Assembly (NCBI RefSeq): GCF_004361815.1 | Contig: NZ_SNWA01000001.1 | Coordinates: 744,001-808,000, forward strand | Direction of reading: 5' to 3' | Origin: Paraburkholderia sp. BL10I2N1 | GTDB taxonomy: Bacteria; Pseudomonadota; Gammaproteobacteria; Burkholderiales; Burkholderiaceae | DNA: 64,000 nt | Part shown: positions 1-64,000 of the stretch, piece by piece | How positions within the stretch are numbered: the stretch's first letter is position 1 | Layout: each line of letters begins with the position of its first letter | Translations under genes and position numbers: made by a program | The notes under the pieces: model-generated | What the model saw: only the letters and a program-made list of their open reading frames with translations | Databases searched by the model: none | What the model was told of the DNA's origin: nothing

Positions 1-497
1 TCGGTCTGCGTCGCGTAGTAGTCCTGGAAGCGCTGGATGGGGCCGGACACCAGAGACGTGAAGTTCAGCACGTAGTTGAGGTAGACGACTGGCGAGATAC
101 GCACCAGCAAGCCTGGGCTGCGTGCATCGATGATCAGGTGCAGCATGCGGAAAAATACGTACGACACGCCGATCGTCACATACGGATGGTCCAGCAGAAG
201 GACCGACGGCACGAAGGCGTATCGCTTCAACCAGAAGAACATGACGATCATCAGCGCAAGCAGCGGCACGAAGACTGGCAGCCCAGGCTTTGCCTGCATT
301 GCCCGTGCGCCCGCGAAGCCCACCCCAAGGAACGCGGCGAACGGCACCAGCGCGGCCGGGTCATGCGAAAACGTCGACAGGAACGAGAGGTTCACCAGCA
401 CCAATACGAGGTTCTGCCACCTGACGGAGCGCGACAGGTTGAAGACCAGCGCCGCCACCGCCGCGAACGCGAGGAACTGGAATGATGGAACAATCAC
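1..497 (-). CDS. MBOAT family O-acyltransferase (AlgI/DltB-like), 3' part missing
   Basis: Only the first ~165 codons are present; the gene runs off the left edge. The start is a GTG at 497, preceded by a GGGGGAG ribosome-binding site five bases upstream, and lies 13 bp after the stop of the SGNH gene. The visible protein is a series of hydrophobic segments (FQFLAFAAVAALVFNL, ALVPFAAFLGVGFAGA, PVFVPLLALMIVMFFWL), then GVSYVFFRMLHLIID and LNFTSLVSGPIQRF, which match the GIS(Y/F)-type and (A/S)GPI-type segments of the AlgI/DltB/PatA MBOAT family. Such proteins move an acyl group across the inner membrane onto a polysaccharide or other acceptor. The active-site His lies in the missing part and cannot be checked. 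Downstream of FkbH, ACP and SGNH genes it is probably the membrane step of an EPS-decorating cassette (inference). Confidence 0.8.
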   Translation of the reverse strand, partial: MIVPSFQFLAFAAVAALVFNLSRSVRWQNLVLVLVNLSFLSTFSHDPAALVPFAAFLGVGFAGARAMQAKPGLPVFVPLLALMIVMFFWLKRYAFVPSVLLLDHPYVTIGVSYVFFRMLHLIIDARSPGLLVRISPVVYLNYVLNFTSLVSGPIQRFQDYYATQT

Positions 498-510
498 GAT
501 GCTCCCCCGG

Positions 511-1671
511 CTACGGCGTATTGCATGAGTCGAAAGCGGCGATGCCGCTGTGCGACAGACTGGCGATGATCCCGTGGGCCACCGCCTGCGACCCGTCTTC
601 GTTCAGGTGGTTGTCGACCGGGTAATAGAATCGTGCGGGATGTGTCTCGTGGCTGAAGGCTGTGAACAGGTCGACGTAACGGACCCCGTGCCGCTGCGCG
701 ATCACGCTCATCGCACGGCCGAGCGCAAACGGATCGACTCCTGATGGCAACGGCTGCGTCGTCAGCAACTCGGCCTGCGCGCGCTGAGGAATGACGACCA
801 GCAGCAGCGGCACACCCGCCATGCGAAACCGGTCGGCGACATCGCCGAGCAACTGGTCGAACGCCGCGAGCCGTTGCTGCCACGCGCGCGAAAAGGGCTG
901 GCGCAGGAAGTCCGCCTTGTCCCCGTAGCGCAGATACATCGAGACCTGTATCTCCGGATTCTCGAACATGAAATGTTCCGCCACCGAGATCGCGCGACTG
1001 TCCTGCACCATTCCCCTGGCCACGCCCAGCAGGTCTGGGTGTGCCCTGGGTACGCCGGCGGTCCCGGTCGGCGCGGTCGCCGCGACCCGCTTCAGACCGG
1101 CCATCTCCCCGTCGGGCAGAGTCAGCTTCTCGAGGTCGAAGGGCGCAACGACCAGCATCGCGGCGTCCGGCCGAAGGCGCAGCGCCGGGCCGACGCGGGT
1201 CTGGAATTTTGCGAGTGGCAAGCCGGTGGTCCCGAGGTTTTGAAATTCGACCGGCCGGCTGCATATGCGCGACATTTGCGCCTCGCTGAGCGCTCCAAAC
1301 GAGTCCGCGTAAGCGACGCCACTGCCCTCCGCAAACGAGGAACCCAGGATCGCCACGCGCTGCGCCCCAGCCGGCTTCGGCCCGCACGCATCGGTGCTGC
1401 GGAAGCCGCATTCGTTGTAGTGATAGGTGATCCAGCCGGTTTCCGGAACCTTGACGCGCATCGTGCAGTTCGGCACGTTGGCAACGCCGAGCGCGTTGTC
1501 GCTGACGTGACACTCGCCGCCGGCGTGAGCTTCTGACCATGCCAGCCGTGTGCCCATTTCGGACACGAAGAACAGCAGCAGAACCGTCAGCACGACGATT
1601 GCCGGCAGCAGCACGTAGTCGCGCCGCGACAGCGTACATCCTGGTTGTTCGTGACGGCTGGCCATCCGCAT
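511..1671 (-). CDS. Membrane-anchored SGNH-hydrolase-like protein (AlgJ/AlgX/DltD-type partner of MBOAT)
   Basis: 386 residues. A single hydrophobic anchor (about residues 19-36, YVLLPAIVVLTVLLLFFV) is followed by a periplasmic domain. The SGNH block I is seen as ILGSSFAEG (Ser at about 111-112), and block V as DNHLNEDG, giving the Asp353/His355 pair. NECGFRS at 86-92 is the N-x-x-GFR segment common in this group. Proteins of this type are often encoded next to MBOAT acyltransferases and finish acyl transfer to a polysaccharide in the periplasm. The start is 3 bp after the FkbH stop, and the MBOAT start follows 13 bp after its own stop, so the three genes are surely one transcript. Whether it is a transferase, an esterase or a structural partner cannot be told from sequence. 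Confidence 0.78.
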   Translation of the reverse strand: MRMASRHEQPGCTLSRRDYVLLPAIVVLTVLLLFFVSEMGTRLAWSEAHAGGECHVSDNALGVANVPNCTMRVKVPETGWITYHYNECGFRSTDACGPKPAGAQRVAILGSSFAEGSGVAYADSFGALSEAQMSRICSRPVEFQNLGTTGLPLAKFQTRVGPALRLRPDAAMLVVAPFDLEKLTLPDGEMAGLKRVAATAPTGTAGVPRAHPDLLGVARGMVQDSRAISVAEHFMFENPEIQVSMYLRYGDKADFLRQPFSRAWQQRLAAFDQLLGDVADRFRMAGVPLLLVVIPQRAQAELLTTQPLPSGVDPFALGRAMSVIAQRHGVRYVDLFTAFSHETHPARFYYPVDNHLNEDGSQAVAHGIIASLSHSGIAAFDSCNTP

Positions 1672-1674
1672 TCC

Positions 1675-3651
1675 TTAAGCTGGCAGTGCCACATCGAAGC
1701 CGGTCCGATGCACGACGAAATGCTCGACCGGACGACTGCGCGCGTCCGTCGAGATCTCCCAGACTGTCGTGCCGTCGTCGTGCTCGCCAATCGGAGTGAA
1801 GCCGAGCGCTGCGTAGTGATCCTTGACCAGCGCGTTACGCCCGGTCGGCACGTAGCGTCCAGTCACTCGCGCAATGCCACGCTGCGCCGCGTGCGTGAGT
1901 ATCTCGTTGAGCACCATCTGCTCGACCTTGCGGCCCAGCACCCGGCAACTCATCAGCCAGGTGTCGATATCCCACGTATCGGCCTCGCCGCTGTCGTTGA
2001 CGGCATCATACGCATCGCCGCGCAACGGGCGACAGATTACGACGGAGATCATCCCGTTGTCGCCGAATATGTCAGTCAGGCGCACCTGCAGCGTGAAGCA
2101 GCCGCCGTCCTCTTCGAGACGCACGACGTCGGCTTCGGTATAGCGGCGGGTCGTCAGGTTGAACTGGTTCGACTTGTTGATCAACTGGACAATCCGTGCG
2201 CGGCTGACGCCGTCGAACGGGGCGAACGTGATCCGCATCTCCAGCGACTTCAGATACGCGTCGACGTCGCCCGCTTGGTTCTGTAGCGCGATCCGGCGCG
2301 CGTTGTCCTCGTAAAACACCGCGCGTTGCCGGTCCTCGGCGACGAACGACAGCGCTTCGAAATAACCCGCCGCATTCAGCGTGCGCGCATACAGCGACGG
2401 ATCGTCGGGCAGTTCAGGTACCGCCACTTCGGGCAGCATCTCCCGCACCAGGTTGCGCTCAACCGGGTTATCGTCGAGAAACACCATCGATTCAAGGCCG
2501 AGCGACAGTTCCTGAGCGATCGCCCGAATATTGGTTGCCTTGTCGTTCCAGTTCGCCTGGAATACCGTAAAGTGGTGCTCGCGCAGCAGCATTTCCGGGT
2601 GCTTCTGGAACGGCAGTCTCGCGGTTTCATCATTATTCTTCGACGATACGGCAAGCATCACGCCGCGCTCGCGCAGCGCCAATGCCATCGTCTGAACGCT
2701 CAAATGCGCTTCGCCAACCACGTCGCCTTGCGCGATCCGGATTCCTTCAAGCAGGTCGTCGCCGATCACGCCGCCCCACAATGTGTTGTCGAGATCGAGG
2801 ATCAGCACACGTCGACTCTTGCCGCGCGCCGCACCTGACAGTCGGCCCAGATGGTCCGCATACAGCGGCAGGTAGGCGGCAGAAAAGGGATATTTAGCAA
2901 GATTCCATTGCGATGGTGAATGCCAGTTTGCGAGCCCCACTGTCTGCGCGAGCGTGTGGACGCCAAACAGGATCGCATCGCTGGCGGCGACGCGGCGCAC
3001 CAATTCGTGATTGAAGCGTTCGATCAGGTTGTGCAGCGTGCCCGGGATCGCCGCGTCGCGGCTGCCAAACAGCGTTTCCGGCGGCGGTGCAAGCGTCTGC
3101 AGGATCGGCAGCGCGTTGCCGTGCTGGCGCAGCCCTTGTGCGATGCTCTCGAGGTAGTGCAACGCGGCGTTCACACTGGCCTGTGCTCTTTCTTCATTGC
3201 CCGGTTCGACACAAAACGGCAGCCCCCGGTAATCGACCGCGACGAGCACTGCGTCGAGTTTCCCGGTGTTGATAGGCGAATCCGGTGTTAGCGCTTCCTG
3301 CGACACCTGGTCGTAACGACCCAACACGCAGTCGAGCGCAACGCCGTGTCGGGCGGCCGATGCGACCAGAGGCCAGGCGAGGTGATCGAGCGTGCAGTTA
3401 CTGACGATGCCGAGCCTGAACGGAGTCAGCGGCGCGAGCGGACGCCCATTGCGGCGCGCGGCAGCGATCGCCTTGCCGAGCCGGACCAGCTGGTTTTCGT
3501 CGAGTGCGTGGGTCGCGAGCCAACGTACCAGCTTGCCGGGATCGACGGCCAGGTCGTTCGCGTCGTTGTTTGCGAGTGAGCGGCACTGGGCGGCAAAATC
3601 GGCGGGCGGGGGCGGCAGCCATCCCAGCGAGGCATACAGATCATTGACCAT
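1675..3651 (-). CDS. FkbH-like HAD-IIIC / GNAT protein (acyl carrier protein loading)
   Basis: 658 residues. The N-terminal ~280 residues are an FkbH-type N-domain. The HAD phosphatase core carries motif I DLDNTLWGG (286-294), motif II SSKN (336-339) and the acidic motif FLDDNPVER (391-399). A GNAT-like region follows (about 480-640, ending ...FTPIGEHDDGTTVWEI). Known FkbH-family enzymes in polyketide pathways take D-1,3-bisphosphoglycerate, remove phosphate and load the glyceryl group on an acyl carrier protein. A small ACP gene lies 44 bp upstream and the SGNH gene starts 3 bp downstream, so this protein probably charges that ACP. The glyceryl substrate is an inference from the family; another hydroxyacyl group is possible. 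Confidence 0.85.
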   Translation of the reverse strand: MVNDLYASLGWLPPPPADFAAQCRSLANNDANDLAVDPGKLVRWLATHALDENQLVRLGKAIAAARRNGRPLAPLTPFRLGIVSNCTLDHLAWPLVASAARHGVALDCVLGRYDQVSQEALTPDSPINTGKLDAVLVAVDYRGLPFCVEPGNEERAQASVNAALHYLESIAQGLRQHGNALPILQTLAPPPETLFGSRDAAIPGTLHNLIERFNHELVRRVAASDAILFGVHTLAQTVGLANWHSPSQWNLAKYPFSAAYLPLYADHLGRLSGAARGKSRRVLILDLDNTLWGGVIGDDLLEGIRIAQGDVVGEAHLSVQTMALALRERGVMLAVSSKNNDETARLPFQKHPEMLLREHHFTVFQANWNDKATNIRAIAQELSLGLESMVFLDDNPVERNLVREMLPEVAVPELPDDPSLYARTLNAAGYFEALSFVAEDRQRAVFYEDNARRIALQNQAGDVDAYLKSLEMRITFAPFDGVSRARIVQLINKSNQFNLTTRRYTEADVVRLEEDGGCFTLQVRLTDIFGDNGMISVVICRPLRGDAYDAVNDSGEADTWDIDTWLMSCRVLGRKVEQMVLNEILTHAAQRGIARVTGRYVPTGRNALVKDHYAALGFTPIGEHDDGTTVWEISTDARSRPVEHFVVHRTGFDVALPA

Positions 3652-3695
3652 GCGACATAACCCCTCAGGCGGACATGGAAACGCTGGTTGACAGG

Positions 3696-3950
3696 TTACT
3701 GCCGCGTCGGCTGACTCCGCGATCCGATCAACTGGACAAATTCGCCGACGTCTTTCAGCCCGACGATGTCAGACGCGGCAAATTTGACGCCAAACGCCTT
3801 CTCGACAGTCAGCACGAGCCGAATGTGCGCAAGACTATCCCAGCCATCGATGTCGGCCGCAGTCGTATCGGGGTTCGCGACAATATCGTCATCGTCAAAC
3901 ACGTCGCGAAACACGTCCGTGAGCTTCGCGTAGATTTCCGATTGGATCAT
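3696..3950 (-). CDS. Acyl carrier protein
   Basis: 84 residues, the normal size for a free-standing ACP. The phosphopantetheine attachment motif is GWDSLAHIRL, with Ser39 as the prosthetic-group site. The N-terminal helix is acidic (DVFRDVFDDDDI), as usual. It is the first intact gene of the ACP-FkbH-SGNH-MBOAT block and stands away from any fatty-acid or polyketide synthase gene. It therefore probably carries the acyl group loaded by the FkbH-like protein and presented to the MBOAT protein, as DltC does for D-alanine. No phosphopantetheinyl transferase gene is nearby; a general one encoded elsewhere would be needed. Confidence 0.9.
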   Translation of the reverse strand: MIQSEIYAKLTDVFRDVFDDDDIVANPDTTAADIDGWDSLAHIRLVLTVEKAFGVKFAASDIVGLKDVGEFVQLIGSRSQPTRQ

Positions 3951-4469
3951 TCCATGACCTCATGAAGAGTCGAGCCCTGAGTCCCTTCGTTATCCAGAAT
4001 TTCTTCCGGCTCGCATTGAATTTCATGCGTCACGTACCGTCGCGTTACCGTCGATCGCCATTTCCGTGCCGCGCGTCGCATCCTGGCTTGCGTAAAACCG
4101 CATACGAATGTCCAGATGCTACTAGGTGGCCTTATCCATTTCCGGCCAAACAGTTGGTGTGATACGCCATTCAAATCCGGGGACATGTTCAGGAGCGGGC
4201 TTCACTCGAGACACGGCATGCGCACTTCGCAACAGCTCCCGTCTGCGGCGGACCAGCATTTCGGGCAGATCCCTCAGCCGCCACAGGACAGCGGGGAAAA
4301 ACGGACGCCGGGATTTCAGCAAACGCCTATGCTCAAGCAAAAATGGCCAGATGAGCACAGGTTTTGTCGGCCATGGACTGGCATCACCTCTCAGGCGGAG
4401 CACCCACGGTGACTACTATCAGGATACGGTTCCGTTGTCGCCGATGCCGCCACTCGAAGGAGATTCATC
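3951..4469. other. Intergenic region with possible glycosyltransferase remnant
   Basis: This 519-bp gap lies between the ACP gene (minus) and a small plus-strand gene. It should hold the promoter of the ACP operon, but I see no convincing promoter motif. Its right half carries the glycosyltransferase-like fragment listed separately. No terminator or tRNA was seen. Confidence 0.6.
4122..4403 (-). pseudogene. Probable C-terminal remnant of a GT2-type glycosyltransferase
   Basis: An open frame of 93 codons with no plausible start. The central part (FLLEHRRLLKSRRPFFPAV, then LWRLRDLPEMLVRRRRELL) resembles the basic, Trp/Leu-rich C-terminal tail of family 2 rhamnosyl/glycosyltransferases, where the chain ends shortly after the catalytic domain. 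The catalytic domain itself is absent. It lies upstream of the ACP operon in the same direction, as if a deletion had removed most of a glycosyltransferase gene of the locus. The match is from memory of family sequences, so confidence is low. Confidence 0.35.
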
Positions 4470-4961
4470 ATGCTCGAAGTCGCTCGATGTACCGTGTTGA
4501 CGCTATCCATCGCATGCGCGTGCGGCACCACGTCCGCCCATCAGCCGCAGGGCTATGGCGATGCTCCCACGGCTCGCGGCATGGGAGCGGACCTCGCCGA
4601 GGCACGCGGTATGGCCTTCACCGCACCGCCCGTGCTTCTCGACGGAACGGACGACGCGCAACTATCGGGTTCGCCACAGCCGTACGAGGATGCCTATCAA
4701 TCGCAAATGACGGCCGTCACGCAGCACCAAGACGTTCTGTCGGGGGCAGACGGCACCCATACCCCCACATCGCAGGAACGCATGCTCATCGGGGCAAACG
4801 CACCGTTGGCCATGGCCCGGATTGCGCTTGCAGCCCCCCAGGACACCGGAGCCCTGCGCCGTGGGCGCAGCGCCGGCCCGACGCAAGGCCCCGCCGCCGC
4901 TGCCCGGAACATCTATGGCGACGGCACGTCCCTTCACCCCATTTACAGGTTGCCGTGGTAG
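4470..4961 (+). CDS. Small exported protein of unknown function
   Basis: 163 residues. AGGAG lies eight bases before the ATG, a strong ribosome-binding site. The N-terminus (VLTLSIACACGTTSA) reads as a short Sec signal with likely cleavage after Ala23; two Cys are near, but no proper lipobox is seen. The mature part is rich in Ala, Gly, Pro and Gln with no recognisable domain. It is the only plus-strand gene inside the EPS locus, lying between the two minus-strand blocks and convergent with the WcaI-like glycosyltransferase gene (17 bp between stops). A cell-surface role linked to the EPS is possible, but only from position. Confidence 0.55.
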   Translation: MLEVARCTVLTLSIACACGTTSAHQPQGYGDAPTARGMGADLAEARGMAFTAPPVLLDGTDDAQLSGSPQPYEDAYQSQMTAVTQHQDVLSGADGTHTPTSQERMLIGANAPLAMARIALAAPQDTGALRRGRSAGPTQGPAAAARNIYGDGTSLHPIYRLPW

Positions 4962-4978
4962 CCGGGTAGCGTCCTGAT

Positions 4979-6307
4979 TCAGTCGCCCTGCGTCGGCTCA
5001 AGCGGCGCCGCAACCGGACTCTCGTGCGTCAGGTCGTCTGCCTCGTTCAACCGACGGTTTTTGCGCGCAGTCGGCTCGCCCTGCGCACCTAGCTGCGCCA
5101 GTCTGTCGTTCAGGCAGCCCAACACCGTCGTCGTTGCCAACGTGCGTTCGGCGAATTCGCGCGCAGCGATGCCGAGCGCCGCACGCCGTTGCGGATCAAA
5201 CGCAAGCGCCTCGATTGCCGCGACCAGCGCGGGCACGTTTTCTGGCGGAACGACGACACCACGCGGCGAAACCACACCGAACAGCTCAGTACCGGGGCAA
5301 GCCATCGCGACAATCGCACGGCCGCTCGCCATCATGCCGCCCAACTTCGACGGCATCACGAGGTCCGCCGCGCCGCCGCGTTGTGGCAGCACGTGGATGT
5401 CCGCCACGTTCAGCAGTTCATTCAACCGATCCGCTGGCTGGAGCGGCATGAACCGGCAATTCGGCAAGCTCGCGCAGCGCTCTTCGAGTTGCGCGTGGGC
5501 CGGTCCGTTTCCGCAGAATACGAAGCTTATGTCCTTGTGGTGCGCAAGCACCTCTGCCGCTTCGACTACAACCTCGAGTCCCTGCTTGGCCCCCATGTTC
5601 CCCGCATACAGGACAACAACCTGGGGCGTCGACTCGTCGAGACCGAGCAACTGGCGATAGTGGCGCGCGCCTGGTAATGGCGTGATCGTCCGTGTGTCAA
5701 CCCAGTTTGGCAAATGGTATGTCTTGAGCGGATCGACGCCCTTGAGGATCGCGCGCCCGGTCATCTTCTCTGACAGGCTCGACACGACGTCAAAACGACG
5801 TAGCAGCATGCGTTCGATTGCAAGCGCCACGCGCCGCGCCCGTTTGCCTCGCATCAGGCCGAGGTCGAACGCCGCGTCGACCTCATAGTCCTGAATGTGC
5901 AACCACGACTTCGCGCCGCTCGCGCGCGCCAGCGCCCACGATGCGGGTGCGCTCATGAGGCTCGGCGCAATGCTCATCACCAGGTTTGGCCGCCACACCA
6001 CGTGGGCAGCCAATATCGGCAACGACGACAGCGCAAAGGTTGCAAGATGCAGCAGGCGCTTGACACCCGTGGGCACCGCCGGAACCCACAAAGGCACACG
6101 CCGGATCTGCACGCCGCGCGTGAGTTCGATGCGATAGCGCCAGGGACTGTAGCCGGTCTCTATCCGCCACTGCGGATAGTAGGGTGGCCCACAGACGACG
6201 CGCACCTCATGCCCTTCGGCGACCATCGACTCCGCCATCTCTGCGGTGTATTTGCCGATACCGGTGAGCTCCGGCGCATAGTTGAGCCCGACGATCAGAA
6301 TCCTCAT
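4979..6307 (-). CDS. wcaI: WcaI-type GT4 glycosyltransferase
   Basis: 442 residues from the chosen start MRILIVGLNYAPELTG at 6307, which has GGAGAGG just upstream; an in-frame upstream start would overlap the preceding gene and adds sequence unlike the family. The N-terminal signature LNYAPELTGIGKYTAEMAE and the WcaI-like context PPYYPQWRI are typical of the colanic-acid WcaI group. The C-terminal donor domain has YAGNMGAKQGLE, FCGNGPAH and PSKLGGMMASGRAIVA. It should add one sugar, probably from a GDP- or UDP-sugar, to the lipid-linked EPS repeat on the cytoplasmic face. It is the last gene of the manC-to-glycosyltransferase series. The C-terminal ~25 residues are a variable tail. The sugar specificity is not predictable. 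Confidence 0.85.
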   Translation of the reverse strand: MRILIVGLNYAPELTGIGKYTAEMAESMVAEGHEVRVVCGPPYYPQWRIETGYSPWRYRIELTRGVQIRRVPLWVPAVPTGVKRLLHLATFALSSLPILAAHVVWRPNLVMSIAPSLMSAPASWALARASGAKSWLHIQDYEVDAAFDLGLMRGKRARRVALAIERMLLRRFDVVSSLSEKMTGRAILKGVDPLKTYHLPNWVDTRTITPLPGARHYRQLLGLDESTPQVVVLYAGNMGAKQGLEVVVEAAEVLAHHKDISFVFCGNGPAHAQLEERCASLPNCRFMPLQPADRLNELLNVADIHVLPQRGGAADLVMPSKLGGMMASGRAIVAMACPGTELFGVVSPRGVVVPPENVPALVAAIEALAFDPQRRAALGIAAREFAERTLATTTVLGCLNDRLAQLGAQGEPTARKNRRLNEADDLTHESPVAAPLEPTQGD

Positions 6308-6366
6308 ACGCCTCTCCGTCATCCGTGCAGCACCTATGCGCCCAACTTTTGCCGCGACGCGCGTCG

Positions 6367-7512
6367 CTAGCTGGTCAACATCACCGCGCAGCCGCGTGCA
6401 ATGTTCGACGCCGCCGTCGGTGGATCGAAGCGCTGAATGACGCTCATGCAATGTTTCGCAGTCTCGCCGGTATCCGCGAACGCCTCGAGCGCCTTGAGCA
6501 AGGTGCGTCGCAACGAAGCGCCGTCGCCAGGTGCGAACGCGTAGCCCGTGACGCCATCAATCACCAGTTCGGGAACGCAACCGCAGTTGTCGCTCACGAC
6601 AGCGGGACAGCCGTGGTTCAGGGCCTCATTCACGACGAGACCCCACGGCTCGCTGATGCTAGGCAAGACAAGGCAGGTTGCACCGAAGTACTCGCGAGAC
6701 AGGCCTTCGTCCTGCAGACTGCCGACGAAGCACACCGAGGCACCTAATCCTTCATCGGCCACTCTCTGCTTCAACTGATCGCCGAGCGGCCCGGTTCCGA
6801 CGATGCGCAACTTCGCCTCGGGCACTTGCTGTCTGACCGCGGCAAAGGCGTCCAGGAGGGCCTCAACGCCCTTCTCCGCAGACAGTCGGCCCACGAACAG
6901 AAACACCGGATCCTGCCCGGCACGAAAACGCAGCCGGTCGTCGAGTGCGCTTTCCGGCGCGAACGACCACGGCAAAGCCGCCGCCTGGCACGGAATGAAG
7001 ATCCTGTCGCGCTTCGCGCCGAGCGACATGAGGTATTCGCGGCTGCGCTCGCCGAAGCCGAAATAGCCGTCGCACAGCGAAAAGAACACTCGCTTCGGGA
7101 TCGAGGTCAGGATACGATGCGGACGGTCACGGCCGGTCGAATCGCAGAACACCGCGCGCCGCTTGCCGGTCAGGATACAGACAAGCAGCATGGCCCAGTA
7201 CTCTGGACGGTGGTAGCCGGGCAACACCACGAGGTCGGCCTTCGCCCTGAAGACCTCCATGACGAGGCGATACGTCATGCGCCAAACCGGAACGTCCTCG
7301 TAGCAGCCGTTGAAAAGCTTGCGCATCGGATACCGGTGATACGAGTAGTCCACGTCCGAGAAGCCGAGCCGGAAATGCTCGGTATCGGAGATTTGCACAA
7401 TCGAATACTTGATCGCGCCAGCCGTAGAAATGGTGTGCAGCGCCGAGAACACCACTCCCTTATGACGCGACCACACGACGTTATGGAAGATCGTGACGGA
7501 GTTTGTCGTCAT
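6367..7512 (-). CDS. GT4 family glycosyltransferase
   Basis: 381 residues starting at MTTNSVTIFHN (7512), where ATG follows the fcl stop by one base (TGACATG); a longer in-frame reading would lie inside fcl and is rejected. The C-terminal GT-B donor domain is clear: FLFVGRLSAEKGVEALLDAF, LRIVGTGPLGDQL and the nucleotide-sugar loop PSISEPWGLVVNEAL, with the E-x7-E pair. It is part of the EPS operon between fcl and the WcaI-like gene (59 bp apart). Because it follows gmd and fcl directly, a fucosyltransferase role is a reasonable guess, not shown. Confidence 0.85.
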   Translation of the reverse strand: MTTNSVTIFHNVVWSRHKGVVFSALHTISTAGAIKYSIVQISDTEHFRLGFSDVDYSYHRYPMRKLFNGCYEDVPVWRMTYRLVMEVFRAKADLVVLPGYHRPEYWAMLLVCILTGKRRAVFCDSTGRDRPHRILTSIPKRVFFSLCDGYFGFGERSREYLMSLGAKRDRIFIPCQAAALPWSFAPESALDDRLRFRAGQDPVFLFVGRLSAEKGVEALLDAFAAVRQQVPEAKLRIVGTGPLGDQLKQRVADEGLGASVCFVGSLQDEGLSREYFGATCLVLPSISEPWGLVVNEALNHGCPAVVSDNCGCVPELVIDGVTGYAFAPGDGASLRRTLLKALEAFADTGETAKHCMSVIQRFDPPTAASNIARGCAVMLTS

Positions 7513-7513
7513 G

Positions 7514-8470
7514 TCAGACCGCCGCTTCGGAGTGAGTATCCGAGCCATAGCGCACCATGAAGTCCCGATAAGTCGCCTCGAGGCCCTCCCGCAAACCGAT
7601 ACTGGCGCGCCACCCCATTCGCGCGAGGCGCGACACATCAAGCAGCTTGCGCGGTGTGCCATCCGGCTTCGTGGTATCGAAAACGATCTGCCCATCGAAG
7701 CCGATTGCGACTGCGACCCGTTCTGCCACTTCCCGAATCGACAGATCCTCGCCGACGCCGACGTTCAGCAGACCGTCCGCCACCTCGTTCTCGAGCACAA
7801 AGACTGTGGCGGCCGCGAGGTCATCGACATGCAGGAACTCGCGGCGCGGCGTACCGGTCCCCCAGACGACCAATGAGCTCTCGCCCCGCACCTTCGCCTC
7901 ATGAGCCTTGCGGATCAGCGCTGGTAGCACGTGGCTGCTGCCTAGATCGTAGTTGTCGTTCGGGCCATAGAGGTTGGTCGGCATCAACGCGACGAAGCGG
8001 GTCCCGTATTGGCGGTTGTATGCCTCGCATAGCTTCACGCCCGCGATCTTCGCGATCGCGTAGGGTTCGTTGGTCGCCTCCAGCGCGGAAGTGAGCAGGT
8101 AGGATTCCTCGATAGGTTGCGTACAAGCCCTCGGATAGATGCACGACGAGCCGAAGAAAACGAGGCGTGCAACACCGGCCTCATACGCAGCGTGGATGAC
8201 GTTAACCTCGATAGCAAGATTCTGATGGATAAAGTCTGCCGGCTGCGTCGCGTTCGCGAGTATGCCGCCCACCTTGGCGCTCGCAAGCAGCACGATGTCC
8301 ACGCGTTCACTCGCAAAGAAGCTTCGCACGGCTGCCTGGTCAAGCAGATCCAGCTCGGCCCGCGTTCTCGTGATGATGTTGGTGTAACCGTCGGCTCGCA
8401 GCCGGCGTACCAGTGCCGAACCGACCATACCGCGATGGCCGGCGACAAAGATGTTCGCGTTCTTGTCCAT
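7514..8470 (-). CDS. fcl: GDP-L-fucose synthase
   Basis: 318 residues from ATG 8470 (MDKNANIFVAGHRGMVGSA); a GTG three codons upstream overlaps the gmd stop and is also possible. It is an NADPH-dependent extended SDR enzyme: the nucleotide loop is GHRGMVGSA, the catalytic Ser is in FFGSSCIYPR, and the YxxxK pair is YAIAKIAG. It performs 3,5-epimerisation and 4-reduction of GDP-4-keto-6-deoxy-mannose to GDP-L-fucose. It directly follows gmd, forming the two-step GDP-fucose branch fed by ManC. Length and motifs are normal for the family. Confidence 0.93.
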   Translation of the reverse strand: MDKNANIFVAGHRGMVGSALVRRLRADGYTNIITRTRAELDLLDQAAVRSFFASERVDIVLLASAKVGGILANATQPADFIHQNLAIEVNVIHAAYEAGVARLVFFGSSCIYPRACTQPIEESYLLTSALEATNEPYAIAKIAGVKLCEAYNRQYGTRFVALMPTNLYGPNDNYDLGSSHVLPALIRKAHEAKVRGESSLVVWGTGTPRREFLHVDDLAAATVFVLENEVADGLLNVGVGEDLSIREVAERVAVAIGFDGQIVFDTTKPDGTPRKLLDVSRLARMGWRASIGLREGLEATYRDFMVRYGSDTHSEAAV

Positions 8471-8475
8471 GTTCG

Positions 8476-9594
8476 TCACTCGTGATGTTCAAGGGCTGTG
8501 AAACCGGCGAGGGTGACAAGTGCGTCGCGGCGTGCGATCTGGTAGTCGGCGCGCACCATCTCCTTGACCAGTGCATGGAACGAGGTCGACGGCTTCCAGC
8601 CGAGCCGCACATGCGCCTTCGACGGATCGCCGAGCAGTGTTTCCACCTCGGTTGGCCGGAAGTAGCGCGGATCGACGCGCACGATGACGTCTCCCGGCGA
8701 CACGCGCACCTGCTTGCCTTCGACCGCGTCGACGACGCCGACTTCATCCACGCCACTACCTTCAAAGCGCACCGTGATGCCCAGTTCGACGCACGCATGC
8801 TGGATAAACTCACGCACGCTGAACTGCGCGCCCGTGGCGATGACGAAATCCTCCGGCCGTTCCTGTTGCAGCATCATCCATTGCATTTCGACGTAGTCGC
8901 GCGCATGACCCCAGTCGCGCAGCGCAGACAGGTTTCCGAGATGCATGTCGTCCTGCAGACCTACGGCGATACGCGAGATCGCTCGCGTGATCTTGCGCGT
9001 GACGAAGGTCTCGCCGCGCAACGGCGACTCGTGGTTGAACAGGATGCCGTTGCACGCATACATGCCGTACGCCTCGCGATAGTTCACGGTGATCCAGTAC
9101 GCGTAAAGCTTCGCGACCGCGTAGGGGCTGCGCGGATAGAAAGGCGTGGTTTCTTTTTGCGGCACTTCCTGCACGAGGCCGTAGAGTTCCGACGTCGATG
9201 CCTGATAAAAGCGTGTTTTCCTTTCGAGCCCGAGCATCCGGATCGCCTCGAGAATGCGCAGCGCACCTAGACCATCTGCGTTCGCGGTATATTCCGGTAC
9301 TTCGAACGAGACGGCAACATGGCTTTGCGCGGCGAGGTTATAGATCTCGTCAGGCAACACGCGCTGGATGATCCGGACGATGCTCGATGAGTCAGTCAGA
9401 TCACCGTGGTGCAGGAAGAAGCGTCGGTGCGCGAGGTGCGGGTCGCAGCATAGGTGATCGATGCGGTCCGTGTTAAACAGTGAAGTGCGCCGTTTGATGC
9501 CATGCACCTCATACCCTTTCTCGAGCAGCAGGTCGGCCAGATACGACCCGTCTTGTCCCGTCACGCCGGTAATCAAAGCAACTTTCCGACTCAT
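8476..9594 (-). CDS. gmd: GDP-mannose 4,6-dehydratase
   Basis: 372 residues. SDR N-terminus [20 protein letters not shown], then [28 protein letters not shown] and the catalytic Tyr/Lys pair in [16 protein letters not shown]. It converts GDP-D-mannose to GDP-4-keto-6-deoxy-D-mannose with bound NADP+. It overlaps or abuts fcl and lies 89 bp after the BY-kinase gene in the same direction. The gap upstream (9595-9683) holds no visible gene or strong terminator. The same intermediate can also lead to GDP-rhamnose, but the adjacent fcl points to fucose. Confidence 0.95.
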
Positions 9595-9683
9595 TGCGTT
9601 CCCCTCGTCGACCGTTTGACTGCGGTGCGCGCTGGCCGCATGCCAGACACGCGCGAAATCGGTATTGCTCAGCTTGCCCAGAC

Positions 9684-11909
9684 CTAGTCCATTCTTCCTT
9701 CGTATGCGTAGTAGCTTGCATAGGCGCCCCTCTGGTACGGCCGCGGCTGTGGCACATCGGTGAGCAGCAAACCGTTGAGCGTGACGCCGGCGTTGCTCAG
9801 GCGTTTGACGGCCTCCGAAATTTCCACCATCGGATGTCGTCCATGACGGACAACCATGAGCGCCGTGCCTACGTGCTTGCCTATCAGCGCGGCGTCTGTC
9901 ACCGCCAGTACGGGCGGCGTATCGATGACGACGAGCTCATAGGCCGCGGAGAAGTATTCGAGCAGCGAGCGGAAGCGCTCGCTCATCAGCAATTCCGACG
10001 GATTGCCCGGCAAATCGCCTCTAGGAAGCACATCAAGACCGGGCAGTACATTACGCACCACGCAGTCGCCCGGGTCGGCACCAATCAGCAGGTTTGAAAG
10101 ACCGGCCGCGTAGCCCATGCCGAAATGCCTGTGGATGTCGCCGCGCCGCATATCGCCGTCGATCAGCAGGACGCGCTTTTTGGCCGACGCGACCAGCGCC
10201 GCAAGGTTGACCGACAGGAACGACTTGCCCGCATCCGGTCGCGAACCGGTCAACATAATGATGTTGTTCCTCGAGGAGGCGAGCGCATTGTGCAGCGACG
10301 TGCGCAGGCTGCGCACCCCTTCGATCGCTACGTCGTGAGGTGCCTGCACCGCCAGCACGTGCACGCCTGCCCGCCGCTCGCCGACATTCTGTTGCATTCG
10401 CAGTTGCCCGCTGCTGCGCGGCACGATTGCACAGACTGGTAGACCGAGTGCACGTTCGATTTCCTGCGGATGCTGGACTCCCCCAAAGAGCGTCCGGCGC
10501 ACAAAGGCCAGCAGCATGCCGATAAAGAGCCCTATGCCGCCGCTTATGCCGATCACCAGCGGTCGCTGCGGACGCACCGGCTTGTCGGCAGGTTCGGCGT
10601 AGTCGACCACTCGCACGGTGCCGATCTGACCGGCCTTGACGATGCGCAGTTGCTGCGCGCTGTTGAGCAGGTTCGTATAAAGCTCGGTATCGACGCGCAC
10701 GTCTCGCAGCAGACGTAGCGCTGTCTGCTCGGTGTCGGGCAGTGAGGAAACGCTATGAGACAGTTTGCCCTGCACGCTCTGCAGCGCCCCGATTTGTGCA
10801 TCCAGCGCGGCGACAGACGGATGGGTCGCCGTAAACCGCTGCCCCAGTTCCACGCGTTGTTGCTGCAGGTCGATGAGCTTTGTCTTGTTGTCGACGATCT
10901 GCTGCAGGAGCAAGCGGCTTTCCTCGCTCAGATCGACTGTGCCTTGCCGGTTCCGAAACGTGTTGTAACGCTCCTCGGCAAGATCGAGTTCCTTGCGCAA
11001 CTGCGGCAGTTGCTGGTCGAGAAACGCCAGCGTATGTTCAGCCTCGGCCGATTTGCGATCGATGTCCTGCTGGACGAACTGACGCGCGATGCTGTTCACG
11101 ATCGCAGCCGTCAGTTCGCTGTTAGGCCCCTCGAGCGTGACTCCGATGATGCCCGACTGCACGGTGACCTCCACCACGCCGAGCGCGCGTTGCAGCTTGT
11201 CGACCGTGTCGAGCGTCGACGACCTCGTGAGCTCGAACTGGGTGCCGGGCCGCGCAGTGAGCTCGTCCACCCGTAAGCGCACGGGACCGGCAGGCGTGGT
11301 ACCGACCGCAACTTCCCCGGTGCGTGCCTGCAACACCACGACGCCCTTCCGGTCGCGCAACACATACGAGCCGCCCTCCTGCATCGTCAGCACGAACGGT
11401 TTGCCGTACAGATCCTTTGGTGTATCGAACAGCGTCACGCTAATCTGCTCGCCGCCCCAGGCGAAATTCCGCATGCCGAAGAGCGGTTCAGCAAGGCCGT
11501 CGCCGGCCCGGCGACTGGCAATGAAGCGGCCGACCACAGGGAAATAGCGCGGCGTCGCGGCGATGTCCAGATGCAGATCACGCACGGTCGCATCCACCAC
11601 TAATCGCGAGCGGATCAACTCGATCTGTGCCGCAGTCGGCGATTTCGAATCGAAGATGGAAGCGAGCGATTGCAGCGCATCCTTGTTCGCATCGGCGTTC
11701 GCATTGTTGCTGTCTTCCACCTGAATGACCGCATTGGCCTGGTACACAGGCCTCTGCAGAAAGGCGAGCGCCGCGCCGGCCAGAAGCGCGGCGAGCGTGA
11801 TCACCAAGATCATGCACCAGTGTTGCGACACCGCATCGAAGTAGTCCGACAGACGGAGCTCTTCAGTGCGGGCAGCATCGATATAGCGGTTTTCGAAGTT
11901 GGTAGCCAT
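9684..11909 (-). CDS. Wzc-type polysaccharide co-polymerase / BY-kinase
   Basis: 741 residues from ATG 11909 ([15 protein letters not shown]); a longer in-frame reading begins inside the exporter gene. Two membrane segments ([19 protein letters not shown] near the N-terminus and [21 protein letters not shown] before the kinase) frame a periplasmic coiled-coil domain of the Wzz/GumC type. The cytoplasmic kinase has Walker [10 protein letters not shown] (~555-563), Walker A' VLLIDGDMR (~580) and Walker B VVIDTPP (~661). The C-terminal tail carries five tyrosines (about 725, 730, 733, 734, 736) for autophosphorylation. It controls chain length and export together with the Wza-type protein encoded just upstream. 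A matching Wzb phosphatase gene is not in the window. Confidence 0.93.
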
Positions 11910-11992
11910 GTTGTCATGAACCCTGCACGACATTTTCATCAACCCGGAGCATCGCGCCGGTTCTGCATCGCCAGGCATTCCGGCGACGACGC

Positions 11993-13195
11993 TCATTTCG
12001 TCACGATCGCGGTAGTCAGCCCAGCGTTGACCAACGGGAGCAACAGGTTCAACACGCGGCTGAAGCGCACGAGACCGCTGCTGTCGATGTACACCACGTC
12101 CTTCGACTGAAGGTTGAACTGGTTCGCCAGCAGCATCGACACAGGTGACGTTGCATTCAGGTGATAGATCTCCGGTTTGCCACGCGCAGCGTCGCGAATC
12201 ACATAGAGTTCTTTCGCGTCGGCCGACCCCGGATTCACACTCCCGGCCTGCGACAGCGCTTCGGCCAGCGTCAGCTTGCCGTCGGTCATCGGCATGACCG
12301 TCGCCGGCTTACCGACCTCGCCCATCACGTAGACGCCATTGTCTTCACGCGACATCACGCGCAACATATCGCCGTTCTTCAGCATCACGCGCGACGGGCT
12401 TTGTCCGCTCTCGATCATCTGCGTGACATTGACGGGATACGACGTGCCGTCGCGCACGATCACGATTCGACTTTGATCAGCGTTTGGAGAAAAGCCGCCA
12501 GCCCGGTTGAGCGCTTCACTGAGGGTCATCGGAATATCATTGATGGTCTGCGCGCCGGGCGCCCGCACCTCACCGTCTACATAGATCTGCCCTGCGCGGA
12601 ACGATGTCACACGCACTGTCACCTGGGGTTTAACGAACACCTCGCTCAGGAGCCGGTAGATCTTGCGCTGCGCCTGATCAGCAGTTTCTCCCCCCACGTG
12701 TACGAGCCCCGCCGCGTCACCGGAGATATCTACCTTTCCCGCGTAGGGTAGCTGCACGTTGCCGTCGTGATCGACCACGAACCCTCCGGCCGCGTCCGAA
12801 GGACGCTGCGGGTTGCCGGGGGGTCCCACCGCGGCGGCCAGTTCCGGGTGATCCCAGACAGTGATCTGCAAGACGTCGCCAGGACCGATCCGATACGGAC
12901 CGGGCTCCCCGAACAGCGCGGAAGAGTCCGTCTTCTTTGCCTGTGCGGCCGCCTCGCGCATCTGGCGAAGCGATGTCAGATTGATGTCGGTAATCGGGAT
13001 CTGCTGCTCCACCGCTGGCTTTCCGTCCTCACCGCTGCTGACAGGCAAAGTCGGCGGTTGAACCATGCGCATGCCAGGCGAGACCATGCATGCCGACAAT
13101 GCGCCGCACACCGCGATGCTCCCGAGGGCGCGCACGCCGCCTGCTGCGGTGCGAACCGCGCTTGCCCAGAAAGCCTGTTGTTTTCCTAAGCGCAT
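11993..13195 (-). CDS. Wza-type polysaccharide export lipoprotein
   Basis: 400 residues from ATG 13195, with GAGG eight bases upstream; a GTG three codons earlier is less likely. Lipobox LSAC (in GALSACMVSPG) marks an outer-membrane lipoprotein. The Poly_export domain is seen as YRIGPGDVLQITVWDHPEL, followed by SLBB-type repeats (VRVTSFRAGQIYVDGEVRAPG... and GVYVMGEVGKPATV). The C-terminal FSRVLNLLLPLVNAGLTTAI is the amphipathic helix forming the outer-membrane pore. It is the translocon for the EPS made by this locus, encoded between the WcaJ-type and Wzc-type genes. Confidence 0.93.
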   Translation of the reverse strand: MRLGKQQAFWASAVRTAAGGVRALGSIAVCGALSACMVSPGMRMVQPPTLPVSSGEDGKPAVEQQIPITDINLTSLRQMREAAAQAKKTDSSALFGEPGPYRIGPGDVLQITVWDHPELAAAVGPPGNPQRPSDAAGGFVVDHDGNVQLPYAGKVDISGDAAGLVHVGGETADQAQRKIYRLLSEVFVKPQVTVRVTSFRAGQIYVDGEVRAPGAQTINDIPMTLSEALNRAGGFSPNADQSRIVIVRDGTSYPVNVTQMIESGQSPSRVMLKNGDMLRVMSREDNGVYVMGEVGKPATVMPMTDGKLTLAEALSQAGSVNPGSADAKELYVIRDAARGKPEIYHLNATSPVSMLLANQFNLQSKDVVYIDSSGLVRFSRVLNLLLPLVNAGLTTAIVTK

Positions 13196-13213
13196 TTGAG
13201 CCACCTCATTGAA

Positions 13214-14602
13214 TCAATAGGCATTGCTGTGCACCAGGCCCTTGACGAGGGTAGCGGCGATAATCTTCATGTCCAGCGCCAATGACCAGTTGCCGAGGTA
13301 GTACAGGTCATGCTCGACGCGCCGCTCCATCTTTTCAATTCGATCCGTTTCACCGCGAAAGCCGTTGATCTGTGCCCATCCGGTAATGCCCGGCTTGATC
13401 CGGTAGCGATGGTTGTATCCGGCCACCACCTTCTGATAGAGGTCGTCGTGTTCGAGCGCATGAGGCCGTGGCCCGACAACCGACATATCGCCTCGCAGCA
13501 CGTTGAAAAACTGCGGAAGTTCGTCGAGGCTGGTTCGGCGCAGGAACGCCCCGACGCGGGTGATGCGAGGATCATTGCGCGTTGCCTGGCTGACAGCTCC
13601 CGGCTTCTCCGTGTGCGCACGCATCGAGCGGAACTTGTAGATCGTGAAGACACGCCCGTCGGCGCCTTTGCGCTTCTGCCTGAATAGCACCGGTCCTCGC
13701 GACGACAGCTTGACCGCGGCGGCGATCACCAGCAGCACGGGCGCGAGACCAATCAGCGCGACAGCGGCGAACAGCCGGTCGAACATCTCCTTTTGCCTCT
13801 GTGCACCTTGCGATAGCGGCGACGCAACGAGGTTGATCGCCGGCGCCCCGAGCAGGTCGATCATGCCGCTGTCGAACATCGCCAGACTCCGCAGGTCCGG
13901 AAGGAAACGGATGTTGACCAGGTCGTTGCGCAGTTCCTTGACGCACTCGAGAATGGTTTTCTCTTCCGACAGTGGCAGCGCGAGCCACAACTCATGTACG
14001 TCCCGCGCGCGGAGATACTCGGCGAAGGCCTGCAACTGGTGGAAAACGGGTATGCCAGGAAACGCGGCTCCGGGCACCGGTGTGTCGTGCAAGACATCGA
14101 GGACGGCTGCCGTGCGAAAACCCGCAGCCGAACAGCTGTCGATCTTCCGCATGAGCGCGGCGGCATGTGCGCCACGTCCGACCACCGCCACCTCACGCAG
14201 GTTCATGCCGGCGTCACGCACCCGCGCCAGCACCCGGTGAACCAGCAGCCGGGACGCAATCAACAGCGCACCGGTCACGCCGGTCCAGTAAGCGAACCAC
14301 AACCGCGAGACGAAATCGATCCGATGCAGCGAGAACATCAGTAGCAGTGCGCAGGCCTGCACGACCAGCCAGGCGAGCGCAACCTGTCCTGCGAGCGCCA
14401 CCTTCGATCGTCCGCGCCATGAGTCGTATACCCCAAATGCCGGAAAGAGCGCCAGCGCGAACGCCGCCGCGAACGCGACGAATGCGCCATAGAAGCTGCG
14501 CTGCGCTATATCGTCGAAGCGGATCTGCGACGCGATCGCTGCGCCGAATGCGACCAGCACGACGTCGTGCACGCGCGCAGCCAATGCTTCAGGCTTGATC
14601 AT
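13214..14602 (-). CDS. wcaJ: Undecaprenyl-phosphate glucose(hexose)-1-phosphate transferase, WcaJ type
   Basis: 462 residues from ATG 14602 ([13 protein letters not shown]); a TTG at 14647 would give 15 more. Several N-terminal membrane helices and a CoA-binding-like domain ([13 protein letters not shown]) precede the C-terminal PglC/WbaP-type catalytic domain: [73 protein letters not shown]. The enzyme starts the EPS repeat unit by moving a hexose-1-phosphate, usually glucose from UDP-glucose, to undecaprenyl phosphate. GalU (22388-23248) could supply UDP-glucose. It follows manC closely (46 bp). Confidence 0.92.
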
Positions 14603-14648
14603 GTTTGCCACCCGATCTGCGTTGAAGGCGGTGAGAAAGCATCGCAAC

Positions 14649-16193
14649 TCAATTGCAGCGCCCGTAGGTGTCGTCGAAGCGCACGATGTCGTCTTCGCCG
14701 AGATAGACCCCGGACTGGACCTCGATGATTTCGAGCGGCACCTTCCCCGGATTCTCCAGCCGGTGACGCACCCCGAGCGGAATGAAGGTCGACTCGTTTT
14801 CGCTCAGGAGGAAACGCTCCTTGCCGCGCACGACGACTGCCGTGCCGCGCACGACGACCCAGTGCTCGGCGCGATGATGGTGTAACTGCAACGACAGGCG
14901 CGCTCCCGGGTCGACGACGATGCGCTTGACCTGGAAGCGCTCACCGCGGTCGATCGAGTCATAACAGCCCCACGGACGATGCACTTTCCGGTGCGCGTCG
15001 GCTTCCGGCGCGTGCTGAGCCTTGATCCGCCCGACGAGCCCCTTGACGTCCTGCACACGGGAGCGGTCAACGACCAGCACCGCATCCGCAGTCTCGACGA
15101 CGACCACATTGGTGGTTCCGACACAGGCGACGAGCCTCCCTTCCGAATGGGCATACGACGATGTCGCCCCCTCGAATACCACTCGGCCGCGAGCCACGTT
15201 GCCCGCTTCGTCCTTGTCCAGCGCCTCCCAGACGGCATCCCACGACCCCAGATCGGACCAGCCCGCGACGAGCGGCACAACCACGCCCTCGATCGCGTCG
15301 CCGTTCGGGCTCGCCGTCCCTATGCGTTCCATCACCGCGTAATCGATCGAGTCCGACGGCGCTTTCGCGAAAGCCTCCGCCTGCGGCAGAAAGAACGAAC
15401 CGTCATGCTTGCCTTCGGCAAACGCCGCAAGACATGCAGCGGACATCGCCGGTTGCAGGCGCTTGACCACCCCAAGCCAGACGCTGGCGCGCACCACGAA
15501 AATGCCGCTGTTCCACCAGTACGCACCCGACGCAACGTACTGGTTTGCCAGTTCGAGCGCGGGCTTTTCGACAAACCGTTCGATACGATGAACACCACCT
15601 TCAAGCACCCCGCCCAGCCGTATGTAGCCGAAGCCGGTGTCAGGCCGCGTCGGCGGTACGCCGAGCGTGACGAGCGCGCCACGCTGCGCGTGCTCTGCCG
15701 CTATAGCGATGGCCTGCTGGAACGCCACGATGTCGAGAATGGCGTGGTCGGCCGGCATCGCGACGAGGATCGCGTCGTCGCAGTTGGCTGCCGCCAGCGC
15801 CGCCGCGAGCGTCAATGCGGGCGCCGTGTCGCGCCTTGCCGGCTCGACCACGAGGTGCGCCGGGACGTCGCGTTCACGCAACTGCTCGGCCGTCACGAAG
15901 CGATGCTCACTGCCGCAAACGACGATCGGCATCGGCCGCACCTCCCAATGCGCGGGAAAGCCTTTCATCCGCCCAACCGTCTCCTGCAGCAACGAATTCA
16001 CGCCGATAACATCGATCAGTTGCTTGGGATAGTGTTCGCGCGATAGCGGCCAAAGGCGGGTTCCCGAGCCGCCCGCGAGTATGACCGGGGCTATGCTCAA
16101 ACGACGTGCCGTGGGCTCGGAGCCGGCCAGATAAATCGTGTCTTCTTCCCCTCCAGCGTCCTTATCGACGTCGACGGAATGAATTATGTTCAT
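14649..16193 (-). CDS. manC: Mannose-1-phosphate guanylyltransferase / mannose-6-phosphate isomerase
   Basis: 514 residues from ATG 16193, which has AGGAG nine bases upstream. The N-terminal pyrophosphorylase has VILAGGSGTRLWPLSREHYPKQ, and FVEKPALELA with WNSGIFVVRA follows. The C-terminal cupin isomerase domain has HRPWGCYDSIDRGERFQVKRI and LSLQLHHHRAEHWVVV. This bifunctional type II enzyme makes GDP-mannose, the precursor for gmd/fcl and possibly for direct mannosyl transfer. It is the first gene of the EPS operon proper. The ~140 bp upstream (16194-16336) should hold its promoter; none was recognised with confidence. No phosphomannomutase gene is in the window. Confidence 0.95.
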   Translation of the reverse strand: MNIIHSVDVDKDAGGEEDTIYLAGSEPTARRLSIAPVILAGGSGTRLWPLSREHYPKQLIDVIGVNSLLQETVGRMKGFPAHWEVRPMPIVVCGSEHRFVTAEQLRERDVPAHLVVEPARRDTAPALTLAAALAAANCDDAILVAMPADHAILDIVAFQQAIAIAAEHAQRGALVTLGVPPTRPDTGFGYIRLGGVLEGGVHRIERFVEKPALELANQYVASGAYWWNSGIFVVRASVWLGVVKRLQPAMSAACLAAFAEGKHDGSFFLPQAEAFAKAPSDSIDYAVMERIGTASPNGDAIEGVVVPLVAGWSDLGSWDAVWEALDKDEAGNVARGRVVFEGATSSYAHSEGRLVACVGTTNVVVVETADAVLVVDRSRVQDVKGLVGRIKAQHAPEADAHRKVHRPWGCYDSIDRGERFQVKRIVVDPGARLSLQLHHHRAEHWVVVRGTAVVVRGKERFLLSENESTFIPLGVRHRLENPGKVPLEIIEVQSGVYLGEDDIVRFDDTYGRCN

Positions 16194-16336
16194 GATTTGC
16201 ACTCCTACCCTATATCGAAACTTGCGTGGGCCCACGACGATGAAAGCGTCGAGGATCCTGCCAGTGGTTCAGGTCACTTCGGGTGTAGATCAGTACCGGC
16301 ACGCCGTTGGGTAATTGCGCAACGCGTACCCGCGTG

Positions 16337-17341
16337 CTACGGGCTCGCCGTCATCCGTGATGACGTGGCACGGCTACGTGTGCGGTACTCGGTTGGCGAG
16401 ATACCCATCCGTTTGCGAAAGATCTTCGCAAGTCGATCGCCGTTGCCCGTCCCACTGCGTCGCGCGATCTTGTCGACCGGCAGTTCGGTTTCTATCAGGA
16501 AGTTGCAGGCCATCCGCAAGCGCACTTGCGACAGGTAATCGGACGGAGTTACGTGCATCTCGTGCTTGAAGCGTCGCAGAAAATTGCGCTCGCTCATCGC
16601 GGCTACGTGTGCGGCGTCGGCCACCGAGACTGTCCTGTCGCAGTTCGACTCCATCCAGCGCGCGGCCTCGCGGATTTTTTCGGCCGCGCTCATTGTTCCG
16701 CCGTCGGCAAGACGCGGCACCAACGCCGCACCCATGCCGGGCACCACGCGATCGGCCACGCTACGCGCCACGTCGACACCGAGATCCCGCTTGATACACA
16801 TCAGCGCACTTTTGGTGGAGTCGTGGCGATCGTTGACGCCATTCAGTGTGTGCTCCATGGCCACGTTGCTGAGGTAAGGGCTCACGCGCCTGATATCGTC
16901 GCGCTTGATCAGACCTGCAGCCGCGAGCACCAGCCATCCCTCCGCGATCGGTTCGATGCTGCAGGTACGTGTGCGCAGCCAGCACAGCAGACGCTCGTCG
17001 TGTGCAGCAGCTTGAGCGCCGTGCCCTCCTGCGACAAACAGCACATCAAAGCCTTTCCCGTAGCACTCCTCGATACCGTCCGTCCACATACGTGCTGTCG
17101 ACGAACTGGCGATGCTGCCTCCGTCCATCGACAGGAAGAGCACTTCATAGGGCGCTTGCTCGCCGACGCGAGACGTCGCCATCTCGTTTGCAGTATGAAA
17201 CATCTCGGCAATGATTCCCGCGCCCAGCAACCAGAACCGATCGAACAGAAGGATTGCGACTCTCCGTGCGGCCGAACGTTCGTTCACGCTTGGCGTATGG
17301 AGCCAGGTGATTTTCGCCGTATCGAGATACATGTTCGACAT
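16337..17341 (-). CDS. GlxA-family AraC-type transcriptional regulator with altered DJ-1 site
   Basis: 334 residues; GAGGGGAA just before the ATG supports this start. The N-terminal half is a DJ-1/PfpI-like domain (VAILLFDRFWLLGAGIIAEMFHTA, VLFVAGGHGAQ). The C-terminal half is an AraC DNA-binding domain with two helix-turn-helix units (VSVADAAHVAAMSERNFLRRF... and VDKIARRSGTGNGDRLAKIF, then GISPTEYR). In this family the usual segment around the conserved Cys reads C-T-G-A-F; here the matching stretch is IEPIAEGWLVLAAAGL, so the Cys is absent. It lies upstream of manC in the same direction and is the natural candidate regulator of the EPS operon. Its signal is unknown. Confidence 0.87.
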   Translation of the reverse strand: MSNMYLDTAKITWLHTPSVNERSAARRVAILLFDRFWLLGAGIIAEMFHTANEMATSRVGEQAPYEVLFLSMDGGSIASSSTARMWTDGIEECYGKGFDVLFVAGGHGAQAAAHDERLLCWLRTRTCSIEPIAEGWLVLAAAGLIKRDDIRRVSPYLSNVAMEHTLNGVNDRHDSTKSALMCIKRDLGVDVARSVADRVVPGMGAALVPRLADGGTMSAAEKIREAARWMESNCDRTVSVADAAHVAAMSERNFLRRFKHEMHVTPSDYLSQVRLRMACNFLIETELPVDKIARRSGTGNGDRLAKIFRKRMGISPTEYRTRSRATSSRMTASP

Positions 17342-18961
17342 GATCTTCCCCTCTCACTTCGTCGGTTGCGGCCAGTTCCTTTCTTCGCTAAACCGCTTAG
17401 CTAGTTGCAGTGCATCATATCCACAAGAAAAATCACTGATGATGTCATTGACTGAAATACGCGTGATGTTGGCGGATTGCGTAGCCATGCACGAAACCAC
17501 TATCCGTTGTTTCACGTCTTTATTCACGAATTCTGTGAATCGGCGTCTGCCGCACTGGATATCCGGGAATGCCTTGAATTTGCGAAACCACTAAAAGATC
17601 TGGCAAGGATCAGACTGGCCTTGGTCAAGGCGCGAGCAGATACACCGCATAAACCCATCGCGGATTAAGAGTGGCGCTGCGCAATGATAAAACGTAATAC
17701 AAAAGCGATTTCGTTCGCGCACCGTGCAAGGTAAGAATGTCGCACTGCAGCAAGCATCAAACGGACCGGCCGGCTGGGAACGCCGCCTGGCGGGGAGGTA
17801 TGACCTTGGGGGTCAGCGGAAGCTGATGAAAAATGTTTCAAATATGAAATAGTTGAGCCTTTTAAGGTCGCCGACGGACTAAGCCAGACAGTCAATTTGA
17901 AAACTGAGATAAGCTCAGATCCAAAATAAACCCGATAAAAATTGGTGCAAACCGAAAATAGTCAACCGGTATTAATGATCAACATCGAGACTGCGCCGGA
18001 GCGGCCGTTCCTCATGAACTCACCATCCATATCATCGATAGGCATTTGAAATGACATTGAAAATTGATGGTCATCTGAATATGCTTCCGTGAACAACAAA
18101 AACTGTTTCACTATTGATACAGCCCGAAAAATATATTCATCTTACGTATTTGTGCAAATGCATCATCTGCATATGTTCCCGCTTCATGGTCTGGCGTCTC
18201 TTGAGCGTGATTCGCAGTTTTGGTGCGGGCGCGTAGGCACAAATTCCTTTGTTTAGACAAACTAAACATCGGGCAAGGCAGCCCGGACACCGGCCTGAAT
18301 GCCTCATGTCCAGGTTCAGGGAATGGCCGTTTTTGACGGCCGCGCCGGTCCACACTGCCGCCATTCGTCGAAATGCGCCACCTGATGTCAGACATTGGTG
18401 CATGAGCTGCTCGTCATGCACCGGAGACGTGCGGATGGGCACATTCGCACGTACTTTCCCGCCAGTACGGCGACCAACGCGTCCGCTGACGGCCGGTTCA
18501 CACTGCGTCTGGTTGTGACCATGGTGTACGCCCCCCAGGACAGCCTGACGACTCGACCGCTTCCAACCTGCACCACCGTCACCCTCATCCTCAGGTTTTC
18601 CTGCCATCGGATGTCCGTACAAGACTCAGCACGCTCCCCACCCGTGGCGCCGCACTGGAGGGTTGTGCCCTGACTTCGCTGCCGCAGCTCTCCGATGATC
18701 CCAACGCGTTGGTGACGGTAACCATGACGGTCGCCAAGGCAAACGTCACGACACCCCTGGGTGCGTCGCCCAGCTGCCTTGTCCTGATGTGCAGAGAGTT
18801 AGGCGCAAATGTCTGGTGTCCCACAGACCCGCACCATGGCACGTGACGCTAGACTCGAATCATCACGGTGACCTCCCTGGTTCGCTCGTTGGAGTTGGCC
18901 CCGCTGCAGCGAACTTCTCTCTCTGAGCACAACCCCGAACCACCCCGCTTGCGGAGACGTC
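17342..18961. other. 1.6-kb intergenic region, partly AT-rich, no supported gene
   Basis: I find no gene here that I can support. A stretch at about 17453-17668 on the plus strand reads open (ending ...LVKARADTPHKPIAD) but has no good start and no recognised family. Bases ~17,880-18,130 are clearly richer in A+T than the neighbours. Bases 18,330-18,900 contain short open frames on both strands without ribosome-binding sites or known motifs. The region probably mixes regulatory DNA (GlxA-type gene promoter at its left end) with decayed sequence. Confidence 0.6.
18250..18268. repeat. Inverted repeat TGTTTAG-N5-CTAAACA
   Basis: Perfect 7-bp arms (TGTTTAG / CTAAACA) separated by ACAAA, inside the AT-richer intergenic stretch. 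The shape fits a dimeric regulator's operator, but the nearest genes are ~0.7-0.9 kb away on either side. There is no T-tract, so it is not a terminator. Confidence 0.4.
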
Positions 18962-19099
18962 ATGCCTGAACTTACCTGGTACTGGATGATCTTCGGCGGC
19001 ATGCTTGGTTCCGCCGTCATGTTCCTGCTTGTGATAATGGGTCTGATAGGGCTCTTGTGGGAAGCGTCCGCTCAAATTGCCCATGACGATCATGAATGA
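18962..19099 (+). CDS. 45-residue single-span membrane protein coupled to gmm
   Basis: The ATG at 18962 has GGAG about six bases upstream. The product (MPELTWYWMIFGGMLGS... ending ...AQIAHDDHE) has one strong hydrophobic span at about residues 8-33 rich in Met, Gly and Leu, and a short charged tail. Its stop overlaps the start of the Nudix gene by four bases (ATGA at 19096-19099), the classic sign of translational coupling. I do not recognise the family. It may anchor or regulate the GDP-mannose hydrolase at the membrane, but that is only inferred from coupling. Confidence 0.6.
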   Translation: MPELTWYWMIFGGMLGSAVMFLLVIMGLIGLLWEASAQIAHDDHE

Positions 19100-19584
19100 G
19101 TGAACCCATGCTTGCCCGATCTGAATTTCTCGAAATCGTCCGCCTGACGCCGCTCGTGTCGATCGATCTGATCGTGGTTGACGATCGCGGACGCGTGTTG
19201 CTTGGACGCCGCGTCAACCGACCCGCGCGCGACACCTGGTTCGTGCCAGGTGGGCGTATCCACAAAGCTGAGTCGTTGAACTGCGCGTTCCGTCGCATCG
19301 TTCATGAGGAACTGGGCCTTGAACATGTTGACCATGGTGCAGCCCACTTTCAAGGCGTGTTCGAACATCACTACGACGACAACTTCGCTGGCGCTGCGGA
19401 CATCTCGACACACTATGTGGTGCTCGGCTATGTGCTCCTGCTGAACAGATCAACGCCGATCGGTCGCTTCGAGCAACACAGCAATTATGTGTGGATGTCC
19501 CCGCCGGAGCTGCTGGCGTGTTCGGACGTGCATGAAAACACCAAGGCCTATTTCCGCCAGGGGCCTGTTTCTACCCGACAGTGA
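19096..19584 (+). CDS. gmm: GDP-mannose mannosyl hydrolase (Nudix)
   Basis: 162 residues, matching the usual ~150-160 of Gmm. Typical Gmm features are PLVSIDLIVVDDRGRVLLG, NRPARDTWFVPGGRI, FEHHYDDNF and STHYVVLGYVLLL. The Nudix box begins GGRIHKAESLNCAFRR and ends VHEELGL; the first Glu of the canonical R-E pair is replaced, as is usual in this subfamily. The enzyme cleaves GDP-mannose (and often GDP-glucose) to GDP and free sugar. It could set how much GDP-mannose goes to fucose for the EPS. It overlaps the upstream small membrane-protein gene by 4 bp and is on the strand opposite to the EPS operon. Confidence 0.9.
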   Translation: MSEPMLARSEFLEIVRLTPLVSIDLIVVDDRGRVLLGRRVNRPARDTWFVPGGRIHKAESLNCAFRRIVHEELGLEHVDHGAAHFQGVFEHHYDDNFAGAADISTHYVVLGYVLLLNRSTPIGRFEQHSNYVWMSPPELLACSDVHENTKAYFRQGPVSTRQ

Positions 19585-20014
19585 GTGCAGCGCGGGGATG
19601 CAGTGGCTGCCATCGTTTCGCCGCCGGGTAACGCGTCAGCGACGTCGCCAGATCACTGGCACTGCGCCGACGATGCGGGTCGGAGTGGTCGTGTCGGGAT
19701 TGTCAGAGCGTTGCAGCAGCGTCCGACGCCAGGACGGGTCCCGCAGTCTGATGACCAGGACAACCTGATATGCGAGCTTTGAATACCAGGCCGCGCTCGG
19801 GCAGCATCACCTGGCTTTCAGCGTGAGTCGCAAGGGCAATTGCTGGGACACTCAGTGACGGAGCGGCTCTTCCCGACCCGGAAGATGCAGCGCGGTGGCA
19901 GCGTCGGCACACCAGCCACGAAAAGCGCAACGAGACCTCAGCCAGCAGATCGTCGCTTCTTGCAACGCCGTGCGTAGCGACATCGCCCGTCTCGATGCAA
20001 TCACTGTTTCGCGC
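19585..20014. other. Intergenic region holding an insertion-sequence remnant
   Basis: The 430 bp between gmm and the glycosidase gene contain no intact gene. The middle part is a decayed IS3-family transposase fragment, listed separately. I see no inverted-repeat ends or target duplication. Confidence 0.6.
19747..19884 (+). mobile_element. IS3-family transposase remnant (OrfB, DDE domain fragment)
   Basis: Reading three frames in turn gives S-D-D-Q-D, then YASFEYQAALGQHHLAFSVS and RKGNCWD, then SVTERLFPTRK. This follows the order HSDRGSQYAS-EYQ...SRKGNCWDNAVTERFFSTLK found in IS3-family integrases. At least two frameshifts and in-frame stops are present, and the rest of the element is gone. 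It marks an old insertion and deletion event between gmm and the glycosidase gene. Confidence 0.7.
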
Positions 20015-22321
20015 TCATTGACCCGTGTAGCCGACCGGCGCAATAACGTTGGCCTGCATCACCGAGGCGTTGGATGACACCACATAGACAGGCGATTCCG
20101 TCAGTGTGAGTTTCACCATGCCGTTCGTGTAAGCCATCGTGGTTGGATTCCCCATCATGTCGACTACCGTGACATTGCCACTAGTCCCGGGTGCGTCAAC
20201 CGTCAGTGGATAGGATATGCTGTAGGTAGGGCTGTAGATACCTGCGGACGTCGGCCATACCGAATTGTTGTGCGTCCACATCGCGGTGATGACTTTGCCG
20301 CCCCCCAGCTGCTGGAAGACATAGCCATATACCATGGTCGGCAGTCCACGCAGGCGCCCAAGCGTCTGGGTGCCGTCGATGACGTGGGTCAATGCAGCCG
20401 CCGCCAGCGCCACGGGTTTCGGACTGATATTCGGCGACCCGGCCTCCCCCTGCGGGTGAGTGAGGTCAAAGAAGGTCCCCTCCCCTACCACGTCCGGAAA
20501 GTCTGAACCAAAGAAAAAGTACGTCACCTGCGCCCCTTCGCCCAGGATGATCAGATGGGCGCGCAGGGCGACCGCAGCCTGCCCGTACAGTTCATTCGCC
20601 GGCGGGTATGTGGGGCCGTAAGCTGCGCCAGCGTCGTAACTTATGCCTAGTTCGGTCGACCACAGCCGCATGTTCGGCTTGAACGACTGCATCTCTGCAC
20701 GCAACGCGCGTATTTGTTGATCCAGCGCATTGGCCGCGTTGGCAGGGTCGGGATCGGTATCGTACTGCTCGGGAGGATGCGCAGGATACGTCCCGGCGTT
20801 GTAGTAGCTGTGAGTGGTGACGCCATCCAGATAATTGCCTAGTCCGAGCGGGACGTACGTTTGCAGATACCCTTGAGTGCATGCAGTCACGCAATGCGCG
20901 GGGAATACATTGGTCGTCCCCATGACCACGGCATTCGGATCCGTCGAGTGCAACCCCGTGTAAACCGCGGCATACATCGCAACGAAGTTCGCCGCGGAAT
21001 CCGCCCACTGCGGCTCCCATGTCACCTGAAAATAGTCGTTTTGCTGGTTGGGGAAGTACGCCTTACGAATCGCTGCGGTGTCGGTTCCGACACGCGCCAT
21101 ATAGCCCTGGTAGTAGGACAGGTTGGTCGGCGCGTAGGCATCGTCCTGATATGCGCCGGTAGGGCTGGCCCATGCGGGTATGCCGTCCAGACGCAGCAGG
21201 CGCATGATCTGGCCGTTGGTGTAGAACGGATCGAGGTCCGACAGGGACGGTGTCCAGGTATTCGGTCCGTTGGGCTCCATCCAGGAAAGCTGTCGATTGT
21301 CGATGTTCTGCCAGATACCCAGATCCGTCAGCATGGGGCCGACATCGTTGAACCCCTGCATACCGAAACGGTGCTGCTCCAGATGAGCATAGGTGACAGC
21401 CGGAATGAAGGCAGATACGTTGGGCAGGATGCCGAACGTGGCGATCCCGGCAGGCCGCGTGCCGGCCTGTGGCAAAGTACCGCCTGCATGAGCCAGGGTC
21501 CCGGTAATGGCAAAATAGCCCGCCACGTTTGCCTTACACGACAACGTACTGGTTTGCACGCCGCTTGCGACCGGGAACGTGCCGCTGCCCTTGATATTGC
21601 CCAGCTGGTCCTGCATGGACCATGCGACGGTGTCGGCTGCGGGGGCGGCAGTAACGAATGACACATTGAATGCAGTGCCTTCGGCAAACAGTCGCGTACG
21701 GTCGCTACTTGGTGTATCGGCGGTGATCAGGCCATTTGCCGTCCCGCCAGATGCCACCGTCGGCGCAGAGCAGCTAATGGAACCCGCTGTCGTTGGAGGC
21801 GGTGAGGTCGTCGAAGATGACTGGATCCAGCAGGACTTCAAGACGCCGGGATCCGGATCCTCGCCGAAGGCCGCATTGCTGCAGCTGACGCTGTTGGTAA
21901 ACGTCCTGGTCACGTTGTTTGCCGTTGTGCTGCCTCCATAGAGTACCTGCATCGTTCCGCTGAAGGAGCAGAGACCGTTCTCGGTCGCGCATTGCGTCCA
22001 GGCACCCGAAGCGGGCGGTGGCGTGGTCGTAGAGGTGCTGCCATACCAGCAACTTTTCTGATACCCATGGGCGGGATCCCGCTGGGAGACCACGCCATTC
22101 AAGCATTGAACACCATTTGTAAAGGGTCCATTGATGTCGTACATCAACGAAGGGGTCGTCGTGCCAAAAACAACCTGTTCAGTGCCGGTGAATGAGCAGA
22201 ACTGCCCCTCAACTGCGCAATAGAGGTAGGTGACCCCATTGATCGTCAGGTTGCTCTGCGCACGGGCGGACCCGTTCAATGCGCTTACCAGGCAAAGTAG
22301 AAGTGCAAGACAGTGTCTCAT
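20015..22321 (-). CDS. Secreted glycoside hydrolase (clan GH-A-like) with two Cys-rich modules
   Basis: 768 residues; GGAG eight bases before the ATG. The signal peptide is residues 1-21 (ends GSARA). Two homologous cysteine-rich modules follow, at about 34-92 and 110-165. Each has the pattern C-A-x-E-x-x-x-C-S-F-(T/S)-G-T ... F-T-N-x-V-x-C ... K-S-C-W, separated by Thr/Pro-rich linkers; this looks like a carbohydrate-binding or surface module. A middle beta-rich region (about 180-300) leads to a (beta/alpha)8-like catalytic part with Glu436 in VTWEPQW as candidate acid/base and Glu557 in LWSTELGISYD as candidate nucleophile, as in clan GH-A (GH39/GH5-type). A C-terminal beta domain ends the protein. 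Position between the EPS locus and galU suggests action on the EPS, unproven. Confidence 0.75.
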   Translation of the reverse strand: MRHCLALLLCLVSALNGSARAQSNLTINGVTYLYCAVEGQFCSFTGTEQVVFGTTTPSLMYDINGPFTNGVQCLNGVVSQRDPAHGYQKSCWYGSTSTTTPPPASGAWTQCATENGLCSFSGTMQVLYGGSTTANNVTRTFTNSVSCSNAAFGEDPDPGVLKSCWIQSSSTTSPPPTTAGSISCSAPTVASGGTANGLITADTPSSDRTRLFAEGTAFNVSFVTAAPAADTVAWSMQDQLGNIKGSGTFPVASGVQTSTLSCKANVAGYFAITGTLAHAGGTLPQAGTRPAGIATFGILPNVSAFIPAVTYAHLEQHRFGMQGFNDVGPMLTDLGIWQNIDNRQLSWMEPNGPNTWTPSLSDLDPFYTNGQIMRLLRLDGIPAWASPTGAYQDDAYAPTNLSYYQGYMARVGTDTAAIRKAYFPNQQNDYFQVTWEPQWADSAANFVAMYAAVYTGLHSTDPNAVVMGTTNVFPAHCVTACTQGYLQTYVPLGLGNYLDGVTTHSYYNAGTYPAHPPEQYDTDPDPANAANALDQQIRALRAEMQSFKPNMRLWSTELGISYDAGAAYGPTYPPANELYGQAAVALRAHLIILGEGAQVTYFFFGSDFPDVVGEGTFFDLTHPQGEAGSPNISPKPVALAAAALTHVIDGTQTLGRLRGLPTMVYGYVFQQLGGGKVITAMWTHNNSVWPTSAGIYSPTYSISYPLTVDAPGTSGNVTVVDMMGNPTTMAYTNGMVKLTLTESPVYVVSSNASVMQANVIAPVGYTGQ

Positions 22322-22387
22322 TCCTGTGACTCCCGCAACGAGTTCGAATGGGTCGCGGGCTTCGGACGGAAGATTTCCCGCTTCACC

Positions 22388-23248
22388 TCAATCAGACAGG
22401 TAAGCCTGGAAGCTTTCTTTCACCTCAGGATGACGCAATGCGAAATCCACGGTGGCCTTGAGGTAGCCGATCTTGCTGCCGCAATCGAAGCGCTTGCCTC
22501 TGTAGCGATAAGCGAGAGCCTGCTCGTGCGCAAGCAGGGACTGAATCGCGTCGGTAAGCTGAATCTCGCCACCTGCACCAGGTTGGGTCATCCGAAGGTG
22601 ATTGAAGATGCTTGGCGTCAGGATGTAGCGTCCCACAATGCCAAGGTTTGACGGCGCTCGCGCCGGCTCGGGCTTTTCGACGACGCCTGACATCCTGAAC
22701 ACCCGGTCGTCCCATGCCTTGCCTTCGACCACGCCATATGAGCGCGACTCTTCTGGCCGGATCTGCTCCACGCCGATCACCGAGCAATGGTAATGATCGA
22801 AGACCTCAATCATCTGGCCGAGGACCGGTGGCTGGCCGTCGATCAGATCGTCAGCCAGCACCACGGCGAAGGGCTCGCGGTTGATCAACTTTTCTGCGCA
22901 CAGTACCGCGTGGCCGAGTCCCAAGGGCGCGGACTGGCGAACATAGAAGCAATCGACATGACTCGGCTTGATGCCACGCACAAGATCAAGCAGTTCGTTC
23001 TTGCCGCGCGCCAACAATTCCGCCTCGATCTCAAACGACTTGTCGAAGTGATCCTCGATGGCACGCTTGCCGCGACCGGTGACGAAGATCATTTCCGTGA
23101 CGCCCGCCTCTATCGCCTCCTCCACCGCGTACTGGATCAAAGGTTTGTCAACGACAGGCAGCATCTCTTTCGGACTCGCCTTTGTCGCGGGAAGAAATCG
23201 TGTGCCCAGTCCAGCGACAGGAAATACTGCTTTGCGCACGCTTAGCAT
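22388..23248 (-). CDS. galU: UTP-glucose-1-phosphate uridylyltransferase
   Basis: 286 residues. The nucleotidyltransferase loop is [19 protein letters not shown], followed by [27 protein letters not shown] and GVVEKPEPA; length and order are standard for GalU. It makes UDP-glucose from UTP and glucose-1-phosphate. UDP-glucose would be the likely donor for the WcaJ-type initiating transferase and for other EPS or LPS sugars. It lies 66 bp downstream of a region divergent from PAP2 and upstream of the secreted glycosidase gene in the same direction, so co-transcription with that gene is possible. Confidence 0.95.
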
Positions 23249-23639
23249 TTCACCCTCTGCTCTGTTCAGTCTGATTCAGATTCTTCAGGACTCGCGAGGC
23301 ATGCCAACTCACTCAGCAACGTAAAGGCGTCATGAGGCCCGGGACCGGGCTTCGCGAGATACCCTTTGACCGTCGACGATAGCGCATCACTGGTCACCTT
23401 GCCTGCATTCCCGGATACGCATCTGCCCGCGTCAAGTACAGCGTATTCCTCACATGTCGAATACATCTGCCAACTGTTCGCTCTTTCCCGCCGGGTGCGA
23501 ACGGGCGAACAGGTTCGCCGCGTATGATGAAACGAAAGGAGGAGAGAACCTCCATCCGACGGCATTCAACGGTACATCATCGTGACCTCGCCCATTCGGC
23601 GATCGTCGCGAGACCGCGCTCAAAAAGGCAGCAACGACG
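23249..23639. other. Divergent gap between galU and the PAP2 gene
   Basis: 391 bp between divergently read genes; it should hold both promoters. A possible small minus-strand gene lies within it (listed separately). No other gene or known motif was seen. Confidence 0.5.
23266..23466 (-). CDS. Possible 66-residue protein upstream of galU, unknown
   Basis: The frame reads from [17 protein letters not shown] to [10 protein letters not shown] and stops 17 bp before galU, so it could be co-transcribed. The composition is protein-like (balanced, acidic end), but the start has only a weak ribosome-binding site and I recognise no family. It may be a chance open frame. Confidence 0.3.
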
Positions 23640-24221
23640 ATGACACGCTGGATATCAGTGACGGATCTGGGTGACGCGGCACTGATGTTGCCGCTTGCGT
23701 TCGTGTGTGCCGTCTGGATATACGCATCGGACAGGTCGGCATCGGTGCGCTGGCTGCTGTCGCTTACGCTCGGCGCGTTGCTTGTAGGTGCGACCAAATT
23801 CCTGCACGCCGGATGCGGCATCGAGATTCCAGCTGTGCACTTCCGGGTGATCAGCGGACACGCAATGTTGTCCTCCGCTGTATGGACCGTGGTGATCGCG
23901 CTGCTGGTGGGAAGCGCGAACTCCAGATGGCACAGGGCCGGTGCCATGCTGGGCTTACTCCTCGCTGCAGCAATCGGCGTTGGGCGGGTCGTCGAGCACG
24001 CGCATACAACGATCGAAATCGTGCTCGGCTGGACGCTCGGCAGCGCCATTGCTCTCACCTTTCTCCGACGCTTTTTCAACGAGCCACGCTCAATGCCGCG
24101 CCCACTTGCGGCGGGTGCCGTGCTGCTTGCCATCTCATCGATCGCCTACGGGCACCACGCGCCATTCCAAAGAATCATCGTTCAATACTCGCCCAGTTTG
24201 TGCCGATGGCTGGAGTCTTGA
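23640..24221 (+). CDS. PAP2-superfamily membrane phosphatase
   Basis: 193 residues with five to six hydrophobic segments. The second phosphatase motif is ISGHAM (normally PSGH) and the third is R-x5-H-x3-E in GRVVEHAHTTIEIVLGW (normally R-x5-H-x3-D). The first motif is not clear around TKFLHAGCGIEIP. It is therefore a divergent PAP2 protein, perhaps acting on undecaprenyl pyrophosphate or another lipid phosphate. Next to galU and an EPS locus, lipid-carrier recycling is a reasonable guess. It is transcribed away from galU. Confidence 0.72.
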   Translation: MTRWISVTDLGDAALMLPLAFVCAVWIYASDRSASVRWLLSLTLGALLVGATKFLHAGCGIEIPAVHFRVISGHAMLSSAVWTVVIALLVGSANSRWHRAGAMLGLLLAAAIGVGRVVEHAHTTIEIVLGWTLGSAIALTFLRRFFNEPRSMPRPLAAGAVLLAISSIAYGHHAPFQRIIVQYSPSLCRWLES

Positions 24222-24815
24222 ACGGTTAGTCCGGTTACGGGTCGTCGGTTAAGCGGCGTGAATGTGGCTGGAGCCCGTGCACCGCGAAAAGCCGTTCAGG
24301 CCAGCGCCCAGCTAATCGCGGCCTGAGCATGCAGCGCGGTCGTATCAAATACGGGCAGCGTCACATCGTCCAGCCCGATCAATAGGGCGATCTCCGTGCA
24401 GCCGAGGATGATACCGCCAACGCCCCCGTGGCCCGCAGGCCATCGATGATCCGCTGGTATGCAACCCGGATGCGTCGCGCACGATTCCGTGGCACAACTC
24501 GTCTTAGATGATCCCGTGGACGAGCGCGCGCTCCGCTGCCTCTGGCACGACCACCTCGATGCCGTGCCGATCCTGCATGCGGCCGCGGGAGAACTCCTGC
24601 TCCATAATGAAGGCAGTGCCGAGCAGGCCCACGCGTCCAACGTGGGCACGGTGCCCGGGGTGGAGTCAGTGAATAGTCGTCTCGTCGTTCACAGGGAAAT
24701 GAGCGGGTTCGACGGGCAGTAGTTGCACCGCGCTACCGAACCGACGCGCCCGAGGTTCCGGAACAGGAGAGCAGTGACCTCAAACTCCACGGGCGTCCGA
24801 CCCAGTCCCCGGCTC
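24222..24815. other. Gap containing a racemase pseudogene
   Basis: 594 bp between the PAP2 gene and vanB. The left and middle part is the broken racemase gene listed separately; 24,660-24,815 shows nothing recognisable. Confidence 0.6.
24296..24655 (-). pseudogene. Aspartate/glutamate racemase family pseudogene
   Basis: On the minus strand the frame starts inside the protein with HRAHVGRVGLLGTAFIMEQE, continues EVVVPEAAERALVHGII and hits a TAA where a Tyr codon is expected before DELCHGIVRDAS. The reading then shifts to AYQRIIDGLRATGALAV and shifts again to GGIILGCTEIALLIG and VFDTTALHAQAA. The order and the GCTE cysteine motif match the C-terminal half of Asp/Glu/hydantoin racemases. One stop, two frameshifts and a missing N-terminal half show it is dead. 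Confidence 0.8.
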
Positions 24816-25769
24816 CTAGAGATCGAGTACCAGCATCGGCGACTTCGAGCGCGAACAGCATGGCAGGAACTGGTCATTGGCACGTCGTTCGTCTTCGGTC
24901 AGGTAGACATCGCGGTGATCGGGCTCGCCCGACAAAACGCGCGTGAGACAGGTGCCGCATACGCCCTCCTCACACGAAGTAGCGACCATCACGCCTGCTT
25001 CGTCGAGCGCCTTGACCACCGTCTGCCCTGCTCCGATATCGACGATCCGTCCGCTCTTCGCGAGCCTGACCCGGAACGGACCGTCCGCATCTGCGTTGCC
25101 GCTCGCCGGCACGGCGGAGAAATATTCGCGGTGAACGTTCGTGTCGTTCCAGCCGAGCCGCCGCGCGTGGTCGAGCACGGCTTCGATGAAGCCGCCCGGG
25201 CCGCAGACGTACAGATGCTTGCCCGGCTCCGGGTCGCTCAACACCTTCGACAGGTCGATACGCTCAGCGAGCGGGGCGTTGTCAAAATACAGACGGGTGT
25301 GCGCCTTGAGATGCGGCTCGTCGAGGTGCTCGCGAAACGCGGTGCGTTCTGGCTCGCGCGTGCAGTAATGAAGTTCGAACGAAGCACCGGTACGCGCGAG
25401 ACGCTCTGCCATGCAGAGAATCGGCGTCACGCCGATACCCCCGGCAAGAAGTATCGAATGCGTTGCGTCGGGTGACAGCGGAAAGTGATTCTTCGGCTCG
25501 CCGATCTCGATGAGCGTGCCCTCGGGCAACCCGTGCATCGCGGTTGAGCCGCCGCGCGATGCCGGCTCGAGCAGCACCCCGATCAGATACCGGTGCTGCT
25601 CGCCCGGACTGTTGCAGAGCGAATACTGGCGTATCAGTCCGTGACCGAGGTGTACGTCGATATGCGCCCCTGCGGAAAACGCCGGCAACGACGCGCCAGC
25701 GGGGTCGGCAAGTTCAAACGCACTGATGTTGTGCGCCACTTTGAATTTGCGCGTGATTCTGACTTTCAT
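24816..25769 (-). CDS. vanB: Vanillate O-demethylase reductase (FNR plus 2Fe-2S)
   Basis: 317 residues. The FMN/FAD-binding barrel has RQYSLCNSPGE, the NAD domain has LLAGGIGVTPILCMAE and YVCGPGGFIEAV, and the C-terminal plant-type ferredoxin has the cluster Cys in SCEEGVCGTC plus a later Cys in PCCSRS. This is the class IA reductase layout of VanB and phthalate dioxygenase reductase. It passes electrons from NAD(P)H to the Rieske oxygenase encoded directly upstream, with which it overlaps by 4 bp. Vanillate is the likely substrate by similarity; a related methoxy-aromatic acid is possible. Confidence 0.88.
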   Translation of the reverse strand: MKVRITRKFKVAHNISAFELADPAGASLPAFSAGAHIDVHLGHGLIRQYSLCNSPGEQHRYLIGVLLEPASRGGSTAMHGLPEGTLIEIGEPKNHFPLSPDATHSILLAGGIGVTPILCMAERLARTGASFELHYCTREPERTAFREHLDEPHLKAHTRLYFDNAPLAERIDLSKVLSDPEPGKHLYVCGPGGFIEAVLDHARRLGWNDTNVHREYFSAVPASGNADADGPFRVRLAKSGRIVDIGAGQTVVKALDEAGVMVATSCEEGVCGTCLTRVLSGEPDHRDVYLTEDERRANDQFLPCCSRSKSPMLVLDL

Positions 25770-26818
25770 GAGCGGGCCACCTCCGCCGCGGCCTCGCGTT
25801 CCTGTTTGAGAAGCCGCTCGATCACCTTGCGCGACTGCACACCACCTGCGTCGATATTCAGGTTCATGATCCGGCGCGACGGATGCAGGAGCAGGTTGCG
25901 CTGTTGCGCTTCAAGGACTGCGAGGTCTTCGGAGAAAATCTTGCCCTGACCTTCACGGATCTTCGCGGTCAGCTCGTCGTCATGCGGCGCGAAGTTGCGC
26001 GCCATGCCCCAGAAGTACCAGATCGACGCGTCCGTCTCAGGCGTGATGAAATCGACGACGATGCTGCCCGCCTTGTGCTGCTTCGGCGCGTCGTAGCCGC
26101 CGTGCCCGGCGTGAGCCACACCGACTTCGATCAGTACATGGCTGGGTGGCGTGAAGCGGCAGATCTGCCAGCGATCGCACGGGACATCGTCGGCGAGTCC
26201 GTTGCCGCGTAGCGCGGTGGCCCAGAACGGGGGCGGCATGATGTTCTGCATATGACGGCTCGTGATTACGGAGTTGCCGTCGATGTGTGTTGCCGGCGGC
26301 GCTTCCTCGATCTCCGGTTGCCCGATACTGCTCGCATGGACGTAGGTCTCGTGCGTCAGGTCCATCAGGTTGTCGATCATCAAACGGTAATCGCAATTGA
26401 TGTGGTAGAGGCCACCGCCATAGGCCCATTCGGAGTTCTCGGCCCACTCGAGATGGTGGATCTTCGACGGGTCGGCAAGCGCTTCCTCGCCGGGCCACAC
26501 CCAGATGAAGCCGTAGCGTTCGACGGCCGGGTAGCGGCGGATCGCCGGGATGCCGCCGACCCTCTGTCCGGTCATGGCCGCGCATTTGCCGTTCGCGCCC
26601 ATCACGAGACCGTGATAACCGCAGACCAGCTGGCCGTCGCGCACAAAGCCAAGCGAGAGCGCCGCGCCTCGATGCGGACAGAAATCCTCGACCGCGGCGA
26701 CCTTGCCTTCGGGTCCACGGAAGAACACCATTTTTTCGCCGCAGATCGTGCGGCCGAGCGGCTTGCCGTCAATCTCGTCGGGCGTACAGGCTACATACCA
26801 CGTGTTTTTCAGGTACAT
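25766..26818 (-). CDS. vanA: Vanillate O-demethylase oxygenase, Rieske type
   Basis: 350 residues. The start MYLKNTWYVACTPDEI is typical of VanA. The Rieske centre is CPHRGA ... CGYHGL. The mononuclear iron site is in NLMDLTHETYVH (two His, with an Asp further on). It demethylates vanillate to protocatechuate, releasing formaldehyde, with electrons from VanB. A GntR regulator gene lies 84 bp upstream, so regulator-vanA-vanB may form one transcript or vanA may have its own promoter. Confidence 0.92.
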   Translation of the reverse strand: MYLKNTWYVACTPDEIDGKPLGRTICGEKMVFFRGPEGKVAAVEDFCPHRGAALSLGFVRDGQLVCGYHGLVMGANGKCAAMTGQRVGGIPAIRRYPAVERYGFIWVWPGEEALADPSKIHHLEWAENSEWAYGGGLYHINCDYRLMIDNLMDLTHETYVHASSIGQPEIEEAPPATHIDGNSVITSRHMQNIMPPPFWATALRGNGLADDVPCDRWQICRFTPPSHVLIEVGVAHAGHGGYDAPKQHKAGSIVVDFITPETDASIWYFWGMARNFAPHDDELTAKIREGQGKIFSEDLAVLEAQQRNLLLHPSRRIMNLNIDAGGVQSRKVIERLLKQEREAAAEVARS

Positions 26819-26902
26819 CGGCGTCTCCTGGGATGACTAACTGTATGAGCTTGAAATTGCGGCAGCGCGGCCCCGCTCACCCGCCCGCCAAAGGCGTGCG
26901 CC

Positions 26903-27769
26903 TTAACGACTGACAGGCAGGCGAATCAGCTTTCCGCCGGGAACCCGTTTCATCGCTTTCTGATTCTCCAGCGCGGCTCGCAGGTTCCGGTGGGCAATGC
27001 GCGCATGTTCGCGCATCAACGCCTCGGCGCGTGCGCCTTCGCGATTGCCAATTGCCTCGACGACTGCGCGGTGCTGCGCCTGTGCAATCAACAGCATTTC
27101 ACGCGCGCTCGCATCGATCGACTGCACCATCACGAATGCGCTCGGCGAAGCGAATGGCATGGTCATCGCCTTGTCGATCTGACGCTCAATGACGCCGCTG
27201 CCGCACGCCGCTGCAAGCAACGCGTGCAGACGCCGGTTCGCATCGACGTAGGCCGAAAAAGTGTCGTCCGTCAGTTCGCCGGCGAGAATCGTGTCGATCT
27301 CGTCGACGCATTGGTGCAACTTCTTCAGGTGTGCAGGATCGACGCCGCGCTCTGCCGCCAGTCGGGCTGCAAGCCCCTCGAGCGTGCCACGCAGTTCGAT
27401 CGAGTCGCCGATCTCGGTGACGGTAAACGAACGCACCGCGAAGCCCCCCGATGCAATCGGCTCGAGCAGCCCTTCATCCTGCAAACGAATCAGCGCGGCG
27501 CGCACCGGCGTGCGCGACACGCCCAGACGCTCGACCACCCATAGTTCGGAAATTCGGGCACCTGCCTGCAGATGGCCTTCCAGGATCAATTCGCGCAGAC
27601 CGAGAAGCGCCCGTTCCGTTTGCGACGCGCTTCCCGGGACTTTGGCCCGATACATATCCGATGCTTCAGACTCTTTGCGGCTGGCGAGATCAGCCGTCGA
27701 CGATTCGTCGACGGCGTGGGGCGCTTCGAGATTGGGAGTCGCGCCCGCGGGCAAACGGCTGTGGCTCAT
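26903..27769 (-). CDS. vanR: GntR-family (FCD) regulator of the van genes
   Basis: 288 residues. The winged-helix N-domain (ERALLGLRELILEGHLQAGARI, VERLGVSRTPVRAALIRLQDEGLLE) is followed by an all-helical FCD ligand domain with the metal-binding His/Asp pattern (e.g. HRAVVEAIGNREGARAEALMREH). The first ~38 residues are a variable leader; the Met at about residue 39 (MYRAKVPGSASQ) is another possible start. It probably represses vanAB until vanillate binds. Two TGTATACA palindromes lie 32-124 bp upstream and are candidate binding sites. Confidence 0.85.
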   Translation of the reverse strand: MSHSRLPAGATPNLEAPHAVDESSTADLASRKESEASDMYRAKVPGSASQTERALLGLRELILEGHLQAGARISELWVVERLGVSRTPVRAALIRLQDEGLLEPIASGGFAVRSFTVTEIGDSIELRGTLEGLAARLAAERGVDPAHLKKLHQCVDEIDTILAGELTDDTFSAYVDANRRLHALLAAACGSGVIERQIDKAMTMPFASPSAFVMVQSIDASAREMLLIAQAQHRAVVEAIGNREGARAEALMREHARIAHRNLRAALENQKAMKRVPGGKLIRLPVSR

Positions 27770-27800
27770 ATCGTGGTCTGTGCAATGTACTTAACTTGAT

Positions 27801-27808
27801 TGTATACA
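27801..27808. promoter_or_regulatory. Candidate GntR operator 1 (TGTATACA)
   Basis: The palindromic core sits in GATTGTATACATC, 32 bp upstream of the regulator gene. FCD-type GntR proteins often bind short palindromes of this kind. The same core recurs 85 bp further upstream. Confidence 0.45.
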
Positions 27809-27885
27809 TCACGACGACATTCTCAATTTAAATTCATCTTATTTGCGGGTATTCCCTAGGATTTCGTTCTATATTCCAATATCGA

Positions 27886-27893
27886 TGTATACA
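27886..27893. promoter_or_regulatory. Candidate GntR operator 2 (TGTATACA)
   Basis: The core sits in a perfect 12-bp palindrome GATGTATACATC. The centre-to-centre distance to the first site is 85 bp, about eight helical turns, so one regulator could bridge both by looping. Confidence 0.45.
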
Positions 27894-27896
27894 TCT

Positions 27897-28092
27897 TACG
27901 TGCACCCGAGTTCCCCGTCATACGTACGGCGCCCGCGACCACGCCCAATGCCGACGAAATCCCGCCGAAGAAGAGGGCAACCGATGCGCCATGCGGGCCG
28001 TAAATGTCGAACACTCCGGCCAGCGCCGCACCGATCGTCATGCCGACCATCCGCGACATGGTCATCAAGCCTGTGCCCCGTCCCCGAAGCAA
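27897..28092 (-). pseudogene. C-terminal remnant of an MFS transporter
   Basis: The minus-strand frame reads RGRGTGLMTMSRMVGMTIGA, then ALAGVFDIYGPHGAS and VALFFGGISSALGVVAG. These are the last two or three membrane helices and the R-G-x-G-T/A-G loop of a major-facilitator permease. Nothing upstream continues it. It may be what is left of an aromatic-acid transporter once linked to the van genes (inference). Confidence 0.6.
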
Positions 28093-28197
28093 AACTCATC
28101 GCAGGCTTTTGCAAAACCACATCAAAACACGCCTAAAGATTTTCAGATCACCACCGTTAACCCGTTCTGGCTCAGTCTCTCTTCGCGATCTGAATCC

Positions 28198-30267
28198 ATG
28201 ATGCCGAGCACATACAATTTCTGGCTGGTCCTCGTGTCGCTTGCAGTCGCCACGCTGGCATCCTATACGGCGCTCGATCTTGCCAGTCGCATTTCGCTTC
28301 TGACCGGCTCGCGCCTGCGGCACGCCTGGCTTGGAGGCGGCGCGACAGCCATGGGCGTCGGCATCTGGGCGATGCACTTTATCGGCATGCTGGCGTTCTC
28401 GCTGCCGATTTCGCTCGGCTATGACGCTGGCATTACCGGCTACTCGCTCGCCATCGCGATCGTCGTTTCGTACTTCGCGCTGCACATCACGGCACGTGCA
28501 GTACTGACACCCGTACGCCTCGTGAGCGGCGGGATCCTGATGGGCTTCGGGATCTCAGGCATGCATTACACGGGCATGGCCGCAATGCGGATGGAACCGG
28601 GCATCCAGTACGACCCGGTCCTGTTCGTCGCGTCGATCGGGATTGCGGTCGTCGCGTCGATCGCGGCGCTATGGATCACCCACACGTTGCGCGACATCTC
28701 GCAGCGCCGCCTGATGACCAAGCGGATCGGGGCCGCCACGGTGATGGGCATCGCCATCACTGGCATGCACTACACAGGCATGGGCGCGGCCGGATTCCTG
28801 CCCGGCTCGGTCTGCGGCGCGGCGAATGGCATCAGCGTCCAGTGGCTCGCGACGACCGTCGTCCTGCTTACGTTCACGATCCTGATCGGCACGCTGATGC
28901 TGTCACGCTTCGACGCGCGGACGACCTTTCTGGCGGGTTCGGTGGCGAACCTGAACGGCCAGATCATCCGCCTCGCGACCTTCGACACGCTGACCGACCT
29001 GCCCAACCGCCGCACCTTGACCGAGAAGATGGAACGTGCGATCCATGTGGCCCGGCAGACCGGAAACATGTTCGCCATCCTGTTCATGGATCTGGACGGC
29101 TTCAAGACGATCAACGATTCGCTCGGGCACCCGGTCGGCGACGAAGTTCTCAAGGCATTCGCGCGAAGACTGCAGCAATGCGTACGCGGCGGCGACACGG
29201 TCGCGCGGCTCGGCGGCGACGAGTTCGTGGTGCTGGCCGAAAACCTGACATCGGCGGAGGAGGCCGGGCAGATGGCGGAAGCTGTCCTCGACCGGATGCG
29301 CAAAGGTGTGTGGCGTGATAACCAGCCACTCCAGGTGATGCCGAGCATCGGCATTTCGGTTTTCCCGCAGGATGGCGAAACCGTCGATGCGTTGCTGAAG
29401 AACGCCGACGCCGCCATGTACGAAGCCAAACGCGGCGGACGCAGCACGTATCGCTTCTTCGAACCGGAAATGAACGCCGCCGCGAGCCGCACCTTGCAGA
29501 TCCAGCATGTACTGCATGAAGCGCTGGTCGCCGGCTATTTCTCGCTGCTCTTCCAGCCGAAGTTTCGTGGCAACAGTGGCGAGCTGGCCGGTGCTGAAGC
29601 GCTCATCAGGTTGAGCCATCCTGAGCTCGGCACGCTCGCACCGATTGACTTCATTCCGATCGCCGAGCGCTCCGGCCAGATCGTCCAGATCGGCTACTGG
29701 GTCGTGCGCGAAACATGCCGGCAGATCCAGCGCTGGAAGCACGACGGCCTGCCCTTGATGAAGGTGGCGATCAACCTGTCGCCGCGTCAATTGTCGCAAC
29801 CGGATCTCGTCACGTCGATGCTGGAGATCCTCAAGGAAGAGCAGGTTGCGTGCGAACAACTGATGTTCGAAATCACCGAATCGGTAGCAATGCAGGATGC
29901 GCCCAAAACGATCGAGATGATCGAGGCCTTCCACGAAAACGGTTTCGAAATCTCGATCGACGACTTCGGCACCGGCTATTCGAGCCTCGCCTATCTGCAA
30001 CGGTTTCGCGTCAAGCAACTGAAGATCGACCGCTTCTTCACGAATGGCCTCGATGAGAACGGTCACGAAGGCAGCGCCATCGTTTCCGCGATCATCGCGC
30101 TCGCACATTCGCTGGAAATGGACGTCGTTGCCGAAGGCGTCGAAACCACAACGCAACTCGACAAGCTCAAGGCACTCATGTGCGATGAGATGCAGGGCTA
30201 CCTGCTCGGGAAGCCGCTGACAGCCGACGCGTTCGGCGCATTCCTCCAGCAGCGGATGGTGGCTTGA
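28198..30267 (+). CDS. MHYT-GGDEF-EAL cyclic-di-GMP signalling protein
   Basis: 689 residues from ATG 28198; an in-frame extension upstream runs through the transporter remnant and is rejected. The N-terminal membrane sensor has the MHYT pattern three times (WAMHFIGM, SGMHYTGMAAM, TGMHYTGMGA), a proposed metal or gas sensor. The GGDEF domain (site at about residue 340) has an intact GGDEF motif and an RGGD inhibitory site five residues before it. The EAL domain (E at about 467, AEALIRL) keeps NLSPRQL, EITES, DDFGTGYSS, KID and VVAEGVET, so both cyclase and phosphodiesterase look able to work. Which dominates is not predictable. It could affect EPS output through c-di-GMP. Confidence 0.92.
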   Translation: MMPSTYNFWLVLVSLAVATLASYTALDLASRISLLTGSRLRHAWLGGGATAMGVGIWAMHFIGMLAFSLPISLGYDAGITGYSLAIAIVVSYFALHITARAVLTPVRLVSGGILMGFGISGMHYTGMAAMRMEPGIQYDPVLFVASIGIAVVASIAALWITHTLRDISQRRLMTKRIGAATVMGIAITGMHYTGMGAAGFLPGSVCGAANGISVQWLATTVVLLTFTILIGTLMLSRFDARTTFLAGSVANLNGQIIRLATFDTLTDLPNRRTLTEKMERAIHVARQTGNMFAILFMDLDGFKTINDSLGHPVGDEVLKAFARRLQQCVRGGDTVARLGGDEFVVLAENLTSAEEAGQMAEAVLDRMRKGVWRDNQPLQVMPSIGISVFPQDGETVDALLKNADAAMYEAKRGGRSTYRFFEPEMNAAASRTLQIQHVLHEALVAGYFSLLFQPKFRGNSGELAGAEALIRLSHPELGTLAPIDFIPIAERSGQIVQIGYWVVRETCRQIQRWKHDGLPLMKVAINLSPRQLSQPDLVTSMLEILKEEQVACEQLMFEITESVAMQDAPKTIEMIEAFHENGFEISIDDFGTGYSSLAYLQRFRVKQLKIDRFFTNGLDENGHEGSAIVSAIIALAHSLEMDVVAEGVETTTQLDKLKALMCDEMQGYLLGKPLTADAFGAFLQQRMVA

Positions 30268-30638
30268 GCGGATAACGGCGCTGGCCGGCGCGCCCTTTGG
30301 CGCATCCGCGAGAAACCGACAGGCCGGCGGACGACTGAAAACAGCGAACGCACGCTCGCCTGCTTCAGGAATGATCCTTGCGCAGCCGCGTACTGTCGCC
30401 TATAACTTCCGAAGATATTGTCTCCGTGGTCTGGCCCGCAGTCCTCTCGTCGGGCAGGTTTTTTTGCGTCGCCCAGCAAGCGTTAGCTATCTTCAACAAG
30501 ACGCCGTAGAAGCAGACTCGATGGTATGCGGCGTCCGACCCGCTCACCGGTCACGCAGTACTTCATCCACGCCGCGCATCGGTCGAGTGGTCGAATCGAA
30601 TCAGGCCGTTCAACGCAACCGACTCAAGCGAGGAAACC
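30268..30638. other. Gap between the GGDEF-EAL gene and mscS
   Basis: 371 bp with a terminator-like hairpin at 30434-30465 and presumably the mscS promoter. No gene is supported here. Confidence 0.5.
30434..30465 (+). terminator. Weak terminator-like hairpin
   Basis: GCCCG pairs with CGGGC across a 12-base loop, followed three bases later by seven T. The stem is short, so this is only a possible terminator for the MHYT-GGDEF-EAL gene. Confidence 0.3.
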
Positions 30639-31451
30639 GTGGATCTCGAAACCGTACGCACATTCATCATGACCCGGGGCGTCGACATCGGCACCAAGGT
30701 GCTCGGAGCCATCGTCCTGTGGATTGTCGGGCGCTGGATCATCGGCCTCATCACTGGCCTCCTGCGCAAGGTCCTGGCCCGCGGCGGGCGCGTCGATCCG
30801 ACACTCGCCCACTACCTCGGCTCGATTCTCGGCGGCTTGCTGAACCTGCTGCTCATCCTCGCGATACTGGAGGTGTTCGGCGTACAGACCACGTCGTTCG
30901 CCGCACTGCTCGCCGGCCTCGGCCTCGCAATCGGCACCGCATGGGGCGGGCTGCTCGCCCACTTCGCGGCAGGCATCTTCATGCAGGTCCTGCGGCCATT
31001 CAAGGTCGGCGACTTCGTGACTGCCGGCGGTGTGACGGGTACGGTGGAGGAACTCGGCCTGTTCGGCACAACGATCGTGACACCCGACAACGTGACGACC
31101 ATCGTCGGCAACAACAAGATCTTCTCCGATACGATCTCGAACTACAGCGCGTTGCCGGTGCGCCGCGTCGAGCTGACAGCGAAGATCGCCAACGGCGTCG
31201 ACCCGATCGATGCGGCGAACCGGCTGAAAGCGGCTGTCACAAAGATTCCGAATGTTGCGGAAACTCCGGCGCCGGATATCGAGGTGCTGTCGTTCACGCC
31301 GGAAGGGCCGCTGCTCTGCGTGCGCCCGTATGCGAGCAACAAGCACTACTGGCAGGTCTACTTCGACACCAATCGCGCGATTGTCGAAACCTTCAGGGAA
31401 GCCGGCTATCCGACGCCAGAGACACCGCTCGTGCGCCGCGCGGCTGGCTAG
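30639..31451 (+). CDS. Small-conductance mechanosensitive channel (MscS family)
   Basis: 270 residues from a GTG start with GAGG six bases upstream. Three N-terminal membrane helices end in the pore helix (SFAALLAGLGLAIGTAWGGLL), rich in Gly/Ala as in MscS TM3. The beta domain follows with RPFKVGDFVTAGGVTGTVEE and VGNNKIFSDTISNYS. The channel opens on membrane tension to release solutes after osmotic downshock. The size is near that of E. coli MscS (286). It is a single gene, closed by a strong bidirectional terminator. Confidence 0.92.
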   Translation: MDLETVRTFIMTRGVDIGTKVLGAIVLWIVGRWIIGLITGLLRKVLARGGRVDPTLAHYLGSILGGLLNLLLILAILEVFGVQTTSFAALLAGLGLAIGTAWGGLLAHFAAGIFMQVLRPFKVGDFVTAGGVTGTVEELGLFGTTIVTPDNVTTIVGNNKIFSDTISNYSALPVRRVELTAKIANGVDPIDAANRLKAAVTKIPNVAETPAPDIEVLSFTPEGPLLCVRPYASNKHYWQVYFDTNRAIVETFREAGYPTPETPLVRRAAG

Positions 31452-31501
31452 GCGGACTCAGGCTGCGTTGGGATCGAATTCAGGCTGAACATCCAAAACG
31501 A

Positions 31502-31536
31502 AAAACGGCGCCGCGAGATAGTCGCGACGCCGTTTT
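31502..31536. terminator. Bidirectional terminator between mscS and dedA
   Basis: The arms AAAACGGCGCCGCGA and TCGCGACGCCGTTTT pair with one mismatch across a 5-base loop (GATAG). A- and T-rich ends allow termination in both directions, which fits two convergent genes. Confidence 0.85.
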
Positions 31537-31572
31537 CTTTTGGCATCAAACCCTGGCCAGCGAGTACGTGCG

Positions 31573-32259
31573 TTACTGGTTGTTCGGCTTGCGCGCCGTC
31601 TCCTCAGGCGTCCCCTTGCGCATCATTTTCCACAAGGCGCCAAATACCACCGGCACGATTGCCGCGCCGATGCCGACCAGCACAATCACATTCAGGTATT
31701 GACGGATGAACGGAATGTTGCCGAAGAAGTAGCCGAGCAGCACGAGCAGCAGCACCCAGAACAGCGCACCGAAGACGTTGAAGAACTGGAAGCGCTTCAG
31801 GGTCATCTGCGACGCCCCTGCAACGAAAGGCGCGAACGTCCGCACGACCGGAATGAAACGCGCGAGCACGATGGTCTTGCCGCCGTGCCTCTCGTAGAAG
31901 TTATGGGTCTTCTGCAGCGCCGTGCGGTCGAGAAACCGTTCCAGCACGGGTATGTGCGTGTTAAACACCTTCGGTCCGATCATCCTGCCGATCATGTAGT
32001 TGACCGTGTTGCCGGTCACCGCTGCGAGGAACAGCAGCACGATCAGGAGTGGCAGGCTCATTTCGCCGGTCGCACAGAACGCGCCGCCGATAAAGAGCAG
32101 CGAATCGCCCGGCAGAAACGGCATGATGACGAGCCCGGTCTCGGCGAATACGATCAGGAACAGCACCGCGTACACCCAGGCGCCGTACTGATGGATGAAG
32201 ACTCCGAGAAACGTGTCTATGTGCAAGACAAGATTGGCAAACTGCAGCAGGGTATCCAA
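31573..32259 (-). CDS. DedA-family membrane protein
   Basis: 228 residues; the start is a TTG (reading MDTLLQFANLV) with AAGGGA upstream. Several membrane segments carry the DedA signatures FAETGLVIMPFLPGDSLLF, GNTVNYMIGR, FYERHGGKTIVLARFIPVVR and TFAPFVAGASQM. Members of this SNARE-associated family act as lipid-carrier flippases or recyclers (undecaprenyl phosphate, phospholipids) and affect membrane potential and polymyxin resistance. It is convergent with mscS and divergent from mutL. Confidence 0.9.
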   Translation of the reverse strand: MDTLLQFANLVLHIDTFLGVFIHQYGAWVYAVLFLIVFAETGLVIMPFLPGDSLLFIGGAFCATGEMSLPLLIVLLFLAAVTGNTVNYMIGRMIGPKVFNTHIPVLERFLDRTALQKTHNFYERHGGKTIVLARFIPVVRTFAPFVAGASQMTLKRFQFFNVFGALFWVLLLVLLGYFFGNIPFIRQYLNVIVLVGIGAAIVPVVFGALWKMMRKGTPEETARKPNNQ

Positions 32260-32448
32260 GTGCGTCCCTTATAAGCGTATTGGGTATCTGGCCGGCTTCG
32301 GCCTCGTTAAGCTGGAAATTGACCGCGCCATGATACCGAAAGTGCCCCTTAAAGATAAAAAAGTTCGGCGTGCGCGGCCACACGCGTAGTCAAGCGAGCC
32401 GAATCTGGCCGAACCAGGCAAAGTGCGGCGAATCGCTATAATTTCGCC

Positions 32449-34470
32449 ATGTCCGATTTTTCCGAAAAGCCTGCCGACGCGGCCATGCCCCCCGCGAGCC
32501 CTGCAAACGGCTCCAGGTTCGAGGCTCCGGCCGCCGCCGGCCCGCGTCCGCTGCGCGCGATCCAGCCCCTGCCCGACCAGTTGATCAGCCAGATCGCCGC
32601 TGGCGAAGTGGTCGAGCGGCCGGCATCGGTGGTGAAAGAACTGCTGGAGAACGCGCTCGACGCCGGCGCGACGACACTGCGTATTGTGCTCGACGAAGGC
32701 GGCGTCAAACGCATCTCGATCACGGACGACGGCTGCGGCATCCCCGAGAACGAACTCCCGCTCGCGCTGCTGCGCCACGCGACCAGCAAGATCCGCTCGC
32801 TCGCCGAACTCGAGGCGGTCGCGACGCTCGGGTTTCGCGGCGAAGCGCTGGCATCGATTGCATCGGTAGCGGAGATGTACATCACGAGCCGCACGGCGAG
32901 CGCGGCGCACGCGGTGCGCATCGATGCGCAGACCGGCGTGCTCTCCCCCGCGGCCGGCACGCAGGGCACGACGATCGAAGTGCGCGAGCTGTACTTCAAC
33001 ACGCCCGCGCGGCGCAAATTCCTGAAGAGCGAGCAGACCGAACTCGGACATTGCCTCGAGATGATCCGCCGTTCAGCGCTCGCGCGGCCCGACGTGGCGA
33101 TGTCGGTGCTGCATAACGGGCGCGCGGTCGAGCACTGGAACGCGACCGATCCGGCGACGCGCGTCGCGAAGATCCTCGGCGAAACCTTTGCGACTGCACA
33201 CCTGCCGCTCGACGAATCCGCCGGGCCGCTGGCGGTCTACGGCTGCGCGGGTCTGCCGACGGCGAGTCGAGGTCGCGCGGACCAGCAGTATTTCTTCGTC
33301 AATGGACGCTTCGTGCGCGACAAGCTGCTCACGCACGCGGTGCGCGCCGCCTACGAAGACGTGCTGCACGGCGACCGCTACCCGTCTTACGTGCTGTTCC
33401 TCGACCTGCCTCCTGAAGGCGTCGACGTCAACGTGCATCCGTCGAAAATCGAAGTGCGGTTCCGCGATTCGCGTTCGATCCACCAGTTCGTGTTTCACGC
33501 GGTACAACGCGCGCTGGCGCGACACGCGGGCGCCTCGCCCGAAACCACGGCGGGCGGTCACGCGGCGCATGTCGAACCAGTGACACCTGCTTCGTTCGGC
33601 TCGACGCCGCTCGGCGGTGGCATTCAGGCCCAGGCGGGCAATACATGGCTGCGCCAGGCGCGCATGACCCAGGGCACGCTGCCGGTCGCGCAGCCGCTTG
33701 CGCTCTACGACGCGCTGTTCGGCCGCAAGGACACGGGCGCGGGCACGCCGCAGGGCGCCACAACGATGCTCGAAGCACGCGACAGCGCCGCGGAAGGCGA
33801 GGGCATGTCGCCCTTCACCGCATCGCCGTCTGCGTTCCCAGGGAGCTTTACACCTGCGGCGTCACCCTCGTTCGATGCCGCCGACGAACAGCCGCTCGGC
33901 TTCGCGCTCGGCCAGATTCACGGAATCTACGTGCTTGCGCAGAATGCGCACGGTCTTGTGATCGTCGATATGCACGCCGCACACGAACGCATCCTTTACG
34001 AGCAGTTCAAGAACGCGCTGGCCGACCGCACGATCGCCGTGCAGCCGCTGCTGATTCCAGTGTCGATGCACGCGGACCCGATCGAGATCGGCACGGTCGA
34101 AGAGGAGCGGGACACGCTCGACGCGCTCGGCTTCGACCTCGCGGTGCTGTCGCCAAACACGCTCGCGATCCGCGCGGTGCCTGCCCTTCTTAAAGATGCC
34201 GACCTGCAGGCGCTCGCCCGCGCCGTGCTCGCCGACCTGCATGCGTTCGGCGGCTCGCGCGTGCTGACCGAACGTCAGCACGAACTGCTCGGCACACTGG
34301 CGTGTCACCACGCGGTGCGTGCAAACCGGCGTCTGACGCTCGACGAAATGAACGCCCTGCTGCGCCAGATGGAAGCAACCGAACGCGCCGACCAGTGCAA
34401 TCACGGACGTCCGACGTGGTATCAGCTCACCCTCCCCGATCTCGATCGCCTTTTCATGCGCGGCCAATGA
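32449..34470 (+). CDS. mutL: DNA mismatch repair protein MutL
   Basis: 673 residues. The GHKL ATPase half has QLISQIAAGEVVERPASVVK, ELLENALDAGA, DDGCGIPENEL and GFRGEALASIASV; a ~35-residue leader rich in Ala/Pro precedes it. A variable Gly/Ala/Pro linker (about 365-470) leads to the dimerisation domain with DMHAAHERILYE, the endonuclease metal motif with Met in place of the usual Gln, so this MutL probably nicks DNA. It couples MutS mismatch recognition to strand removal. miaA follows directly, as in many proteobacteria. Confidence 0.95.
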   Translation: MSDFSEKPADAAMPPASPANGSRFEAPAAAGPRPLRAIQPLPDQLISQIAAGEVVERPASVVKELLENALDAGATTLRIVLDEGGVKRISITDDGCGIPENELPLALLRHATSKIRSLAELEAVATLGFRGEALASIASVAEMYITSRTASAAHAVRIDAQTGVLSPAAGTQGTTIEVRELYFNTPARRKFLKSEQTELGHCLEMIRRSALARPDVAMSVLHNGRAVEHWNATDPATRVAKILGETFATAHLPLDESAGPLAVYGCAGLPTASRGRADQQYFFVNGRFVRDKLLTHAVRAAYEDVLHGDRYPSYVLFLDLPPEGVDVNVHPSKIEVRFRDSRSIHQFVFHAVQRALARHAGASPETTAGGHAAHVEPVTPASFGSTPLGGGIQAQAGNTWLRQARMTQGTLPVAQPLALYDALFGRKDTGAGTPQGATTMLEARDSAAEGEGMSPFTASPSAFPGSFTPAASPSFDAADEQPLGFALGQIHGIYVLAQNAHGLVIVDMHAAHERILYEQFKNALADRTIAVQPLLIPVSMHADPIEIGTVEEERDTLDALGFDLAVLSPNTLAIRAVPALLKDADLQALARAVLADLHAFGGSRVLTERQHELLGTLACHHAVRANRRLTLDEMNALLRQMEATERADQCNHGRPTWYQLTLPDLDRLFMRGQ

Positions 34471-34516
34471 ACGCGCGATTTAGCGTGTGCATCTCGCCCG
34501 CGTGGGTTCGACTCTC

Positions 34517-35476
34517 ATGACAGCGTCGCACGTCACGCCGGTCGCCTGCCTGCTCGGCCCGACTGCTTCCGGCAAGACCGCCGCTGCGCTCGCCTTCGCC
34601 GCGCGGCGGCCGGTCGAGATCATCAGCGTCGATTCGGCGCTGGTGTATCGCGAGATGGACATCGGCACGGCCAAACCGACTGCCGAAGAGCGTGCGCTTG
34701 CGCCTCATCACCTGATCGACATCGTCGACCCGCTCGATGCCTACTCTGCGGCCGATTTTCGTGCCGATGCGTTGAGGCTGGTCGGCGAGATCGTGGCTCG
34801 TGGACGCGTGCCGTTGCTGGTCGGCGGCACGATGCTTTACTACAAGGCGCTCAAGCAGGGTTTGAACGATCTGCCGGCGGCCGATCCGGAGGTCCGCGCG
34901 ATGCTCGACGCCGATGCGGTTCGCGACGGCTGGCCCGCATTGCATGCCCGGCTTGCCGCAGCCGATCCGGTGACAGCCGCCCGGCTCGCGCCCAACGATT
35001 CGCAGCGTATCCAGCGCGCACTCGAAGTGTTCATGCTGACTGGCCAACCGATGTCGGCGTTGCTGGCAGCGCCCGCCCGCATCGATGCAGCGAGCGAGCC
35101 GTGGCGGTTCACGCCAGTCGCGCTGGAGCCGTCCGATCGCAGCGTGTTGCACGAACGGATCGCAAAGCGCTTCGACGCGATGCTCGAGAATGGCTTGATC
35201 GATGAAGTCAGGCGGCTACGCGCGCGCGGCGATCTGCATCCCGGACTGCCTTCGATGCGATGCGTCGGCTATCGGCAGGCCTGGGAATACCTCGACGGCG
35301 CCATCGACCACGCCACGATGCGCGACAAAGGTGTGTTCGCCACGCGCCAGTTATGCAAACGCCAGCTGACATGGCTGCGGGCGATGCCGGAGCGGATCGT
35401 GGTCGATTGTTGTGCGGACAACGCGACGGAACAGGCGCTCCAGGCCATCGAAAACGTGGTCGGCGAGTCTGCATGA
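34517..35476 (+). CDS. miaA: tRNA dimethylallyltransferase
   Basis: 319 residues from ATG 34517; a GTG ten codons upstream is less likely. The P-loop is [14 protein letters not shown], followed by [31 protein letters not shown] and [26 protein letters not shown] is near the C-terminus. It adds a dimethylallyl group to A37 of tRNAs that read U-starting codons. It lies 46 bp after mutL on the same strand and ends at a strong terminator. Confidence 0.95.
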
Positions 35477-35510
35477 CACTCTCGTGCAGGCAGCACGACG
35501 AACGCGCATT

Positions 35511-35545
35511 AAAAAAGCCGTCTGACTTGCGTCAGACGGCTTTTT
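35511..35545. terminator. Bidirectional terminator between miaA and purM
   Basis: A perfect stem (AAAAAGCCGTCTGAC with GTCAGACGGCTTTTT) around a 4-base loop TTGC, with A- and T-runs on both sides. It fits the convergent miaA and purM genes. Confidence 0.9.
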
Positions 35546-35580
35546 AACAACCTTGCCGGCAAAAACCGGGAGCGCAGCGA

Positions 35581-36636
35581 TCAGACCACGACAGTCTGCG
35601 CTTCGCCTTCCCTGCTTTGGCGCACGGTGCCGATCTTCCAGACCTGCTCGCCGGCTGCGGACAACAGCGCGATCGCCTGATCAGCATCGGCCGCGGACAC
35701 GATCACTGCCATGCCGATCCCGCAGTTGAACACGCGGTGCATCTCGGCATCGGCCACGCCGCCATGCTTCTGCAGCCAGGAGAAGAGCGGCGGCAACGGC
35801 CACGCGCTTTGATCCAGTTCAGCTGTCAGGCCGTCCTTCAGCACGCGCGGAATGTTCTCGACCAGGCCGCCGCCGGTGATATGCGCCATGCCCTTCACGG
35901 CAATCGTCTGCATCAGCGAAAGCAGCGGCTGCACGTAGATATGCGTCGGCGCCATTAGCGCATCGGCGAGCGAGCGCCCGTCGAAATCCGCCGACAGGTC
36001 CGGATGTGCACGCTCGATAATCTTGCGCACAAGCGAAAAACCGTTCGAATGAATCCCGCTCGACGCGAGACCCAGCACCACGTCGCCCGGAGCGATCGTG
36101 CTGCCGTCGATGATCTTGCTCTTTTCGACCGCGCCGACCGCAAAACCGGCCAGATCGTACTCGCCATCCGGGTACATGCCCGGCATTTCCGCGGTTTCGC
36201 CGCCGATCAGCGCGCAACCGGCCAGTTCGCAGCCCTGCGCGATGCCCTTCACGACGGTCGCCGCCGTGCCCACGTCCAGCTTGCCGCAGGCGAAGTAATC
36301 GAGGAAGAACAGCGGCTCGGCGCCCTGCACGAGGATGTCGTTGACGCTCATCGCGACCAGATCCTGGCCGACGGTGTCGTGCCGGTTCAGTTGGAAGGCG
36401 AGCTTCAGCTTCGTGCCGACGCCGTCGGTGCCCGAAACCAGCACCGGCTCGCGGTACTTCTTCGGCACTTCGAAGAGCGCGCCGAAACCACCGATGCCGC
36501 CCAGCACGCCGTCGCGCAAGGTCTTTTTGGCAAAGGGCTTGATCGCGTCGACGAGGGCGTCGCCCGCGTCGATGTCCACGCCGGCGTCGCGATACGACAG
36601 GCCTTGGGCGTCAGGGGCGGATTTCGGTTGATTCAT
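35581..36636 (-). CDS. purM: Phosphoribosylformylglycinamidine cyclo-ligase
   Basis: 351 residues. Typical AIR synthetase stretches are [66 protein letters not shown] and [16 protein letters not shown]. It makes aminoimidazole ribonucleotide from FGAM and ATP in purine synthesis. It is read toward miaA and away from the PerM-type permease gene; the 90-bp gap upstream should hold both promoters. Confidence 0.96.
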
Positions 36637-36729
36637 GGGGAAGAGCGAGAAGGTCGGTAAAATGCGATTTTACCCGATGCCGGCCCGTTGGCTGGAATTC
36701 GCCAGCCCCGACCACCAGGGAAACACACT

Positions 36730-37803
36730 TTGCAGCAGAATTCGCCCATTCTCACGCCCTACCAGCGTCAGGCCTTCATCTGGGTCGCCATCGCGCTCGG
36801 TCTGGGCATCCTGTTGTGGCTGCTAAGCCCGGTCCTCACGCCGTTCCTGCTCGGCGCGATCCTCGCATACATCCTGCATCCGGGCGTCGCGTGGCTGGTG
36901 CGCCGGCGGGTGCCGCGCGGGCTTGCCGCGCTGCTGATGATGCTGATGTTCGCGCTGCTGCTCACCGTCTTCGTGCTGCTCGTGCTGATCGTCGTGCAGA
37001 AGGAAGGTCCGCAGTTAAAGCAACAGGTGCCCGCGTTCTTCGCGCACATTCATGACCTGCTGCAGCCGAAACTCACTGCGTTCGGCGTCACCGATGCGCT
37101 CGATTTCGCGAGCCTGCGCGACATGGTCATGGCGCGCATCGAAGGCAGCGCACAGACCGTCGCGCTCTATGCATGGACCTCGATCCGCACCAGCGGCAAC
37201 GTAATGATCACGATCATTGGCAACGTCGTGATGGTGCCGCTCGTGCTGTTCTATCTGCTGTACGACTGGAACGCGATGCTCGCGCGTGTGCAAATTTTCG
37301 TGCCGCGCCGTCTGCTCGACAAGACCACGCAACTCGCCGTCGACATGGACCGCATGCTGTCGCAGTACCTGCGCGGCCAGTTGCTGGTGATGGCGGTGCT
37401 CGCCATCTACTACGCGGCCGCGCTCTTCATTGCGGGCTTCGAGATTGCGCTGCCGGTGGGCATCTTCACGGGCCTCGCGGTGTTCATTCCGTACATCGGC
37501 TACGCAACAGGGCTTGTCCTTGCGCTCCTCGCCGCTGCGCTGCAATTCGGCGACTGGTACGGCTTCGGCGCGGTCGCGGTGGTGTATGGCGTCGGGCAGA
37601 TTCTCGAAGGATTCTTCCTGACGCCGCGGCTCGTCGGCGAGCGCATCGGCATGCATCCGCTTGCGGTCATCTTCGCGCTGCTCGCGTTCGGCCAGCTGTT
37701 TGGCTTTTTCGGCGTGCTGCTTGCGCTGCCCGTCAGCGCCATCCTTTCGGTCGCGCTGCGCGAAATGCGCGCCGGCTATCTGGCCAGCGCGCTTTACAAG
37801 TAA
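36730..37803 (+). CDS. AI-2E family transporter (PerM-like)
   Basis: 357 residues from TTG 36730 (reading LQQNSPILTPYQRQAF, AGGGAA nine bases upstream); a TTG at 36688 would add 14. About eight membrane helices are present, with the family hallmarks YILHPGVAWLVRRR, VMVPLVLFYLLYDW, IPYIGYATGLVLAL and LVGERIGMHPLAVIFALLAF. Members are permeases of uncertain cargo (AI-2 export, Na+/H+ exchange). It lies just before hda in the same direction, an arrangement that recurs with purM in this group. Confidence 0.9.
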   Translation: MQQNSPILTPYQRQAFIWVAIALGLGILLWLLSPVLTPFLLGAILAYILHPGVAWLVRRRVPRGLAALLMMLMFALLLTVFVLLVLIVVQKEGPQLKQQVPAFFAHIHDLLQPKLTAFGVTDALDFASLRDMVMARIEGSAQTVALYAWTSIRTSGNVMITIIGNVVMVPLVLFYLLYDWNAMLARVQIFVPRRLLDKTTQLAVDMDRMLSQYLRGQLLVMAVLAIYYAAALFIAGFEIALPVGIFTGLAVFIPYIGYATGLVLALLAAALQFGDWYGFGAVAVVYGVGQILEGFFLTPRLVGERIGMHPLAVIFALLAFGQLFGFFGVLLALPVSAILSVALREMRAGYLASALYK

Positions 37804-37821
37804 CTGATTCCGGCTTCTATT

Positions 37822-38574
37822 GTGCTTCGTCAACTGACGCTCGATCTCGGCACCCCGCCGCCATCGACATTCGACAACTTCTTCGCCGGCAGCAATGCCG
37901 AACTGGTCACGCGTCTGCGTGAGCTGGACGGCGCGCTGTCGGCCGGGCCGCTCGCCGATCGCACGTTCTATATCTGGGGCGAAACGGGCAGCGGCCGCAG
38001 CCATCTGCTGCAGGCGCTCGTGCACGACGCACCGCCCGGCCAGGCCCGCTTCGCGAGCCCTCAAAACGGCCTCGCCGCGTTCGCGTTCGACCCGAAAGTC
38101 GCAATCTACGCGATCGACGACTGCGACGGCCTCTCCGGCGCGCAGCAGATCGCCCTCTTCAACCTCTTCAACGAAGTGCGCGCGCATCCCACCAGTGCAC
38201 TCGTCGCCACCGGCAGTGCGGCGCCGATCGGGCTCGCGGTACGCGAAGACCTGCGCACGCGGCTCGGCTGGGGCCTCGTGTTTCACCTCGCTCCGCTGCC
38301 GGACGAAGGCAAGGCGGCCGTGCTCAAGCACGCGGCGCGCGAGCGCGGCATCGCGCTCGCGGACGACGTCCCGGCGTACCTGCTCACGCACTTTCGCCGT
38401 GACATGCCGAGCCTGATGGCGCTGCTCGACGCGCTCGACCGCTTTTCGCTCGAACAGAAGCGCGCCGTGACGCTGCCGCTCCTGCGCACGATGCTGGCGT
38501 CGCCCGCCAGCACGGCAGATGCCCGAACGGCTACACCTTCACCCGCTTCAAGTAAAATGGGCCCCCATGGCTAA
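37822..38574 (+). CDS. hda: DnaA regulatory inactivator Hda
   Basis: 250 residues from GTG 37822, 18 bp after the permease stop. The N-terminal clamp-binding motif is QLTLDL. The short AAA+ domain has a P-loop variant GETGSGRSHLLQA (Arg for Lys) and a Walker B IYAIDDCDG, followed by FNEVRAHPT and a putative arginine finger in REDLRTRLGWG. Bound to the sliding clamp it stimulates DnaA-ATP hydrolysis and limits re-initiation of replication. A ~15-residue low-complexity tail overlaps the next gene by 8 bp. Confidence 0.92.
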   Translation: MLRQLTLDLGTPPPSTFDNFFAGSNAELVTRLRELDGALSAGPLADRTFYIWGETGSGRSHLLQALVHDAPPGQARFASPQNGLAAFAFDPKVAIYAIDDCDGLSGAQQIALFNLFNEVRAHPTSALVATGSAAPIGLAVREDLRTRLGWGLVFHLAPLPDEGKAAVLKHAARERGIALADDVPAYLLTHFRRDMPSLMALLDALDRFSLEQKRAVTLPLLRTMLASPASTADARTATPSPASSKMGPHG

Positions 38575-39253
38575 TCTCGCACTCTTCGACCTCGATCACA
38601 CGCTCATTCCCACTGACAGCGACCACGAATGGGGGCGCTTCATGGTGAAGCACGGCATGGTCGATGCCGAAAACTTCGCGCGTGAAAACGACCGTTTCTT
38701 CGCCGACTACAAGGCTGGCCGGCTCGATATCCACGCCTACCTCGTCGCGATGCTCACGCCGCTCGCAAAGTATTCCCGCGCGCAACTGGCCGGGTTTCAC
38801 CAGCAGTACATGCACGAAGTCATCAAGCCCGCAATCGTGCCGGCTGCCCTCGAACTCGTGCGCCAGCATCGCGACGCGGGTGACCTCTGCTGCATGGTTA
38901 CGGCGACGAACGAATTCATCACCGCGCCGATCGCCGAAGTCTTCGGCGTCGACAAGCTGATCGCCTGCGAAGCGGAAACCGTCGACGGCCTCCCGCATTC
39001 GGACTACACCGGCCGGCCGACTGGCACGCCGAGCTACAAGGAAGGCAAGATTGTCCGTACCGAAGCCTGGCTCGCTTCGCTCGGCAAGACATGGTCGGAT
39101 TTTGAGCGCAGCTATTTCTACAGCGATTCGCACAACGATATTCCGCTGCTCGAAAAAGTCACCGACCCGATCGCGACCAATCCCGACGACACGTTGCGCG
39201 CGCACGCGCAGGCCAAAGGCTGGCGCATCCTCGAACTCTTTCAACCCACGTGA
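38567..39253 (+). CDS. HAD-IB family phosphatase
   Basis: 228 residues from ATG 38567, which overlaps the hda stop by 8 bp. Motif I is LFDLDHTLIPTDSD, motif II the Thr of MVTATNEF, and motif III/IV the K in SYKEGK and YSDSHNDIPLLE. This is the SerB-like HAD-IB group. Related betaproteobacterial proteins have been assigned histidinol-phosphate or phosphoserine activity; the substrate here cannot be fixed. The cap domain is helical. Tight packing with hda and pcnB suggests one transcript. Confidence 0.88.
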   Translation: MANLALFDLDHTLIPTDSDHEWGRFMVKHGMVDAENFARENDRFFADYKAGRLDIHAYLVAMLTPLAKYSRAQLAGFHQQYMHEVIKPAIVPAALELVRQHRDAGDLCCMVTATNEFITAPIAEVFGVDKLIACEAETVDGLPHSDYTGRPTGTPSYKEGKIVRTEAWLASLGKTWSDFERSYFYSDSHNDIPLLEKVTDPIATNPDDTLRAHAQAKGWRILELFQPT

Positions 39254-40854
39254 TCAAAAAACTCATCCGCAAGCTGTTTGGACAGGATCCGGCACCCGCT
39301 GACGACGCGGCGGCCGAAACCGCGCCGTCTGACGCCAACCAAGCCACCCGCGCGCCGTCCAGCCGCGCCGACACTCCTGCAAAGACGCGCCGCAAGCCTG
39401 CCCGCGCCGCCGCACCCAAAGGCGCAGGCGGCGCACATGACCCGGATGTGCCCGTCATCATCTCGTCCGATATCCACGGCATCGACCCCTCGCTGATCTC
39501 GAAGAACGCGATCCGCGTCACTGAAGGTCTGCAGCAGGCGGGACACCGGGCGTTCATCGTCGGCGGCGCCGTTCGGGATCTGCTCTTGGGCATTGCGCCC
39601 AAAGACTTCGACGTCGCGACCGACGCCACGCCCGATCAGGTACAGAAGCTGTTCCGCCGCGCACGCATCATCGGCCGGCGCTTCCAGATCGTGCATGTGC
39701 AGTTTGGCCAGGAAATCATCGAAACCTCGACGTTCCGCGCGCTCGTCGATCCGCCGGCCGCCGACGCCGCACCGCCGCGCCGGCTGAAGCGCGACGAGCT
39801 TGACCGCCGCACTCACGCTGTCGATGCAAGCGGGCGCGTGCTGCGCGACAACGTCTGGGGAGAGCAGCACGAAGACGCCACACGCCGCGATTTCACGATC
39901 AACGCGATGTACTACGATCCGGCCACGCAGACCGTGCTCGACTACCACAACGGCATGGCCGATATGCGCTCGCGCCTGTTGCGGATGATCGGCGACCCGG
40001 TCACGCGTTACCGCGAAGATCCGGTACGCATGCTGCGCGTCGTGCGTTTTGCCGCGAAGCTCGGCTTCGAGATCGAAGACACGACGCGTGCGCCGATCAA
40101 GGAACTCGCCGATCTGATCAACAACGTGCCGGCCGCCCGTCTTTTCGACGAAATGCTGAAGCTGCTGCTGTCGGGTCATGCGCTCGCGTGCCTGACGCGG
40201 CTGCGCAAGGAGGGCCTGCACCACGGCCTGTTGCCGCTCCTCGACGTGGTGCTCGAACAGCCGCAGGGCGAGAAATTCATCACGCTCGCGCTCAACAATA
40301 CCGACGAACGCGTGCGTGCAGGCAAGCCGGTGTCCCCAGGCTTCCTGTTTGCGACGCTGCTGTGGCACGACATGCAGCAGCGCTGGCAGCTATACGAGGC
40401 AAATGGCGAATATCCGGTTCCCGCGCTGCATCGCGCGATGGACGACGTGCTCGACATGCAGACCGAGAAACTGGCGATCCACAAGCGCTTCTCCTCCGAC
40501 ATGCGCGAGATCTGGGGCCTGCAGCTGCGCCTCGAAAAACGCTCGGGCCGCAGTGCGCTGAAGCTGCTGGAACACCAAAGATTTAGAGCAGGGTATGATT
40601 TCCTCCTATTACGCTGCGAATCGGGTGAACTCGATGAGTCGGTCGGTGCGTGGTGGACGGAGTTCATCGACGGAGACGTCGCCGCGCGCGAAGCATTACT
40701 CGCGCAAGGCGGGAAGGACCGAACGCCCAGAAAACGACGGCGGCGCAGCAGTGGCGCCAGGAGCCGCAAACCGGGCGACGGAATGGAGGGCGGCACGACA
40801 GCAGGTAACAGCGCGGCCAGCGATGCGAGTCATAACGGCTCACACGAGGACTGA
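39250..40854 (+). CDS. pcnB: Poly(A) polymerase I
   Basis: 534 residues from a GTG overlapping the HAD stop by 4 bp. After a basic, low-complexity leader of about 75 residues come the nucleotidyltransferase motifs FIVGGAVRDLLLG and KDFDVATDATPDQV, then RRDFTINAMYYDP and RYREDPVRMLRVVRFAAKLG. The basic C-terminal tail (RKRRRRSSGARSRK) is typical. It adds poly(A) to RNA 3' ends and so promotes RNA decay. It resembles tRNA nucleotidyltransferases, but length, tail and neighbour folK mark it as PcnB. Confidence 0.93.
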   Translation: MIKKLIRKLFGQDPAPADDAAAETAPSDANQATRAPSSRADTPAKTRRKPARAAAPKGAGGAHDPDVPVIISSDIHGIDPSLISKNAIRVTEGLQQAGHRAFIVGGAVRDLLLGIAPKDFDVATDATPDQVQKLFRRARIIGRRFQIVHVQFGQEIIETSTFRALVDPPAADAAPPRRLKRDELDRRTHAVDASGRVLRDNVWGEQHEDATRRDFTINAMYYDPATQTVLDYHNGMADMRSRLLRMIGDPVTRYREDPVRMLRVVRFAAKLGFEIEDTTRAPIKELADLINNVPAARLFDEMLKLLLSGHALACLTRLRKEGLHHGLLPLLDVVLEQPQGEKFITLALNNTDERVRAGKPVSPGFLFATLLWHDMQQRWQLYEANGEYPVPALHRAMDDVLDMQTEKLAIHKRFSSDMREIWGLQLRLEKRSGRSALKLLEHQRFRAGYDFLLLRCESGELDESVGAWWTEFIDGDVAAREALLAQGGKDRTPRKRRRRSSGARSRKPGDGMEGGTTAGNSAASDASHNGSHED

Positions 40855-40902
40855 CGCGGTTCCGGCGTTCGCCGCCGAACGAAAGTCGCAGGAAGCTATG
40901 CC

Positions 40903-41451
40903 ATGACGGTTGCTTATCTCGGCCTCGGCGCGAATCTCGGGGATGCGCGCCAGACCCTGAAAGACGCAGTGGTGTGCCTCGCACAACAGCACACCATCGC
41001 CGTGCTCGCGAAGTCGAGCTTTTATCGCACTGCCCCGATCGATGCGGGCGGAGACGATTACTTCAATTGCGTCGTGAAGCTCGAAACGACGCTTCCTGTG
41101 CGCCACCTCCTCGCGCTTTGTCACAGGATCGAACATCAGTTCGGCCGGGAGCGCCCCTTTCGTAACGCACCGCGTACACTCGACCTCGACATCCTGCTCT
41201 ACGGCGATCACTGCATCGACGAACCGGACCTGATCGTGCCGCATCCCCGTCTGACCGAGCGCGCTTTCGCGCTCGTGCCGCTCGTCGAAATCGACGCAGC
41301 GATCGTCATCCCGCAACATGGACGCGCCGATGCACTGCTTGCAGCCGTCGCTTCGCAGCGCATCGAAAAGATGAAGTCGCCGTGTCAGTGCCCGATATTG
41401 GGCGCCCTCGCCGGCAAGAACACTGAATCGTCCGGAGGCGGCTGCCGATGA
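40903..41451 (+). CDS. folK: 6-hydroxymethyl-7,8-dihydropterin pyrophosphokinase
   Basis: 182 residues. YLGLGANLGD, SSFYRTAPIDAGGDDYFNCV and the signature RPFRNAPRTLDLDILLYGD are the classic HPPK motifs. It moves pyrophosphate from ATP to hydroxymethyl-dihydropterin in folate synthesis. It follows pcnB, as in many proteobacteria, and overlaps the deoxynucleoside kinase gene by 4 bp. The last ~20 residues are a poorly conserved tail. Confidence 0.95.
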   Translation: MTVAYLGLGANLGDARQTLKDAVVCLAQQHTIAVLAKSSFYRTAPIDAGGDDYFNCVVKLETTLPVRHLLALCHRIEHQFGRERPFRNAPRTLDLDILLYGDHCIDEPDLIVPHPRLTERAFALVPLVEIDAAIVIPQHGRADALLAAVASQRIEKMKSPCQCPILGALAGKNTESSGGGCR

Positions 41452-42128
41452 ACGCGCCACCGCTCACCGTCACGGCGCCGCACCTGCGGCCGCCCGTCCG
41501 CTATATTGCGATCGAAGGTCCGATTGGCGTCGGCAAGACGTCGCTCGTGCAGCGGCTCGCCGAGCGCTGGTCGATGCATGGCGTCTACGAGCGGCCGCAG
41601 GATAATCCGTTTCTCGAGCGCTTCTATCGCGATACAACGCGCTTCGCTCTGCCGACGCAACTGCACTTTGCGCTACAACGCGCGCACCAGGTGCAGGAAG
41701 TTGCAACGTTTCACTCGGCCGGCACGCCGCTGATCGCCGACTTCATGACGCAGAAGAACGACGTCTTCGCGCGTCTCACGCTGCCTGAAGACGAATGGCA
41801 GCTCTATCGTGCGCTGTCTGCGCGCATCGATGCGCAGGGGCCGGACCCAGAGCTCGTCGTCTATCTGCAGGCGAGCCCGGAGGTGCTGTTTTCGCGCATC
41901 CAGAAGCGCGCGGTGCCAATGGAACTGCAGATCTCCGATGCATACCTGCGTGCGCTCTGCGACGCGTACAACGAGTTCTTCTATCACTATGACCGCGCGC
42001 CTGTGCTGACGGTCAACGCCGAACACCTGAACCCGCTCGAATCGGACGCGGATCTTGCACTGCTGATCGAACGCATGGAGTCGATGCGCGGTCGCAAGGA
42101 ATTCTTTGTCAAAGGCACGTCGCTGTAA
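41448..42128 (+). CDS. Deoxynucleoside kinase
   Basis: 226 residues. The P-loop is [13 protein letters not shown], followed by [15 protein letters not shown], the substrate motif ([15 protein letters not shown]) and the lid [12 protein letters not shown]. It phosphorylates deoxyadenosine or deoxyguanosine for nucleotide salvage; the exact base is not clear. It overlaps folK and is 32 bp before panB, so it sits inside a folate/pantothenate operon. Confidence 0.9.
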
Positions 42129-42160
42129 GCGGCAGTGCTTCTCTTCCCCTACGGACTGTC

Positions 42161-42976
42161 ATGACCTATTTGCAGGAAACGAGCCGGAACGCCATTACCG
42201 TGCCGAAACTGCAGGCGATGCGCGAAGCCGGCGAAAAAATCGCGATGCTCACCTGCTACGACGCAAGCTTCGCGGCGCTGCTGGATCGCGCTGGCGTCGA
42301 TGTGCTGCTGATCGGCGATTCGCTCGGCAATGTGCTGCAGGGACATACGACCACGCTACCGGTCTCCCTCGACGATATCGCTTATCACACCGCCTGCGTT
42401 GCCCGCGCGCGGCCGTCGGCGCTGATCGTCGCCGATCTGTCGTTCGGCAGTTACGGCACGCCGGCGGATGCTTTCGAGAGTTCAGTGAAGCTGATGCGCG
42501 CCGGCGCGCAGATGGTGAAGCTCGAAGGCGGCGAATGGCTCGCGGACACGGTGCGCTTTCTGGTGGAGCGGTCGATTCCGGTGTGCGCGCACGTCGGGCT
42601 CACGCCGCAGTCGGTGCACGCGTTCGGCGGCTTCAAGGTGCAGGGCAAGACAGAGGCTGGCGCCAGCCAGTTGCTGCGCGATTCGCGCGCGATGCAGGAT
42701 GCCGGCGCGCAGTTGATCGTGATCGAAGCGATTCCGACGCTACTCGCGTCAGAGGTCACCAAGCAGCTGACGATCCCGACCATCGGCATCGGTGCAGGCG
42801 CCGACTGTTCGGGTCAGGTGCTGGTCCTGCATGACATGCTCGGCATTTTTCCCGGCAAGCGTCCGCGCTTCGTGAAGGATTTCATGCAAGGGCAGACGGG
42901 GATTCACGCCGCCGTGGAGGCGTATGTGCGCGCGGTGAAGGATGGGTCGTTCCCGGGACCAGAACATACGTTTTGA
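42161..42976 (+). CDS. panB: 3-methyl-2-oxobutanoate hydroxymethyltransferase
   Basis: 271 residues. [45 protein letters not shown] and [18 protein letters not shown] are the standard motifs. It adds the hydroxymethyl of methylene-THF to 2-oxoisovalerate, the first step to pantothenate, and so uses the folate product of its neighbour folK. It is the last clear gene of the pcnB-folK-dNK-panB series. Confidence 0.96.
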
Positions 42977-43165
42977 TGTCTCCGGATCCGCGTCGGTCCT
43001 GCGTCGACGATCGGCCTGGCCAGAATCGGCTAAAACCCGTCGTCGACAGCGGGAATCGTTCAGGCCGGATTGACCTTGCATGCAAACCGGGGCGTGTGTC
43101 TTCGTCTTGTCGTTAGCGTAGCGCGGATGGCGCTGCCGCGTACCGACGAAAAACGGGAGACAACC

Positions 43166-43300
43166 ATGAGCCCCTTCTGCCTGATCGACGTCGCGGGCAT
43201 CCGCGATCGTTCCACGGTGCCGCACGACGTGCCCGACAGCAGGCACCACGCGCGTCTGACTGCGTGGCTGCTACGGGTGTTCCATGTGGGTCACGCCTGA
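43166..43300 (+). CDS. Possible 44-residue protein, unknown
   Basis: The ATG is preceded by GGGAG seven bases upstream, a near-ideal site. The product (MSPFCLIDVAGIRDRSTVPH... ending RVFHVGHA) has no known motif. It lies in the convergent gap between panB and pabB. The good ribosome-binding site is the main argument; it may still be chance. Confidence 0.35.
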   Translation: MSPFCLIDVAGIRDRSTVPHDVPDSRHHARLTAWLLRVFHVGHA

Positions 43301-43346
43301 ATAGACGCGAAATTTCGAGTGAGCCAGCCGCGCCCGCGCGCACTGA

Positions 43347-45263
43347 TCAGGCAACGAGCCTTGCCGGCACTGCGCCGCGTAGCGCATTACATAGCATGAG
43401 CGCCTCAGCACGCAGCACGTCCGGCCGTAACAGGACCCGTTCGCGCGCCTCCATGCTGGCGTCCGCGAGCAGCACGCTGCGCATCACCCCGGGCAACAGC
43501 CCCGACGACAACGGCGGCGTCCACCACTGCCCATCGAGTTTAACGAAGACTGTCGTCCGGCCGCCCTCGGTCAACTCTCCGCGTTCGTTGAAGAACAGCA
43601 TATCGAAGGCGCCCTTCGACTCCGCTTCGTGCCACGCACGATCGTATTCCGCGCGGTGCGTGGTCTTGTGAAGCAGCAACGCGTCTTGTGCCTGCGTCGC
43701 CGCGTAACCGTGGTCGGGCGCGAGCAGCACGTCCACCACGTCGTTCCGCAACGGTGCGAGCGGCGCGGCGATCAGTTCTACGGCACCCATTTTATTGAGT
43801 GCAAGGCGCAACCGATGGGGCGTCCCTGCCGCCAGCTGTGCGCACTGCGCGGCAATCCGGTCACGTAGCGCCGCCTCGTCGAAGCGGAAACCAAACCACA
43901 CGGCACTCGAGCCCATCCGTGCAAGATGGCGCTCGAGATGCCGCGCGCCGCTCTCGCGTGTCGCGTACATCGTTTCGAAGAGCTGGAAACCGGGATCGGC
44001 TTCGGTCAGGAAGCGGGCCTTCAATCGACATTCCGCGTATTCATCCGCGGCAACGCTGTCGAGCACGATGCCCGCGCCGATGCCCATCATTCCGCGCCGC
44101 TGGCCGGTGCTGGCTGGTGCATCCAGCGTCAACGTCCTGATCGCCACCGACAGGCAGAAATCGCCGCACGCATCGTCCAGAGTGTCGGCGGTGTCGGCGG
44201 CGGGTGCAGCATCGAGCCAGCCAATCGCACCGGTATAGAGACCGCGAGGCGTACTTTCCAGCGCGTCGATCAGTTGCATCGTCCGGTGCTTCGGCGCGCC
44301 GGTAATCGAGCCACACGGAAACAGCGCGCGAATCACGTCCGCGAACGACATCCCGACGCGCAGGCGTGCTTCGATCGTCGACGTCATCTGCCACACCGAA
44401 GCGTACGGCTCGATGGAAAAAAGCGCCGGCACCGCGACCGATCCGATCTCCGCAACCCGCGACAGATCGTTGCGCAGCAGATCGACGATCATCACGTTCT
44501 CGGCGCGGTTCTTGGGATCGGTCGCGAGGAATTCGGCCGCGCCCCGGTCCGCGACGGCGTCCACCGAACGTGGCGCGGTGCCTTTCATCGGACGCGCGCG
44601 CAGCGTCCTGCCCGCCTTTTCGACAAACAGTTCCGGCGAGCACGACAGCACCCACCGATCATCGGGCAATGCAGCCAACGCCCCATAGCGCACTGGCTGC
44701 ATTGCCCGCAGCCGACGGTACAGCGCAAGGGGCGTGCCGAACACATCGAATCCGAGCCGATATGTGTAGTTGACCTGATACGAATCGCCAGCGCGCAACG
44801 CTTCGTGAACCCCTGCGATGGCCTGTTCGAACTCTGTATAGTCGACGCTCTCCTGCACGCCAGCCGTACCCGCGACCGACGGTTCGTCCACTCCGCCATC
44901 GTGTTGGGCAAGCCACGCGTCGACCTCGTCGCAAGAGAGCTTCTCGCAGCGAGTGAACAATAAAAAACGCAGCGTGGCATCGCCACGCTGCGTCAGATGT
45001 GCCCGGAGGTAGTCCCCGCGGGACGACCGAAAGGCATTGCCCTGGACCAGATCACGGCCGAACTCGTAATTGCCGAGCACAACGGCGTGCAAGCCATTAC
45101 CCGTGTCAGCCGCCACAGCCTTGCACACCTGATCGAGCTGGGCCGGGTTCATACATACCCGCTCATGCACGAAACCCGTGTAGAGCCGGCTCGACCGATG
45201 AGCCGTGGTCGAGTCGCAGTCGTCGAGCAATGCGAACACGGAGTCGCGTTCGTCCCTCACCAT
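43347..45263 (-). CDS. pabB: Fused aminodeoxychorismate synthase component I / aminodeoxychorismate lyase (PabB-PabC)
   Basis: 638 residues from ATG 45263; a TTG four codons upstream is possible. The N-terminal ~430 residues are the chorismate-binding PabB part: DSYQVNYTYRLGF, SCSPELFV, the Lys in RARPMKGTAPR, RNDLSRVA and FPCGSITGAPKHRTM. The C-terminal ~200 residues (from FQLFETMYATRESG) are a PLP fold-type IV PabC part with the Lys-type segment HKTTHRAEYDRA and FFNERGELTEGGRTTVFV. Together they turn chorismate plus ammonia into p-aminobenzoate for folate. The glutaminase PabA is not in the window. Confidence 0.92.
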   Translation of the reverse strand: MVRDERDSVFALLDDCDSTTAHRSSRLYTGFVHERVCMNPAQLDQVCKAVAADTGNGLHAVVLGNYEFGRDLVQGNAFRSSRGDYLRAHLTQRGDATLRFLLFTRCEKLSCDEVDAWLAQHDGGVDEPSVAGTAGVQESVDYTEFEQAIAGVHEALRAGDSYQVNYTYRLGFDVFGTPLALYRRLRAMQPVRYGALAALPDDRWVLSCSPELFVEKAGRTLRARPMKGTAPRSVDAVADRGAAEFLATDPKNRAENVMIVDLLRNDLSRVAEIGSVAVPALFSIEPYASVWQMTSTIEARLRVGMSFADVIRALFPCGSITGAPKHRTMQLIDALESTPRGLYTGAIGWLDAAPAADTADTLDDACGDFCLSVAIRTLTLDAPASTGQRRGMMGIGAGIVLDSVAADEYAECRLKARFLTEADPGFQLFETMYATRESGARHLERHLARMGSSAVWFGFRFDEAALRDRIAAQCAQLAAGTPHRLRLALNKMGAVELIAAPLAPLRNDVVDVLLAPDHGYAATQAQDALLLHKTTHRAEYDRAWHEAESKGAFDMLFFNERGELTEGGRTTVFVKLDGQWWTPPLSSGLLPGVMRSVLLADASMEARERVLLRPDVLRAEALMLCNALRGAVPARLVA

Positions 45264-45288
45264 GTATACCGCCAACTTCAGACTGCCA

Positions 45289-46425
45289 TTAATCGAAGAA
45301 GCTCTTCACCCGGTCGAACCAGCTCTTGCTTTGCGGGCTATGTCTTGCACCACCCTCAATGAGCGACTTCTCGAATTGTTGCAGGATTTCGCGCTGCGCC
45401 TCGGTGAGCTTGACCGGGGTCTCGACCTGCACGTGCACATAGAGATCACCCGCGATGCTCGAGCGCAGCCCCTTGATACCCTTGCTGCGCAGACGGAACG
45501 TCTTGCCCGACTGCGTGCCTTCCGGCACCGTGAAGCTTGCGCGACCTGCAAGCGTCGGCACTTCTATCTCTCCGCCGAGCGCCGCCGTCGTAAATGGAAT
45601 CGGCATCTGGCAATGCAGATCATCGCCGTCGCGCTCAAACACCGAGTGCTGCTTGATGTGAATCTCGACGTACAGATCGCCCGACGGACCACCATTGACA
45701 CCCGGCTCACCGTTACCGGCCGAACGGATACGCATGCCGTCATCGATGCCGGCCGGAATCTTCACTTCGAGCGTCTTGGTTTCCTTGGTCTTGCCCGCGC
45801 CGTGACAATGCGCGCACGGTTCAGGAATGTAGGTGCCGGTGCCGTGGCACTTCGGACAGGTTTGCTGGATACTGAAGAAACCCTGCGACATCCGTACCGC
45901 GCCCGAGCCATTACAGGTCGGACATGTTTCCGGCTTGGTACCCGGCTTCGCGCCGGAGCCGTGACAGATCGCGCACGAAACCCAGCTCGGCACGCGAATC
46001 TGCGTGTCATAACCGTGAGCAGCCTGCTCGAGCGTGATTTCCATGCTGTAGCGCAGATCGGCGCCGCGATACACCTGCGGACCCGCGCGGCCACCACGTG
46101 CGGCACCGCCGGCAGCCTGGCCAAAGATGTCGCCGAAAATGTCGCCGAACGCATCGGCAAATCCGCCGAAGCCTTGCGCCCCGGCTGCGCCCATGTTCGG
46201 ATCCACGCCAGCGTGGCCGTACTGGTCGTACGCCGCGCGTTTTTGCGAGTCCGACAGCATTTCATAGGCTTCCTTCACCTCTTTGAAATGCCCTTCCGCA
46301 TCCTTGTTGCCCGGATTGCGGTCGGGGTGATGCTTCATCGCCAGCTTGCGATAAGCCTTCTTGATTTCGTCGTCGCTCGCGTTCTTTGCGACGCCCAGAA
46401 CCTCGTAATAATCCCGTTTCGCCAT
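45289..46425 (-). CDS. dnaJ: Chaperone protein DnaJ
   Basis: 378 residues. The J-domain has [16 protein letters not shown] with the HPD tripeptide, then a Gly/Phe-rich linker ([17 protein letters not shown]). Four zinc repeats follow ([32 protein letters not shown]), and then the substrate-binding beta domains. It delivers clients to DnaK and triggers its ATPase. It is the last gene of the grpE-trx-dnaK-dnaJ order, 256 bp after dnaK; that gap shows no gene. Confidence 0.97.
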
Positions 46426-46681
46426 ATCGGTTCAACGCCAGCCGCGCAATCCGGCGCAGCGGCTCCTTGTGAATGCTGGAGTCTCGCGACTCGTCCGGCC
46501 GTGACTTTTTCCCTGATAGCGGGACAAAAGTCGCGCCCTCCATAAAACAAATGTGCCCGGAGAGCCCAAAGGCTCGCCAGGCGCGTTAACCGTTCGTGTG
46601 CCCAACCGGGCCCAGACCGTGTTGCAGCCGGGCTGCGCACCGCTTCCGACGCGCAGCCGTCTGGTCAAAGTTCAACCCGGC

Positions 46682-48637
46682 TTAGTCCTTTTTCACTTCC
46701 TTGAACTCGGCGTCGACAACGTCATCTTCCGGCTGGCTCGCACCGCCCGCGGACGTACTGCCCGCTGCACCCGCCGCGCCAGCGGCACCCGCAGCACCTT
46801 GAGCCGCCTGCATGTCGGCGTACATCTTTTCGCCGAGCTTCTGTGACGACGTGGCCACCGCTTCGATCTTCGCTTCGATCGTCGCCTTGTCGCTCGAGCC
46901 GCTCTTCAGCGCTTCTTCGAGTTCCTTCAGCGCAGCTTCGATCTTTTCCTTCTCGGCCGCTTCGATCTTGTCGCCGTATTCCGTCAGCGCCTTCTTCGTG
47001 CTGTGGACGAGTGCATCGCCCTGATTGCGGGCATCAGCCAGTTCACGCAGCTTGTGATCTTCTTCCGCGTTCGCTTCCGCGTCCTTTACCATCTTCTCGA
47101 TTTCGGCTTCCGACAGACCCGAGTTCGCCTTGATCGTGATGCGGTTTTCCTTGCCGGTCGCCTTGTCCTTCGCGCCGACGTGCAAAATGCCGTTCGCGTC
47201 GATGTCGAAGCTCACTTCGATCTGCGGCACGCCGCGCGGTGCAGGCGGAATGCCCTCGAGGTTGAACTCGCCGAGCAGCTTGTTACCCGCTGCCATTTCG
47301 CGCTCACCCTGGAACACCTTGATCGTCACGGCGCCCTGGTTGTCGTCCGCCGTCGAATACACCTGGGCGTGCTTCGTCGGGATCGTCGTGTTCTTGTTGA
47401 TCATCTTCGTCATCACGCCGCCGAGCGTTTCGATGCCGAGCGACAGCGGGGTCACGTCGAGCAGCAGGACGTCCTTGCGGTCGCCCGACAGAACCTGACC
47501 CTGAATCGCGGCGCCCACGGCCACGGCTTCGTCCGGGTTCACGTCACGACGCGGCTCCTTGCCGAAGAACTCCTTCACCTTCTCCTGCACCTTCGGCATG
47601 CGCGTCATACCGCCGACCAGAATCACGTCGTCGATCTCGCTAACCTTTACGCCCGCGTCCTTGATCGCGATGCGGCACGGTTCGATCGTGCGCTCGATCA
47701 GCTCTTCGACCAGCGCTTCAAGCTTCGCACGCGTAATTTTCAGGTTCAAGTGCTTTGGACCCGACGCATCAGCCGTGATGTACGGCAGATTGATTTCCGT
47801 CTGCTGGCTCGACGACAGTTCGATCTTGGCCTTTTCGGCCGATTCCTTCAGGCGTTGCAGCGCGAGCACGTCCTTCGACAGATCGACGCCCTGCTCCTTC
47901 TTGAATTCGCCAATGATGTAATCGATGATGCGCTGGTCGAAGTCTTCACCACCGAGGAACGTATCACCGTTCGTCGACAGCACTTCGAACTGCATTTCAC
48001 CGTCAACGTCTGCGATTTCGATGATGGAAATGTCGAACGTACCGCCCCCGAGGTCAAACACGGCGATCTTGCGGTCGCCCTTTTCGGCCTTGTCGAGACC
48101 GAACGCGAGTGCGGCAGCGGTCGGCTCGTTGATGATCCGCTTCACTTCCAGACCGGCGATGCGGCCTGCGTCCTTGGTGGCCTGGCGCTGGCTGTCGTTG
48201 AAGTACGCAGGAACCGTGATCACTGCTTCCGTGACCGGCTCGCCGAGGTAGTCTTCAGCGGTCTTCTTCATCTTGCGCAGTACTTCCGCCGAGATTTGCG
48301 GCGGCGCCAGCTTCTGCTCGCGTACTTCGACCCATGCGTCGCCGTTGTCGGCCTTCATGATCTTGTACGGCATCAGGCCGATGTCTTTCTGCACTTCCTT
48401 TTCTTCGAAGCGACGACCGATCAGACGCTTGACCGCGAACAGCGTGTTCCTCGGGTTCGTGACCGACTGACGCTTGGCGGGAGCGCCAACGAGAATCTCG
48501 TTGTCGTCCATGTAAGCGATGATCGACGGCGTCGTGCGGGCGCCTTCCGAGTTTTCGATCACCTTGACGGTATTACCTTCCATCAACGCCACGCACGAAT
48601 TGGTAGTGCCGAGGTCGATGCCGATGATTTTGCCCAT
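46682..48637 (-). CDS. dnaK: Chaperone protein DnaK
   Basis: 651 residues. [33 protein letters not shown] and [13 protein letters not shown] of the ATPase are present, then the linker [14 protein letters not shown] and the substrate domain. The Ala/Gly-rich lid tail ends [15 protein letters not shown], normal for DnaK. The start has AGGAG upstream. It folds and protects proteins in an ATP cycle with DnaJ and GrpE. The operon promoter is upstream of grpE; a weaker heat-shock-like promoter may lie in the 154-bp gap before dnaK. Confidence 0.98.
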
Positions 48638-48737
48638 TTTTTCCTGATCTCCTGAACTTTGATCGCTGCAGGACGCGCGCTTTTGTCCGCTGGACCACAG
48701 CGCATCCCGCCTTCAATTCATACCTGCACTCAAAATA

Positions 48738-48760
48738 AGTGCATCCGCATTGTTTTCAAG
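48738..48760 (-). promoter_or_regulatory. Possible weak sigma-32 promoter before dnaK
   Basis: On the minus strand a perfect -35 CTTGAAA (48754-48760) stands about 13 bases before ACTTATTT, a poor match to CCCCATNT. If used, it would give dnaK an internal heat-shock start. Confidence 0.3.
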
Positions 48761-48791
48761 ACCCTCAACGCAATGCGGTCATTAAATATTT

Positions 48792-49337
48792 TCAATCGCC
48801 TGAACGGGTGGCCGTGGTTTCCGGCGAAACGGCGCCTTTCGGGGCACGATTTGCCACGCTGACGGTTGCAGCGGCGTCCGCCCGCCCGCTGCCGGGGGCT
48901 GAGCCGTCGACCGGACCGCTAGCGGTTGCCTCACCAATGGCCGCCCCACGGATGGCCGCCCCACGAATTTTCTCACGCGCTGCTGCCACGGCTGCTTCGA
49001 ACTGCGCGAGACCATGCCGGCCCGTCGCCCGACCAAGCCGCTTGCCGCGGTGGAAGAAGTACCACGTGGGCACGCCATGCAGCACGAACCGGCGGCCCAA
49101 CTCGCGGTGCTCGTAGACGTTGCTGTGAAACCATTTCAGACCAAGCGCGCGGATCGCATCCGGCTGGGCCAGCATCGCTTTCTTGGCGACCTCACAGTTG
49201 AAGCAGTCGAGACCCCAGAAGAAGACAACCGCGAGGTCGTCCCCGGCCGATGCAAGGCCTGCGTCGAACAATGCGGCGCTCAATTCCTGCATATCGAAGA
49301 CGGCGAATGCCGTGGAGTCGACGGGAATATTGGCCAT
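48792..49337 (-). CDS. Thioredoxin-family protein with a CFNC site
   Basis: 181 residues. A thioredoxin fold with WGLDCFNCE (Cys45 and Cys48) in place of the usual CGPC, and the cis-Pro loop GVPTWYFF (Pro90). The last ~50 residues are a low-complexity tail with a short repeat (IRGAAIRGAAIG). There is no signal peptide, so it is cytoplasmic. It lies between grpE and dnaK in the heat-shock operon and thus is probably induced with them; a role in repairing thiols of unfolded proteins would fit, but is inferred. The unusual active-site pair will change its redox potential. Confidence 0.85.
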   Translation of the reverse strand: MANIPVDSTAFAVFDMQELSAALFDAGLASAGDDLAVVFFWGLDCFNCEVAKKAMLAQPDAIRALGLKWFHSNVYEHRELGRRFVLHGVPTWYFFHRGKRLGRATGRHGLAQFEAAVAAAREKIRGAAIRGAAIGEATASGPVDGSAPGSGRADAAATVSVANRAPKGAVSPETTATRSGD

Positions 49338-49386
49338 GGTCGTGACGTTTCTCGAAGCGGCGCGGAATGGCGGGTGACGAGGCCGC

Positions 49387-49962
49387 TTATTTGGGCGCCG
49401 CGACCGTCACCAGCGCCGGACGCAGCACGCGATCGGCGATCACGTAGCCCTTTTGCAGCACGGCGACGACGGTGTTCGGCTCCTGTTCGGCCGGAACCAT
49501 CGAAATCGCCTGGTGACGATGCGGATCGAACTTCTCGCCGACTGGGTTCAATGCGACGACGCGGCCCTTCTCGAGCGCGCCGGTCAACTGGCGCAGCGTC
49601 AACTCGACGCCTTCGCGGACCTTCGCCAGATCGCCGGAGTTGTCGGCAAGCGCAGCCTCGAGGCTGTCGAGCACCGGCAGCAGATGTTCGGCAAAGCTTT
49701 CGATCGCGAACTTGTGCGCCTTCTTTACGTCTTCGTGCGCCCGGCGGCGCACGTTTTCCGTTTCGGCCTTTGCGCGCAGGAAGCTTTCCTGCAGTTCGCC
49801 GATCTTTGCCTGCGCTTCGGCCAGAGCGACCTCTGCGCCAGCCGGCGCCGCTTCAGGCGCAATGTCCTGTTGATCGACCGTGCCAGCTTCAGCGGCCGTG
49901 CGGCCGTTTTCGTCAGCAGGCGTGGCGTTCTGGCCAGTCGGATTCTCTTGCGTGTTTTCCAT
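49387..49962 (-). CDS. grpE: Nucleotide exchange factor GrpE
   Basis: 191 residues from [15 protein letters not shown] (49962); an ATG five codons earlier has no ribosome-binding site. A long coiled-coil ([20 protein letters not shown] and on) leads to [19 protein letters not shown] and the beta-wing with [21 protein letters not shown]. It releases ADP from DnaK. A strong sigma-32 promoter is found ~110-140 bp upstream, and the order grpE-trx-dnaK-dnaJ follows. Confidence 0.96.
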
Positions 49963-50071
49963 GTCGCTGAAAGTCATAAAAAAATAAAAACTGCAGCAGC
50001 GTCTTCCTGCTCACGCAGCGCTGAAACAGACGTTGCGAAAAAGCAACGAAGCCGCCGCTTACCGACGGTGC

Positions 50072-50099
50072 AGATGGGGTCCGGATCGAGGATTTCAAG
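50072..50099 (-). promoter_or_regulatory. Heat-shock (sigma-32) promoter of the grpE operon
   Basis: On the minus strand the -35 CTTGAAA (50093-50099) and the -10 CCCCATCT (50072-50079) are separated by 13 bases. Both match the sigma-32 consensus (CTTGAAA and CCCCATNT) fully. It points at grpE, leaving a ~100-base 5' leader. No CIRCE repeat is present, so HrcA is not expected to act here. Confidence 0.85.
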
Positions 50100-50313
50100 C
50101 CGGTCTACCGATGTTTTCGCACCGCAACCGTGCGCCGAAACGGGCCGTAACAACGATGACGCAGCTGCCATCAGATTGAGATTGAGCAGCATCAACGAGT
50201 GACCTAAACTTCTCTTAAGCGTCCGAAAAGGCACGTTTACCCTAACGAAGCGTAATCTGCCTCACCACTCTGACAGATCGCTTTTTTCCTACCGGCAGAC
50301 TTCGGGGAACACC

Positions 50314-50475
50314 GTGAAACTGATGTTTGCAATATCGGTGGTCGCCTTCGTGCTCATCGCGGGCACCACGACAATATGCCTGTCCGGCGCCGTGAACGAA
50401 AGCACGACCGAGTATGGTGGCGTGCACGCCACGATGGAACAACTGTTCAATCCCCACCTGAAAGTTTGTCGATAA
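50314..50475 (+). CDS. Small exported or membrane protein, unknown
   Basis: 53 residues from GTG 50314, with GGGGAA six bases upstream. The N-terminus (KLMFAISVVAFVLIAGTTTI) is a clear signal peptide or membrane span, and the remaining ~25 residues are polar. The last 29 bp overlap the 3' end of hslR on the other strand. The family is not recognised; the ribosome-binding site and hydrophobic start are the evidence. Confidence 0.42.
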   Translation: MKLMFAISVVAFVLIAGTTTICLSGAVNESTTEYGGVHATMEQLFNPHLKVCR

Positions 50476-50854
50476 TGCGCCGGTCGCGCTTGGTCGGCCG
50501 CCCGTGCATGGCGGCCGCCGGTTCGCGATACGTCTTGCGCCGTTCCAGTTCAAGCAGGCGCTTTTCCCTACCCGCCGCCGTTTCCGCGTAAAGCGTCTGC
50601 GCGATGCTGGCCGGCCCGCGGACGTCGCAGATTCCCAGTACTTCCACCTGCCACACGATCCGTTCAATCTCGATTTCGACCGCGTCGCCGACGCGCACAT
50701 CCTTCGAGGGCTTCACCGGCGCGCCCTCAATCCGCACGCGTCCTTTTTCGACGGCATCCGTCGCCAGCGAGCGCGTCTTGAAGAAGCGCGCGGCCCACAG
50801 CCATTTGTCGATGCGCAGGCGCGCACCCGGTTCGGTCGAGATTTTGTAATTCAC
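50447..50854 (-). CDS. hslR: Heat-shock protein 15 (S4 RNA-binding)
   Basis: 135 residues from a GTG (reading VNYKISTEPGARLRIDKWLW), the expected size for Hsp15. The S4 domain is RIDKWLWAARFFKTRSLATD then GRVRIEGAPVKPSKDVRVG, and a basic C-terminal tail follows. An upstream in-frame reading overlaps hemH and is rejected. In E. coli Hsp15 binds the 50S subunit with a stalled nascent chain and helps recycle it. It is read after hemH on the same strand. Confidence 0.88.
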   Translation of the reverse strand: MNYKISTEPGARLRIDKWLWAARFFKTRSLATDAVEKGRVRIEGAPVKPSKDVRVGDAVEIEIERIVWQVEVLGICDVRGPASIAQTLYAETAAGREKRLLELERRKTYREPAAAMHGRPTKRDRRIIDKLSGGD

Positions 50855-50909
50855 TGAAGCACGTCCAATGTAAAGGACGCCAGGCGCCGCGACACCCTGC
50901 AATCGACAC

Positions 50910-51983
50910 TCATGCGACCGCCGCCCCGTGCGCTGCGACCGGCTGCACCACCGGCCAGCCCTGCAGGTGCTGCGCGACGATCTCGCCGAGCGCGGCGATC
51001 CACGCCTGCGAAGCATTCACGCACGGAATCCGGTGAAACTCGCGGCCACCGGCATGCAGGAACTCGTCGCGAACTTCGATGCCGATTTCCTCGATGGTTT
51101 CGAGGCAGTCGGCGGTAAATCCGGGGCAAAAGACATCCGCACGGCGCACGCCTGCGGAACCCAGTTCCTTCAGGGTTGGCGCTGTGTAAGGCTGCAGCCA
51201 TTCAGCACGGCCAAAACGCGACTGAAACGTAACGCGACACTCCACCGGCGTGAGACGCAGCGCATTCATCAGCAAGGCCGCAGTCTGCTGGCACTGCTCG
51301 TGGTACGGGTCCCCCAGATCGAGCGTGCGCTTCGGCACGCCATGGAAACTGAGAATCAGCTTGTCGCCCGCTGCGAAATCCGGGAGGCCGTGCGTTTGCC
51401 AATAATGGTGAACCTGCGCGGCCAGTGCGGCGATGTAGGCGGGATGATCGCAGTAGTGACGCACAGTCCGGATTTCCGGCTGGTTGCGCATGCGACCCAA
51501 CGCGACAAATGCGTCGTCGAACGCAGTGGCTGTGGTCGACGATGAGTACTGCGGATACATCGGCATCAGCAGCACGCGCTCGGCGCCCGCGAGCTTCAAC
51601 TGGTTCAGCATTGCCGGAACGCCCGGCGTGCCGTAGCGCATCGCGTAATCGACGATCACCTGATAGTCGTTCAACTGCAACAGGTGCCGCAACGCTTCCA
51701 CCTGCTTCTCCGTATGCACGCGCAACGGCGAACCTTCCGGCATCCAGACAGCGGCGTATTTCTTCGCCGACGCGCGACCGCGAAACGGCAGGATCAACAG
51801 GCGCAGGATCACCTGCCAGATCACGGCCGGGATCTCGACCACGCGTGAATCGGACAGGAACTGCGCGAGGTAGCGCCGTACGGCACGTGGCGTCGGCGCA
51901 TCGGGCGTACCGAGATTGATCAGCAGCACCGCGACACGATGTGACGTGGCGGACTGCGAAGGCCGCTCGAGGTCGAAACGCAT
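50910..51983 (-). CDS. hemH: Ferrochelatase
   Basis: 357 residues. [31 protein letters not shown], the metal-binding His in [20 protein letters not shown] and [16 protein letters not shown] are the family motifs. It inserts Fe(II) into protoporphyrin IX, the last haem step, at the membrane surface. It is followed by hslR on the same strand (55 bp). The gap to hrcA (51,984-52,139) shows no gene. Confidence 0.96.
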
Positions 51984-52139
51984 AATCGATGGATTCTGGT
52001 GGCGTGCTGACTGAAACGGTTCAGATGGGACCCATTATAGCGGCGCGATGTCCCGCCGATACCTGGCCTTCCGGTCTATTGGCGCAGCGTGCGATGCCGC
52101 GCATCATAGACATGCAGGCACGAGCGGCGCGTCGGGTAG

Positions 52140-53159
52140 TTACTGCTGGCTGAGGGTCAAGGACAGAAGCCGCGCAGTGATATCGACGATCGGAATCACG
52201 CGGTTATAAGCCATTCGGGTCGGCCCGATCACGCCGAGCGTGCCGACTATCTTGCCGTTCACCTCATACGGTGCGGTCACGACGCTCATTTCCTCGATCG
52301 GCACGAGATTCGACTCGCCGCCGATGAAAATCTGCACGCCCTGCGCGTGACTCGACACGTCGAGCAACTGAAGGAGGCTGGTCTTTTGATCGAACACATC
52401 GAACAGTTTGCGCAGGCGCGCCATGTCCGACGAAAGATCGGCAACTTCGAGCAGGTTGCGCTCCCCGGAGATCAGCACCGTCTCGCCAGTGTCGGCTTCA
52501 TCGGTACTCGCGGTGACGGCCGCGTGCATCAGCGCCGTCATGTCGCCGCGCAGTTCGTCGATTTCTTCGCGCAGGCGGCGGCGCACCTCGTCGAACGACA
52601 AGCCGGCGAAGTGCGCATTGATGTAGTTGGAGGCTTCGGTGAGCTGCGATGGCGAGAAGTCACGCTGCGTCGCCATCATGCGGTTCTGCACATCGCCTTC
52701 GGGCGTCACGATGATCAGCAGAATGCGCTTGTCGGACAGGCGCATGAACTCGATCTGCTTGAAAACGTGGCTGCGCCGCGGCGTCAGTACCACGCCAGCA
52801 AACTGGGACAAATTGGACAGCACGCTCGCCGCAGCTGCGACAATTTTCTGTGGCTCGCCGACCTGCAACGTCGTTTTGACGGTGCGCATGACGGCTTCCT
52901 CGTCGGCGGCGGACTCGACGGTCAGCATGGTATCGACAAACAGGCGATACCCGCGCGGCGTCGGAATTCTTCCCGCCGACGTATGCGGGCTGATCACGAG
53001 CCCCAGGTCCTCGAGGTCGGACATCACGTTGCGGATCGTCGCCGGGCTCAGTTCGAGGCCCGAGTACCGGGACAGCGTGCGCGAGCCGACCGGCTGACCT
53101 TCAGCGATATAGCGCTCGATCAGCGTTTTGAGGAGGGTTTGTGCGCGAGGATCTAGCAT
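52140..53159 (-). CDS. hrcA: Heat-inducible transcription repressor HrcA
   Basis: 339 residues from [17 protein letters not shown] (53159); a longer in-frame leader is unlike HrcA. The winged helix has [20 protein letters not shown] then [15 protein letters not shown] and [16 protein letters not shown]. The GAF-like domain follows, ending [17 protein letters not shown]. It represses heat-shock genes (usually groESL) through CIRCE repeats. I found no CIRCE in this window, neither near its own start nor near grpE, so its targets must be elsewhere. Confidence 0.95.
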
Positions 53160-53439
53160 GAAGGAAAATTTTAGCGCAATGCCTGCGCGACAGCGAGCAA
53201 TAACGGGAAGCTTCAGGACCATCGTGCGGCCGCGCGGCGCGTTGCGCCGGCTGCGACACGAAGTCCCGACCATCAACCTGTCACCAGCTTCTATCATTCT
53301 AACGACAACCTGCCCGGGCCGGGCAAGCGCACTCCGCCCAGCCAGCGTCCGAAGCAGGGCCCGGCGTGGCACGGCTCACCGCGCCCCGGGTGCAATGTGA
53401 AAAGTTCATTTCGAAGCATACCTATGGTGTAATGCCGGC

Positions 53440-54345
53440 ATGCAAGTTACCAGCCAGTTCAGGACCGTTGCGCTCGTTGGGCGCAGCAACACGCCCGGCA
53501 TCAGCGAGCCGCTGGCGGCGCTCGCCTCGTGCATTGCAAAGCGCGGGTTCGACGTCGTGTTCGAAGCGGACACCGCCCAGGAAATCGGCGTGACCGACTA
53601 TCCGGCGCTAACCCCGGCGGAAATCGGCGCGCGCGCCGACGTGGCTGTCGTGCTCGGCGGTGACGGCACCATGCTGGGCATGGGGCGACAACTCGCGCCA
53701 TACCGCACGCCGGTCATCGGCATCAACCACGGACGCCTCGGCTTCATTACCGATATTCCGATTTCCGATATGCAAGAAATCGTCCCGCAGATGCTCACGG
53801 GCAGCTTCGAACGGGAAGAACGGACGCTGCTCGAGGCGCGCATCATGCGCAACGGCGAACCGATCTACCACGCGCTTGCGTTCAACGACGTCGTCGTCAA
53901 CCGTAGTGGCTTTTCGGGGATGGCGGAACTGCGTGTGTATGTCGACGGGCGCTTCATGTACAACCAGCGCTCGGACGGCCTGATCGTCGCCACGCCAACC
54001 GGCTCGACGGCCTACGCGCTGTCGTCGTCGGGGCCGATCCTGCATCCGCAGTTGCAGGGCATCGTGCTGGTGCCCATCGCGCCGCATGCGCTGTCGAACC
54101 GGCCGATCGTGTTGCCTGACGACTGCAAGGTCGGCATCCAGATCGTCTCCGGGCGGGATGTGAACGTGAATTTCGACATGCAGTCGTTCACCGCGCTTGA
54201 ACTGAACGACACTATCGATGTGCGCCGCTCGCGCCATACGGTGCCCTTCCTGCATCCGGTCGGCTACAGTTACTACGCGACGCTTCGCAAGAAGCTGCAC
54301 TGGAATGAACATCCCTCGCTCGAAGACGACCCCGAGCCTGAGTGA
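53440..54345 (+). CDS. nadK: NAD kinase
   Basis: 301 residues. The signature [14 protein letters not shown] has the GGDG motif; [26 protein letters not shown] and [17 protein letters not shown] follow. It phosphorylates NAD to NADP with ATP or polyphosphate. It is divergent from hrcA and followed by recN in the same direction, the usual order. Confidence 0.96.
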
Positions 54346-54448
54346 GCGGACTGCCTTCATTGCCCTGACTACCCAGACAAGCGCGACTGACTCGACCGAC
54401 GCGACCGTTTCGAATTCGCCAGCAAAACAGCCAACCAGACCAAACTCC

Positions 54449-56116
54449 ATGCTTCGCCATCTCTCGATACGCGACTTCGTCATTGTCGCCGCGCTCGATC
54501 TTGAATTCGAAAGCGGCTTTACGGTCTTTTCCGGTGAAACGGGCGCCGGCAAATCGATCCTGATCGACGCACTCGCCCTTGCGCTAGGCGCGCGCGCCGA
54601 CGCAAGCGTCGTGCGCACCGGCGAGAGCCGCGCCGACATTACCGCGGAATTCGCGACGCACGCCGAGGTCGAGCGCTGGCTCGACGAGCAGGCGCTCGGC
54701 ACCGACGCCGACGACCCGCACGGCAGCACGGTCATGCTGCGCCGGGTGATCGACGCCAACGGCCGCTCCCGCGCGTTCATCAACGGTACGCCGGCCACAC
54801 TGGCGCAACTGCGCGAAGTGGGCGAAATGCTCGTCGACATTCACGGGCAGCACGCGCACCAGTTGCTGATGCGGCCCGACGCGCAGCGCGAACTGTTCGA
54901 CACACACGCGGGCCTGCTCGAGACGGCCGCTTCGGTGACACGTGCCTGGCGTAACTGGCGCGAGGCTGCACAAGCCGTCGAAACAGCGCAGACGCGGGAC
55001 CGCGAACTGCAACTCGAACGCGAGCGTCTCGCATGGCAGTTGACCGAACTCGACAAACTCGCGCCGCAACCCGGCGAATGGGAAGAAATCAACGCAGAGC
55101 ATCGCAAGCTGTCGCACTCGGCGAACCTGATCGACGGCGTGCAGGGCGCGCTCGCGGCGCTGTCCGAATCGGATGAGGCGATGATCACCCATCTCGGCTC
55201 GATCATTTCAAAGCTGCGTGACCTTGCCGAAATCGATCCCGCCTTGAACGATGCGCTCGCCGCACTGGAACCCGCCGAGATCCAGTTGCAGGAAGCGGCC
55301 TACTCGCTCTCGCATTACGCGCAGCGGCTCGAACTCGATCCCGACCGGCTCGCCCAGGTCGACCGCCGTCTCGACGCGTTGCACTCGATGGCGCGCAAAT
55401 TCCGCCTGCAGCCAGAAACACTGCCCGGAGAACACGAGGCACGCCGGGCGCAGCTTGCCGCGCTCGACGCCGCCGCCGACCTCGACAGCCTGCGTGCCTT
55501 CGAGGCCAGGGCGAAAGACGCCTACGTGGCCGACGCAAAACAGTTGTCGAAGTCACGGGCAAAGGCCGCGAAGGCGCTAGGTTCGGCCGTGACGACAGGC
55601 ATGCAGGAATTGTCGATGGTGGGCGGCAGCTTCGACGTTGCGCTCGTGCCGCTGCCGGAAGGCGGCGCGCATGGCATGGAGCAGATCGAGTTTCGCGTCG
55701 CGGGTCACGCGGGCGTGCCGCTGCGGCCGTTGGCAAAAGTCGCGTCCGGGGGCGAACTGGCGCGGATCAGCCTCGCACTGGCCGTCATCGCAAGCACCGC
55801 GAGCCCCACGCCGACGCTGATATTCGACGAAGTGGATACGGGCATTGGCGGCGGCGTCGCGGAAGTGGTCGGGCGCTTGCTGCATCAACTCGGCCGAGAC
55901 AGGCAGGTGCTGTGCGTCACGCACCTGCCGCAGGTCGCCGCGCGCGGCGATCATCACTTTCAGGTCGCAAAGAGCGGCAACGGCAAGGGCGGCACGACGA
56001 GCAGCGTCACCTCGCTCGACAGATCCAGTCGTATCGAGGAAGTGGCGCGGATGCTGGGCGGCATCGAGATCACGGCGACCACCCGCAAGCACGCAAAAGA
56101 AATGCTCACCGCCTGA
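54449..56116 (+). CDS. recN: DNA repair protein RecN
   Basis: 555 residues from MLRHLSIRDFVIVAALD (54449); the longer in-frame reading starts inside nadK. SMC-like: Walker A SGETGAGKSILIDAL at the N-terminus, a central coiled-coil, ABC signature SGGELARISLAL, Walker B LIFDEVDTGIGGG and the switch CVTHLPQVAARGDHHF. It holds DNA near double-strand breaks during repair. It lies 103 bp after nadK and is convergent with glnE. Confidence 0.95.
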   Translation: MLRHLSIRDFVIVAALDLEFESGFTVFSGETGAGKSILIDALALALGARADASVVRTGESRADITAEFATHAEVERWLDEQALGTDADDPHGSTVMLRRVIDANGRSRAFINGTPATLAQLREVGEMLVDIHGQHAHQLLMRPDAQRELFDTHAGLLETAASVTRAWRNWREAAQAVETAQTRDRELQLERERLAWQLTELDKLAPQPGEWEEINAEHRKLSHSANLIDGVQGALAALSESDEAMITHLGSIISKLRDLAEIDPALNDALAALEPAEIQLQEAAYSLSHYAQRLELDPDRLAQVDRRLDALHSMARKFRLQPETLPGEHEARRAQLAALDAAADLDSLRAFEARAKDAYVADAKQLSKSRAKAAKALGSAVTTGMQELSMVGGSFDVALVPLPEGGAHGMEQIEFRVAGHAGVPLRPLAKVASGGELARISLALAVIASTASPTPTLIFDEVDTGIGGGVAEVVGRLLHQLGRDRQVLCVTHLPQVAARGDHHFQVAKSGNGKGGTTSSVTSLDRSSRIEEVARMLGGIEITATTRKHAKEMLTA

Positions 56117-56143
56117 GCGCGTGGCGGCCGAGGGGCCCTGTCC

Positions 56144-58939
56144 TCAGCCAAACACCCGCTTCCAGAGACGCAGCACCGCTCTTCGCTCGGCCGTCACACG
56201 CTCCGGCTCCACCCGCGCCTTCTCCATGCCGTCGAGACGAAGCTTGTGCTGCAGCTTGCGATAGGTCCGGTAAGCCGCGCCCACCGTCTCAGCCTCTTCC
56301 TCACTCATCAGCCCGAAGCGCGACACTTCGCGCAGGAGCGCAATGTTGCCGGTATTGCGGATCAGTTCCGGATCGCGAGCCGCGTGCAGCAGTACCCAGT
56401 ACTGCACCGTGAATTCGATATCGACCATCCCGCCACGATCGTGCTTCAGATCGAACAGCTCGGTGCGGTTCGGATGCCCCGCCTCGACGCGCTCGCGCAT
56501 CTCGACAATTTCCTTCGCAAGCGGCGCGGCATCGCGTGGAGTCGTCAGGACCTGGATGCGGATCGCCTCGAACTGCGCGCCGATTTCGGCGTCGCCCGCG
56601 CAGTAACGTGCTCGCGACAATGCCTGGTGCTCCCACACCCATGCCGTGTTCGCTGCGTCGCCTTCACGCAGCTGATAGCGCCGGAACGCGTCGAGATCGG
56701 TGACGAGCAGCCCGGATTCGCCGTTTGGCCGCAACCGCAGATCGACATCGAACAGGGTGCCGGCACCGGTCGCCATCGTGAGCCAGGTGATGAGGCGCCG
56801 GGTAAACGTGGCGTAGACGTCGGCCGCCGCGTCGTCGGGGTCGTCGTACAGGAAGATGAGGTCGAGATCCGACGCGTAGCCCAGTTCCTTGCCGCCCAGC
56901 TTGCCGTAGGCGATCACGGCAAAGCGCGGCACCTCGCGATGCCGTTTGGCCACCTGCTTCCACACCGCTTCGAGCGTCACATCGAGGACCGCATCGGCAA
57001 GTTCCGAGAGCCGGTCGCTCACCTGTTCGACAGAGAGGCGTCCCGCCAGATCGATCAGCAGGATCCGGAACACTTCCGCCTGATGCGCGTGGCGCAGCAG
57101 GTCCATCTGCTGTTCGACCCCGTCAGCCGCCGCGATACGCGCGCCAAGCGTGCGTTTGAATTCGGGCCAGTCGAACGGGCTCGCGATCGCTTCGTCGTCG
57201 AGCAGTTCGTCGAGCAGTTGCGGATGCCGGATCAGGTAGCCCGCCGCCCAGCGCGAGCCGCCCAGTACCGACAGCACACGATGCAGCGCGACCGGATATT
57301 CGGTCAGCAGCGCGAGATACACGCCCCGCCGGCTCACGGCTTCGAGCAGGTCGAAGAAACGCGCGATCGTATCCGCGCGCCGCCCGGTCGGCTCCAGCGT
57401 GCGCGCCGCTTCCAGCGCCCGCTGCGCAACGATGTCGAAGCGCTGCCGGCTCCGCTCGCCGAGCCCCGTGTAGCGCGATGAGCGCCAGACCGCGCGCAGC
57501 CGGTCCAGCAGTTCCGCGGGCTCCGCGATACCGAGTTCGACGAGACGCGCCCGCAACGCCTCGTCGGCGCTCTCGTCGTCGAGCGCGCTGCTCCACACCC
57601 ACACTGCCGCGCCGTCTTCGGGCGCACCGCAGCCGTCTCGGCCGTTTACCTTGTCGGCGAAAATCTGGTCGAACTGCAGCTCGACACGTTCGCGATGGCC
57701 GTTGAGTACCGTGATCAGCGCGGCGTAATCGTCAAAGCCCATCGTGTGCGCGAGCTGTTCGCGCTGGCCGGCGTCGACGGGCATCGCGTGCGTCTGCGCG
57801 TCGTTGCGGTATTGCAGGCGATGCTCGAGTTCGCGCAGGAATCGATAGGCCTGCGAGAGGTCAGCGCAGACCGAAGGCGCGATCAGCCCCTGCGCGGCTG
57901 CATGCCTCAGCACAGCGAGCGTCGGGCGCACGCGAAAGCCGGCATCCTGGCCGCCGCGAATCAGCTGGAACACCTGCGCGCTGAATTCGATCTCGCGGAT
58001 GCCGCCGCGGCCAAGCTTGATGTCATCGGCCTTGTCCGGCCGCATCGACGCGCGGCGTTGGGCTTCCTGGCGAATCTGCAGGTGCAGTGCCCGGATCGCG
58101 GCGATCACTCCGAAATCCAGATACCGCCGATAGATGAATGGCGTGACGATGGAGTCGAGCTGTTTCGACAGACGCTGTGCGGCTTCGCTGCCGCCCTCGG
58201 AAACGAGCCGCCCCTTGATCCAGGCGTAACGCTCCCATTCGCGGCCCTGCACATAGAAATACTCCTCGAGCATGCCGAGGCTGCCCACCAGCGGCCCGGA
58301 ATCGCCGTTCGGACGCAGACGCATGTCGACGCGAAACACGTAGCCATCCGCGGTCACTTCCGCGAGCGCAGCGATCAGCCGCTTGCCGAGACGCGCGAAG
58401 AAATCCTGCGTCGCAATCGGCGAGCGCTGGCCGCCGGCCGTCTCGCCGTCGTCTTCGTAGACGAAGATCAGGTCGATGTCCGACGATACGTTCAGTTCGC
58501 GCCCACCCAGCTTGCCCATCCCCACCACGCCGAGTGCGAGCCGCTCGCCCTCAGGGCCGCGCGGCTCGCCGTAGAGCACTAGGAGATCGGTAGACAGCAC
58601 CGCGAGCGCACGCTGGATCGTGGCTTCGGCCAGATCGGTCATCGTACCGGTCACTTCGGCGACATCGGCCTTGCGTGTCAGATCGCGCTCCATCACGGCA
58701 CAAAAGACCTCCGTGCGCAGCTGGCGCAGGGCTTTTTTAAGCGCCTCCTCGGTAAGCGGGGCATCGGACGCGGCGCGCAACGCGTGACTGAGTTCATCCA
58801 GCCGCCCGTCGATCCGCTCGCGCGTAACAGGTGCCTCCGCCAGCGCCGCCACGTGCGACGCGAGTTCGGGACGGCCGGCGAGGACGCGCGCAGCGTATTG
58901 TGACCAGGTGGAACTCGTCAGAGTGAAGTCAGTCATCAA
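56144..58939 (-). CDS. glnE: Glutamine synthetase adenylyltransferase / deadenylase
   Basis: 931 residues, the usual ~930-950. Two nucleotidyltransferase domains are seen: one with GMGKLGGRELNVSSDIDLIF near residue 170 and one with AYGKLGGKELGYASDLDLIF near 690. Helical HD-GYP-free linker regions lie between and after them. It adds AMP to, or removes it from, glutamine synthetase in response to PII and glutamine, thus setting nitrogen assimilation. It is divergent from yhdP. Confidence 0.96.
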   Translation of the reverse strand: MMTDFTLTSSTWSQYAARVLAGRPELASHVAALAEAPVTRERIDGRLDELSHALRAASDAPLTEEALKKALRQLRTEVFCAVMERDLTRKADVAEVTGTMTDLAEATIQRALAVLSTDLLVLYGEPRGPEGERLALGVVGMGKLGGRELNVSSDIDLIFVYEDDGETAGGQRSPIATQDFFARLGKRLIAALAEVTADGYVFRVDMRLRPNGDSGPLVGSLGMLEEYFYVQGREWERYAWIKGRLVSEGGSEAAQRLSKQLDSIVTPFIYRRYLDFGVIAAIRALHLQIRQEAQRRASMRPDKADDIKLGRGGIREIEFSAQVFQLIRGGQDAGFRVRPTLAVLRHAAAQGLIAPSVCADLSQAYRFLRELEHRLQYRNDAQTHAMPVDAGQREQLAHTMGFDDYAALITVLNGHRERVELQFDQIFADKVNGRDGCGAPEDGAAVWVWSSALDDESADEALRARLVELGIAEPAELLDRLRAVWRSSRYTGLGERSRQRFDIVAQRALEAARTLEPTGRRADTIARFFDLLEAVSRRGVYLALLTEYPVALHRVLSVLGGSRWAAGYLIRHPQLLDELLDDEAIASPFDWPEFKRTLGARIAAADGVEQQMDLLRHAHQAEVFRILLIDLAGRLSVEQVSDRLSELADAVLDVTLEAVWKQVAKRHREVPRFAVIAYGKLGGKELGYASDLDLIFLYDDPDDAAADVYATFTRRLITWLTMATGAGTLFDVDLRLRPNGESGLLVTDLDAFRRYQLREGDAANTAWVWEHQALSRARYCAGDAEIGAQFEAIRIQVLTTPRDAAPLAKEIVEMRERVEAGHPNRTELFDLKHDRGGMVDIEFTVQYWVLLHAARDPELIRNTGNIALLREVSRFGLMSEEEAETVGAAYRTYRKLQHKLRLDGMEKARVEPERVTAERRAVLRLWKRVFG

Positions 58940-59141
58940 AGGTCAGGCTCGCTCGTTGCTTCGGTGGTTGTGACACACGCGAGGCGCAGGCGAAGCGCGA
59001 GTCGTGCGGACATAAGTCCCGAACGTCGCGAGCCACGCTGGCCGGACCTTTCAAAGGATTCAAGGATGCCCGTAGGCGCTGGCCCGTGTGTTACATTTCG
59101 TCGTCAGACAGCAAAACTACCATACGCCCACCCGTCGCAGC

Positions 59142-62100
59142 ATGTCCGAGCGAAACGATTCCGCCGACCCGCCAGAAGCCGGACGTGCCAGGCCCAGTAG
59201 CGGGAGCGACCATGCGGTGCTGCGGCACACGTTGCGAGTGGTGCTGGCGCTCGCACTCGTCCTCTACTTCATCGTGGCGGGGCTTTTCCTCAGCTTGCGC
59301 TATGTCGTACTGCCGCGCGCCGACGCGTTCCGCCCGCGCATCGAAGCCGTCGTCTCGGACAAGCTGCACGCGGAACTGAGAATCGGCAGGCTCGCACCGC
59401 ACTGGACAGGCTTCCAGCCTGGCCTCGACATCACCAATCTCACCATCCGCGACCGCGGCGGCAATACCGCGCTAACGATCCCGCACGCCACGGCCACGCT
59501 TTCGTGGCGATCGCTCGCGCAACTCGCGCCAGTGCTATCGAGCCTCGTCGTCGACAAGCCGGACCTGCTGGTTGCACGGTCGAGCGACGGCGCGCTGTCG
59601 GTAGCCGGCGTCCTGCTTCCGACCCGGCGCACGGGCAACGCCACGTTCACCACCTGGTTGCTTCAGCAACAGGCGATCATTCTGCGTGGCGGCACGCTCC
59701 GCTGGCGCGACGCGCGGCACAACGCCCCGGAGCTTGCGCTGCAGGACATCCGGCTTGCGATCCTCAACGACGGTTACGAACACCGCTTCGCACTCCAGGC
59801 CCCCGCCGAGGGTACGGTGCTGCACGGCCCGCTCGACTTCCGGGCGCACTTCCGTCACGCGCCGCTGACTTCCGCCGGCAAGCCGGTCAACTGGAAAGGT
59901 GAGGCGTATCTGTCCACCGGCCCCGTCGATCTGCCCACGCTGGCACGCTACGTGGGTTTCCCGTTCGAAGTCTCCGCGGGCCGCATCGACAATTCAATCT
60001 GGATTGACTTTGCGCAAGGCAGTATGAGGACCGCGGAGGGCCAGCTTGCAGGCAGCGACGTCGCCTTGCGCGTGCGCGCAACACAACCGAAACTCGACGT
60101 GCCCGTTGCAACTTTCACCTGGAAAGTGAATCTGGAGCAGCGCGACTTTAACCTCCAGCTCAGCGACTTCAACGCCGAACTCGGCCAGCCGCCACTCGAT
60201 GACGGCACGCCGGTCACGCGCAATCTGGCGCTGTCGACGCTGACCGCCCGCTACCGCATGCCGAGCGTGCAGGTTGGCCAGCTGATGAGCGTCAAGGGCG
60301 ATCGTGTCGACCTTGGTGTGCTCGCGGAATTCAGCCGCGCGCTGCCGCTGCAGGGCAAACTGTTAAGCGAACTCGTGCGTTTCAATCCGCGCGGGCTGGT
60401 ATCGAACTATGTGATCGAAGTCGAGCGCGAAAAACCCGAATCCGGCGAGGCCATTGCCGAGCAGCGTGCGAAAGGTGGCCAACCGATCTTGCGTTACCGG
60501 TTCAAGGGCGATCTGCAGGGCATCAGCATCGCGGCCCAGGAACCGCCGCCCGGCCTGACGAAGCTCAACCACCCGCGTGCGGGCGTTCCGGGGGTCGAAA
60601 ATCTGTGGGGCAACGTCGACGCCGACGAAAACCACGGCGCGCTGGTGCTCAACTCGGCCAATGTGGCCGTGACGATGCCAGGTGTTTTCGACGATCCGCG
60701 CCTCACGTTCGACCGTATGAGCGGCCACGTCAGGTGGGAAATCAAGCCAAAGGCACCGGGCGAGCAGCACCTGTCCGTTGCGATAACCGTGCCCGACTTT
60801 CATGTTTCCAACGCCGATACTGCCGCGAAGCTCACCGCCTACTACACGAACCCGGGCCACGGGCGCGGCGCGCTCGAACTGAAGGCCGATTTCGAGCGGG
60901 CGGCAGTGCCGCGCATCGTCCGCTACCTGCCGACCAGCATCAGCGAAAAACTGCGCATCTATCTGGGACACGGGCTGCAGGCCGGCACGTCACAAGGCGC
61001 GACGATCGAGGTGCATGGCAATCTCGACAAGTTCCCCTACTCGCGCGATCCGACCGCCGGCATCTTCCGCATCGTCGCGCCGTTCAGGAACGCAACGTTC
61101 GACCCGTCGCCCTATCCGCCGAGGACACTCAAGAACGGCACGCCGAACGTCTGGCCGGCGCTCGACAACATCAACGGCACGTTCCAGCTGAAGGAAAATG
61201 TGCTGCAATTCGACGTCGACAGCGCGCGCTACAAGCGGGTCGCACTCGGGAAGGTGGCAGGGAAGATCGACGATCTCGGAACGAAAGCGTCGAGCCTTGT
61301 GATCACGGGCAACGCCCGCGGTCCGCTCGCCGACATGCTGGACTACGCAAACAACAGCGCGCTCGGCGGCCTCTCGAAACACGCCGGCGAAAAGGTCCGC
61401 GCCGAAGGCGGTGCATCGCTCGCCCTCAAGCTCACTGTGCCGCGCACGCCGAAACCGCATATCGCTGTCGAAGGCGCGATCGGCTTTCAGAACAACCGGC
61501 TGACGATGAATCACGTACCGCCGTTATCGCAACTCAACGGCCGTGTCCGGTTCACGGAGCACACCGCAGCGACCGACCGGCTGTCCGCCCGCTTTCTCGG
61601 CGGCGCGGTGCACGCGAACGGAGGCCTGCGAGAGGACGGCACCTATGCATTCGATATCAACGGCCAGATTGCCGTCGAGGCGGCGCGTGGCCTCGACCTG
61701 CACGGCCCGGCCGAACAGGCGCTCACGCACATGAGCGGCAGCGCGCCTTATCATCTGAATATGCGCGGCGCCAGAGGCCGCCTGCCCGACATCACCGCGA
61801 ACTCCGACCTGACCGGCCTCGCGCTCAACTTCCCCGCACCTTTCAACAAGCCGCTCGGCGAGCGGATGCCCCTGCACTTCACGTTCCACCCGCCCACCAG
61901 CCCCACCGACGCAGGTCTACAGCACGCCGACCTGACTTTCGGACAGATCAAGGCCGCGTACCTGCTGCGCCACGAGCCGAACCGGCCGTTGACCGTGGTG
62001 CGGGGCGCGATCGGCGTGAACAGGCCGGCTGATCCGCCGTCCGAGGGCGTCACCGCAGCGGTCGACCTCGACGAGTTGGACGCCGACGCGTGGCGCGCGC

Positions 62101-63320
62101 TTTTTGCCCAGATGCGCAGCGGCAGCAAGGACGCGGTACAGCCCGGCATCCCCAACAGCACGGCCGTGCAGTTCATGCCGACGCGCTTCGCGGTCCACAT
62201 CGGCACACTGACGCTGCTCAAGCGTCACTGGGAAAACCTGATCGTCGGCGCATCGACCGAAGATCACAAGTGGCAGGCGAACATCGCATCGAATCAGGTT
62301 TCGGGCCATGCATCGTGGCTGCCGGGCGCCACGCCGGACTCGCCCGGCACACTGCAGGCACGCCTCGCGCGCCTCGTGATTCCCTCGGCGCCAGAGAACG
62401 ACCTGCTCGGCCGGGCCATGTCCGCGCCCGCGAGAAACATGCCGTCGATCGATCTGATCGTGAACGAGTTGATCGTCCGCGAACACAACTTCGGTCGGCT
62501 TGAAGTCGATGCGCACAATTTCGAGGAAGACGGCGTACCCGTCTGGCAACTGGACAAGCTCGACGTCACCAATCCGGATGCGTCGCTGATCGCCACGGCG
62601 AACTGGCGCACCGAGCGCAGCCTCGGCGCCAATACCGACGAGGTCCCGCCGCACCACACCGAACTCGATTTCGTCCTTCACGTCAACGACGCTGGCGCGT
62701 TGCTCGAGCGCGCCGGCCGCCCGCGGGTGCTCAAGGGCGGCTCCGGCGTGCTGTCGGGCGAGCTCAACTGGCGCGGCAGCCCGAACGTGATCGATTTCCC
62801 GACGCTGAACGGCAACCTCGCCGTCGACCTGCGGCACGGACAGATCCTGAAAGTCGACCCGGGTCTCGCGAGGCTGCTCGGCGTGCTGAGCCTGCAAAGC
62901 CTCTCGCGCGTGGCGACGCTCAATTTCCGCGATGTGATCGGTGAAGGCCTGCCATTCTCGACTGTGACGGGCACCGTGGGCATCGAAAACGGCATCGGCC
63001 GCACGGACAACTTCCAGATGATCATGGCGCCTGCCCGCACCCGGATGGCAGGCACCATCGACCTCGCACAGGAAACGCAGGATCTGCGCGTCCACATCAT
63101 CCCGACGGTGGACATCGGCGCCGGCGTGGTCGCGGCCGCGATCGTCAACCCGCTGTTCGGACTCGGCGCACTGATCGCGGACTTCGCGCTATATCACTCG
63201 GTCAGCAGGATATTCGCCATGGAGTATGCGATCACCGGCTCCTGGGCGCATCCGCACGTCGAGCGGGTCAGCGACGATCGCGGTAATATGACCGCTCCGG
63301 CTCCGACGGTCTTCCATTGA
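59142..63320 (+). CDS. yhdP: YhdP/AsmA-like envelope lipid-transport protein
   Basis: 1,392 residues from ATG 59142 (MSERNDSADPPE); a GTG at 59088 would add 18. One N-terminal membrane helix (TLRVVLALALVLYFIVAGLF) is followed by a very long repetitive beta-rich periplasmic part. The C-terminal end has the AsmA-like stretch LNWRGSPNVIDFPTLNGNL... MAGTIDLAQETQDLRVHIIP and GAGVVAAAIVNPLFGLGALI. Such proteins bridge the inner and outer membranes and move phospholipids. The nitrilase-family gene follows on the same strand. Confidence 0.92.
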   Translation: MSERNDSADPPEAGRARPSSGSDHAVLRHTLRVVLALALVLYFIVAGLFLSLRYVVLPRADAFRPRIEAVVSDKLHAELRIGRLAPHWTGFQPGLDITNLTIRDRGGNTALTIPHATATLSWRSLAQLAPVLSSLVVDKPDLLVARSSDGALSVAGVLLPTRRTGNATFTTWLLQQQAIILRGGTLRWRDARHNAPELALQDIRLAILNDGYEHRFALQAPAEGTVLHGPLDFRAHFRHAPLTSAGKPVNWKGEAYLSTGPVDLPTLARYVGFPFEVSAGRIDNSIWIDFAQGSMRTAEGQLAGSDVALRVRATQPKLDVPVATFTWKVNLEQRDFNLQLSDFNAELGQPPLDDGTPVTRNLALSTLTARYRMPSVQVGQLMSVKGDRVDLGVLAEFSRALPLQGKLLSELVRFNPRGLVSNYVIEVEREKPESGEAIAEQRAKGGQPILRYRFKGDLQGISIAAQEPPPGLTKLNHPRAGVPGVENLWGNVDADENHGALVLNSANVAVTMPGVFDDPRLTFDRMSGHVRWEIKPKAPGEQHLSVAITVPDFHVSNADTAAKLTAYYTNPGHGRGALELKADFERAAVPRIVRYLPTSISEKLRIYLGHGLQAGTSQGATIEVHGNLDKFPYSRDPTAGIFRIVAPFRNATFDPSPYPPRTLKNGTPNVWPALDNINGTFQLKENVLQFDVDSARYKRVALGKVAGKIDDLGTKASSLVITGNARGPLADMLDYANNSALGGLSKHAGEKVRAEGGASLALKLTVPRTPKPHIAVEGAIGFQNNRLTMNHVPPLSQLNGRVRFTEHTAATDRLSARFLGGAVHANGGLREDGTYAFDINGQIAVEAARGLDLHGPAEQALTHMSGSAPYHLNMRGARGRLPDITANSDLTGLALNFPAPFNKPLGERMPLHFTFHPPTSPTDAGLQHADLTFGQIKAAYLLRHEPNRPLTVVRGAIGVNRPADPPSEGVTAAVDLDELDADAWRALFAQMRSGSKDAVQPGIPNSTAVQFMPTRFAVHIGTLTLLKRHWENLIVGASTEDHKWQANIASNQVSGHASWLPGATPDSPGTLQARLARLVIPSAPENDLLGRAMSAPARNMPSIDLIVNELIVREHNFGRLEVDAHNFEEDGVPVWQLDKLDVTNPDASLIATANWRTERSLGANTDEVPPHHTELDFVLHVNDAGALLERAGRPRVLKGGSGVLSGELNWRGSPNVIDFPTLNGNLAVDLRHGQILKVDPGLARLLGVLSLQSLSRVATLNFRDVIGEGLPFSTVTGTVGIENGIGRTDNFQMIMAPARTRMAGTIDLAQETQDLRVHIIPTVDIGAGVVAAAIVNPLFGLGALIADFALYHSVSRIFAMEYAITGSWAHPHVERVSDDRGNMTAPAPTVFH

Positions 63321-63445
63321 GCGCTGATCGGGCCCCTGCTGCACGGTCCTCTCGCGGTGGGCGGGCCGTTCATGACATAGCCATGGTTTGCAGTCCGCGG
63401 CGCGCCGTCCGCGTCGCCTTGCCGGGAGTCTTTCAAAACGCTCAT

Positions 63446-64000
63446 GAGCGACCAATACGCCCCAACATCGACCTGTCGCGTCGCTGCGCTGCAGATGGTC
63501 AGCACGCCCGAGCGCGACCGGAACCTTGCCGAGGCCGAACGGCTTATCGCGGAAGCCGTCGCGGATGGCGCGCAACTTGTGCTGCTGCCCGAATATTTCT
63601 GCTTTATGGGCTTCAAGGACACGGACAAGCTGACAGTCCGCGAAGCATACGGCGATGGCCCGATCCAGCGTTTTCTGACGGATGCGGCGCGGCGCCACGG
63701 CGTCTGGATAATCGGCGGCACACTGCCGCTGACGGCGCCGGAAGCTTCGCGCGTACTGAACACGACACTCGTATTCGACCCGCAGGGTAACGAGGTCGCA
63801 CGCTACGACAAGATCCACCTGTTCAGCTTCGAGAAAGGCGACGAATCGTTCGACGAGGCGCGCACGATCTGTCCCGGTGAAGATGTGCGCACCTTCGAAG
63901 CTCCGTTTGGCCGGGTGGGCCTGTCCGTCTGCTACGATCTGCGCTTTCCGGAGCTGTACCGGCGCATGGGCGACTGCGCGCTGATCGTGGTGCCGTCCGC
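63446..64000 (+). CDS. Carbon-nitrogen hydrolase (nitrilase family), 3' part missing
   Basis: The first 185 codons are present; the gene leaves the right edge. The catalytic triad is visible: Glu in LVLLPEYFCF, Lys in RYDKIHLFSFEKG and Cys in GLSVCYDLRFPELYR. These sequences match the Nit1/Nit2 (omega-amidase or deaminated-glutathione amidase) branch rather than true nitrilases. It follows yhdP by 125 bp, a common pairing in this group. Confidence 0.92.

Follow-up and report, generated by a model that had tools for sequence, protein, structure and literature searches.

An acyl carrier protein, FkbH, SGNH and MBOAT gene cassette beside exopolysaccharide-type genes in Paraburkholderia sp. BL10I2N1: a putative carrier-fed acylation system

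The Dlt pathway (DltA-DltC-DltB-DltX-DltD), which performs D-alanylation of teichoic acids, encodes a carrier, a loader, an MBOAT and an SGNH protein together, as does the locus analyzed in this work. In the excerpt of PMC11035591 used here, the DltB residues contacting DltC are Val305, Ile306, and Met309. An excerpt of PMC12148441 shows that PatA becomes acylated on the tyrosine of its acyl-shuttle motif (FxYxxF) and states that, Dlt aside, MBOAT/SGNH pathways have no comparable carrier protein. The FkbH proteins treated in the consulted part of PMC7489565 serve a polyketide, and 1,3-bisphosphoglycerate is the proposed start of their pathways. A known glyceryl substituent of a bacterial polysaccharide is the L-glycerate of gellan (PMC9104527, in part).

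The cassette and its proteins

The analyzed window (64,000 nucleotides of the Paraburkholderia sp. BL10I2N1 genome) opens with four genes, which a preliminary description had placed within positions 1-3950. All were confirmed as matching ORFs of a single, tight minus-strand unit, with gaps of 44 bp (ACP/FkbH), 3 bp (FkbH/SGNH), and 13 bp (SGNH/MBOAT). The features are as follows:

3696..3950, minus strand, acyl carrier protein (ACP), 84 aa (ORF, PP-binding match)
1675..3651, minus strand, FkbH-type loader, 658 aa (ORF, TIGR01686 match)
511..1671, minus strand, SGNH/AlgX-like protein, 386 aa (ORF, ALGX and Lipase_GDSL_2 matches)
1..497, minus strand, MBOAT, N-terminal 165 aa in the window (remainder at G000:C1:743061-744000, i.e., L002:9061-10000)
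4979..16235, minus strand, adjacent exopolysaccharide (EPS)-type genes, candidate acceptor pathway (Pfam scan)

The ten proteins scanned on the right side comprise eight EPS-type ones, encoded at 4979..16235 (two glycosyltransferases (GTs), an epimerase, GMD, Wzc, a Wza-type export protein, an UndP-glucosyltransferase, and ManC), an AraC-type regulator and one ORF without a match, while the six on the left are a GT, a GMC oxidoreductase, PhyH, a WcaF-like protein, and two Acyl_transf_3 proteins. As EPS-type genes are present on both flanks, the cassette sits within an EPS-type locus. The preliminary description had named an upstream gene pointing to a polyketide pathway among the findings that would refute its reading; in the family scan no polyketide family was found among these neighbors (six left, ten right), nor was any ketosynthase (KS) or FabH-like partner.

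The MBOAT gene runs 940 bp past base 1, and its full ORF (G000:C1:743061-744497, 478 aa) is intact. The protein is the sole PF03062 find in the genome (78.5 bits, cut-off 27). Completion of the gene, which the preliminary description had called for, revealed both family histidines, His275 and His323, which correspond to two His invariant in 46 aligned relatives; the refuting case of an MBOAT devoid of its catalytic His thus did not arise. The only solved relatives detected by sequence were DltB chains (best E 6e-27), and the score with the DltB equivalog TIGR04091 (175.1 bits) is below the cut-off of 375. The C-terminus, IVYKTF (Tyr475), is a variant of the shuttle motif in which Ile replaces the first Phe.

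The FkbH protein belongs to the TIGR01686 family (274.5 bits, cut-off 146.65) and consists of an N-terminal region, a HAD-IIIC phosphatase and a C-terminal part with WLMSCRV; residues 191-437 match the solved structure 3slr. The HAD Asp pair (D286, D288) and the C-terminal domain Cys (C569) are all present; the catalytic residues Asp286, Asp288, Lys371, Asp393, and Cys569 are invariant in 48 aligned FkbHs. The ACP matches the PP-binding model (29.4 bits, cut-off 20.8) and carries Ser39 within GWDSLAHIRL (GWDSL motif). Its nearest solved relative by sequence is 2lml, a putative ACP (E 5e-17), GmACP3 of Geobacter metallireducens, for which the title of a publication proposes a role in lipopolysaccharide biosynthesis. 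Both DltC equivalog models scored below their cut-offs (TIGR01688, 20.2 vs. 52.35 bits; PRK05087, 22.6 vs. 68), and the position of DltC Glu40 is Arg44 in the cassette ACP, which counts against DltC-like docking.

The fourth protein matches ALGX (36.3 bits, cut-off 26.5) and Lipase_GDSL_2 (34.3 bits, cut-off 32.9). It has a hydrophobic segment at the N-terminus, GSS at 110-112 and DNH at 353-355, so that an SGNH partner with a Ser and an Asp/His block is present in the window; two rough SGNH patterns fit only 15/36 and 27/36 partners in type A loci. It is probably a periplasmic acyltransferase.

Strict membership in the Dlt system was rejected, as the DltB and DltC models remained below their cut-offs. 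The locus is not a Dlt member also because its loader is an FkbH protein and not an AMP ligase: among the 20 scanned proteins, cassette included, no AMP-binding family (DltA-type loader) was found, and FkbH stands in that place.

Linkage of the cassette genes in other genomes

The search for the same four-gene order in other genomes, suggested in the preliminary description, was successful: of 36 loci of the cassette's own type (type A; L021 and L223 are the same record), 28 show the order ACP-FkbH-SGNH-MBOAT, with a median gap of 5.5 bp, and these loci range from Burkholderia to Acidobacteria. A related gene set was observed on a megaplasmid of Sinorhizobium meliloti, which makes a carrier-fed system testable in a laboratory model.

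In an FkbH-first sampling, 100 neighborhoods were binned by the bit score to the cassette FkbH profile and searched for ACPs up to 3 kb and MBOATs up to 6 kb away. For FkbHs of at least 550 bits (n = 42, family-sampled), an ACP was found in 36 and an MBOAT in 29 neighborhoods; both were present in 23 of the 31 stretches with 5 kb on both sides, none of which contained a KS motif (0/31). The counts for ACP and MBOAT were 21 and 5 at 400-550 bits (n = 22), 7 and 1 at 200-400 bits (n = 20), and 0 and 0 below 200 bits (n = 16). Linkage of ACP and MBOAT to FkbH thus weakens with distance from the cassette FkbH. Starting from the MBOAT, seven of eight non-self matches at E≤1e-30 were located within approximately 2 kb of an FkbH match (phylum and family samples). 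In the MBOAT tree, a branch of 49 rows was composed exclusively of FkbH-linked proteins (25 of type A, 19 of type B, and 5 of type C), with 0 of 46 unlinked rows inside; 29 of 34 type C proteins and one of type A (L080) were placed outside it.

In the tree set, 45/45 type A/B and 31/34 type C MBOATs showed the C-terminal shuttle pattern, scored in the looser form [FIVLM]xYxx[FY]. As most FkbH-unlinked MBOATs carry it too, it marks the mechanism and not the donor.

A carrier-docking stretch and the proposed mechanism

Most sampled MBOATs without a nearby carrier gene possess a PLGG-type motif at the site of the DltC-binding helix of DltB, and 45 of 56 readable FkbH-unlinked MBOATs carry it; in the cassette MBOATs this motif is absent and the site is occupied by a hydrophobic, DltB-like stretch. 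A nearby ACP was found for 0/47 PLGG-type MBOATs vs. 15/22 others; against the association, the seven remaining ones, none of which adjoins FkbH, yielded no ACP. A tree-aware test of this association comprised only six independent pairs, with the expected direction in 5.4 of 6 on average, none against it and a median p of 0.0625. At the places of Val305, Ile306, and Met309 of DltB, the window MBOAT has Leu, Ile, and Met (gapless alignment), and among 26 type A MBOATs, 25, 23, and 25, respectively, have a hydrophobic residue (L, M, I, V, F, A) there. Two further observations count against DltB-like docking: the positions of DltB Lys312 and Arg317 are Phe and Ala in the window MBOAT, and the Ile306 position in type B is Lys or Arg in 13/19. 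Together with the ACP linkage, the lack of the PLGG-type motif is an indirect sign that the MBOAT may take its acyl group from a carrier protein, and the make-up of the cassette suggests a donor other than acyl-CoA.

We consider it probable that these four genes encode an MBOAT-SGNH acylation system fed by a carrier protein. The parts, the catalytic residues, the conserved order and the DltB-like stretch, where most other MBOATs are PLGG-type, are read from the sequences; all catalytic steps, the glyceryl cargo and the acceptor we infer as follows. FkbH would take the acyl group of D-1,3-bisphosphoglycerate and strip the 3-phosphate, so that the ACP would bear glyceryl as a thioester on its phosphopantetheine arm. 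From the cytoplasm, the loaded ACP would dock at the MBOAT stretch after the RWHxTLS motif, as DltC does on DltB. The MBOAT would then pass the glyceryl to its own Tyr475, in the shuttle motif on the outer side, from which the active-site Ser of the SGNH protein would accept it and transfer it to a periplasmic polysaccharide, here most likely the adjacent EPS. Such a Dlt-like mechanism is supported by the reciprocal linkage, the shuttle motif and the DltB-like stretch replacing the PLGG-type motif, and the one-to-one mapping onto Dlt roles proposed earlier was strengthened by the same three lines of evidence.

The preliminary description suggested that the acyl group is placed on the exopolysaccharide and asked whether the cassette stays with EPS genes elsewhere. 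The suggestion is plausible in this genome, where EPS-type genes flank the cassette; a constant association did not hold for type A. Among type A cassettes with full flanks, EPS hallmark genes were found near 7/22, the window's own included, GT group 1 matches constituted 9 of 150 flanking proteins (23 type A loci), and in Burkholderia copies, whose FkbH is 77% identical, the cassette is found near genes for BacA or exonuclease VII. An EPS neighborhood as a constant feature was therefore rejected for type A, and since type A cassettes elsewhere are mostly not beside EPS genes, EPS placement is not a general property. It is accordingly possible, though we would not favor it, that the acceptor is another envelope glycan (LPS, periplasmic glucan, peptidoglycan or a glycolipid) and the EPS neighborhood is incidental; the separate Acyl_transf_3 and WcaF-like acetyltransferases of the window could then serve the EPS. 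Against this stand the EPS-type genes on either side of the cassette, the family relative L221 with its cassette beside Wzc/Wza, a related MAG contig (L021) with a GT upstream, and type B loci with full flanks, where at least one EPS hallmark was found in 19/21 and two or more in 15/21, the profiles having been derived in part from type B flanks.

Glyceryl from 1,3-bisphosphoglycerate is probably the cargo, by analogy with FkbH family chemistry. We regard it as improbable that the same machine carries another small hydroxyacyl or phosphorylated acyl group, or a glyceryl that is oxidized, epimerized or methylated while still bound to the ACP. Genes suited to this were found within 6 kb of type B loci (VOC 14/27, SDR 9/27) and type C loci (methyltransferase 12/43), and variant loci also have MaoC-SDR genes within that distance. 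Type A loci, however, are mostly devoid of them (VOC 6/36, methyltransferase 1/36, SDR 0/36), although MaoC is near in 8/36; the scanned neighbors in the window include no VOC, methyltransferase, MaoC-SDR or SDR gene, and the proposed start from 1,3-bisphosphoglycerate in the consulted part of PMC7489565 also argues for glyceryl.

That the ACP and FkbH build a polyketide or lipid unit, with the SGNH/MBOAT pair as an acetyltransferase unrelated to them, is very unlikely and was rejected: FkbH proteins do serve a polyketide elsewhere (PMC7489565, in part), but neither a KS motif nor a PKS family was found near the cassette, KS motifs being absent from all 42 sampled neighborhoods of FkbHs of at least 550 bits and from 80 related loci (by a self-made pattern, uncalibrated on known ketosynthases, which fired in 2/100 sampled stretches), the order of the four genes is mostly conserved, with only a few bases between them, and the cassette MBOATs have no PLGG-type motif.

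Comparison with known systems

A bolder reading, which we consider less likely than not, is a widespread, unnamed class of Gram-negative envelope acylation, in which FkbH would make glyceryl-ACP from glycolysis, MBOATs with a carrier-docking helix replacing the PLGG-type motif would carry the group over the membrane, and this motif alone would separate carrier-fed from CoA-fed enzymes; its VOC variants (possible epimerase) could supply L-glyceryl as in gellan. A gellan route would need an epimerase, because 1,3-bisphosphoglycerate should give D-glyceryl and gellan bears L-glycerate. Of 20 FkbH stretches fetched in the Sphingomonas hylomeconis genus sample, 10 have an MBOAT within 6 kb. Searches of a collection of open-access papers returned nothing pairing FkbH with O-antigen or gellan with a glyceryl transferase, only pathway software for FkbH with acyl carrier protein and exopolysaccharide, and, in titles and the beginnings of abstracts, only aeruginosin-type peptides for FkbH with MBOAT. 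The cassette itself would represent a second carrier-fed design, this one Gram-negative and with a loader other than that of Dlt, which would link the decoration of surface polymers to a glycolytic intermediate; the sequence marker may predict MBOATs taking carrier-bound acyl groups, and the genes are candidates for adding glyceryl substituents to bacterial polysaccharides.

The cassette resembles Dlt in its MBOAT, for which DltB alone was found among solved structures by sequence, in the DltB-like docking stretch and in the acyl-Tyr shuttle motif. It differs in its loader (FkbH vs. the AMP-forming ligase), in that no DltX gene was seen and the shuttle motif is the MBOAT's own C-terminus, and in its hosts, those seen being Gram-negative groups. 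The O-acetyltransferases of the PatA-PatB, alginate (AlgI-AlgX) and cellulose type share with it the FxYxxF-like MBOAT C-terminus, the AlgX-like SGNH protein and Gram-negative hosts; in contrast, their donor is acetyl-CoA (shown for PatA, believed for the others), and they are described in the cited part of PMC12148441 as working without a carrier protein. FkbH-unlinked MBOATs are mostly PLGG-type, whereas the cassette MBOAT has no such motif. Among solved ACPs, GmACP3 of G. metallireducens (2lml) is the closest to that of the cassette by sequence. Finally, the tetronate and methoxymalonyl pathways likewise combine FkbH with a small stand-alone ACP, and their first reaction is probably identical; the window cassette, however, has no ketosynthase, FabH-like or dehydrogenase partner, and its partner is a membrane acyltransferase pair.

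The cassette and its genomic setting

The minus-strand set of ACP, FkbH, SGNH and MBOAT genes named in the preliminary description was confirmed in all four members by family models, gene order and key residues, and the MBOAT gene, completed left of base 1, proved to be an intact ORF with both conserved histidines. The features considered are:

Window 1-3950, minus strand: packed ORFs in the gene order ACP, FkbH, SGNH, MBOAT
G000:C1:743061-744497 (contig numbering), minus strand: MBOAT, intact, 478 aa, extending beyond window base 1
Right flank of the cassette: GTs, GMD, epimerase, Wzc, Wza-type export, UndP-glucosyltransferase and ManC, EPS-type (family models)
Left flank of the cassette: GT, two Acyl_transf_3 proteins and a WcaF-like acetyltransferase, EPS-type (family models)
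L002:4045-7079 (DNA left of the window): GMC oxidoreductase and PhyH dioxygenase, in the left-hand EPS-type region (family models)

The ACP, with Ser39 within GWDSL, matches the PP-binding family model, and the SGNH protein matches the ALGX and GDSL models; FkbH and MBOAT scored 274.5 bits (cut-off 146.65) and 78.5 bits (cut-off 27), respectively. Residues D286, D288, K371, D393, C569 and H612 of FkbH are invariant in 48 aligned relatives, and the nearest named relatives of this protein (from Burkholderia and a Burkholderiales MAG) are 77% identical to it. The MBOAT, the only one found by a search of the window's genome, ends in IVYKTF, and its His275 and His323 correspond to two histidines invariant across 46 relatives. 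The GMC and PhyH genes suggest further sugar or acyl modification.

Linkage across genomes and locus types

When named genomes were searched with the FkbH protein of the window, a query that yields a biased set, 96 relatives were confirmed and the 80 best retained (Burkholderia, Acidobacteria, Bradyrhizobium, Rhizobacter, Sphingomonas, Xanthobacter, Myxococcales and others); ACP lay within 3 kb in 72/80, MBOAT within 6 kb in 65/80 and both in 62/80. For a less biased test, the FkbH family was sampled by TIGR01686 in 100 stretches (higher scorers favoured, totals hand-counted), with 62 of 95 over-cut-off places fetched from 398 genomes in the phylum sample, 18 of 30 from 299 genomes in the family sample and, for the genus to which L096 (Sphingomonas hylomeconis) belongs, 20 of 27 places from 201 genomes. 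These FkbHs were binned by score to a local profile built from the 80 relatives. At 550 bits or more (n = 42), 36 had an ACP, 29 an MBOAT and 26 both (28, 24 and 23, respectively, among the 31 with 5 kb on both sides); at 400-550 bits (n = 22), ACP was found in 21 and MBOAT in five, at 200-400 bits (n = 20) in seven and one, and below 200 bits (n = 16) neither lay near any FkbH. By our own pattern, unvalidated on known ketosynthases, a KS motif was absent from all 42 neighbourhoods of the highest class and present in 2/100 stretches, both outside that class. In the reverse search with the MBOAT over the phylum and family genome sets, seven of eight non-self matches (E ≤ 1e-30) had an FkbH match at a distance of about 2 kb or less, the exception being genome G325. 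In five stretches of the phylum sample (L166, L171, L182, L183 and L195), FkbH domains form part of open frames some 2,600-2,750 aa long, four of which lack the KS pattern.

Local profiles over 194 stretches were used to assign locus types; no MBOAT was found within 6 kb in 88 of them. Type A, that of the window, comprises 36 loci (L021 and L223 being the same record), with the exact order ACP-FkbH-SGNH-MBOAT in 28 and a median intergenic gap of 5.5 bp (≤100 bp in 95/104). In type B (27 loci), MBOAT, ACP and FkbH are joined by a GDSL protein, and VOC or SDR genes are frequent; type C (43 loci) has an MBOAT with neither SGNH profile nearby, often with methyltransferase or MaoC-SDR genes. Two genomes of the window's own genus (at L102:2747-8140 and L103:6282-11590) carry the type B set instead of type A, with VOC adjoining ACP.

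Proposed carrier docking and the MBOAT tree

The DltC-binding helix HC of DltB makes contacts through Met302, Val305, Ile306, Met309, Lys312 and Arg317 (PMC11035591). The window MBOAT aligns here without gaps, with Leu, Ile and Met at V305, I306 and M309. In most MBOATs not linked to FkbH, this place is taken by PLGG or a close variant. Counted from RWH, the Gly pair falls at V305-I306; an aligner opens a gap at this site, so that these MBOATs lack part of the helix.

An FkbH-independent set of Pfam-found MBOATs from 120 genomes held 89 distinct proteins by our own count, of which 71 were examined; L288 was too short, and L327, unreadable by the motif pattern, is the same protein as L275 and PLGG-type by alignment. 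An ACP lay within 5.5 kb of 0/47 PLGG-type and 15/22 other MBOATs (Fisher p 3e-10, kinship ignored). Selection of the examined set was non-random: 11 MBOATs, the window's among them, entered as known neighbours of FkbH, 20 were picked from those of low score, and the final 40 came in once the motif had been noticed. The ACP profile, trained on cassette ACPs, may overlook others. Of the 57 unlinked rows, 56 were readable, 45 PLGG-type and four with ACP; the 13 linked rows comprised two of PLGG-type (L169 and L305, both without ACP) and 11 with ACP. Three MBOATs without the motif (L290, L299 and L300, the last also with VOC and methyltransferase genes) have an ACP gene nearby and no FkbH found within the stretch; they are possibly carrier-fed with other loaders, or FkbH lies beyond the stretch.

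On the MBOAT tree, 123 of 128 rows were scored, DltB being entered as carrier-fed from the literature: motif lost with ACP, 76; lost without ACP, 11; kept without ACP, 36; kept with ACP, 0. In three of the 11 (L032, L061 and L078), the contig ends about 150 bp or less from FkbH, at the expected place of the ACP. The five unscored rows, when aligned, were four FkbH-linked type C MBOATs without the motif and L275 with it. Six independent pairs on well-supported branches gave a mean of 5.4 in the expected direction and none against (median p 0.0625). The association between absence of the motif and ACP linkage is thus strong in counts and, by lineage, suggestive rather than proven. Three observations argue against a closely copied DltC interface: the window ACP has Arg44 where DltC has Glu40, the window MBOAT has Phe and Ala at the Lys312 and Arg317 positions, and 13/19 type B MBOATs have Lys/Arg at the Ile306 position.

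One 49-row branch (SH-aLRT 89) gathered 25/26 type A, 19/19 type B, 5/34 type C and 0/46 unlinked MBOATs, a test that depends on the unlinked sample since all A, B and C rows were retrieved through FkbH. The remaining type C rows and L080 fall among unlinked MBOATs or elsewhere, and DltB with a few small MBOATs lies near the base of this branch, on long branches of uncertain placement.

A tblastn search of plasmids retrieved 68 records with FkbH relatives, Sinorhizobium accounting for 40. On the S. meliloti megaplasmid CP050512, a VOC-like ORF comes first, then MBOAT, a 409-aa protein that matches no Pfam family and carries the annotation TonB-dependent receptor, ACP and FkbH; beyond FkbH lie RTX-repeat proteins, a polysialyltransferase-like protein, a GT2 and a capsular gene. 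The PLGG-type motif is absent from the MBOAT of this set, which has Asn for the first family His and retains the second. In S. meliloti 1021 (L351:10206-12268), the FkbH match is split over two overlapping frames, unlike in the RCAM1750 record, where it falls in a single ORF. S. meliloti is genetically tractable. A Paroceanicella profunda plasmid (L352:7687-15721) carries ACP, FkbH, methyltransferase, VOC and, farther along, mprF, with no MBOAT annotated in the stretch.

Acceptor, cargo and comparison with Dlt

The four-gene order was recovered in other genomes, but a constant EPS neighbourhood was not: among loci with full flanks, an EPS hallmark occurred in 7/22 of type A (window included), 14/37 of type C and 19/21 of type B, the last count being flattered by profiles derived partly from window and type B flanks. 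Among the Pfam families listed for 150 proteins flanking the cassette at 23 type A loci, GT group 1 was found in nine, Wzy_C in three, GT family 2 and Hexapep in two each and Polysacc_synt_3 in one; other families were scattered (first 25 of 76 and first 25 of 90). The cassette adjoins Wzc and Wza in L221, of the window's family, and follows a GT in the MAG contig L021; the Burkholderia copies lie near BacA (L022) or near exonuclease VII, an esterase and a histidine kinase (L023). Such varied surroundings indicate that type A is a portable unit whose acceptor is not readable from its neighbours. For the window's genome, our best guess is the neighbouring EPS as acceptor and, for the cargo, a glyceryl group.

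As judged from sequence, the likeliest reading of the cassette is an MBOAT-SGNH acylation system that is fed by a carrier protein and loaded by FkbH; we found no description of such a system in the open-access literature searched on FkbH, MBOAT/SGNH and exopolysaccharide acylation. As shown in PMC12148441, a Tyr in such a C-terminal motif of PatA accepts the acyl group, which an SGNH partner is able to use, and in Dlt the same motif is carried by DltX. In the tree set, this shuttle pattern ends 45/45 type A and B and 31/34 type C MBOATs, and likewise most FkbH-unlinked ones. Taken together, the comparison supports a cassette that would work like Dlt and yet is not Dlt.
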